A stretch of DNA of 37,881 nucleotides from Gemmatimonadota bacterium (GTDB lineage: Bacteria; Gemmatimonadota; Gemmatimonadetes; Longimicrobiales; Gaopeijiaceae), in the NCBI GenBank assembly GCA_009692205.1, contig SHZR01000025.1, positions 1-37,881 on the forward strand, written 5' to 3'. This document shows, one piece after another, positions 1 through 37,881 of this stretch (position 1 is the first letter of the stretch; every line of letters starts with the position of its first letter). The position numbers and the translations under genes are program-made. Under the pieces are notes generated by a model. It did not search any database. It had not been told where the DNA came from and worked only from the letters and a program-made list of their open reading frames with translations.

Positions 1-131
1 GCGTCGCCACCAAACTTCTTCGCCTGTGTGAACGTGATCGCTGCCGTCAACGTCGTCTTCCCGTGGTCCACGTGCCCAATCGTGCCCACGTTCACGTGCG
101 GCTTCGTCCGCTCGAACTTCCCCTTGGCCAT
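1..131 (-). CDS. tuf: Elongation factor Tu, N-terminal fragment
   Basis: This is the first 43 codons of a translational GTPase, read on the minus strand and cut by the window edge. The translation begins [20 protein letters not shown] and continues into the P-loop (GHVDHGKT), which is diagnostic of EF-Tu. EF-Tu delivers aminoacyl-tRNA to the ribosome in the cytoplasm. The start is the ATG complementary to 129-131. Three tRNA genes (Tyr, Gly, Thr) lie directly upstream on the same strand, the common bacterial tRNA-Tyr/Gly/Thr-tuf arrangement, so the four are probably co-transcribed. The rest of the gene lies outside the window, so its integrity cannot be judged. Confidence 0.96.
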
Positions 132-249
132 TCTCGTCCTCTTCGGATCGTCTAACGCTTACGGATGGGACTCGAGGTCCCGGCTTCGTCTTCGACTTCA
201 CCCTTTCCACTGCACCCTCGGCACCACTTCCAACTCACTCTGGCACGAG

Positions 250-321
250 AGCTCTGGGCGGGGATTGAACCCGCGGCCTCGTCCTTACCAAGGACGCGCT
301 CTACCACTGAGCTACCAGAGC
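250..321 (-). tRNA. tRNA-Thr (anticodon GGT)
   Basis: The minus strand folds as a full cloverleaf. The 7-bp acceptor GCTCTGG pairs with CCAGAGC. The D-arm contains AGCTCAGTGGTAGAGC. The anticodon stem CGTCC/GGACG encloses loop TTGGTAA with anticodon GGT, and the T-loop is TTCAATC. The discriminator is T and CCA is not encoded. It lies between tRNA-Gly and tuf and is probably cut from the same transcript. Confidence 0.96.
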
Positions 322-355
322 GCGCTTCTGTCCGGCTTTCCGCCGGGTCCTTCAG

Positions 356-429
356 AGCGGGAGACGGGACTCGAACCCGCGACCCTCAGCTTGGAAGGCT
401 GATGCTCTAGCCAACTGAGCTACTCCCGC
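356..429 (-). tRNA. tRNA-Gly (anticodon TCC)
   Basis: Minus-strand cloverleaf. Acceptor GCGGGAG pairs with CTCCCGC. The anticodon stem TCAGC/GCTGA encloses loop CTTCCAA with anticodon TCC. The T-loop is TTCGAGT. CCA is not encoded. It is the middle member of the Tyr-Gly-Thr-tuf cluster. Confidence 0.96.
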
Positions 430-471
430 AGTGCCCCCGTCTCCGTCTCGTTTCTTATCGATCTAGTCCAG

Positions 472-554
472 TGGTGGGGGGAGGACTCGAACCTCCGAAG
501 GCTTTCGCCAGCAGATTTACAGTCTGCCCCGTTTGACCGCTTCGGTACCCCACC
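472..554 (-). tRNA. tRNA-Tyr (anticodon GTA)
   Basis: Minus-strand class II tRNA of 83 nt with the long variable arm expected for bacterial tRNA-Tyr. Acceptor GGTGGGG pairs with CCCCACC. The anticodon stem CAGAC/ATCTG region encloses anticodon GTA. The T-loop is TTCGAGT. The discriminator is A and CCA is not encoded. It is the promoter-proximal gene of the tRNA-tuf cluster. Confidence 0.95.
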
Positions 555-625
555 GCATCACGCACCCGAAACCGTCATTTGGTACTGGGGGCGCTCGCCG
601 CAGGTCCCTGACTCCTTCGAATTGG

Positions 626-660
626 AAAAAGCCGCCCCAAGCGCCTGGAGCGGCTGTTTT
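626..660. terminator. Possible bidirectional intrinsic terminator upstream of the tRNA-tuf cluster
   Basis: AGCCGC (630-635) pairs with GCGGCT (650-655), with an inner CCA/TGG helix. The hairpin is flanked by A5 on the left (T5 when read on the minus strand) and T4 at 657-660. It separates the tRNA-tuf transcript from whatever lies upstream. The rest of 555-777 shows no gene and no convincing promoter. Confidence 0.5.
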
Positions 661-777
661 GCGGACGAGCAAAGGAAGGTACAGCGTGAGGTGGGGGTCG
701 TAAAGAGCGGAGCCATGGGTTTTTCCGGGCAGCCGACCGATCCCGTCATTGGCCGGCCCCGGACGCATCCCTAGACT

Positions 778-800
778 CATGTGCATGCATCATGCACATG
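778..800. promoter_or_regulatory. Perfect 9-bp inverted repeat at the toxin-antitoxin start, candidate operator
   Basis: Arms CATGTGCAT (778-786) and ATGCACATG (792-800) are exact reverse complements with a 5-nt spacer. The repeat ends immediately before the GGAGG ribosome-binding site of the antitoxin. This is where autoregulatory RHH antitoxins usually bind. The operator role is inferred from position and symmetry. Confidence 0.5.
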
Positions 801-809
801 GAGGATGAA

Positions 810-998
810 GTGGCGGACCGCCTCCATTTTCTCATGGACGACAACGAGAAGGCCCGGTACCAGGAGGTAGCGCGCCGGGAGGGGAAGACGCTCAGCGTCT
901 GGCTCCGCGAGGCAGCCGAGGCGACGTACCAGGCCTCGGTGGACGCTCGCGCGCTCGGGCCTCGATCCGAGGGGAGACGCCCGCGAACGATGGCCTGA
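810..998 (+). CDS. RHH-type antitoxin-like protein, partner of a truncated PIN toxin
   Basis: This encodes a small protein of about 62 residues. It has a short beta-strand segment (DRLHFLMDD) and then two helices (NEKARYQEVARREGK and LSVWLREAAEATYQ), the ribbon-helix-helix pattern of CopG/VapB-like antitoxins. I prefer the GTG at 810 because GGAGG lies at 800-804 with 5-nt spacing. ATGs at 792 and 798 are alternatives but lack a ribosome-binding site and sit inside the inverted repeat. The PIN-domain gene begins 16 nt downstream, the usual antitoxin-toxin order. In the family the antitoxin neutralises the toxin and represses the operon. With the toxin apparently broken, this gene may be an orphan remnant. 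Confidence 0.6.
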   Translation: MADRLHFLMDDNEKARYQEVARREGKTLSVWLREAAEATYQASVDARALGPRSEGRRPRTMA

Positions 999-1014
999 CG
1001 CGGCGCGGCCGTTC

Positions 1015-1314
1015 GTGATCTTCGTCGACACGAACGTCTTCATGTACGCGGTCGGGCGGGAGCACCCGCTCAAAGAGGAGGCTCGTGCGTTCTTTCGGAG
1101 TCAGGGGGACACCGGCGAGCCGCTCGCCACCTCGGCCGAGGTCCTTCAGGGGCTGCTCCACGCCTACGTCCCGGTCAACCGGCTCGACGCGCTCGATGCA
1201 GCGCTCCTCCTCGTGACCTCGCGAACCGGAACCATTTGGTCGCTCGACGCCGAGGACGCTCTCTTGGCACGTCAGCTCGTCGCGAAGCATCCGGGCCTGA
1301 GAGCCCGAGATCTA
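1015..1314 (+). pseudogene. PIN-domain (VapC-like) toxin, truncated at its 3' end
   Basis: From a GTG start the product reads MIFVDTNVFMYAVGREHP and continues for about 100 residues with the PIN pattern. D5 lies in the VDTN motif, E42 follows in SAEVLQ, and D99 lies in RARDL. PIN toxins are Mg-dependent ribonucleases that cut tRNA or mRNA. After RARDL the family normally continues with about 30 residues carrying the last acidic residue. Here the frame runs into proline/arginine-rich sequence, through an opposite-strand tRNA gene, to 1869. I therefore end the recognisable gene at about 1314 and infer a deletion or frameshift that removed the C-terminus. Positions 1315-1559 hold no recognisable gene. 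Confidence 0.6.
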
Positions 1315-1496
1315 CGCCGGCTACCCCTCAGCCGTTACCCGGCTTGCCGAACTACCCGAACGCCGCCGCCAACCCCCGGTCGAACGTCTTCACGCGCTCG
1401 AAGCCGCGCCGACGGCAGCACGCGAGGTGCAGCCCCGCATGGAAATCAACCATCCTCGCTTCAGGCAAAGTCCCTTGAGCGGCGAAGCTCCAGACT

Positions 1497-1533
1497 CGAG
1501 CCCCGATCCGATCCGTCGGGTCGGGGCTCGTTT
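1497..1533. terminator. Strong 15-bp hairpin between the toxin remnant and tRNA-Thr
   Basis: CGAGCCCCGATCCGA (1497-1511) pairs with TCGGGTCGGGGCTCG (1516-1530) around loop TCCG, with a single T-G wobble. On the plus strand it is followed by TTT only, and on the minus strand by no T-run. It lies 30 nt beyond the 3' end of tRNA-Thr(TGT), so it may end or protect that transcript. The direction is uncertain. Confidence 0.45.
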
Positions 1534-1559
1534 GGGCCGAGAAAGAGCGCGTTGCCAGA

Positions 1560-1632
1560 AGCTGGCGCGGGGACTCGAACCCCGGACCTGCTGATTACAA
1601 ATCAGCTGCTCTACCAGCTGAGCTACGCCAGC
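1560..1632 (-). tRNA. tRNA-Thr (anticodon TGT)
   Basis: Minus-strand cloverleaf. Acceptor GCTGGCG pairs with CGCCAGC. The D-arm contains AGCTCAGCTGGTAGAGC. The anticodon stem GCTGA/TCAGC encloses loop TTTGTAA with anticodon TGT. The T-loop is TTCGAGT. CCA is not encoded. It stands alone, downstream of the M20 peptidase gene on the same strand. Confidence 0.96.
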
Positions 1633-1722
1633 GCGCGTTCGCAGAACGTAGCGCGCGCCGCTCTGGAGGGTCAACGAAAGAGGTGGAAGTCACCGTCCAT
1701 TGCTGGTTGCAACCGCGCTTGC

Positions 1723-3238
1723 TCAGCGAGGCATGGTCATGATCCTCGCCAGCAACTCAATCGATTGCCAGAGATTGCCCAGGCGCAGGTTCTCGTCGGG
1801 CCCGTGCTGATTGTTGTCATGATTCACCAGCGACACGCCCACCGTGGGGATCCCCCAGGCCTTCGCTGAACTCCGTGAAGGGGAGCGATCCACCGAGGGT
1901 GGGCAGGCGTACCGGGGGCACACCGTCCACGGTGAGCGCCCCCGCCACGGTCGCACTGATCCAGCTCTCCATGGTCACGCGAGCCGCTCGGGTTCCCGAG
2001 CCCGCGTCGATGCGCGCCAGCAGGGGATAGCGCTTACGCTCTTCGTCTGTCGGGTCTCGGTCCAGCACGACGTGGTAGCCCTGACTCCGCACATGCTCAG
2101 CCACCAGCTCGGTCTGCCTCGCAGGATCGAGCCCGTTGACCATCCGCATGCTGATTCGGGCCCTCGCGAACGCCGGGATGGCCGTGCGCGCCGGGGCGCT
2201 GAGTCCCCCGCCAGATTCCATCGCAAGCACATTGAGAGTGGGCTGGTTGAGCTTCAGTTCGAGGCGCTTAGCTGCCCTCTCGGGTTGCGCGATTCCGAAT
2301 GCGTCGGCCAGCGAGGCCTCGATGTCCGGTATCGCTTCCAGTGCCTCGCGCTCGGCCGGCGTGAGCGGAATCACGTCATCGTGGAATCCGTCGATGAGGA
2401 TGTTTCCCTCCTCATCCTTCATGCTCGACAACAACCGCCCGAGCTGGATCGACGGGTCGGGAGCCCAGTTTCCGTAATTCCCGCTGTGGAGGTCGCTTCG
2501 CGCCGTGAATACGGTGAGGGTGAGCGCGGCCTGGCCCCGGACGCCGTGGTAGATGGTAGGCCTCCCGCTCGGGTGGCGAGGTCCATCAAGAGTGATGGCG
2601 AGGTCAGCGTCCAATGCGTCGCCCCGCTCCACCATGAACCGACCGAAATTCGCCGAGCCGGCTTCCTCCTGCCCATCGAGAACCACGCGCATGCTCCAAG
2701 CGGGGCGCTGGCCGATGGCACGCAGCGCGTCGACCGCGTTGAGAAGGGCAACGATGGGGCCCTTGTCATCCGAGGAAGACCGAGCGTACACGCGCCAGTC
2801 AGGGTCGAACCGCGCCCCTGAAGCATCCAGCTCGATGGCCCCGGATGGCGTTACGAGGCAGGGTTCGAAGGGGCCGCAGTGCGTCCATTCTGCGGGATTG
2901 ACGGGTTGTCCGTCGTAATGGATGTAAAAGAGGATCGTTCCGCGCGAAGGCTCCGCGTCCAGCTGGGCCAGAACGACGGGCGCGCCTGGTCCATCGCTCG
3001 CATCGACCGTGAAGCCGCGGTTGCGGAACATGGCCGACAGCATCTCGGCGTTCCGGCGAATGTTCGCTTCGTCGCTCGCGATATTCGGGATCCGCAGGAG
3101 CTGGAAGAACTCCTCGAGGATTTCCCGCTCGCGCCCCTCGCGCCATGCGCGGACCGGCGACTGCTGGGCTTCCACAGAGCCGATGGAGAGAAGAAGTGGG
3201 GCCAGGGCGACCGGCAGGAGTCCATGACCGAACTTCAT
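1723..3238 (-). pseudogene. Exported M20-family metallopeptidase with a frameshift near its 3' end
   Basis: M20 enzymes are di-zinc amino- or carboxypeptidases. The start ATG (3236-3238) follows a good AGGGGAGG site and opens a Sec signal peptide of about 24 residues ending SVEA-QQ. Metal-site motifs follow in order: H107-x-D109 (FYIHYDGQ), D157/D158 (SSSDDKGP), E191/E192 (DGQEEAGS) and D218. The reading frame stops at 1817. However, the family C-terminus (IPTVGVSLVNHDNNQHGPDE and onward) continues in another frame to 1723. Removing one G from the GGGGG run at about 1855-1859 joins the two exactly. That tail carries the last metal-ligand histidine, so the product as written would be inactive. 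A sequencing error in the homopolymer is the main alternative to a real mutation. Confidence 0.85.
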
Positions 3239-3410
3239 ACGACCTCCCCTTGATGGCCGGACAGTGGGCTCCGAATAACCTGCCGCTGGCCCGCGGCCCC
3301 CGCCAGTCGACAGCGCTCGGTGGCGACATTTCTCCATGTCATCGCCCGTCCGCATGGTCGGGGTCCACGAGTCCTCCCGCGGCGAGAACCGGTCCCCCCG
3401 GAGGGGCCAT

Positions 3411-3465
3411 CGGCGCGGCGCAACGCCCTGAGCGCCCTGACGCACCGAGCCTACGCGCCGCGCCG
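3411..3465. repeat. 11-bp GC-only inverted repeat in the cysS-M20 intergenic gap
   Basis: CGGCGCGGCGC (3411-3421) and GCGCCGCGCCG (3455-3465) are exact reverse complements 33 nt apart. They lie about 75 nt beyond the 3' end of cysS, in the only gene-free stretch of about 300 nt (3239-3539). No T-run follows on either strand. It could aid transcript ending, but a chance GC-rich match is possible. I see no gene in this gap. Confidence 0.3.
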
Positions 3466-3539
3466 CTGAGCGAGTCCCCCGTCTACCTAGCAGTTGGACG
3501 AGCGGGCCCCGTAGGGGGGACCGGGTCTCGCCGTGCTGC

Positions 3540-5003
3540 TTACTTGGGCGCCGCGCCTGATGCAGCCGCCGCCGGCCCCAGCACCTTCCACCGCGTCCCC
3601 CCCGCCCCGTCCTCGAGCACGATCCCCCGGGCGGTCAGTTCGCCCCGGATCGCATCGGCGGCTGCGAAGTCCTTCCGCTTCCGCGCATCAGCCCGTGCTT
3701 GGATCCTCTCCTCGACCCACGAGGCCAGCGACGCGTCCACCGACCGGGAGGCCTTGGCCACTTCCAAGAGCCCGAGCACCCGATCCATCGACGACAATGC
3801 GTCACGGACGCTCGCCACGTCCTCGGCCGGGACCCGGGGGCGCGCGTCGAGAAGGGCGTTGACGCGGTTCACGAGGCCGAAGAGCGCGGCCATGGCATCG
3901 GCGGTGTTGAAGTCATTGTCCATGGCGGCCCGGAAGGCGGCGAGCGTTTCCGCGGAAACGTCGCGGAGCCCACTCGGCTCGCCGTCCCCGACGGGAACCG
4001 CCTCCAGCCGACTCTCGAAATTGACCAGGCGCTGCACGGCGCTGCGCGAGGCGTCCAGCCCGTCGCGCGTGAAGTTCAGGTCGCTCCGGTAGTGGGCGGA
4101 GACGAGCTGGTGCCGGATCGAGGCGGGATCGTAGCCCTCCTCGAGGAGCTGCCTCACGGTGACGAAGTTGCCGAGAGACTTCGACATCTTCCGCCCCTCG
4201 ACCTGGAGATGCTTGACGTGCAGCCAGTTCCTGACGAACAGCTTGCCCGTCGCGGCCTCCGACTGGGCGATCTCGTTCTCGTGGTGCGGAAAGACGAGAT
4301 CCTCACCTCCCAGATGCAGATCGAGTGTGTCCCCGAGCTCCGTGAGGCTCATGACGGAGCACTCGAGGTGCCATCCGGGGCGGCCGCGGCCCCACGGCGA
4401 GTCCCACGCCGCCATGGCCTTCTCGTCGGCTTCAGCGGCGGGCTTCCACAGCGCGAAGTCCCGCGCGTCCTCCTTCTCGTATTCGTCCTGAGACACGCGC
4501 GCGCCCACCTTGAGCGTCGAGGTGTCGATCCCCTTCAGGCGACCGTAGCGGGGGAACGAGGCGACCGAGAAGTAGACGGCGCCGTCATCGGCGACGTAGG
4601 CGTGGCCGTTCGCGATCAGCCGAACCACGAAGTCCACCATCTGCGTGATGTACTGCGTGGCCCTCGGATAGCTGTCGGCGGGAAGCATGCCGAGCGTGTT
4701 GCAGTCTGCCAGGAATGCCTCGCCGAACGGGCGCGTGAACTCGGCGACGCTGCTTCCCGCCTTCACCGCCCCGCCGATCGTCTTGTCGTCGACGTCCGTG
4801 AGGTTCATCACGAAGCGGACGTTGTACCCGCTCCACTCGAGGTGCCGGTGCACGACGTCGAAGAAGAGGAACGTTCGGAAGTTGCCGATGTGCGCGTGGT
4901 CGTAGATCGTCGGCCCGCAGGCGTAGATCCGCGCTTTGCCATCCTCCAGGGGTTCGAACGGGCTCAGCGCCCTCGTCTCGGTATTGAAGACCTTCAGCGC
5001 CAT
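3540..5003 (-). CDS. cysS: Cysteine--tRNA ligase
   Basis: This class I aminoacyl-tRNA synthetase charges tRNA-Cys with cysteine in the cytoplasm. At 487 residues it has the usual length. The N-terminus KARIYACGPTIYDHAHIGNF contains the zinc-binding C29 and the HIGH-type motif (residues 38-41). C215 and the HHE motif (240-242) complete the zinc site, and KMSKS lies at 272-276. The helical tRNA-binding region and small C-terminal domain follow. The start ATG overlaps the pyrF stop by one base (TGATG), which suggests translational coupling. It is the last gene of the minus-strand overlapping operon. Confidence 0.97.
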   Translation of the reverse strand: MALKVFNTETRALSPFEPLEDGKARIYACGPTIYDHAHIGNFRTFLFFDVVHRHLEWSGYNVRFVMNLTDVDDKTIGGAVKAGSSVAEFTRPFGEAFLADCNTLGMLPADSYPRATQYITQMVDFVVRLIANGHAYVADDGAVYFSVASFPRYGRLKGIDTSTLKVGARVSQDEYEKEDARDFALWKPAAEADEKAMAAWDSPWGRGRPGWHLECSVMSLTELGDTLDLHLGGEDLVFPHHENEIAQSEAATGKLFVRNWLHVKHLQVEGRKMSKSLGNFVTVRQLLEEGYDPASIRHQLVSAHYRSDLNFTRDGLDASRSAVQRLVNFESRLEAVPVGDGEPSGLRDVSAETLAAFRAAMDNDFNTADAMAALFGLVNRVNALLDARPRVPAEDVASVRDALSSMDRVLGLLEVAKASRSVDASLASWVEERIQARADARKRKDFAAADAIRGELTARGIVLEDGAGGTRWKVLGPAAAASGAAPK

Positions 5004-5719
5004 CAGCCCCTCGTTCCGGGAGTCTCCGCTTCGGCCCCCGCCACTTCGGAAAGCACCGTCGCGAGCGCTGCCGACGGATCCGAAGCGCTCGTCACCGCGC
5101 GTCCAACCACCAGATAGTCGGCGCCGGCCCTCACGGCCGCGGCGGGCGTAGCTACCCGCTTCTGGTCGCCTCGGTCCGTGCCCGCGGGTCGAATTCCCGG
5201 CACGACCAGCAGGAAGCCCGCGCCGTGGCGCGCGCGCAAAGCGGCGGCCTCTTCCGCCGACGCGACGACCCCGTCCAGGCCCGACGCTTGGGCCAGGTCG
5301 GCGAGTCGGTCAACCTCCGCGGACACCGAGTCGATGTCGCGTCCCCACGCCGCGCGCAGATCTTCCGACGCCAGGGACGTCAGCACGGTGACCCCCACGA
5401 GGCGCATCGGGCCCGTGCGGGCCCCGCGGGCAGCCTCGAGCATGGCGCGCCCGCCCGCCGCGTGCAGGGTGAGCAGGTCGATGGAGAGGTCGGACGCCGC
5501 AGCGACCGCGCCCACTACCGTGTTCGGGATGTCGTGGAGCTTCAGGTCGAGAAAGACGCGCTTGCCTCGCGCTCGCAGCTCGGAGACGACGGACGGGCCC
5601 GCGCGCGTATAGAGCTCGAGCCCCACCTTGTAGAAGTCGGCCGCCTCTCCCAGCGCCTCGACGAGCCGAATCGCTTCCGTCGCCGAGGCCGTGTCGAGCG
5701 CGAGGATGACCTTGGCCAT
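5003..5719 (-). CDS. pyrF: Orotidine 5'-phosphate decarboxylase
   Basis: PyrF decarboxylates OMP to UMP, the last step of de novo pyrimidine synthesis. The 238-residue product begins MAKVILALDTASATEAIRLV and carries the catalytic FLDLKLHDIPNTV motif (D-K-x-x-D) near residues 57-69. The phosphate-binding end TPAAAVRAGADYLVVGRAVT is also present. An upstream in-frame start would add 17 residues that do not look like the family, so I use the ATG at 5717-5719. It starts 4 nt after the pyrD stop and its stop overlaps cysS, so the genes are very likely co-translated. Confidence 0.96.
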   Translation of the reverse strand: MAKVILALDTASATEAIRLVEALGEAADFYKVGLELYTRAGPSVVSELRARGKRVFLDLKLHDIPNTVVGAVAAASDLSIDLLTLHAAGGRAMLEAARGARTGPMRLVGVTVLTSLASEDLRAAWGRDIDSVSAEVDRLADLAQASGLDGVVASAEEAAALRARHGAGFLLVVPGIRPAGTDRGDQKRVATPAAAVRAGADYLVVGRAVTSASDPSAALATVLSEVAGAEAETPGTRG

Positions 5720-5723
5720 CAGG

Positions 5724-6641
5724 CTACGCGGCGAGGCCCCGCACGATCTCCCCCCACGCGGCGACTCCACGCGCGCGCCCCCATCTCTCGAGGCCGCGCA
5801 CCAGGTGCTCCCCCGCTCGCGGTGCGGCGAACGATGCGGTGCCTACCTGCACGAGCGCCGCTCCCGCCCTCGCGTAGGCGACGGCGTCCGCGGGGGCGAG
5901 CACGCCACCCACGCCGAGCAGGGGAAGGCGCGTATGCTCCCGAGCCTCGCGCACGGCGCGGAGTCCGACCGGAAGGAGCGCCGGTCCGCTCACCCCTCCG
6001 GGGCCTGCACCCAGCTCGGGCTCACCGGAGCCGGCGCGAAGCAGCAGCCCCGGGATCGTGTTCACGAGCGTGAGGCCGTCGGCGCCGGCGTCGGTGGCCG
6101 TCCGCACCGTCTTCCCGAGATCGGGGTCGTTCGGAGCGAGTTTGGCGAGGAGCGGGCGCTGCGTGCGCGCGCGGCACCCGGAGACGATCTCGGCCAGGGC
6201 AGCCGAGTCGAGCGCGAAGGGAGGACCTCCGCGCTTCGCGTCGTTCGGGCACGAGAGGTTCAGCTCGAAGCCCAGAAATCCGGCGTCGCCGTCGAGTCCT
6301 TCGACCAGGCGGAAGTAGTCCTCGATCGTGTGCCCCGCCAAACTCACGAACACGCGCGCTTTCACGACGTGGGCGGCGAGCCACGGCAGTTTGTCTCGTC
6401 TCGCGGCGGCCAGCCCGGGGTTCGCGAGCCCGACCGAGTTGAGCATTCCGCCCGCGAACTCCGTGACGCGGGGCGCCGGGTTGCCGTTGCGGGGCTCGAT
6501 CGTCACCGACTTCGTCACCAGTCCGCCGAGCTTCTCGAGATCGACCACCTCGGCCACCTCCTGCCCGAAGCCGCAGGTGCCGGCAGCCAGGAGCACCGGG
6601 TTCTGGAAGCGGGCTCCGAACAGCTCGATGTCGAGCCTCAC
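5724..6641 (-). CDS. pyrD: Dihydroorotate dehydrogenase, class 1 (1B-like catalytic subunit)
   Basis: PyrD oxidises dihydroorotate to orotate using FMN. The 305-residue product shows the class 1 pattern. The N-terminus has NPVLLAAGTCGFG, and NLSCPN carries the catalytic cysteine typical of cytosolic class 1 enzymes. The FMN-phosphate region GVGGVLAPADAVAYARAGA follows. The start is a GTG (6639-6641) overlapping the amidase stop as GTGA. Class 1B enzymes normally pair with the iron-sulfur/FAD subunit PyrK. No pyrK is in the window, so the electron acceptor is unknown. It is adjacent to pyrF, giving two consecutive steps of pyrimidine synthesis. Confidence 0.95.
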   Translation of the reverse strand: MRLDIELFGARFQNPVLLAAGTCGFGQEVAEVVDLEKLGGLVTKSVTIEPRNGNPAPRVTEFAGGMLNSVGLANPGLAAARRDKLPWLAAHVVKARVFVSLAGHTIEDYFRLVEGLDGDAGFLGFELNLSCPNDAKRGGPPFALDSAALAEIVSGCRARTQRPLLAKLAPNDPDLGKTVRTATDAGADGLTLVNTIPGLLLRAGSGEPELGAGPGGVSGPALLPVGLRAVREAREHTRLPLLGVGGVLAPADAVAYARAGAALVQVGTASFAAPRAGEHLVRGLERWGRARGVAAWGEIVRGLAA

Positions 6642-7852
6642 CTATCGCCGTTCCCGGGCGGATAACGCTCGAAGAACCGCTCGATGGCGCGGGCCAGGGC
6701 CTGTGCAGTGTCTCTCTGGAACGCGCGCTCAGCGAGCAGCCGTCCCTCCTCGTCGTGCGACAGGTATCCCGTCTCGACGAGCACGGAGGGCATCAAGGCA
6801 TTCGTGAGGACGGCGAGCACGCCCTGCTTCACGCCCCGGTTGGGCCCCGGGTGGAACTCCTCGAGCTCCTGCTGCGTGAACTCGGCGAGCAGACTCGACC
6901 AGTGCGAATGATCGAGATTCCTGAGCTCCCGGAGAATGAAGTCGAGGTCGGGCTCGTTCTCTGGATCGACGCCCTGGCCCTGGTAGCTCAGTGACGCATT
7001 CTCGTTCGCGGATACGCGCCGCTCGTGCTCGGTGCGTGCCTCCGACAGGAAGTACGTCTCGAAGCCGCGGGTCGTGCGCTGGTTCGGAATCGAGTTGCCG
7101 TGGATCGATATGAAGAGCCCGGGGCGCTCGCCTTTGACCTTCGTGGCGATCTCCCCGCGCTCCCACAGGTCGACGAAGACGTCCGTGTCCCTCGTCATGT
7201 GGACTTCGAAGTCTGTGTTCCGCCTCAGGATCGCGGCGAGATCGAGAGCGACCGCGAGCGCCACATCTTTTTCGCGGATCCCGCGCGGACCCAAGGCCCC
7301 GGGGTCGGCACCCCCGTGCCCCGCGTCGATGATCACGACGCGCGGACCGTCGTAGGTCGACGGACCGGTAGGCAGCTGCACGGCCCCCCCGCCCGGCCCC
7401 CCACCGGCCGGTCGAGCGCCCCCGACCAACGAGGGATCGCCGGCACGCAGCAAGGACCGCGCGCCGTCGTACTCGTACAGGTCGGGGAGCCGTGTCGGGA
7501 AGAAGTCCGTCAGCAGCTGGAGGGGAACCAACACCCGGTTCGCATCCCGATAGGGCGCGTCGGAGAGCTGGAACACCAAACCGTCCCAACGGAAGAACGG
7601 AGAGCCGATCCGGAGCGCGACGACGATCTCGTTCGGCACGGCAATCGTGATGTCGCCGCCGACCTCGGTCACGCTCCATCCGAGGTCGTCGAGGAGCGCG
7701 AGTTGAACGGTGGCGTAGCCTCGATCGAACACCACGCCCGCGTCGGTCATGGAGCCGTCGGCGCGCTCGATGCGCAACGCGGGCGCCTGCTGCGCCGCGG
7801 CCGGCGCGCACAAGAGCAGCGCCGCGACCCACCCTTGCCGCACGGCCCTCAA
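6638..7852 (-). CDS. Exported N-acetylmuramoyl-L-alanine amidase (Amidase_3)
   Basis: This zinc enzyme cuts the bond between MurNAc and L-alanine in peptidoglycan. The N-terminal hydrophobic stretch VAALLLCAPAAAQQ is a Sec signal. A roughly 110-residue domain resembling a copper-amine-oxidase-like or AMIN-type module follows, then a glycine-rich linker (residues 145-157). The catalytic domain has H179 in DAGHGG, E194 in GIREKDV, a histidine in SIHGN and the catalytic glutamate in VETGYLSHDEE. The start is probably TTG (7850-7852), overlapping the smpB stop by 4 nt. A GTG three codons later is possible. Its stop overlaps pyrD. It acts in the periplasm, probably in cell separation or wall turnover. 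Confidence 0.92.
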   Translation of the reverse strand: MRAVRQGWVAALLLCAPAAAQQAPALRIERADGSMTDAGVVFDRGYATVQLALLDDLGWSVTEVGGDITIAVPNEIVVALRIGSPFFRWDGLVFQLSDAPYRDANRVLVPLQLLTDFFPTRLPDLYEYDGARSLLRAGDPSLVGGARPAGGGPGGGAVQLPTGPSTYDGPRVVIIDAGHGGADPGALGPRGIREKDVALAVALDLAAILRRNTDFEVHMTRDTDVFVDLWERGEIATKVKGERPGLFISIHGNSIPNQRTTRGFETYFLSEARTEHERRVSANENASLSYQGQGVDPENEPDLDFILRELRNLDHSHWSSLLAEFTQQELEEFHPGPNRGVKQGVLAVLTNALMPSVLVETGYLSHDEEGRLLAERAFQRDTAQALARAIERFFERYPPGNGDR

Positions 7853-8310
7853 TGCGCCCCCACGGCGCGGCGAGCCTCGCGGTCCTGCTCCCTCTCTTTC
7901 AGCGCCTCGCGCTTGTCGTGCAGCTTCCGTCCGCGCCCCACCGCGAGCGTGACCTTCGCGAATCCGCGCGAGAAGTGGACGTCGAGCGGAACGAGGGTGA
8001 GCCCCTTCTCCTCGACCTTGACCGCGAGACGATGGATCTCGTGCTTGTTCAGCAGAAGCCGGCGAGGCCGCACCGGATCCACGTTGAATCGGTTGGCCTG
8101 CTCGTACGGAGAGATGTGCAGGCTGTGGAGCCAGATCTGGCCCCGCTCCACCCTCGCGTGCGCGTCCTGGAACGACACGTGACCGGCCCGGATCGACTTG
8201 ACCTCGGGCCCCTTGAGCTCGATGCCGGCCTCGACGGTCTCCAGCACCTCGAACTCGTGACGCGCCTTGCGGTTACTCGCGACCACCTTCTGGCTGTCGG
8301 CCTTGCTCAC
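7849..8310 (-). CDS. smpB: SsrA-binding protein SmpB
   Basis: SmpB binds tmRNA and brings it to stalled ribosomes for trans-translation. The 153-residue product has the family landmarks: NRKARHEFEVLETVEAGIEL at the start of the barrel, GPEVKSIRAG, and the basic tail HDKREALKEREQDREARR that inserts into the mRNA channel. It begins with GTG (8308-8310), overlapping the stop of the YihY-like gene (GTGA), and its own stop overlaps the amidase start. No tmRNA gene is visible in the window. Confidence 0.97.
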   Translation of the reverse strand: MSKADSQKVVASNRKARHEFEVLETVEAGIELKGPEVKSIRAGHVSFQDAHARVERGQIWLHSLHISPYEQANRFNVDPVRPRRLLLNKHEIHRLAVKVEEKGLTLVPLDVHFSRGFAKVTLAVGRGRKLHDKREALKEREQDREARRAVGAH

Positions 8311-9218
8311 GTCCCCGTCCGCCTCGCACGCAGCATCGTGTACACGTGGGCGACTTCGCCGCCCAGGATAAACACTAGCGCACCGTAATAGATCCAGAGC
8401 AGAAGGATCGCCGCGGTCGCGAGGTTACCGAGCGTGGACGTGTAGTTCGCGAACTCGGTCACGTAGGACGAGAACGCGAACTTGAGCACCTCGTGGGCCA
8501 CCGCAGCGAACGTCGCAGCGACGAGGGTCGTGCGCCAAGGCGTTCGGCGCGCGGGCAGGTATCGGTAGATCAGCAGGAACAGCGTCCAGATCGAGACGAC
8601 CGCGACGACCGTCCCGAGGAATCGCTCCGCCAGGGACACGGTTCGGCCGCCCCAGGCGAAGATGTCGACACCAAAGTCCATCGCCGCGGAGAACACGATC
8701 GTCACGCCCAAGTTGAGCGTCACCAGCACCACCCCCACGATCACCACCATGATGTCGTAGAGCTTCCCATGCACGAGGCCTCGTCGTTTCCCCGTCTCGA
8801 ACACCCGAAAGAGCGTGCTCCGCAGCGAGCCCGACAGACGCGTGGCGAGCCAGACGAACACGATCGCGCCGGCCACTGTGAGGCCCGTGCGGTTGACCAT
8901 CACCTCGGCGACCAGGTTGCGCAGGAGGTCGGCGAAGTTCGCCGCGGCCCCACCCTGCGGAAGCGCGCCCGCGAACATGGCGACGACGGCCTGCGTGGGA
9001 TCGTCGAAGCGCGCGCTGAGCACGAAGCCCGTGAGGCCGATGCCGAGCGTGAGCAGCGGCACCAGCGCGAAGAGCACGCCCCAGGCGATCCCCGCGGACA
9101 GGAAGAAGGCGTCGTCGTCGCCGAACTTCTTCCACAGGAGTCGGAGGAACTCCCTGACCTTGTGCCACGCGCCTTGCGGCGCGTGATGCCTCTCGGTCGG
9201 GGGCGACTCGGAGTCCAT
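8307..9218 (-). CDS. YihY/UPF0761-family inner-membrane protein
   Basis: This polytopic membrane protein has 303 residues in the YihY/BrkB family, whose biochemical role is not settled. After a hydrophilic N-terminus come WKKFGDDDAFFLSAGIAWGVLFALVPLLTL and five further hydrophobic segments. The segments include LTVAGAIVFVWLATRLSGSL, the DIMVVIVGVVLVTLNL region and ATAAILLLWIYYGALVFILGGE near the end. This order matches the family's six-helix layout. I use the ATG at 9216-9218; a TTG one codon earlier is possible. No clear ribosome-binding site is seen, and a large hairpin (9222-9268) abuts the start. It is the first gene of the overlapping operon running to cysS. Confidence 0.9.
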   Translation of the reverse strand: MDSESPPTERHHAPQGAWHKVREFLRLLWKKFGDDDAFFLSAGIAWGVLFALVPLLTLGIGLTGFVLSARFDDPTQAVVAMFAGALPQGGAAANFADLLRNLVAEVMVNRTGLTVAGAIVFVWLATRLSGSLRSTLFRVFETGKRRGLVHGKLYDIMVVIVGVVLVTLNLGVTIVFSAAMDFGVDIFAWGGRTVSLAERFLGTVVAVVSIWTLFLLIYRYLPARRTPWRTTLVAATFAAVAHEVLKFAFSSYVTEFANYTSTLGNLATAAILLLWIYYGALVFILGGEVAHVYTMLRARRTGT

Positions 9219-9221
9219 CAA

Positions 9222-9268
9222 GACGAAGCGCCGCGAAGGGGAGTAAGCCTCCTCGCGGCGCCCTCGTC
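9222..9268. repeat. Long imperfect hairpin directly upstream of the YihY-like gene
   Basis: GACGA (9222-9226) pairs with TCGTC (9264-9268), and GCGCCGCGA (9228-9236) with TCGCGGCGC (9253-9261), plus an inner AGG/CCT helix. It sits in the leader of the minus-strand operon, 3 nt before the ATG, with no T-run. It could end transcription from the YtxH gene or gate translation of the operon's first gene. Confidence 0.45.
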
Positions 9269-9309
9269 GAAAACCCTAGGAACCGGACGCACGTCTCGTC
9301 CGGGCGGTA

Positions 9310-9735
9310 TCAGTCGCCCTTCGCCTCATCCGTATCTCCCTCGGACGCGATGGCCTCGCGCGCGGCTTGGACCCCAGCGCGATAGGCCGCCTTGGAGCGC
9401 TGCAGCCGCTTCTCCAGGTCGCCCCGCGCGTCGGTTGCGGCAGAGCGCCCCGCAGTGACCGCGTCCTTCACGCCATCCACGCGGGACTGGACACCCTCGC
9501 GCACTTCGCCGAGGCGCTCTTCGATCTGGCGCTGCGCCTCGCGAACACGCTCCTCGGCCGACGTGCGCAGCTTGCGCGCCTGTCGCTTGATGTCCTCTTG
9601 CGTCTCGGCGCCCGACTGGGGCGCGAGCAGCAGCGCGATGCCGGCGCCCACGAGGGCGCCCAAGACGAACGCGCCCACGCCGCCCCCCTTGTCGCGCTCG
9701 ATGACGATGTAGGGAGCTTCCTCTTGGTTCCGCAT
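9310..9735 (-). CDS. YtxH-domain small membrane protein
   Basis: This 141-residue protein has a glycine-rich membrane segment near residues 20-38 (GVGAFVLGALVGAGIALLLA) followed by PQSGAETQEDI, the YtxH/gas-vesicle-GvpP-like signature. A long charged helix then contains repeated heptad-like stretches (VREAQRQIEERLGEVREGVQ). Such proteins are often linked to stress responses, but their biochemical role is unknown. The ATG (9733-9735) is supported by GGAGGG about 8 nt upstream. A longer in-frame start adds 17 unsupported residues. It lies between pgi and the operon, on the same strand as both. Confidence 0.83.
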   Translation of the reverse strand: MRNQEEAPYIVIERDKGGGVGAFVLGALVGAGIALLLAPQSGAETQEDIKRQARKLRTSAEERVREAQRQIEERLGEVREGVQSRVDGVKDAVTAGRSAATDARGDLEKRLQRSKAAYRAGVQAAREAIASEGDTDEAKGD

Positions 9736-9836
9736 GGTCTTCCCTCCAACGGCTCGGTGGCCGCACGAATCGGCCGGACGACCCACAAGTTAATGAGCGG
9801 AAGGCGGCCGAACCACCGCCGGGCACGCGCCCGGGC

Positions 9837-11225
9837 CTAGACCCGCCAGCGCGGATCGCCCTCCCGGATCTCCGGTCGAGGCACCCCTTCGCGGCCCATG
9901 AGCCCATAGGTCAGCCGTTTGCTGAGCTCGACCCCGGGCTGATCCAGCGGATCCACTCGGTAGAGCGCCCCGGCGTAGACGGTGGCGATCTGCAGCAGCA
10001 TGAGCAGTTGGCCCAAGGTCTCCGGGCTGATACGGGGCATATGGAACGTGGCACTGGGCCTCGCTGAGCGGCGGAGCGCCTCGGCGGTGGCCCGCCGCTC
10101 GGTGTTCATGAGCTCGCCGAGCGAGTGGCCTCCGAGGTAGGCAAACTCGGACATCTCGGGGTGCCGCTTGGGGATGAGTGCGTCCACCCCGTGATCCTCG
10201 ACCTCCACGAACAGGACGACCTTGTCGTCGGGGCCCTCCATGAGGAGTTGGAGGAACGAGTGCTGGTCGGAAGCCCCGAGCGCCGCCACCGGGGTCGGGC
10301 CCGTGGGAGTCTGCAGCCCGTCGAGATTGCGCGCCTTGCCGAGGCTCTCGGCCCAGAGCTGCTGGAACCAGAGCGCGACCGAGCGGAGTCGGTCCGAATA
10401 CGGCATGAGCACATGGACGGAACGACCCTGCGCACGATCCGCGTCGTGCAGGAGCGTCGCCAGCACGCCCGCGGGGTTCTCGGCGAGGCGCCCACTGCGG
10501 CAACGCTCCTCCATGGCCGCCGCGCCGGCGAGGAGCGCGCCCGGATCCACACCGCAGACAGCCGCAGGGAACAGCCCCACCGAGGAAAGGACCGAGAAGC
10601 GACCGCCGACGTTTTCGGGGATCGGGAGCATTGGGATGCCCTCGGCCTCCCCGATGCGGCGGAGCGCCCCACCGAGGGGATCCGTCGTAAAGAGGAAATG
10701 CCCGCGCGCGTGCTCCGCACCCACCGCCTTCTCGACGGCGTCCCGTGCGATGAGGTACTGCGCCATCGTCTCCGCAGTCGCGCCCGATTTGCTGACCACG
10801 TTGAACAGCGTCTTCGCGACGTCGACGCGCTCGAGCAGACCGAGCATCGTGTTCGGATCCGGATTGTCGACGACGTGAAGCCGGGGAAAATGATCACGCC
10901 CCTCGGAGGTGCGATCGTTCCAGTACGGCCCGAGCAGGGCATCCCGGAGCGCCTTGGCACCGAGGCCCGATCCCCCGATCCCGAGCACGACCACGTCCTC
11001 GAACCACTGGGCGAATCCGTCGGCAAGCTCGCGAACCTGCTGCAAGGACTCCTGCGCGTACGGAAGGTCCAGGAAGCCGAGGACGCCGGCCGCGCGCCGG
11101 GACTCGACGTGCGCGTGCGCGCGCCCGAACGCTTCGGCCATCGCGCCGCCGAACTCGTCGGGCTCGACGCCGCCCGACAGGCCGGGGGCCATGAGGTTGT
11201 CGAAGTCCAGTCGAACTGTGTCCAT
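9837..11225 (-). CDS. pgi: Glucose-6-phosphate isomerase
   Basis: PGI interconverts glucose-6-phosphate and fructose-6-phosphate. The 462-residue product is the short bacterial form. Sugar-phosphate-binding SIS motifs are present: VVVLGIGGSGLGAKALRDAL and VVSKSGATAETMAQYL. Catalytic-region motifs PENVGGRFSVLSSVG, ASDQHSFLQLLMEGP and a late ELSKRLTYG lysine follow. The open frame extends much further upstream, but that part is arginine/proline-rich and lies opposite the MBL hydrolase gene. I therefore start at the ATG 11223-11225, which overlaps the MBL stop by one base (TGATG). With pyk two genes upstream it forms a small glycolytic group. Confidence 0.95.
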   Translation of the reverse strand: MDTVRLDFDNLMAPGLSGGVEPDEFGGAMAEAFGRAHAHVESRRAAGVLGFLDLPYAQESLQQVRELADGFAQWFEDVVVLGIGGSGLGAKALRDALLGPYWNDRTSEGRDHFPRLHVVDNPDPNTMLGLLERVDVAKTLFNVVSKSGATAETMAQYLIARDAVEKAVGAEHARGHFLFTTDPLGGALRRIGEAEGIPMLPIPENVGGRFSVLSSVGLFPAAVCGVDPGALLAGAAAMEERCRSGRLAENPAGVLATLLHDADRAQGRSVHVLMPYSDRLRSVALWFQQLWAESLGKARNLDGLQTPTGPTPVAALGASDQHSFLQLLMEGPDDKVVLFVEVEDHGVDALIPKRHPEMSEFAYLGGHSLGELMNTERRATAEALRRSARPSATFHMPRISPETLGQLLMLLQIATVYAGALYRVDPLDQPGVELSKRLTYGLMGREGVPRPEIREGDPRWRV

Positions 11226-12001
11226 CAACCGATCTCCACGGCCAGGCCGTCGAACGCGGGATACACGCCTTGGGGGAGCCGCCGCTCGAGCTCCGCGTGG
11301 GTGACCCGGTGGGTGAGGTGGGTGAGGTAGGTGCGCTTCGCGCCCACGGCGCGCGCGGCCTCGATCGCCTCTTCGATGTTGAAATGCGAGGCGTGGGGTT
11401 TGCCGAACCAGAGCGCGTTCAGCACCAGGACATCCACGCCGCGAAGCGCCTCTACCGCATCCGCGGGCAGGGTCTTCGCGTCGGTCACGTAACCGAGCCC
11501 GCCGACGCGAAAGCCGTACACGGCGCAGTCGCCGTGCGGCACACGCACCGGAAGGAACGATTCCCCGATGATGTCCACGGGCTTCCCGACCTCCATATCG
11601 ACGAGACGCAGCCTGGGCTTGGAGCTGCCCTTGGGGGGCTGGATCGAGTCGTCGAAGATGTACCTGAAGTGCTGCTCGAGCGCGGACCGGTACTCCGCGG
11701 CCACGTAGGCGGTCAGGTCGCCCTTCCGGACGGTGAACGCACGCACGTCGTCGATCCCATGGATGTGGTCGGCGTGGTCGTGGGTGAACCAGATGGCGTC
11801 GACGGCCTTGATGCCGGCTGCGAGCAACTGGAGCCGCAGCTCGGTGGGCGTGTCGACGAGGAGCCTGCCCCCGTCCGTTTCGACCACCGCACCGTGCCGG
11901 GTTCGCTTGTCGCGCGGGTCCGTGGACGTGCACGTGGCGCAGTCGCACCCGATCACCGGGATGCCGAACGATGTGCCGGTCCCGAGAAACGTGAGCTTCA
12001 T
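11225..12001 (-). CDS. MBL-fold metal-dependent hydrolase (PhnP-like)
   Basis: This is a metallo-beta-lactamase-fold hydrolase of 258 residues. The metal-binding motif HDHADHIHG lies near residues 79-87, with further ligands in PHGD, YVTDAKTL and the late SHFNIEEA histidine. Near the N-terminus the run CDCATC followed by STDPRDKRTRHG resembles the cysteine zinc site of PhnP-type phosphodiesterases, which open cyclic phosphodiesters. No phn genes are nearby, so the substrate is unknown. The ATG at 11999-12001 begins MKLTFLGTGTSFGIPV, the canonical fold start. Its stop overlaps pgi and it begins 20 nt after pyk. Confidence 0.88.
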   Translation of the reverse strand: MKLTFLGTGTSFGIPVIGCDCATCTSTDPRDKRTRHGAVVETDGGRLLVDTPTELRLQLLAAGIKAVDAIWFTHDHADHIHGIDDVRAFTVRKGDLTAYVAAEYRSALEQHFRYIFDDSIQPPKGSSKPRLRLVDMEVGKPVDIIGESFLPVRVPHGDCAVYGFRVGGLGYVTDAKTLPADAVEALRGVDVLVLNALWFGKPHASHFNIEEAIEAARAVGAKRTYLTHLTHRVTHAELERRLPQGVYPAFDGLAVEIG

Positions 12002-12021
12002 GCCCACCCGGCGCCCGACAT

Positions 12022-13440
12022 CTAGAGGAGCTCGATCCGCATGGTGTTCGTCGCGCCCGCCTCGTGGAACGGATACCCTGCCGTGACCACGATCGCGGCG
12101 CCCCGCTCGCCGACTCCGCTGGCGAGCACGCGCTCCCTCCCGAATGTCGTCAGCGACTCGTAGGTGACCTCGGCTGCCTGCGCGTGCTCCGGGTGCACGC
12201 CCCACACCGCGGCGAGCTGCCGATAGGTCAACGCGTCCGTGGTCACCGCGAAGATCGGGACGGATGGCCGGTACGACGACACGAGCCGCGCCGAGAATCC
12301 CGAGCGGGTGATGACGATGATCGCCGGTGCGCCCACCTGGCGCGCGGACTCGACCGTGGCGGCCGCGACCGCATGCTCGCGCGGCGTCGCGCCCCGCCGG
12401 GATCGTGGACCCGGGCGGGTGAGGTAGCGCGGGCCCCGCTCCAGGAAGCCGCTACCCTCGATCTCCCTGCCGATGCGCACGAGCGCCTCGAGCGCTTCCA
12501 TCGGATAGGCTCCCGCGGCCGTCTCGCCGGAGAGCATGACGGCGTCGGTGCCGTCGAGAATCGCATTCGCGACATCGGAAGCTTCCGCGCGCGTGGGGCG
12601 CGGGTGCTCGATCATCGACTCGAGCATCTGCGTCGCGGTGATGACCGGCCGACCATAGAAGTTCGCGAGCTGGATGATGCGCTTCTGCGCGAGCGGCACG
12701 CGCTCGAAGGGCAGCTCGACGCCGAGGTCCCCGCGCGCGACCATGACCGCATCCGTCTCGGCCATGACCTCTTCGATAGTCCGGAGCGCCTGCACCTTCT
12801 CGATCTTCGCGACCACCAGCGCCCGCTTGCCGATGCGCGCCTTCAGATCGATGACGTCCTCGGGTCGGCGCACGAACGAGAGGCCGATGTACTCCACCTG
12901 GTGCTCGAGCGCGAACGCGAGGTCGAGGAGATCCTTCTCGGTCAGCGAGGGAGCTTTGACGTCCACGGTGGGGAGGTTGATTCCCTTCCGGCTCTTGAGC
13001 GTCCCGCCACGCACGACCTCGAGTCGAGTGCGATCCCCCGCGACGCCGACGCAGCGGAGCTCGAGCAGCCCGTCGTCCATGAGCACCGCATCGCCCTCGC
13101 GAATCTCTTCGGCGAGTGGCACATAGGTCGTAGGGATCTCGCCGGGGCGGACGTTCCCCTCCGGCGCCACCACCACGATAGTGCCCACCTCCAGCTCGAT
13201 CGGGGCGGCCAGCGTTCCCACGCGAATCTTCGGGCCCGCCAGGTCCGCCAACACCGCGACCGGCCTGCCGGCCTCGCGCGCCGCGGTCCGCACGGCCTCG
13301 ATCGCCGTCGCGTGGGCGTCGTGGCCACCGTGCGACATGTTCACCCGCGCCAGGTCCATACCCCCGCGTACGAGGGCTCGAATCGCCTCCGGGGAGGAGG
13401 TCGCGGGCCCCAGGGTGCACACGACCTTGGTTCGGAGCAT
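12022..13440 (-). CDS. pyk: Pyruvate kinase
   Basis: Pyruvate kinase transfers phosphate from phosphoenolpyruvate to ADP. The 472-residue product has MLRTKVVCTLGPATSSPEAI at its start, ARVNMSHGGHD with the K+/Mg2+ site region, and VAKIEKVQALRTIEEVM. The nucleotide-site block MVARGDLGVELPFERVPLAQ is followed by ATQMLESMIEHPRPTRAEAS. A C-terminal alpha/beta domain ends the protein. I use the ATG at 13438-13440; an upstream alternative adds 27 atypical residues. It heads a minus-strand group with the MBL hydrolase and pgi and faces rnd across 190 nt that must hold both promoters. Confidence 0.96.
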   Translation of the reverse strand: MLRTKVVCTLGPATSSPEAIRALVRGGMDLARVNMSHGGHDAHATAIEAVRTAAREAGRPVAVLADLAGPKIRVGTLAAPIELEVGTIVVVAPEGNVRPGEIPTTYVPLAEEIREGDAVLMDDGLLELRCVGVAGDRTRLEVVRGGTLKSRKGINLPTVDVKAPSLTEKDLLDLAFALEHQVEYIGLSFVRRPEDVIDLKARIGKRALVVAKIEKVQALRTIEEVMAETDAVMVARGDLGVELPFERVPLAQKRIIQLANFYGRPVITATQMLESMIEHPRPTRAEASDVANAILDGTDAVMLSGETAAGAYPMEALEALVRIGREIEGSGFLERGPRYLTRPGPRSRRGATPREHAVAAATVESARQVGAPAIIVITRSGFSARLVSSYRPSVPIFAVTTDALTYRQLAAVWGVHPEHAQAAEVTYESLTTFGRERVLASGVGERGAAIVVTAGYPFHEAGATNTMRIELL

Positions 13441-13630
13441 GGCTCGCCAGGGAAATCGGGTGTTCGGGGCCGGAACGCGCCTCGGATCGCGAATTGTGGC
13501 GGCACCCGGAGGCGGCGGCAACAGCCTGGGAAGCTCCGGGGGGTGGCGCTGCAGGCGGGGTCCGATTTCTATTCCGCGCCGCCTCCGCGCCCGCGGAATC
13601 CGTCCGAACCTCGCCCGAAGTCAGAGACAC

Positions 13631-14779
13631 ATGGCCCACGTGCACGTCGAGTCCCTTAGCCAGGCCGGTGGCCTCGTCGAGGACCTGGGCAGGGCCAAGC
13701 GCATCGGGCTCGACTGCGAGGCCGCGGGCTTCCATCGCTACTCGGACCGGCTCTGCCTCGTCCAGCTGTCGACGGAACGGGTGACCTACCTCATCGACCC
13801 GCTCGCGTTCGATCCCTCGGATCTCCTGAGGGGCCCGCTCCAGGACCCAGCCGTGATCGTGGTGATGCATGGCTCCGACTTCGACCTGCGCCTCCTGAGC
13901 CGCGACCTCGGCATCCGCCTGCGCGGTCTTTACGATACGCAGATCGCGGCGCAGATCGTGGGCGAGGACACGCTCGGGCTCGCGGGGCTCCTCGAATCTC
14001 GCTTCGGCATCCGGCTCTCCAAGAAGTTCCAGCGCGCCGACTGGGCCGAACGGCCCATCGGCGATGCGATGCTCGAGTACGCCGCCGAGGACACGCGCCA
14101 TCTCACGAGGCTGGCGGACTGGCTCGGGGCCGAGCTGGCGGAGGCGGGGCGGGTGGCCTGGGCCGCGGAGGAATGCCGCGCCCTCGAAGACTCGGCCGGC
14201 GTGCCGCCGGAGACGGACGAGCCGGAGGACCCGGTGGTGCGCATCCGAGGATCGCGCCATCTCTCCCCTCGCCAGTTGACCGCCCTGCGCGAAGCGCTCG
14301 CGTGGCGCGACGATCTCGCCCGGAGCCGCGACCGCGCGACCTTCCGCGTGATCGCCGAGGGCCCGCTCATCGAAGCGGTCGCTGCGAATCCGGGCACCGT
14401 CGGCGAGCTCGCGGCCATCAAGGGCTTCCCGGCACGCCTCGCGGAGGAGGAGGGCGCCGCGCTGATCGAGCGCCTGGCGCGCGTCTCACGTCTCCCCGAC
14501 GAGGAGCTGCGCCCCTATCCCAAGTCGCAGCGGCGCGGGGCGGCGCGGCTGACCCCGCAGATGGAAACGCTCGCCGAGAAGCTCAAGAACGCGAGGAATC
14601 GGAAGGCCGACGAATTCGGGCTCCCCCGAGGGACGCTCCTCTCGAACGCCGTCGTGCTCGACGTGGCGCGCGCCGCACCCCGGAGCATCGAGGCACTCGC
14701 GGCGGTGGAGGGGGTGCGCCGCTGGAAGGCAGAAATCCTCGGCGAGGACTTCCTGAAGCTGATCCGCGGATCCGGCTGA
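13631..14779 (+). CDS. rnd: Ribonuclease D
   Basis: RNase D is a 3'-5' exoribonuclease that trims tRNA precursors and structured RNAs. The DEDDy catalytic residues are visible: D and E in RIGLDCEAAGFH, D in MHGSDFDLRLL, and Y and D in YAAEDTRHL. These are followed by an HRDC region (residues about 215-290) and a second helical domain. At 382 residues it matches the family. The chosen ATG (13631) begins MAHVHVESLSQAGGLVEDLG; the frame is open further upstream but that stretch is opposite pyk. It is transcribed divergently from pyk and converges on the DksA-like gene 22 nt away, with only a short CCGCC/GGCGG hairpin (14782-14795) between. Confidence 0.93.
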   Translation: MAHVHVESLSQAGGLVEDLGRAKRIGLDCEAAGFHRYSDRLCLVQLSTERVTYLIDPLAFDPSDLLRGPLQDPAVIVVMHGSDFDLRLLSRDLGIRLRGLYDTQIAAQIVGEDTLGLAGLLESRFGIRLSKKFQRADWAERPIGDAMLEYAAEDTRHLTRLADWLGAELAEAGRVAWAAEECRALEDSAGVPPETDEPEDPVVRIRGSRHLSPRQLTALREALAWRDDLARSRDRATFRVIAEGPLIEAVAANPGTVGELAAIKGFPARLAEEEGAALIERLARVSRLPDEELRPYPKSQRRGAARLTPQMETLAEKLKNARNRKADEFGLPRGTLLSNAVVLDVARAAPRSIEALAAVEGVRRWKAEILGEDFLKLIRGSG

Positions 14780-14801
14780 GCCCGCCGCGCGGCGGCGTCC
14801 C

Positions 14802-15185
14802 TTAGGCCGCCGTCTCTTCCTTCAGCTTGCAGTCGATGCAGTAACGCGCGTGCGGGAGGGCATCGAGCCGCTGGAAGCCCACGTCGTTGCCGCAGGTGTG
14901 GCAAAGGCCGAAGGCCTTGGGGTCGTTGTACATGCGGCGCAGGGCCTCCTCGAGACGATAGAGGTAGCGCCCCTCCTTCGTCGCGAAGATGGCAGCCTTC
15001 TCGCGCTCCATGGCCTCGGTGCCTTGATCGGCCATGTGGTCGGTATACGCCGCGAGGTCCGAGTCCCCGGATTCCCGGTCGGCCTTGGTCATCTTGTCGA
15101 AGAGTCCGAGCGCCTTCAGGGCGCGCTCACGCTCGTCGAGAAGGCGCTTCTCGAGATGGTTGAGCTGTTTCTTCGTCAGCGGCAT
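14802..15185 (-). CDS. DksA/TraR-family C4 zinc-finger protein
   Basis: This 127-residue protein has an N-terminal helical hairpin (LTKKQLNHLEKRLLDERERAL) and a C-terminal C4 zinc finger. The finger reads CHTC, then 17 residues, then CIDC. This is the DksA/TraR architecture. DksA binds RNA polymerase through its secondary channel and modulates promoters together with ppGpp. The coiled-coil tip carries acidic residues around SGDSDLAAYTDH, where DksA has its DxxDxA motif. The match is partial, so it may be a DksA paralogue rather than the main stringent-response factor. It is monocistronic and convergent with rnd. Confidence 0.85.
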   Translation of the reverse strand: MPLTKKQLNHLEKRLLDERERALKALGLFDKMTKADRESGDSDLAAYTDHMADQGTEAMEREKAAIFATKEGRYLYRLEEALRRMYNDPKAFGLCHTCGNDVGFQRLDALPHARYCIDCKLKEETAA

Positions 15186-15358
15186 GCATCCTCCGGGTAA
15201 AACAAGCTGGAAAAGCTAACCATGGGTCGGGCGAGCGTCCACGCCGAAACCGACCCTGCGGAGGTCGCGGCGGAAGGCGCAAAATCGGCCACGGGACCCA
15301 CACATCACAGGCCGGGTAGATGTCCGCCCGACCGCGAACCCCTGCCGGTGTCTCCCCG

Positions 15359-15643
15359 ATGAACGAAACGAAGATCCGGTGCCGCCGGTGCGAAAAGGAC
15401 GCGGCTCCGATCGCTAAGGCACCGTTCAAGAGCGACCTGGGTGAACGGATCCTCGCTCAGGTCTGCGCGGCGTGTTGGCAGGACTGGCTCAAGCAGCAGA
15501 CGCAGCTCATCAACCACTATGGGCTCGACCCGCGCGACAAGCGCGCGCGCGAGTTCCTGTATGAGCAGATCGAGCAGGTCCTCTTCGCGGGCGGTCCCGG
15601 CGAGGACATCGACACGACGAAGCAGGGCACCGTCGAGTGGTGA
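15359..15643 (+). CDS. YggX-family Fe(II)-trafficking protein with two CxxC pairs
   Basis: The product of about 94 residues resembles YggX, which protects iron-sulfur clusters from oxidative damage. Family-like stretches are LGERILAQVCAACWQDWLKQQTQLINHYGLD and REFLYEQIEQVLF. I choose the ATG at 15359 because it places the first cysteine near residue 8, close to the YggX active cysteine. An in-frame ATG at 15320 would add 13 residues. Unlike E. coli YggX, it has two CxxC pairs, CRRC near the start and CAAC in the middle, which could bind a metal. It lies between the DksA-like and rocD genes, convergent with rocD. Confidence 0.8.
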   Translation: MNETKIRCRRCEKDAAPIAKAPFKSDLGERILAQVCAACWQDWLKQQTQLINHYGLDPRDKRAREFLYEQIEQVLFAGGPGEDIDTTKQGTVEW

Positions 15644-15668
15644 CGCGCCCCCTCCCGGCTAGCGCCTG

Positions 15669-16886
15669 CTAGGCACCTAGCACGTCGGCGACGATCTCGA
15701 GCGCGACCTCGAGCTCCTCTTCCGTGATGGTCAGCGGCGGAGCGAAGCGGATCACCTGGTGGTGAGTCTCCTTGGCGAGCAGACCCTTGTGCTCGAGGGC
15801 CACGCAGAAGGGACGCGCAGGGCCGCTCGACTCCTTGATCACCACGCCGATCATGAGGCCTTTGCCCCGCACCTCCTGGACGTGCGGCGAGCTGATCGCC
15901 CGCAGCCTCTCCATGAACCACTCGCCGAGCCGGGCCGCCCGAGCCGGGAGCTCCTCTTCCAGAATGACCCGCAGCGCCGCGCGCGCGATGGCAGCACCCA
16001 GCGGGTTGCCCCCGAAGGTCGAGCCGTGGTCGCCGGGATGGAACACGTCCATGTACTCCGAGTCCGCGATCGCGGCCGACACCGGGTAGACCCCGCCCCC
16101 GAGCGCCTTGCCCACGATGAGGATGTCCGGCCGGATGCCGTCCCACTCGTAGCAGAAGAGCCGCCCGGTCCGCCCGAGTCCCGTCTGGATCTCGTCGGCG
16201 ATCAGGGCCACCCGGTTCTCCGTGCAGAGCTTGCGCGCCTTGGCCATGAAGCCCGCCGGAGGTACGACGACGCCCCCTTCGCCCTGGAGCGACTCCACCA
16301 GGAAGCCGACCGTGTTCGGCGTGATCGCGGCCTTGAGCGCGGCCGCGTCCCCGTAGGGGATCTCCTTGAAGCCCGGGGTGAAGGGCCCGAAGCCGTCCTT
16401 GTACTGCGGCTCGGAAGAGAAGCCGACGATCGTGGTCGTGCGCCCGTGGAAGTTGTTCTCACAGACGATGATCTCGGCCTTGTCGGCCTCCACGCCTTTG
16501 ACCTTGTAGCCCCACTTCCGGACCATCTTGATCGACGTCTCGACGGCCTCGGCCCCGGTGTTCATGGGGAGGGCTCGCTCGAAGCCGGTCGCCTCGCAGA
16601 GTTCCCTCAGGAACGGGCCCATCTGGTCGTTGTGGAACGCCCGCGAGGTCAGCGTGAGCGTGTCGAGTTGCTTGCGCGCCGCGTCGAGAATCGCAGGATG
16701 GCGATGGCCCTGGTTGAGCGCGGAGTATGCGCTGAGCATGTCCAGGTAGCGGTTCCCGTCCACGTCCCAGACCCATACGCCCTCACCGCGCTCCAGCACT
16801 ACCGGGAGCGGATGATAGTTGTGGGCGCTGAACTGATCGACTTCGGCCAGATAGGCCTGCGTCTTGGAGGCGGTGGCGTAGGTCAT
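15669..16886 (-). CDS. rocD: Ornithine aminotransferase
   Basis: This class III PLP-dependent aminotransferase of 405 residues most likely transfers the delta-amino group of ornithine to 2-oxoglutarate. Its start ([26 protein letters not shown]) is the hallmark of ornithine-oxo-acid transaminases. Later come [19 protein letters not shown], the NFHGRTTT motif, [14 protein letters not shown] with the PLP-ring aspartate, and the Schiff-base lysine in [17 protein letters not shown] use the ATG at 16884-16886; an alternative start adds 25 unconserved residues. It is 55 nt downstream of the DUF716 gene, across an AT-rich patch (16911-16943) that could hold its promoter. The likely role is ornithine/arginine to proline or glutamate metabolism. 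Confidence 0.93.
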
Positions 16887-16941
16887 CTCGCTCTGGGCTC
16901 TCTGCGCGGGTGAATGTTTATGCAGGAAGCAATCATAAATA

Positions 16942-17664
16942 CTAGCTGCCGGCCACCGCAACCAGCCTCGCGCGCCGGCCGGCCAGGATGCTGGCGCTGA
17001 TCGTCACCGCAGCCAGGCCCATGACCATCCACGAGAAGTACATGGATGAGCGCCCCACGTTGTACGAGGCGGACAGGTCCCACCCCGACAGATAGAGAAT
17101 CCAGGCGCCCAGGATGAACCAGGTGCCGAGGACGAGCTGCGCTCCGATACGCAGCCACGCGAGGCCCGCCGCGGGCCGAATCACCTCGACGACGGCCAGA
17201 CCCGCCACCCCGAAGAACACCATGGCGAGAATGCGGTGCACGATGCCGTCCACCCCTTCGTGGATGGCGTGCCCCCAGAAGAGGTATCCCGCGTTCGTCT
17301 GGGCCATGGCGAAGGCCAGGTACGTGGAGGCGCGCGGCAGGAGGCCGCGGTGCGCGAGAAGATCGACGACGCCGGTGAACGCAAACGCCGAGTACATCGT
17401 GACGTGCTGGAAGCTCATCAGGGTCGAGGTCGGCCCCCACCCCTCTCCGGGGATCTCCACCCACACGCCGAGGAGCGGGAGCACGACCTTCAGCACGGGA
17501 AGGACGAGGCCCGACTCGAGAGCAGGCGTCTGCTCCGCGCCCCCACGCAGCCGCTGAGCGATCCAGATGAGGGCCCATAAGATGAACATGGTCCCAGGGA
17601 GCACGTGCCCCTCGAACGTCGAGTGCAGGTCCGCCGCTGTGATCGCCGTCATATCGTGATTCAT
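16942..17664 (-). CDS. TMEM45/DUF716-like multispanning membrane protein
   Basis: This 240-residue protein has about seven hydrophobic segments. It matches, by memory of the human TMEM45A sequence, the pattern of the DUF716 family. An early [12 protein letters not shown] (residues 19-30) corresponds to GHALPG in TMEM45. [18 protein letters not shown] (86-103) matches the HHFTMY block. [20 protein letters not shown] (131-150) and [19 protein letters not shown] complete the order. Conserved histidines lie at about 20, 87, 132, 135 and 143. No enzymatic function is established for the family. It precedes rocD on the same strand, with the glutaminyl-cyclase-like gene 44 nt upstream. Confidence 0.75.
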
Positions 17665-17708
17665 AGGCGGCCAATGTGCCCTCGTGCGATCGTGAACGCC
17701 ATTCGGCC

Positions 17709-18632
17709 TCAGCCTCCGGAGTACACGAGCTCTGCGACGACCTCACCCACCATCCCCAGGGTCGCGGCGCTGACGTTCTCGGGCGTGTCCTGCGGGGTGT
17801 GCCAGTAGCGATTGTTGGGCCCGTAGACGAAGTCGACGAGGTTGGCCGTGGGAAGCCCGGCTTCGATCAGAGGCATGTGGTCGTCGATGACCCGCAGTCC
17901 GACGGTGCTCGGAAAGTACTGGCGATACCCGAGCCGCTCGGCCGCGCGCCACACCTTCCGGACGACCACGCTCGCCGCCTGCGCGGAGATCTCCTCGACG
18001 GGGAAGCTCGGGTCGGCGTCGCCGACCATGTCGAGCAGCAGTCCGTATACCGGCCGATCGGTGTCGCCCAGACGCGACGCATACCTGCGCGCACCCAGGA
18101 ACATGTCGTCGACCCCCGGGCCGTAGTCCTCTCCGTCCACGAAGAGCACGTCCACGCCGACGGGGGGGGGTACTTCCGCGAACATGGCGGCGAGATGGAG
18201 CAGAACGGCGGTGCCCGAACCACCGTCGTTGGCCCCCGGCAGCGGGGTGGCGCGGCTCGCCGAGTCGGCGGCCTCGTCCGAGGTGGGACGTGTGTCCCAG
18301 TGCGCGAGCAGGAGGATCCTCCGCGTCGCGTCCGGACGGAAACGGGCCATCACGTTGTAGAGGGTGAGCGAGTCGCCTCCGGTCGTCACGTGGGAGAACG
18401 TGTCGACGGACGCGACCACACCGAGCGTGTCGAGCTGCTCGAGCATCCACGCGAGCTGCGCCCCATGACCGGGGGTCCCGGGCACGCGAGGACCGAACCC
18501 CACCTGGTCGCGCACGAGCGCGAGCGCGGCCTCCCCGTCGAAGATCGGCCGGCCGGGGGTCGGCCCCGTCGCCACGCCCAGGCATGCGCTGACCGCGAGG
18601 CACACCGCGACCCGAGCGAGGGAACGCGACAC
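17709..18632 (-). CDS. Glutaminyl-peptide cyclotransferase-like M28-fold lipoprotein
   Basis: The fold is that of M28 zinc peptidases, but the motif order fits glutaminyl cyclases, which turn N-terminal glutamine into pyroglutamate. H111 lies in LLAHWDTRP, D136 in GANDGGSG, E168 in FVDGEDYG, D201 in LLDMVGD, DDH at 251-252 (VIDDHMPLIEAGLP) and H278 in YWHTPQDT. The single-zinc ligands of QC would be D136, E168 and H278. The N-terminus has a lipobox ending VSAC (C17), so it is probably a lipoprotein facing the periplasm. It begins with GTG. The TPR gene lies 8 nt upstream and is probably co-transcribed. An ordinary M28 aminopeptidase is the alternative. Confidence 0.82.
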   Translation of the reverse strand: MSRSLARVAVCLAVSACLGVATGPTPGRPIFDGEAALALVRDQVGFGPRVPGTPGHGAQLAWMLEQLDTLGVVASVDTFSHVTTGGDSLTLYNVMARFRPDATRRILLLAHWDTRPTSDEAADSASRATPLPGANDGGSGTAVLLHLAAMFAEVPPPVGVDVLFVDGEDYGPGVDDMFLGARRYASRLGDTDRPVYGLLLDMVGDADPSFPVEEISAQAASVVVRKVWRAAERLGYRQYFPSTVGLRVIDDHMPLIEAGLPTANLVDFVYGPNNRYWHTPQDTPENVSAATLGMVGEVVAELVYSGG

Positions 18633-18640
18633 CCGGCCGA

Positions 18641-19456
18641 CTATGACCCGAGCTCCTCGAGGAAGCGTCGCGCTCTCTCCTTGAACACCGCGTCCGGAGG
18701 GTGCACGGAAGACATCTCGGTCACACGCGTGTACGCCGCCCTCGCCTCCTCAGCCCTGCCCCGCCGCTGGTAGAGCTCGCCAAGGTCCAGCTGGAAGAGC
18801 ACGTTCTCGGGCCAGAGCTCGACGGCCCTGCGGAGGTGGAGCTCAGCGGCGTCCCAGCTGCTTTCCTGCAGCGCCGGGTTCCCGACCAGCCTTCGCGCGA
18901 GAAAGCGCGCGACTCTCGGGAGGTCCATGATCTCGTAGTTGACCCTGCCGAGGAGGTTATGCGCGCCCCCGTGCAGCGAATCCACGGCCATGAGGGCATG
19001 CGCGTCATCGTACACGCGCTGGACGAGCCTCGCTGCGTAGTTGTTCCCGGCATTCAGCGCACGACGACCCTCGGCGGCGCCCCGCCAGTAGAGGCCGTCG
19101 AGCCCATCGGGGCGCTCGGCCACGGCGCGGTCCCCTAGCACGATCGCCGGATCGAGCCACTCGTTCTGCGCGGTGATCCCTTCCTTCACGACGCCGATGA
19201 CGACCGCGGCGCGGGACGCACGCCAGAGCGCTTCATAGTCCGACGGATTCGACTCCAGGTACGCCCTCAGGACTTCGTACGCCTCGAGCGGAGAGCCCGC
19301 AAAGTAGAGCGCGTCGGCGCCAGTGACCGCGTCCGCCGCCACCGGCTGGGCGCGCGCGATGAGCGGGAGGGCGGCGAGGAGCCCGCACGCGAGCACCGCT
19401 ACGCGGAGCCCTTGGGTGATGGACAGGTATCGCGGCAGGCGCATACGAAAAGCCAT
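18641..19456 (-). CDS. Exported tetratricopeptide-repeat protein
   Basis: This 271-residue protein has an N-terminal signal peptide (hydrophobic core VAVLACGLLAALPLIARA, cleavage near ARAQP) and helical repeats. The clearest TPR units are ADALYFAGSPLEAYEVLRAYLESNPSDYEA near the start and WDAAELHLRRAVELWPENVLFQLDLGELYQRRGRAEEARAAY at the end, shown here only by their landmarks. TPR domains mediate protein contacts and no catalytic motif is present. ATG at 19454-19456 or four codons later are both possible. It lies 8 nt upstream of the glutaminyl-cyclase-like lipoprotein, suggesting a shared periplasmic role that cannot be named. Confidence 0.75.
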   Translation of the reverse strand: MAFRMRLPRYLSITQGLRVAVLACGLLAALPLIARAQPVAADAVTGADALYFAGSPLEAYEVLRAYLESNPSDYEALWRASRAAVVIGVVKEGITAQNEWLDPAIVLGDRAVAERPDGLDGLYWRGAAEGRRALNAGNNYAARLVQRVYDDAHALMAVDSLHGGAHNLLGRVNYEIMDLPRVARFLARRLVGNPALQESSWDAAELHLRRAVELWPENVLFQLDLGELYQRRGRAEEARAAYTRVTEMSSVHPPDAVFKERARRFLEELGS

Positions 19457-19520
19457 ACCCCGTCCCGCGCGATTCGTACCGCGCGCGACGGGGGACCGCC
19501 CTCAGCGACCTATCCGGCCC

Positions 19521-22073
19521 TCAGCCGCACTCCGAGTAGCCGCATACGTGGCATTTCTTGCAGCCCTCCTCGAACGCGAGGTGGCCCGTGCCGCACTCGG
19601 GACAGGTCCCCATGTCGAACGACTCGCCGCCCGACGCACTCGGCGCGCTCTGAGGCTGCCTGCCACCCTGCGGTGCGAGAGTCGTGAGCGGAAGCGCTTC
19701 CTGCACGCCCGCCTTCTCCTCGAGGTAGCGCTCGATCGCCTGCCCGACCGCGTCGGGTACGGAGAGCACCTTGTTCGGCCCGAGACCGACGGCCCGGTCA
19801 CACGAAATGCCGCGGATCTGGTCCTTGACCTGCTGGATCGAGATGCCCGAACGCAGCGAGAGGGACATGAGCCGGCCTATGGCCTCGGCGTCGGCCATCG
19901 CGGCGCCGCCCGCCTTCCCGAGCGTGCAGAACACCTCGAACGGCCGTCCCCGCTCGTCCTCGTTGATGGTGACGTACAAGTCGCCGAGGGGTGAGTTCAT
20001 CTTCATGGTGTAGCCACGGAGCGCGAGCGGACGCTGGCGCTTCCGCCGCGTGGCCCCTGCCTCGAGATCCTTGTCCTGCATGTCGGCCGTGAGACGCTCG
20101 TTCTCCACGCGGAGGTTGTGGTTCTCCTCGCGTGCGTCGGCCAGGTGGTGCTCCAGCTGCGACACCTCCGCGGCGAACTGCGCGCTGGCTGCCTGGGTCG
20201 CCGCCGTGTCCGCCGGCGCGGTCTTGCCGGTGGAGAGGACCTGGCCCTCACGCGATCCGTCGCGGTAGACCGTCACGCCCTTGCACCCGAGCCGGAAGGC
20301 GAGCTCGTAGATCTCGCGCACGTCCTTCTCGGTCGCCTCGCGAGGGAAGTTCGTCGTCTTGCTGATGGCGCTGTCGGTGTGCTCCTGGTAAGCCGCCTGC
20401 ATGCGCACGTGCCACTCCGGCGCGATGTCGTGCGCGGTGCGAAAGGCCCTCTGCACGTCGCCAGGAACCTCGTCGAAGTGGATGTGCCCCTCGTTGGCGA
20501 TCCTCTCCATGAGGTCGGCGGAGTACCAACCGCCCTGCTTCGCGATGCGCACGAAGTCGGGGTTCACGTCCGGCATCAGCGCTCCGGCCTGGTTGCGCAT
20601 GAACGCCACGGCGAACAGCGGCTCGATGCCGCCCGAGCAGCCCGCGAAGATCGAAATGGTCCCGGTCGGGGCCACCGTGGTCATGTTGCAGTTGCGGAGT
20701 TCCTGAGCCGCACGGATGCGCGTGCCGTCCGCGCGCCGAGCCGCCGTGCGGTCCGGCCCCCAGATGGAGCCGCGCCAGGCGGGAAACACCCCACGCGTCT
20801 CCGCGAGCCGCTGCGACTCGACGCGTGCCTGCTCGTCGACGAACGCCATCACGCGCTTCGCGAGCGCGACCCCGTCCTCGGAGTCGTACGGAATACCGAG
20901 GCGCACCAGCATGTCCGCCCAACCCATCACGCCGAGGCCGATGCGACGGATCTTCTGCGCGAGGTCGTGGATCTCCGGGAGCGGATAGACGTTGGCGTCG
21001 ATCACGTTGTCCAGGAAATGCGTCGACAAGTGGACGACCTTCGCCAACGCGTCCCAGTCGATGCCCTGCTCCGGCGCGTCGCCCCAGCGCGCGTCCGCCT
21101 TCACGAAGGCCCCGAGGTTGATGCTCCCGAGGTTGCAGACGTCGTAGGGGAGGAGCGGCTGCTCACCGCACGGATTGGTCGCCTCGTAGTCGCCGAGCTT
21201 CGGCACGGGGTTGTACTCGTTCGCCCGGTCGATGAAGAACGTGCCCGGCTCGCCCGTCAGCCACGCCCCGTGCACGATCATGTCGAAGATCTCGCGCGCG
21301 TTCTCGCTCCCCTCGATCTCTCTGGTCTTCGGGTTGATGAGCTCGTAGTCCGCGCCCTTCGCCACCGCGTCCATGAACGCGTCGGTGATGGCGACGGAGA
21401 TGTTGAAGTTCGTGATCTGCGTCGTGTCGTTCTTGCAGGCGATGAACCTGCGGATGTCCGGATGGTCGACGCGCAGGATGCCCATGTTCGCGCCGCGGCG
21501 CGTGCCACCCTGTTTGACGACGTCCGTGCTGGCGTCGTAGAGCTTCATGAACGACACGGGCCCGGACGCCACGCCCATGGTCGAGCGCACCGTCTCGCCC
21601 TCGGGACGGAGGCGGGAGAAGCTGAAGCCCGTGCCGCCACCCGACTGATGGACGAGCGCCATCGCCTTGAGCGTGTCGTAGATGCCGCTCTGTCCGTTCG
21701 AGAGCGCGTCGTCGATGGGGAGCACGAAGCACGCCGAGAGCTGCCCCAGCGGACGGCCCGCGTTCATGAGCGTGGGGGAGTTCGGCTCGAACGTCCCGGT
21801 GATCATCAGGTCGTAGAACCGGCGAGCCACCTCGTCCACCGCAGCCGCGGAAGCGCCGTAGTCACGGTCCACGTCGGCGATCGTGCGAGCGACCCGCCAG
21901 AACATCACGTCGGGCTTCTCGGTGGGGTTTCCCCTGCCGTCCTTCTTCAGGTAGCGACGTTCCAGCACCAGGCGTGCGTTGTCCGTGAGTTCGGGCCGCG
22001 GCAGGCCGCCGGGCAGTACGTCGTCGAAGATGTGGGGCTCACAGGGTAGGCGAACCTGGTGCACGAGCGTCAT
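19521..22073 (-). CDS. nrdJ: Vitamin B12-dependent (class II) ribonucleotide reductase
   Basis: NrdJ reduces ribonucleotides to deoxyribonucleotides using adenosylcobalamin. The 850-residue product has the class II core: SACFVLPIDDALSNG, GGGTGFSFSRLRPEG, the N-x-C-x-E catalytic motif in NPCGEQPLLPYDVCNLGS, and PTGTISIFAGCSGGIEP. A hydrophilic coiled-coil insert (residues about 628-678) precedes a TSCPD domain (from RGYTMKM, residue 686). The end carries a cysteine-rich tail (CPEC, CKKC, CGYSECG). I start at the ATG 22071-22073, since the 50 upstream in-frame residues cross a terminator. No cobalamin-riboswitch signature was found upstream. A weak NrdR-box-like palindrome lies at 22108-22124. 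Confidence 0.96.
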   Translation of the reverse strand: MTLVHQVRLPCEPHIFDDVLPGGLPRPELTDNARLVLERRYLKKDGRGNPTEKPDVMFWRVARTIADVDRDYGASAAAVDEVARRFYDLMITGTFEPNSPTLMNAGRPLGQLSACFVLPIDDALSNGQSGIYDTLKAMALVHQSGGGTGFSFSRLRPEGETVRSTMGVASGPVSFMKLYDASTDVVKQGGTRRGANMGILRVDHPDIRRFIACKNDTTQITNFNISVAITDAFMDAVAKGADYELINPKTREIEGSENAREIFDMIVHGAWLTGEPGTFFIDRANEYNPVPKLGDYEATNPCGEQPLLPYDVCNLGSINLGAFVKADARWGDAPEQGIDWDALAKVVHLSTHFLDNVIDANVYPLPEIHDLAQKIRRIGLGVMGWADMLVRLGIPYDSEDGVALAKRVMAFVDEQARVESQRLAETRGVFPAWRGSIWGPDRTAARRADGTRIRAAQELRNCNMTTVAPTGTISIFAGCSGGIEPLFAVAFMRNQAGALMPDVNPDFVRIAKQGGWYSADLMERIANEGHIHFDEVPGDVQRAFRTAHDIAPEWHVRMQAAYQEHTDSAISKTTNFPREATEKDVREIYELAFRLGCKGVTVYRDGSREGQVLSTGKTAPADTAATQAASAQFAAEVSQLEHHLADAREENHNLRVENERLTADMQDKDLEAGATRRKRQRPLALRGYTMKMNSPLGDLYVTINEDERGRPFEVFCTLGKAGGAAMADAEAIGRLMSLSLRSGISIQQVKDQIRGISCDRAVGLGPNKVLSVPDAVGQAIERYLEEKAGVQEALPLTTLAPQGGRQPQSAPSASGGESFDMGTCPECGTGHLAFEEGCKKCHVCGYSECG

Positions 22074-22126
22074 TTCCGGGCCGGCTCCTGTGGACGGAGG
22101 GTGGAGAACCCTGGATATAGAGGTTG

Positions 22127-22154
22127 AAAAGCGGCGGGAGATGGCTCCCGCCGC
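22127..22154 (-). terminator. Intrinsic terminator or attenuator upstream of nrdJ
   Basis: On the minus strand GCGGCGGGAG (22154-22145) pairs perfectly with CTCCCGCCGC (22140-22131) around a CCAT loop. TTTT follows at once (22130-22127). It is the best intrinsic terminator in the window. It lies 192 nt beyond the stop of the peptidase/barrel gene and 53 nt before the nrdJ ATG, so it may end the former or attenuate the latter. Confidence 0.75.
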
Positions 22155-22346
22155 GGAATGAACTGTGGAAACGCCCTCGGAGGGGCTACTGGATCTGGGG
22201 CTCGCGCATAGTACGCGTCCCATATGTTGTGGTCAAGCTCGTCCGAGCCCGATGTCGCGCGCACGCGACGGGCGTCGCCGGAGCACCGTCGGAGCGGCCC
22301 GTCTTCGGCGTATGTTCGGGACGTTCCGGGCCGTTGGCAAGGGCCC

Positions 22347-25300
22347 TCAGAAGGACAGCCCGGCCCTCACGTAGACCTCTGCCCCACCGCCTCCCACCAG
22401 GGGTAGCGCCGACCCGGTCCGCACCAACAGCCCGCTGTTGAAGAACCCGAGCAAGCCGACCGTGACCTCCGCGCCCAGAGATGCCACCGCGCCACCGCGA
22501 GGGTTCGGGTCCCACGCGTTCCCGGCGTCGAAGAAGAGCGAGCCTACGACCCGGTCGAAGTGGAGCGGCCAGGCACCGAGCCCGCGGTTCAGCAGCGCAA
22601 TCGGGAAGCGATACTCGGCGGTGCTCGACCACGCGTAGCGGCCGACGCGGACGGAGCGCGCGTACCCGCGCACCGGCAGGAAGAGGTACGACCCGCCGAA
22701 GAGCTCGAGGCCGGTGACGTCCTCCGGAAGTCCCGTGGCACCGCCGACCCCGAAGTGCCCGAGCTGCGCTCCCAGCCCGAAAGCCGATCCTCCGGCGAGC
22801 TGCAACGCCAGGACGTGCGTGGCGTGACCGCCGCCCCAGAGGGGCACGTACGCGCGGGCGCGGCCCGTGACCTCGGCGAACGTGCGGTCCACACGGATGA
22901 TGCCGACGTCCGCGGAGGAGAGCGCGAGGTGCCTGCGCGAGCGGCCCTGGACCGTGGCGGAGAAGCCCCGCGAGCCGCCCGTCTGGAACGAGGCGGTGCG
23001 CGCGGTCGAGTAGCCCGCCGCAAGTCGAAGCTCGCCGAGCGTGCTCTTCGGAGACGTGTGTACGTATTGGTTAGTGGGCTGGAGGTTCGAGGCCAGCAGC
23101 TCACGCGCCTCCCACACGAATCCCCCGCCGAGCGTGAGCGACAGGGACCGGCGCCAACGCGGCGAGAGAAGAGTGACCGACGCGTCCACGGCGCGCTCGC
23201 GCTCCAGGACATACAGGATGTCGGGCGTGGCGCGCACGCGGTTTCGTCCGCCGAACTCCCAGAGCTGCTCTGCGCGTACGCTGAGCACTGGATTGCCGAG
23301 GCCCTGATAGGCGTACGCGAGTCCTCCCTCCACCTTCCTGCCCGACGTGAAGGCCTGGGCGTACACCCCGTATGCGTGGCGCCCCACGAGGTCGTAGCCC
23401 GACGTCTCGGCTCCGATGCCGTAGCCCAGCAGCTCTTTTTCGGGCGAGCTCGTCCCCGCCGGCACCACGACGGGGTCGCGCACGCGCAACTGCCAGTGCC
23501 GAGGCAAGAGCGTCGGCCACACCGAGTAGCCCTCCACCAAGCCGGGAGCGCCCACCCGCGTGGGCGGGGCACCGGGAGGCGGCGCGAAACGATCGTCGGG
23601 GGCCGGCGCCGCGCGCGCACTCTCCGGATCGAAGGGGACACGCTCGGCCTCCCACCCGTCGACGTGGTAGCCGCTCACGTAGAGCCACTGTCCCGCGGGA
23701 TCGATCGACGGATAGGCGACGCCCGTGCGCACGTTGGTGAGCTGGCGCGGCGCACCCGCCCGTCCCGACTGCGGATCGACTTCGGCGCCGAGGACGTTCA
23801 TGACGCCGGTCCGATCCGACGACCAGACCACCCACCGCGAGTCCGGGCTCCAGGAGGGGGCGAGGTCGACCGCACGGTCGCGCGTGACCCGGTGCACCTC
23901 TCTCCCGTTCGCCGCATCGAGGATCACGACGTCCAGATACGCGCCGGGCTCCCAATGCGTCGCGGCGATCCAGCGGCCGTCGGGCGAGAGGCGGGGGAAC
24001 GCCCAGTGCACGTCGGCGCGAGGCGCGACCAGCATGGACACGGAGCCGCTGGCGAGGTCGACACGCACCAGTGCGTTCGTTCCGTCCGCGTTCTGGACCG
24101 CCACCGCCCACGCCCCGTCGGGGGCGACCGACGGCTGCTCGACGCGCGCGCCCCGGGTGATGCGCTCGGTCGCGCCGTCCATGTCCATCACGTACAGGTC
24201 GGCGTACGCGCGGTGCGGTCCGTCCTGCTCGAGCTGGGAGAAGAGCAGGCGGCCGTCGGGCATCCATCCGAACGCGGACAGGCCGTTGGTGCGCCCCACC
24301 GCCCTGCCCTCGCCTCCGTCGACCGACCGTCGGTAGAGCTGGATGTCCGAGCGTCCGTCCGCACGCGCATAGACGAGCGTCGCGCCGTCTGGCGAGACGG
24401 AAGGGTAGAACGCCCAGCGCGCGCCCGTCGTGAGGCGCTCGGGCTCAGTGACGGGTCCGTTCTCGGCGAGCTCCGCATCGAAGGCGCTCTGGCGCGTGGC
24501 GACTACCTCGGTCCACTCGCGCCACGCCTCGGAGAGGGACACGCCGAAGGCCGAACGTCCGGCTGCGTTCAATCGATAGGGGATCCACTGGCCCGCGACC
24601 GCATCGACGAACGCGACCATGCGGTCCTCGCCGTAGCGGTCGAGCAGGTGCTCGAAGAACATCGAGCCGTAGGCGTACGGCCGGCTTCCGGCGGGCCAGA
24701 CCGGTGACGCGCCCCCCGCCTGTCCGATACTCTCGAATCGCCCCTCGAGAGCCGCGGTGCGCAGGATCATCTCGTGGAAGGTCCCGTTCACGCGCCCCGC
24801 GGTCGTCAACTCGGACTCGTACCAGGTGGCGAGCCCTTCGATCACCCACCCCGGCGTGGCGATGCCCGGGAAGAACGGCCATCCGTCCTCCGCGCGCCCG
24901 AAGACGGCCCGCAGCACCCGGCCGATCGGGTTCTTCGTGTGGTCCAGGTGGACGATGTGCGCGAGCTCGTGCGTGATGACCAGCTCCATCCAATCATCGA
25001 AGTAGGCCAGGGACGGCCCGTCGAGCGGAGGCCTCGCGAACACCGTGATGCGGTTGGACGGAACGACCTGCGCGTATCCGTTCGATCCGTCGGTGTGGTC
25101 GGTGATCAGGAGGTCGACGCGCCCGGAGCGAGGCTCGAGGAAGACCTCGGACAGCTCCGCGTAGGCGACCTCCGCGACGCTCGCGGCGCGCCGCCCCAGC
25201 TCCTCCAGGGGCGCGGGGAACGTCACGCGGAAATGCTCGGTGGTGAGCGTGCGCCAGTCGTCGGCGGGCGCCTGCCCTCGCGCGGCCGTCGCCTGGAGGA

Positions 25301-25367
25301 CGAGCGCGGCGAGCGGCGCGACGAACGCGAACGAGACGCGCTTGATAAGCCGACGGGTGCTCGCCAC
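22347..25367 (-). CDS. Secreted gluzincin peptidase - PD40 propeller - Omp85-like barrel fusion
   Basis: This is a protein of about 1006 residues in three parts. After a signal peptide ending near AARGQ comes a zinc-peptidase domain. HELAH (residues 133-137) and the third ligand E177 (WVIEGLATW) give the HExxH...E gluzincin arrangement of peptidase-MA-like families. Residues about 305-600 carry five or more PD40/TolB-type blades (PSVSPDGATLVYA, PRLSPDGRWIAAT, PSWSPDSRWVVWSSD). The last 350 residues form a beta-rich region ending in FDAGNAW and the aromatic C-terminus AGLSF, as in Omp85/BamA-type barrels. I choose the GTG at 25365-25367 because GGAGG lies 7 nt upstream, although an ATG eight codons earlier is open. 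The likely site is the outer membrane; the substrate is unknown. Confidence 0.85.
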   Translation of the reverse strand: MASTRRLIKRVSFAFVAPLAALVLQATAARGQAPADDWRTLTTEHFRVTFPAPLEELGRRAASVAEVAYAELSEVFLEPRSGRVDLLITDHTDGSNGYAQVVPSNRITVFARPPLDGPSLAYFDDWMELVITHELAHIVHLDHTKNPIGRVLRAVFGRAEDGWPFFPGIATPGWVIEGLATWYESELTTAGRVNGTFHEMILRTAALEGRFESIGQAGGASPVWPAGSRPYAYGSMFFEHLLDRYGEDRMVAFVDAVAGQWIPYRLNAAGRSAFGVSLSEAWREWTEVVATRQSAFDAELAENGPVTEPERLTTGARWAFYPSVSPDGATLVYARADGRSDIQLYRRSVDGGEGRAVGRTNGLSAFGWMPDGRLLFSQLEQDGPHRAYADLYVMDMDGATERITRGARVEQPSVAPDGAWAVAVQNADGTNALVRVDLASGSVSMLVAPRADVHWAFPRLSPDGRWIAATHWEPGAYLDVVILDAANGREVHRVTRDRAVDLAPSWSPDSRWVVWSSDRTGVMNVLGAEVDPQSGRAGAPRQLTNVRTGVAYPSIDPAGQWLYVSGYHVDGWEAERVPFDPESARAAPAPDDRFAPPPGAPPTRVGAPGLVEGYSVWPTLLPRHWQLRVRDPVVVPAGTSSPEKELLGYGIGAETSGYDLVGRHAYGVYAQAFTSGRKVEGGLAYAYQGLGNPVLSVRAEQLWEFGGRNRVRATPDILYVLERERAVDASVTLLSPRWRRSLSLTLGGGFVWEARELLASNLQPTNQYVHTSPKSTLGELRLAAGYSTARTASFQTGGSRGFSATVQGRSRRHLALSSADVGIIRVDRTFAEVTGRARAYVPLWGGGHATHVLALQLAGGSAFGLGAQLGHFGVGGATGLPEDVTGLELFGGSYLFLPVRGYARSVRVGRYAWSSTAEYRFPIALLNRGLGAWPLHFDRVVGSLFFDAGNAWDPNPRGGAVASLGAEVTVGLLGFFNSGLLVRTGSALPLVGGGGAEVYVRAGLSF

Positions 25368-25396
25368 CCTTCTGCCTCCTCTCCACTTCATCGGCC

Positions 25397-26077
25397 ATGT
25401 CCTCCGAAGAGAGCTTCTGGTTTCGCGTCGGCTACGAACTCGAACGCGCCAAGCTGCCTTCCGCTCCCGCGGAGGGCGGGCCGCTCGTCGGCCTCGCCGC
25501 GCGCGCCCCGCGCGCGCGAGCCCGCCCGAGTGTACACGCCGGAGAAGGACTCGTCACCGAGGAGCTGCTCACCGCGGGCATTACGGCGATCTCCGCCCGT
25601 CTCCTCGACGCGTGGCAACCTAAACGCAAGGCAAGCTTCAAGCGACTCCTCTGGGCTGGGGCCGCGGGTGCCGCGGCTGCGCTTCTGCTCGACGTGATGC
25701 GGCCGATCCTGCGTCGGCAGCCCGAGTTGCCCATCCTCGACCGAGAGACGGGAGACCGCGTCCTCGCCGGGTTGGGCCAGGGGCTCCTCTACGGAGCCGT
25801 GGTCGAGCCCCGCGTGCCGGGGCCGGCGCTGCTCAAGGGCGCCCTCTTCGGCTCGGCGGAGTACGCGGCAGATGCCGCGGGTGGACTCGCGCACCTGCTC
25901 CGGGCCCACGCGCCCCTGGGCCGCATCCCGTTCGTGGGGAAGATCCTCGAGGACATCGACCCGCGCGACCGCGTCTACGTGGAGCATTTGGCGTTCGGGA
26001 TCGTGCTCGCGCTGCTCTACGGGTCGAGCCCGTCGAGCAACGGGACGGCGCCCGACAACGAGGTCGACGACGAGTAG
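25397..26077 (+). CDS. Hypothetical membrane protein
   Basis: I do not recognise this 226-residue product. It has a hydrophilic, arginine/proline-rich first third and a clear hydrophobic helix (LLWAGAAGAAAALLLDVMRP). Two alanine/glycine-rich segments of moderate hydrophobicity follow (LGQGLLYGAVVEP and LLKGALFGSAEYAADAAGGL). A last helix (EHLAFGIVLALLYG) precedes an acidic tail. No enzyme motif is visible. The ATG lacks a ribosome-binding site. Its start is only 29 nt from the divergent peptidase/barrel start, and its 3' end overlaps that of the glycosyltransferase gene by 61 nt. Codon-position GC bias and a stop-free frame support real coding. Confidence 0.6.
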   Translation: MSSEESFWFRVGYELERAKLPSAPAEGGPLVGLAARAPRARARPSVHAGEGLVTEELLTAGITAISARLLDAWQPKRKASFKRLLWAGAAGAAAALLLDVMRPILRRQPELPILDRETGDRVLAGLGQGLLYGAVVEPRVPGPALLKGALFGSAEYAADAAGGLAHLLRAHAPLGRIPFVGKILEDIDPRDRVYVEHLAFGIVLALLYGSSPSSNGTAPDNEVDDE

Positions 26078-27693
26078 CCGTCGCCCGCCTCGCTGGCGTA
26101 GCGGGGTGGGCACATCGGGATGCGTACCTCCTCGTTCGGGCCGGGGCGCGCGTCGGACCGCTCGGCGACCGGCAGGATTCCAAGCAGCTGCGCGCCACCC
26201 GCTCCGGGCTGGCCGAACGCCCTCACGAAGCAGAAGGCCCCCGGCCGCCTGACCACGGCGGGGCCGACGAATCGACGCGCCTGGCCGTCCCACTCGTCGA
26301 TGAGGACGTACTCCGCCCCGAGGGCGTCCGCGGCGGCGAGCTGCGCGTCCGAGTCGGGATCGAACGGGAACGTCCGGCTGGGTAGGCCGCTGAGTACATA
26401 GAAGTGGCTCGGCTTCCGCGTCATGACGGAGGCGCCTTCCGGAAGCGCCTGCGACGCCCATGCGGCCGCTTCGACGAAGGCCCCCACTCCGGGGCCGTAG
26501 CACGCGAACGCGCCCTCCGCGCGGGCCACGCGCGCGCAGGCGCGCGACTCGGTCGCCGCGCGCGCCCAAGCGCCCCCCGCGGGAACCAGGATCGTGAGCA
26601 TCGCTGCGACCATGAGAAGCGCGCCGAGCAAGCGAGGAACGCGGCCCGCGAGGTCTCTTAGGGCGACCACCCCATAGAGAAAGACGAGAGGATAGAGCGG
26701 CAGGGCGAACCGGTCGCCCGACCACACCACTGGCCAGACGAGGATCAGCCCGGCGTAGAGCGGCAGGAAGAGCTCGGCCGGACCGACGCGCTCGCGCACC
26801 GTGCGCACCCACCCGTAGAGCGCGGCGACCGTCAGCGCGATGCCGAGGGCGGCAACCGCCCCACCGCCGCCCCCCACCACACCCGCCGGCCCGTGCCGCG
26901 TCACGTAGCCCACCAGGTTCGAGACCGCCCGCGGCACGAGGTCGAAGACGCCCAGCGTGCCCAGCGTCGGCTGATACGGATCGATCAGCCAGAACTCGGC
27001 ACCGTACGAGGCGGGCGCGCCCCTACCCCTCATCCACCAGGCGAGGGCCGGCACGCCGAGCGCGACCGCGGAGACCGCGAGCGCGCGCCACCGGCGCTCG
27101 AGCGCCAGCCAGGCGAAGATGGCGACGACCAGCGGCAAACCCGCGGAGCGCGTGAAGTACGCAAGCCCGGCCAGGACCACCCCGCCCGCCAGCCACCACG
27201 CCCGCCGAGCGCCGTCGGCCACGCCCCCCTCGATCGCCCAGAACGAGGCGACCGTGAGCGCGAGGAACACGGGGTCGGAGAGGACCCAGTGGCTGTAGTA
27301 GACCACCGCCGACGACGAGCCCAAAAGGATCGCCACCGCGAATGCCGGCCAGGGGCCGAGGCGGCGCTCGGCCCACAGGTAGCCGAGGCCCACCGCCGCC
27401 ACGGTCGACACCACGGCGGTCGACTTGAGCGCGACCCAGGTGCGCGCGCCGAGTCCGATGAGTGCGGCCAAGATCATCGGGAAGACCGGGGGATACTTCG
27501 TATGGGGGAGGCCCGCCGGATCGAAGACCTCCGTGTACGATCCGGTGGTGAGCAGACCGTAGGCGAGACTCACGTACGTCGAGTTGTCCCCTCCCGAGTG
27601 CGGCGCCGGGTTGAACGCACCCAGCACGAGCGCGCTGCTCACGGCGACCGAGCACGCGAGCAAGGTCCAGCGGAGCCCGCCGGCGCTCTTCAC
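26017..27693 (-). CDS. GT39/ArnT-like polytopic membrane glycosyltransferase
   Basis: This 558-residue protein has about ten to twelve hydrophobic segments and a soluble C-terminal domain of about 130 residues. The first periplasmic loop holds GGDNSTYVSLAYGLL followed by HTKYPPVFPMIL. This is the acidic-residue pattern of GT-C enzymes such as PMT/ArnT/RgtA-like transferases, which use a polyprenyl-phosphate sugar donor. The donor and acceptor cannot be told from the sequence. It starts at a GTG (27691-27693) overlapping the murQ stop as GTGA, so it is translationally coupled to murQ. The open frame runs further upstream only opposite murQ coding. Its 3' end overlaps the convergent membrane-protein gene. 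Confidence 0.82.
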   Translation of the reverse strand: MKSAGGLRWTLLACSVAVSSALVLGAFNPAPHSGGDNSTYVSLAYGLLTTGSYTEVFDPAGLPHTKYPPVFPMILAALIGLGARTWVALKSTAVVSTVAAVGLGYLWAERRLGPWPAFAVAILLGSSSAVVYYSHWVLSDPVFLALTVASFWAIEGGVADGARRAWWLAGGVVLAGLAYFTRSAGLPLVVAIFAWLALERRWRALAVSAVALGVPALAWWMRGRGAPASYGAEFWLIDPYQPTLGTLGVFDLVPRAVSNLVGYVTRHGPAGVVGGGGGAVAALGIALTVAALYGWVRTVRERVGPAELFLPLYAGLILVWPVVWSGDRFALPLYPLVFLYGVVALRDLAGRVPRLLGALLMVAAMLTILVPAGGAWARAATESRACARVARAEGAFACYGPGVGAFVEAAAWASQALPEGASVMTRKPSHFYVLSGLPSRTFPFDPDSDAQLAAADALGAEYVLIDEWDGQARRFVGPAVVRRPGAFCFVRAFGQPGAGGAQLLGILPVAERSDARPGPNEEVRIPMCPPRYASEAGDGYSSSTSLSGAVPLLDGLDP

Positions 27694-28592
27694 TTCCCGA
27701 GGTCCCCGACCACGCGCGAGACGGTGCCACCCGCTTCGTCGAGGCGCCTCCGCGCCTCCACGGCATCGAGCCCCAGCTTGCCCATCACCAGCGCGGTCTT
27801 CACGTGCCCGCCCGCGCGCTCGAGCAGCTCGCCCGCCTCGGCACGGTCCACGCCGAGCATCGTCTCCAGCATGCGCTCGCCTCGGTCGCGGAGCTTCTCG
27901 CACGTGACCTGGAGATCGACCATGAGATTTCCGTACACCTTGCCCAACCGCACCATCGCGCCGGTGGTGATCGTGTTCAGCACGAGCTTGGTCGCCGTGC
28001 CGGCCTTCATGCGCGTGGATCCCGTGATGACCTCGGGACCGACGAGCGGCGCGATCACCACGTCGTGCTTCGCGATGAGCTCGGCCGACGGGTGCGTGCA
28101 GAGCAGGAAGCCGGTGCGAGCGCCCAGCGCACGCGCACGGTCCAGCGCGCCGTGCACGTAGGGCGTGGTCCCCGACGTGGCGATCCCCAGGACGAAGTCG
28201 CGCGTGCCGACGCCGATCTCGTCCATCGCGGCGGCGCCGGCGACCGGGGAGTCCTCGGCGCCTTCCTTCGCCCTCACCAAGGCCTCGTGGCCACCCGCGA
28301 TCACGCCCAGGACCATCCACGGGTCGGTGCCGTAGGTGGGCGGCATCTCGGCCGCGTCGAGCACGCCGAGTCGACCCGAAGTGCCCGCGCCCACATAGAT
28401 GAGGCGCCCGCCGCTCCGGAACGCCTGCTCGGCGAGCTCGAGCGCCCGCGCGATCGCCTCACGCTCCTCGCCGACCGCCTCGGCCACCAAGCGATCCTCG
28501 GCGTTGATGAGGTCGACGATGCCGAGCGCGTCCAACTCGTCGATCCGCTGGGACTTGGGATTGCGCTGCTCGGTGAGGCGGCGGTCGTGCAT
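27690..28592 (-). CDS. murQ: N-acetylmuramic acid 6-phosphate etherase
   Basis: MurQ removes the lactyl ether from MurNAc-6-phosphate to give GlcNAc-6-phosphate during cell-wall recycling. The 300-residue product shows LTEQRNPKSQRIDELDALGIV at the N-terminus. The SIS-domain motif LIYVGAGTSGRLGVLDAAEMPPTYG with the catalytic glutamate follows, then GIATSGTTPYVHGAL and GSTRMKAGTATKLVLNTITT. The C-terminal helical part ends EAGGTVSRVVGDLGK. The ATG 28590-28592 is preferred over a start 34 codons earlier. It is divergent from the gamma-glutamyltransferase gene (116 nt between) and overlaps the GT39-like gene. No anmK, nagZ or PTS MurNAc transporter is in the window. Confidence 0.95.
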   Translation of the reverse strand: MHDRRLTEQRNPKSQRIDELDALGIVDLINAEDRLVAEAVGEEREAIARALELAEQAFRSGGRLIYVGAGTSGRLGVLDAAEMPPTYGTDPWMVLGVIAGGHEALVRAKEGAEDSPVAGAAAMDEIGVGTRDFVLGIATSGTTPYVHGALDRARALGARTGFLLCTHPSAELIAKHDVVIAPLVGPEVITGSTRMKAGTATKLVLNTITTGAMVRLGKVYGNLMVDLQVTCEKLRDRGERMLETMLGVDRAEAGELLERAGGHVKTALVMGKLGLDAVEARRRLDEAGGTVSRVVGDLGK

Positions 28593-28708
28593 CGGCGCTT
28601 GCTCGACGGGTGAGCGTGGTGGACCTTGTCGTCGACCGAAGCTACCGGCGCCCTCACGACAGTGGCAACGCGTCGACCGGCGCCGGAGCGCCACGGCATC
28701 GAGCCACC

Positions 28709-30454
28709 ATGCACCGACAAAGAGGAACCCGCGTGCGACGCATACTGGCGAGCGCCGCCCTGGCCCTCGCCGCGGCGGCGTGCGCCACGGGCGGCCTGTT
28801 TCCAGGGGGCTGGCGCTACCCGGCGCGCACGGCCCCGGTCGTTACTTCCCGCGCGATGGTCGTCTCCACGGACGACTTCGCCAGCCAAGTCGGCGTCGAT
28901 GTGCTCCGCGCCGGGGGCAACGCCGTGGACGCCGCGGTCGCCGTCCAGTTCGCGCTCGCGGTCGTGAACCCCGCGGCGGGCAACATCGGTGGCGGCGGCT
29001 TCATGGTCGTGCGCCTCGCGAACAGCACGGCCGCCGCGCTCGACTTCCGCGAGAAGGCGCCGCTCGTCGCGACGCACGACATGTACCTCGACGCGGACGG
29101 CAACCTGACCGACCGCCGTCTCGTGGGGCATCTCGCGAGCGGCGTGCCCGGGAGCGTCTGGGGCATGTGGGCGGCCCACCAGCGGTATGGCGTCATTCCA
29201 TGGGCCACCCTCGTCGAGCCCGCCATCGAACTCGCGGAAGGCTTCGAGGTCACGCAGCGGTTCTACAACTGGATGGAGGAGGGCACGGTCAGGGCGCTGT
29301 CAGCCTTTCCAGCGTCCGCCGCCCAGTTCCTCCCGAGAAGTGGGCAACCCCCGGCGATCGGAGAGACGCTGCGCCAGCCCGATCTCGCGGCCACGCTGCG
29401 GCTCATCCGAGACCAGGGCCCCGATGGGTTCTACCGCGGGCGCACCGCCGATCTCATCGTCGCGGAGATGCGGCGCGGGGGAGGCATCATCACGCACGAG
29501 GACCTCGCGACGTACCAGGCCGTCTGGCGAGACCCCGTCACGTTCCGCTACCGAGGCCACACGGTCGTCTCCATGCCGCCGTCGTCGTCGGGGGGAGCGT
29601 CGATGGCCGAGATGGCCAACATCCTCGAGCGCTACGACCTGCGGTCCATGGGATGGCATTCGCCCACGTCGATCCACCTGTACGCCGAGGCGTGGAAGCG
29701 CGCGTACGCCGACCGCAACTACTACTTGGGGGATCCCGACTTCGTGGACGTGCCTCTAGAGCGGCTGACCTCGCCCGCGTACGGCGCCGAGCTCGCCGCC
29801 TCGATCTCGCTGACCGCAGCGACGCCCTCGTCGACGATCCGGCCCGGGCTCGGCGAGGCGAGGCCCGAGGGTCCGAACACGACGCACTACTCGATCGTGG
29901 ACGAGATGGGCAACGCCGTCGCGGTCACGACCACCCTCAACTCGTGGTACGGGAGCAAGGTCACCGTCGCGGGTGCGGGCTTCCTCCTCAACAACGAGAT
30001 GGACGACTTCTCGGCGCGGCCGGGAACGCCGAACCAGTACGGGCTGGTGCAGGGCGAGAACAACGCGGTCGGGCCCGCGAAGCGCATGCTGTCGGCGATG
30101 ACGCCGACGATCGTGCTCGCGCCCGATGGCTCCGTGAGGATGGTGACCGGCACGCCGGGAGGCTCGACGATCATCACGACCGTCTTCCAGACGATCTCGA
30201 ACGTGCTCGACTTCGACATGAACGTCGTCGAGGCCGTGAGCGCGCCCCGCGTGCATCACCAACACCTGCCCGACGAGATCTACTACGAGGTCGACGGACT
30301 CGACGCAGCCACCGTGCGAGCGCTGGAGGGTCTCGGCCATACCGTGGTCGAGCGCTCCGGGATCTCCGGCGACGTGCAGATGATCCTGGTCGAGAATGGC
30401 CTGTTGACCGGCTGGTCGGATCCCCGGCGGGGCGGGCGCGCGATCGGCTATTGA
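28709..30454 (+). CDS. ggt: Gamma-glutamyltransferase, probable lipoprotein
   Basis: GGT cleaves gamma-glutamyl bonds of glutathione and related peptides and can transfer the glutamyl group. The 581-residue precursor begins MHRQRGTRVRRILASAALAL with a lipobox ending AAAC, so it is probably anchored in the outer membrane facing the periplasm. The large-subunit start has AGGNAVDAAVAVQFALAVVN and GNIGGGGFMVVR. The self-processing site is N-T391-T-HYSIVD; the threonine becomes the nucleophile and N-terminus of the small subunit. MDDFSARPGTPNQYGLV and the GGSTIITTV oxyanion region follow. A longer start at 28610 lacks a signal and is rejected. The ABC transporter begins 41 nt downstream. Confidence 0.93.
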   Translation: MHRQRGTRVRRILASAALALAAAACATGGLFPGGWRYPARTAPVVTSRAMVVSTDDFASQVGVDVLRAGGNAVDAAVAVQFALAVVNPAAGNIGGGGFMVVRLANSTAAALDFREKAPLVATHDMYLDADGNLTDRRLVGHLASGVPGSVWGMWAAHQRYGVIPWATLVEPAIELAEGFEVTQRFYNWMEEGTVRALSAFPASAAQFLPRSGQPPAIGETLRQPDLAATLRLIRDQGPDGFYRGRTADLIVAEMRRGGGIITHEDLATYQAVWRDPVTFRYRGHTVVSMPPSSSGGASMAEMANILERYDLRSMGWHSPTSIHLYAEAWKRAYADRNYYLGDPDFVDVPLERLTSPAYGAELAASISLTAATPSSTIRPGLGEARPEGPNTTHYSIVDEMGNAVAVTTTLNSWYGSKVTVAGAGFLLNNEMDDFSARPGTPNQYGLVQGENNAVGPAKRMLSAMTPTIVLAPDGSVRMVTGTPGGSTIITTVFQTISNVLDFDMNVVEAVSAPRVHHQHLPDEIYYEVDGLDAATVRALEGLGHTVVERSGISGDVQMILVENGLLTGWSDPRRGGRAIGY

Positions 30455-30495
30455 GCCCCGAGGCACGCGGCTGAGGCGCTCGGGTAGCTAGCCCC

Positions 30496-32268
30496 ATGGT
30501 CGAGTTCCGCACGATCGTTTCGTACTTCCGCCCGTATGCGAAGGGGCTCGCCATCGGGCTCGTGTGCACGGCGCTCGCGAACATCCTGCAGATCGCGGCG
30601 CCATATCTCACCAAGCTGGTGATCGACGGGCTGACCGATCCGGACGTCACCGCCGGGCGCATCGCGCTCCTGGGCTCGCTCATCGTCCTGGCCGCGGGGA
30701 TCGGCGGCGTCTTCCGCTACGTGATGCGCGAGCGCCTGAACGGCATCAGCCGGCGCATCGAGACCGACCTCCGCAACGACTTCTTTCGCCATCTGCTCCG
30801 GCTCGACGCCACGTTCTACGGCACCATGCGCACGGGCGATCTCATGAGCCGCGCGACGAACGACACGTCCGCCGTGCGCATGGCCGCGGGCCCGGCCGTG
30901 ATGTACCTGGTCAACACGGCGGTGACGTTCGTGTTCGCGCTCGCCCTGATGCTCTGGATCAGCCCTCGGCTCACGCTGTTCGGGATGATCCCGATGATCG
31001 GCCTACCCGTGATCGTACTCGGATTCGGAGGCGTGATCCACCGGCGGTACGAGGAGATCCAGGAGCAGTTTTCGGCGCTCTCGACGTTCGTGCAGGAGAA
31101 CCTCACGGGCGTACGCATCGTACGCGCCTACACCCAGGAAGACGAGCAGGCCCGCCAGTTCGACGGGTACAACGAGGACTATCGCGCGCGGAACATGAGG
31201 CTCGTCCGCACCTCCGGCATGTTCCACCCGCTGCTCGGCCTGCTCTCGGGTGTCGCGATGGTCCTGGTGTTGTGGCTCGGAGGCCTCGAGGTCATGGCCC
31301 AACGGATCACGCTCGGGGATTTCGTCGCGTTCTCGCTCTACCTCGGCATGCTGGTGTGGCCCATGATCGCGCTGGGCTGGGTGGTGAACCTGTTCCAACG
31401 CGGGGAAGCCTCGATGGGGAGGCTCAACAGGGTGCTGCGAGCGCAGCCGCAGGTCGACGCGCCCGCCCACCCCACCCCGCTGGGCGAGGTGCACGGGGAG
31501 GTCGCCTTCCGCGACGTCTCCTTCACGTATCCCGGGACGGAGCGCGCGGTGCTCCAGCACGTCAGCTTCGTGGCGAAGCCCGGCGAGACGGTCGCGATCG
31601 TCGGGCCGACCGGATCGGGCAAGAGCACGGTCGTGGCATTGCTCGCGCGGCTCTACGATCCCACCCAGGGCCAGATCACGCTCGACGGCGTGCCGATCAC
31701 CGCGCTCGACCCCGCCGCTCTGCGCGCCCACATCGGCGTCGTGCCCCAGGATCCGTTCCTCTTCTCCGACTCGATCGAGCGCAACATCGCTCTCGGCCTC
31801 GCCGCGGCACGCGAGGGCGGCGACCCCGAGCACTCCGAGGTCGTGCGCCGAGCCGCCGGGGTCGCGCAGCTGCACGAGCAGATCCTCGCATTCCCCCATC
31901 AGTACACGACCATGCTCGGCGAGCGCGGCATCAACCTGTCGGGGGGCCAGAAGCAGCGCGCCACGTTGGCGCGCGCCCTGGCACGCGACCCGGTGGTACT
32001 CGTGCTCGACGACGCGCTCAGCGCCGTCGATACGCACACCGAAGCCGCGATCCTCACGGACCTCCGGGGCGCCGTACGCGGAACCACCGCGTTCATCATC
32101 AGCCACCGCGTGTCCGCGGTGATGCACGCCGACCAGATCCTGGTGATCGAGGACGGGCACATCGTCGAGCGGGGCAAGCACACCGACTTGATCGGCGCGG
32201 ACGGCACGTACGCGCGCCTACTGCGCAGGCAACTCCTCGAAGAAGGGCTGGAGATGGTTCTCTCCTAG
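30496..32268 (+). CDS. ABC exporter, fused permease and ATPase (type IV fold)
   Basis: This 590-residue half-transporter forms a dimer in the inner membrane. Residues about 15-310 hold six membrane helices with the cytoplasmic-loop coupling region. The ATPase follows: Walker A GPTGSGKST near residue 370, a Q-loop VVPQDPFLFS, the signature LSGGQKQR near 480 and Walker B VVLVLDDALSAVD with the H-loop in IISHRVSAV. This is the MsbA/multidrug-exporter architecture. The substrate cannot be predicted; lipids, peptides or drugs are all exported by this class. It follows ggt on the same strand and ends 11 nt before the convergent SNase gene. Confidence 0.93.
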   Translation: MVEFRTIVSYFRPYAKGLAIGLVCTALANILQIAAPYLTKLVIDGLTDPDVTAGRIALLGSLIVLAAGIGGVFRYVMRERLNGISRRIETDLRNDFFRHLLRLDATFYGTMRTGDLMSRATNDTSAVRMAAGPAVMYLVNTAVTFVFALALMLWISPRLTLFGMIPMIGLPVIVLGFGGVIHRRYEEIQEQFSALSTFVQENLTGVRIVRAYTQEDEQARQFDGYNEDYRARNMRLVRTSGMFHPLLGLLSGVAMVLVLWLGGLEVMAQRITLGDFVAFSLYLGMLVWPMIALGWVVNLFQRGEASMGRLNRVLRAQPQVDAPAHPTPLGEVHGEVAFRDVSFTYPGTERAVLQHVSFVAKPGETVAIVGPTGSGKSTVVALLARLYDPTQGQITLDGVPITALDPAALRAHIGVVPQDPFLFSDSIERNIALGLAAAREGGDPEHSEVVRRAAGVAQLHEQILAFPHQYTTMLGERGINLSGGQKQRATLARALARDPVVLVLDDALSAVDTHTEAAILTDLRGAVRGTTAFIISHRVSAVMHADQILVIEDGHIVERGKHTDLIGADGTYARLLRRQLLEEGLEMVLS

Positions 32269-32279
32269 CTCTTGGTGCG

Positions 32280-32816
32280 TCACCTGCACGTCCCTCGGCG
32301 ATACTCGACGGGTGTGCACGCGAACCCGTCCACGCTCCATAGCCCCGCCCCCTCCTCCTGCGCGGCATCCTGCGCTGCTTGGAGCCAGTCCACGTACTGG
32401 ACGTTGGGCGGATACGTGAGAAGGACCGCGTATCCGGTGCGGACCAGAGCCCAGTTCACCATCCTGCCCTCTGCCCACACGTAGCGAAGTGCTCGGTCGT
32501 AGCGATCCCGATCCTCGACGTCGGCCTCCACGAACACCTCACCGTCCTTCGGTATCAGGTCCGTCAGCGCCTGCGTGGCCATCGAACCGAAGGGCTCTTG
32601 GGCGCGTTCGGGAGTGTCCACGCCGAGCAAGCGAACCCGGCCGACGGGGTCACAGTCGAGCGTGTCACCGTCCACGATCCTCGTCACGGTGCAGGCGAGC
32701 ACCTCGCGCACGGGAGAGGTTGAGCCGTCGTCGAGACCCGTCTGCGCTGCGCAGCCGGCGTGCACCATGGCCGAGGCGACACCGGCCGCGAGGAGGAAAG
32801 CTCTAGCCTTGGTCAT
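32280..32816 (-). CDS. Exported SNase-like (thermonuclease-fold) nuclease, probable lipoprotein
   Basis: This 178-residue protein has a signal ending in a lipobox-like HAGC (C22). The histidine is atypical, so lipidation is tentative. The OB-fold nuclease domain follows. Its landmarks are VTRIVDGDTLDC with the calcium-binding aspartates, VRLLGVDTPERA with the first catalytic arginine and glutamate, and DRYDRALRYVW with the second arginine. These fit the R-E-R triad of staphylococcal nuclease, which cuts DNA and RNA using Ca2+. The ATG is at 32814-32816; the frame is open far upstream only opposite ychF. Two late cysteines (FACTP, GTCR) may form a disulfide. It converges with the ABC exporter and diverges from ychF. 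Confidence 0.88.
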   Translation of the reverse strand: MTKARAFLLAAGVASAMVHAGCAAQTGLDDGSTSPVREVLACTVTRIVDGDTLDCDPVGRVRLLGVDTPERAQEPFGSMATQALTDLIPKDGEVFVEADVEDRDRYDRALRYVWAEGRMVNWALVRTGYAVLLTYPPNVQYVDWLQAAQDAAQEEGAGLWSVDGFACTPVEYRRGTCR

Positions 32817-32978
32817 CGTCTCGGTCGCCGTTGTCGGGCGGACTCCACATGGCATACCTGAAAGGTATCCAGAGGCATTCCCTGGAGCGCGTTGTTGATC
32901 CATGCGTGCCTTGCCACTAGCCTCTCGCCTCCTGCGACCGGCCCCTCGGCCGCCGCTCCATTTCAGCACCTCTATCAC

Positions 32979-34091
<1,113 letters not shown>

Positions 34092-34106
34092 CGGCGGGCC
34101 TCCGCC

Positions 34107-34601
34107 CTACAACGGTTTCGCGAGGAATCGCGTCGGTTCCGGATTGCCGACACTGAAGTCTTCGAAGCCGAAGCTCCGGTAGAGCGTCTCCGCGCGCGGG
34201 TTCGCGTGTAGAACCTCGAGCGTCAGCTTGCAGCACCCCCGACTCCGCGCGTGCGCTTCGACCGCGTCCAGCAAAGCACGACCCACGCCGCGTCCTCGGT
34301 ATTCCGGCACCACGGCGAGGTCATGAATGTTCAACAGGGGTTTCGCCTGAAACGTGGACAGCCCGAAGAAGCACACCGCGAGTCCCACGGGCTCCTCCCG
34401 CGCAAACGCGAGCAGAACCAGCGCAGTAGGATGATCGCGGAGTAGCGGCACGAGCCGGTTGCGGACGTCCCCGGGCAGGGGCCTGTCTCCGCCCAGCGGA
34501 TCGACCGCGTAGGAATCCAGCACGTCCACGATCCCCGCGCAGTCCCGGGAATCGGAGAAGTTCGCTTCCCTGATGTGCAGGTCCACGGGGTGGAGCTTCA
34601 C
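34107..34601 (-). CDS. GNAT-family N-acetyltransferase
   Basis: This 164-residue single-domain acetyltransferase has the acetyl-CoA-binding motif A in NIHDLAVVPEYRGRGVGRAL (R/Q-x-x-G-x-G/A) and motif B in AETLYRSFGFEDF. The family moves an acetyl group from acetyl-CoA to an amine on a small molecule or protein. The acceptor cannot be inferred. It starts with GTG at 34599-34601. It lies 20 nt downstream of the molybdopterin oxidoreductase gene on the same strand and may share its transcript. Confidence 0.86.
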   Translation of the reverse strand: MKLHPVDLHIREANFSDSRDCAGIVDVLDSYAVDPLGGDRPLPGDVRNRLVPLLRDHPTALVLLAFAREEPVGLAVCFFGLSTFQAKPLLNIHDLAVVPEYRGRGVGRALLDAVEAHARSRGCCKLTLEVLHANPRAETLYRSFGFEDFSVGNPEPTRFLAKPL

Positions 34602-34621
34602 CAGCGTTGGATGACTCCGCT

Positions 34622-35347
34622 TCAGGAGAGGATCGGAGGCGCCGGAAGCGCAGGAGTCCCGAACACGATTTCCGTGATCGCCTTGAGGCTCCGGCGGCCG
34701 TAACGGAAGGGAATGACCAGTCGGAGCGGAGCACCATGATCCGCGGGAATCGGCTCGTCATTCATCATCCAGGCCAGCATCACCTGACGGTGCCGAAGCG
34801 TCTCGATGTCCTCGTCCACGTATTGTCCATCCGTGGCGAGGAAGCGGGCATACTGCGCGCCGGGAACCAGGCCGAGCATGTCTGCGAAGTCGCTGAAGCG
34901 CACGCCCGTCCACTTCACGATGCCGTGAGGAACAGGGGCACCGCACTGCAGGAGGTACGTGCCTGAGACCCGCGGTAGGCGCTCGAGATCGGCGAACCGC
35001 AGGGTGCCTCGAAGGCGGGCCAGGCCCCTCGTGTCCACTTTGATCGCCATCTGTCGATAGTCGTACTCCCCGGGGGGCGTGGTGCGGTCGGCGGTCCGCC
35101 ACATCAACGGTCCCTCGATCGGGCCGGCTGCGCTCTCGGGATGCTCTGGCGCGGATCCGTCTGGGTTGAGGGGCAGAGGTACGGGGAAGCCCTCACGGAG
35201 TGGCGTTTCCATCAACGTGCCAGGCCATTCCTGCGTCTGTTGGGGCGCGGCCTGCGCGGCGATCCGACCCGCGCTGATCATCCCCAGGGAAAGACCGGCC
35301 AAGGTGGAACTCGAGAGGGCGAGTGCGTCACGCCGTGTGATATCCAT
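34622..35347 (-). CDS. Tat-exported sulfite-oxidase-fold molybdopterin oxidoreductase
   Basis: This 241-residue protein begins MDITRRDALALSSSTLAGLS, a twin-arginine-type signal, so it is probably folded with cofactor before export. The mature part shows the sulfite-oxidase/MsrP fold landmarks. LRFADLERLPRVSGTYLLQC includes the cysteine expected to bind molybdenum. VKWTGVRFSDFADMLGL, then LAWMMNDEPIPADHGAPLRLVIPFRYGRR (given only as landmarks) and SLKAITEI follow. The cysteine is followed by GAPVPHGIVKW, which differs from typical sulfite oxidases, so the substrate is uncertain. No cytochrome or YedZ partner is adjacent. It lies 96 nt downstream of the MerB-like gene. Confidence 0.83.
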   Translation of the reverse strand: MDITRRDALALSSSTLAGLSLGMISAGRIAAQAAPQQTQEWPGTLMETPLREGFPVPLPLNPDGSAPEHPESAAGPIEGPLMWRTADRTTPPGEYDYRQMAIKVDTRGLARLRGTLRFADLERLPRVSGTYLLQCGAPVPHGIVKWTGVRFSDFADMLGLVPGAQYARFLATDGQYVDEDIETLRHRQVMLAWMMNDEPIPADHGAPLRLVIPFRYGRRSLKAITEIVFGTPALPAPPILS

Positions 35348-35443
35348 TTGCGCGTCCTAACCAGTGGAATCCACAGCCCATCATGGAGCGCCTCGGAAGC
35401 AAGCGTCAAGCAGCAGGGAACGCGCTCGACAGAAGGAGCCGCG

Positions 35444-36130
35444 CTATCCGCGCAGGCTCCAAAACGAGCCAGTGAGGCCTGCAGCGGCGATGAGCGCCTC
35501 AGCTTCCTCGAGCGTGTGCCGCCGCCAGTCGGGGCTGAGCTTGTCTTTGTACCAGCCTCGGGCAAGATGCCACGCTTGGGCGGGTGTCAGGATACCACCA
35601 CGGGGCAAGTCGCGAGCTTCACACCAACGATCCACATGAGCTTCCGACCGGAAGCCGAGCATCGTGGTTCACGTGAAGCCGATATTGTCCCACCAATGAT
35701 GGGCAGGCACTGCGAAGTGGACGACGCCCTCGCTCCTCACGAGTTCGCCATCGCGTATTTCGAAGCGAAGCGCGCTGCCGCAGTCTCCGCAGGGAGCGGT
35801 AATGACCGCATCCGCATCCATGGCCGCCGGAATGCCGAGCGCATCCCAGATGCAGATGCCCCAATAGATCCTGCCTTTGGCCTGCACCCGAAACCCAGAT
35901 GGAACCGCGCAGAACGGATTGGCCGCCCAAATGCTTCCGTCATGGGGCGCCATGATCAGGACCCTGGCGCGTCCCAATTCGAACAGGGCACGCTTGACCT
36001 CATCCTCAGAGCGACCGAGAGCTCCAGCGATCTGGCCCGACTGAGGTACCCGTCCGGTCGCCGCTGCCTCCCCAAACAGATGAAGCCGCACCTCGGTCAG
36101 GAACTCGGGTGATGAAGCTCCGCTCGTCAT
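35444..36130 (-). CDS. Organomercurial-lyase (MerB)-like protein with in-frame UGA, candidate selenoprotein
   Basis: Read through one TGA (35669-35671), this gene gives 228 residues. An N-terminal winged-helix part (IAGALGRSEDEVKRALFELG) leads into NPFCAVPSGFRV and YWGICIWDALGIPAAM. APCGDCG (C114, C117) and GVVHFAVPAHHWWDNIGFT follow, then the UGA at residue 154. After it come TTMLGFRSEAHVDRWCEARD and a C-terminal block with LSPDWRR. This is the MerB family, which splits carbon-mercury bonds with two cysteines and an aspartate. As I recall the family, homologues have FTC where this gene has FT-UGA, the second catalytic cysteine position. A SECIS-like hairpin follows 19 nt later. The codons on both sides share one frame. 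No mer genes or selA/selB/selC/selD are visible. A Cys-to-stop mutation is the alternative. Confidence 0.78.
35632..35667 (-). promoter_or_regulatory. Candidate bacterial SECIS element within the MerB-like coding region
   Basis: On the minus strand GCTTCC (35655-35650) pairs with GGAAGC (35645-35640) around the tetraloop GGTC (35649-35646). ATG/CAT (35662-35660 with 35638-35636) and CCAC/GTGG (35667-35664 with 35635-35632) extend the stem, leaving a bulged G (35663) and an internal loop. The apical loop starts 19 nt after the TGA. The E. coli fdhF SECIS also presents a GGUC apical loop at about this distance. Confidence 0.7.
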
Positions 36131-36143
36131 GGCTTTCTATGCA

Positions 36144-36866
36144 CTATCCCAGGTTGTGAAACACCTTCTGGACATCGTCTTCCTGTTCCAACTGATCGAC
36201 CAACGCCAACGCTTCGGTCGCCTGATCTTCCGGTAAGTGCACGGGGTTCAGCGCGATGTATTCGAGCTCCGCGGATACGGGGGTGATGCCCCGATCTTCG
36301 AGCGCCCGCTGCATACGGCCGAAGTCCGGGAAGCCGCAGTGGACGACGAGCTGCGGCTCGCCCTTCTCACCGTTGGCCTCGCCCATCTCGTCGAGCCCGT
36401 GGTCGATCAGGTCGAGCTCGAGTGATTCGGCATCCATCCCTTCGGGCTTCAGGCGGAAGACGCCCATATGCTTGAACGCGAATGCGACGGCGCCGGTAGA
36501 CGCCAGGCTGCCCCCCGCGTGGCTGAAATGCGAGCGCAGGTTGGCGACCGTACGCGTGGGATTGTCCGTGGCGGTCTCCAGCAGCACGGCCACGCCGTGG
36601 GGCGCGTACCCCTCGTAGAGGATCTCCTCGTAGACCGCCGCGCCCTGCCCCGAGGCGCGCTTGATCGCGGACTCGACCTTGTCCATGGGCATGTTCACGG
36701 CGCGCGCATTCTGGATGACGCGCCTGAGCGTCGGGTTGTTCTCGGGGATCGGCCCAGCCGCCTTCACCGCGATCGCGATGTCTTTCCCGATGCGTGCGAA
36801 CTGCTTGGCCATACGGTCCCAGCGGCGAAACATCGTCGCCTTCCGGGTTTCGAAAATCCGTCCCAT
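36144..36866 (-). CDS. YebC/PmpR-family protein (TACO1-like)
   Basis: This 240-residue protein belongs to the YebC family, described as DNA-binding regulators and more recently as translation factors that help ribosomes at difficult motifs. It starts [20 protein letters not shown] rather than the usual MAGHSKWANIKHRK, the variant form I associate with Bacteroidota-type paralogues. Conserved stretches follow: [48 protein letters not shown]-like [17 protein letters not shown] and the [13 protein letters not shown] turn. GGAAGG lies about 9 nt before the ATG, supporting this start. It lies 14 nt upstream of the MerB-like gene on the same strand, so they may be co-transcribed. Confidence 0.92.
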
Positions 36867-36912
36867 TCGGTGTCCTTCCCAAGAAGTTCGTCTGGAAGCT
36901 TGACCGCCAACT

Positions 36913-37398
36913 CTACTCTGGTGCCACGAACCGAAACTCGAGGTACGTGATCGGCTCGACGATCTCGCTGTACATGTGCGCCGAACCCGCGGGGATGATG
37001 ATGATGTCCCCCTTCACCACCCTGTGCGCCTCTCCTCCCGCGATCGTTGCGGGCGTACCGTCGCGACGGACCACAGTGCCGCCCGTCACCACCGTGCCGA
37101 CACCCTCGACGATGTAGTGCATCTCCGTGTTTCCGGGATGCGCAATGGCACCGTTCGGTTCGGTCCTCCGCACCAAGCTCGACCGATACTGATCGGTGAG
37201 GGTGATCGACGCGCTGGTCAACGCGCCACCAGCGGCGATCGACTGGGCGAGAGCGGCCTGCAGGTCCGCGTTCGTCCGGAAGATCCCGGCCGAGCCTGGT
37301 GCCGGGGCCGGCGGTGGCGGGGTCGACTGTCCGGCAACTTCGCCAAAGGCGACCGCAATGAGGAGCAGCACCATGGCCATCGAAAGCGATTTCTTCAT
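36913..37398 (-). CDS. Exported cupin-domain protein
   Basis: This 161-residue protein has a signal peptide ([22 protein letters not shown], cleavage near AGQ) and a proline-rich linker. The cupin domain follows. Cupin motif 1 is [21 protein letters not shown] with HxxxxE/H ligands, and motif 2 is [17 protein letters not shown] with the last metal-ligand histidine. Cupins bind a metal and serve as enzymes or sugar-binding modules; no specific reaction is evident. It probably acts in the periplasm. It is 46 nt upstream of yebC on the same strand. The preceding 37399-37590 holds no recognisable gene. Confidence 0.84.
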
Positions 37399-37595
37399 GG
37401 CAGGCTCGGACCCTTCGGGCTGATGAGTGTGATCCCCGGCGAGCGGGACGTTCGGCTGGAAGCCCAGGATACTCGGAGCAGCGACACGGGGTCAAACGAG
37501 CGGGGAGCCGGTGTGCAGGCTCGCCACACTCGGCCGTGGGGTGTAGGATGAGAGGTCACAGGTTCGGAGCCTGTCAAGCCGGATGAGACGGTCGG

Positions 37596-37676
37596 GCGCC
37601 CCATGCTCTCTCGGTAGGCACAGGCGCGACTGATTCCCAAGGTCCGACAGATCGGGGCCATCTTCCGCCCCGTCAT
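37596..37676 (-). pseudogene. IS3 transposase OrfB, N-terminal stub
   Basis: MTGRKMAPICRTLGISRACA followed by YRES matches the start of IS3-type OrfB, where a short helix-turn-helix precedes the DDE integrase domain. A -1 shift on the A-AAA-AAG run in orfA would join the two frames in the normal IS3 manner (KKKTPLLRRVQA into orfB). After about residue 27 the sequence no longer resembles a transposase and the DDE domain is absent. Confidence 0.68.
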
Positions 37677-37881
37677 CGCTTGGACACGCCGTAGTAGCGG
37701 GGTCTTTTTTTTACCTCGTCCCGCGCAGCCTGGAGAATCTCGACCTCCATGGTCTTCTTTCCCAGCGCCCGCTCGAGACCCCGAATACGATTCTGCGCCG
37801 CACGGAGCTCGCTGAGCGGCACCACTTCCTCGTTCGCGCTGACCGCCGCCGAGCTACCGTTCGCGCTCAGGTGGTGCCATC
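37673..37881 (-). pseudogene. IS3 transposase OrfA, C-terminal part
   Basis: The partial frame ends with VVPLSELRAAQNRIRGLERA, then LGKKTMEVEILQAARDEVKK, RPRYYGVSKR and a TGA. The leucine-zipper-like helix with ALGKKTMEVEIL is typical of IS3 OrfA proteins, which bind the element ends. The stop overlaps the orfB ATG (ATGA). The N-terminal helix-turn-helix lies outside the window. Transposition is unlikely because orfB is truncated. Confidence 0.72.

Follow-up and report, generated by a model that had tools for sequence, protein, structure and literature searches.

A UGA-interrupted MerB-superfamily gene of a Gemmatimonadota bacterium, predicted to encode a selenoprotein with a MerB-type active site

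The window analysed here, a stretch of 37,881 nucleotides, is a contig of a single MAG (2.7 Mb, 98% complete) and carries on its minus strand a gene for a MerB-domain protein, referred to below as Sec-MerB (35444..36130). The reading frame extends from an ATG at 36130 to a TAG at 35446-35444 and gives 228 residues once its only in-frame TGA, codon 154 (35671-35669), is read through. The original prediction had treated two minus-strand open reading frames as one TGA-crossed frame with MerB-family sequence in both halves, and the 36130..35444 reading bears this out: the Pfam MerB domain (PF03243) crosses the TGA, matching residues 74-194 with 101.6 bits, over the gathering score. A scan of the whole genome returned this gene as the sole MerB match (94.1 bits, with one TGA inside). 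About 14 bases upstream lies a gene for a YebC/TACO1 protein (36144-36866, minus strand), and directly downstream one for a molybdopterin-binding oxidoreductase domain protein (PF00174; 34622-35347, minus strand). Neither is conserved as a neighbor across phyla, nor was any other such neighbor found, local synteny being confined to Gemmatimonadales MAGs. Elsewhere in the window, a large frame at 19521-22223 (minus strand) resembles by eye a B12-dependent (class II) ribonucleotide reductase. The beginning of the contig (15-95 and 249-554) lies within the start of an elongation-factor-like GTPase, beside tRNA-Thr/Gly/Tyr genes; the GTPase start has equal coordinates in another contig (C45; L008/L009), which points to a duplicated tuf region as the probable site of the assembly break. 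A short frame at the other end (37673-37825, minus strand) looks by eye like an IS3-type transposase fragment.

A homologue of Sec-MerB was found in 16 of 98 related genomes, the source genome counted, the best matches of the others being 33 to 41% identical; 15 of these genes have an in-frame TGA and one has TGC. We then searched 85,000 species genomes and obtained 182 relatives, the best 80 of which were read. The original prediction had proposed a search for close homologues with TGA at the equal codon, and 92 of the 96 homologues examined (those from the best 80 of the 182 included) carry it at the column of codon 154. Two further homologues, both from Geodermatophilaceae, have TAG. The TGA homologues are spread over about ten phyla, with records, in which single MAG labels may be wrong, from Gemmatimonadota, Acidobacteriota, Chloroflexota, Thermomicrobiota, Actinomycetota, Planctomycetota, Marinimicrobia, Krumholzibacteriota, Eisenbacteria, Myxococcota and Eremiobacterota. 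Across 395 genomes of the gene's own phylum, exactly one TGA was present in 49 of 58 full-length matches and none in the other nine, all of which have TGC at the Sec column. This codon was seen there in 10/10 stop-free relatives examined, and in the Cys-form relatives (L036, L132, L133, L138-L145) it replaces TGA within one continuous frame. An alignment had also been suggested as a check for Cys at residue 154, and the Cys-containing relatives have it exactly there. Throughout the family, Sec is preceded by Thr (once by Ser) and followed by T, S, A, R, G, K or E. One decayed homologue (L038; G043 C1:3745674-3745991) has a second in-frame TGA and lacks a full-length match; it is apparently a pseudogene of the family.

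The search for sel genes that had likewise been proposed found the full set in the source genome: selA (554 bits), selB (323 bits), selD (390 bits) and a tRNA-Sec with anticodon UCA (66.5 bits), the last also found by ARAGORN. The selD gene is itself interrupted by TGA within SHGAG-U-ACKLG, where selenophosphate synthetase usually has its Sec. Given SelA, SelB, SelD and tRNA-Sec(UCA), together with a selD that has its own TGA, the source organism very probably decodes Sec. The distribution of selA follows that of the gene: it is present in 16/16 relatives with the gene versus 46/82 without it (p = 4e-4), and in 27/27 TGA genomes (one a fragment) versus 3/9 TGC genomes (Fisher p = 4e-5), p-values that are optimistic in that the counts take in related genomes. 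It was absent from six of eight newly examined Cys-form genomes. Because Cys forms also occur in some selA-bearing genomes (G220, G330 and G068), Sec is not obligatory.

The two TAG homologues belong to Modestobacter excelsi (L074:5427-5429) and Geodermatophilus pulveris (L087:5385-5387), and both retain an intact hairpin of the kind described below. The strongest tRNA-Sec matches in these genomes (66.9 and 64.2 bits, respectively) have the anticodon CUA; ARAGORN calls them tRNA-Pyl (L122, L123), and the next best match of the tRNA-Sec search is a tRNA-Ser in both. The TGA-bearing relatives from Nocardioides and Sporichthyaceae have tRNA-Sec(UCA). The codon at the Sec column therefore tracks the anticodon of tRNA-Sec, a match that is unexplained by nonsense mutation or ordinary read-through. 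UAG-coded Sec is already established in Geodermatophilaceae for other selenoproteins (PMC5330540), and the paired UGA/UAG switch tests Sec decoding genetically, as a natural experiment.

Downstream of the UGA, at a distance of 19 nt, the transcript can form a bSECIS hairpin, GGCUUCC-GGUC-GGAAGCU (35639..35656, minus strand), with a 7-bp stem and a GGUC apical loop (35646-35649). Its folding energy of -10.2 kcal/mol was equalled by 1 of 200 shuffles. The constraints published for bSECIS elements are a loop of 3-9 nt with G in its first two positions, a stem of 4-16 bp, a distance of 16-37 nt from the UGA and an MFE <= -7.5 (PMC13188914), and the hairpin lies within them. Among 83 distinct sequences, pairing holds in 91% of cells, 27 cells show double changes and 13 more pair types occur; this level of covariation was reached in 0/500 shuffles, and the structure outscores versions of itself slid by 1-3 columns. 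Most of the variation is concentrated in the three pairs at the base of the stem; the four nearest the loop are near-constant. Synonymous codons are frozen across the hairpin (TTC in 92/92, CGG in 89/92, TCG in 86/86), whereas the same residues outside it use mixed codons (CGG in 35/90 for Arg at +44, TCG in 50/84 for Ser at -103). Sec forms keep 5-7 of the seven pairs and nine of ten Cys forms 1-5; the GGTC loop is retained in two of those nine, and the remaining Cys form (L143) has seven pairs but a different loop.

The coding part that follows the TGA (35444..35668, minus strand) comprises 74 residues, which had been described at the outset as family-like codons. They are under purifying selection: for 11 of 12 close pairs, dN/dS downstream of the TGA is less than 1. 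W193, G218, L219 and W224 are invariant. These observations bear on two readings of the TGA without recoding. The gene could be a pseudogene whose TGA reflects either faulty sequencing or a nonsense mutation of recent date, as might be suspected for a single-MAG contig in which the frame is otherwise that of an ordinary MerB-domain gene. TGA in 92/96 homologues, the two TAG genes with their matching tRNA, the purifying selection past the stop and the frozen, covarying hairpin all speak against it, and we give this reading practically no weight. Pseudogene and sequencing error alike are ruled out by the roughly 90 orthologues; a TGC or TGT misread as TGA, one of the three cases named in advance as refuting, is excluded by the same TGA homologues and by the two TAG genes with altered tRNA-Sec. 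The other two, a genome devoid of sel genes and relatives lacking a cysteine at the column, were likewise contradicted by what was found. Alternatively, the UGA could be a true stop and the N-terminal 153 residues the functional product, whether or not the C-terminal part is also translated on its own. Automatic annotation would read the locus in this manner, and an ATG 3' of the TGA does open a 72-aa ORF (35444..35662, minus strand). Yet the C-terminal part, with its invariant residues, is integral to the MerB fold, genomes that for the most part lack selA have TGC instead of TGA in an uninterrupted frame, and the swap to TAG occurs only alongside an altered tRNA-Sec; termination at codon 154 is thus highly improbable. 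Comparative sequence evidence makes it nearly certain that UGA154 is a codon for selenocysteine, as predicted.

The full protein, modeled with Cys at position 154, gave a predicted fold with a pLDDT of 96.6. Clear resemblance of this fold to solved structures was limited to MerB2 (Z 18.7) and MerB (Z 10.7-15.1). The catalytic triad of MerB is Cys96-Asp99-Cys159, in which the aspartate serves protonolysis. Profile alignment to MerB structures places Cys93 (35852..35854, minus strand) on C96 and Asp96 (35843..35845, minus strand) on D99, both invariant in 94/94 family members, and residue 154 (35669..35671, minus strand) on C159. The original prediction was therefore right to put the TGA at the second catalytic cysteine. 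Its choice of C114 as the first was wrong, that residue being Cys in 79/94 members versus 94/94 for C93. Cys93-Asp96-Sec154 is, by this alignment, very likely the counterpart of the MerB triad and would form a MerB-type active site. Asp96, the proton-handling position, is replaced by Cys (CAWC/CxWC) in the Cys forms L036, L132, L133, L138-L142, L144 and L145, which hints that the Asp96 and Sec154 columns may change together in the closest Cys forms.

Sec-MerB is set apart from each of the known members of the superfamily. MerB of the plasmid R831b type (1s6l, 3f0o, 3f2f) has a similar fold (Z about 15) and the triad C96/D99/C159 in register with C93/D96/U154. Sec-MerB, at about 19% identity, differs from it in having Sec for the second catalytic Cys, in lacking the vicinal Cys160 and in standing outside a mer operon, and its scores are far from both MerB equivalog cut-offs (NF009710, 31.5 versus 193 bits; NF033555, 24.4 versus 200 bits). 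The closest solved structure is Hg-bound MerB2 (PDB 5c17; Z 18.7 over 188 residues), which shares the 'TC' context at the second Cys. MerB2, however, contains Cys rather than Sec, and a Ser at the position of MerB D99 (AWCAIS), where Sec-MerB reads ANCAWDA. The Cys-form relatives belong to the same wider subfamily as Sec-MerB, with Cys at the Sec column; they differ in having TGC instead of TGA, a hairpin that is mostly gone and, in most, Cys for Asp (CAWC).

SaoL (NF040728), a MerB-like organometallic lyase, is likewise a selenoprotein of the MerB superfamily, listed with its CU motif in a 2026 review (PMC13188914; also PMC9312934). The common superfamily, the shared selenium and a match of the SaoL model to residues 36-134 (E 5e-7) could suggest that Sec-MerB is this known selenoprotein of the Sec-assisted organometallic system. 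The match scores 29.7 bits, however, where the cut-off is 140, and no CU motif is present: Thr, once Ser, precedes Sec, which stands alone at the C159 column. Identity with SaoL is accordingly very improbable, and membership is refuted by score, both for the protein itself and over the 395 genomes of the phylum, in 0 of which the SaoL cut-off was exceeded. When 45 family members were compared with NCBIfam, they matched the MerB and SaoL models only, the Sec-MerB protein far under each cut-off. The NCBIfam library and the review lists consulted hold no model or entry for the Sec-MerB family; it may have been named elsewhere, for example in a 2020 review table that lists 'Organic mercuric lyase MerB2' without a sequence (PMC7435645). 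The deep-Sep paper leaves MerB unmentioned. Since the NCBIfam matches are limited to these two models, under their cut-offs, and SaoL is absent by score from the phylum, we regard Sec-MerB as an apparently unnamed new selenoprotein family inside the known MerB superfamily, distinguished from SaoL by profile score. The initial remark that no established selenoprotein of the MerB family was known needs correction for the superfamily, in which SaoL was already listed; the Sec-MerB family itself reaches no NCBIfam cut-off.

Taken jointly, Sec insertion, a MerB-type active site and a MerB-like role, mercury as substrate not included, are likely. SelB and tRNA-Sec almost certainly decode UGA154 as selenocysteine under the guidance of the bSECIS hairpin that follows it. 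By analogy with MerB, the most likely course of the reaction is then as follows. The thiolate of Cys93 and the selenolate of Sec154 would capture an organometal cation between them, with CH3Hg+ as prime candidate, the carbon-metal bond would be broken by a proton from Asp96, and the inorganic metal ion would pass to cellular thiols. Sec, which is ionised at neutral pH and has a higher affinity for Hg than a thiolate, would allow faster capture at trace concentrations. On this analogy, cleavage of organometal-carbon bonds by Sec-MerB is rather probable.

The genomic context does not resemble that of MerB proper, which is found in mer operons with MerA, MerT and MerP. No mer genes stood beside the gene in any of the 80 loci examined; the best MerA match in the gene's own genome (349 bits) was below the cut-off of 454, and of the 16 relatives that carry the gene, just two have a MerA above it. 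Given its position outside mer operons, Sec-MerB presumably serves as constitutive housekeeping protection rather than as part of an inducible resistance cassette. With no mer neighbors, and no MerA over the cut-off in its own genome, mercury can be named only as the foremost candidate substrate, and the chances that it is mercury specifically appear evenly balanced. A MerB-fold selenoprotein acting on something other than organometals, for instance in redox or thiol/selenol transfer through a C93-U154 selenenylsulfide pair, seems unlikely when set against a Cys-Asp-Sec triad in 94/94 members, including the Asp that MerB uses for protonolysis, and against Hg-bound MerB2 as the closest structure. 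The missing mer genes and the lack of a regular MerA partner would suit such a protein, as would the redox chemistry thought to be the role of most prokaryotic selenoproteins (PMC9312934). Returning to organometal cleavage, the broadest form of the proposal is a Sec-dominated branch of the MerB superfamily, present as a stand-alone housekeeping gene in about ten phyla, whose selenolate would help to break carbon-mercury or carbon-metal bonds; this we put forward tentatively, with slightly more doubt than conviction. It would imply a selenium-based route of methylmercury demethylation that lies outside mer operons and in which Geodermatophilaceae have changed the Sec codon to UAG. If methylmercury is indeed cleaved, an overlooked demethylation route, truncated at the UGA by annotation, would exist in many bacteria of soil and water that lack a mer operon, and Sec would serve carbon-metal bond chemistry and not redox, the natural Cys forms being built-in controls.

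A second candidate selenoprotein was observed in the genomes of two relatives, in genes for an FAD disulfide oxidoreductase (L152:354-1706 and L153; G024 C26:57853-59205 and G010 C11:3286-4638). In these genes a TGA occupies the codon of the first redox cysteine (GGT-U-VNEGC), and their scores fall between two families, with 408.5 bits for dihydrolipoyl dehydrogenase (cut-off 408.8) and 396 bits for MerA.
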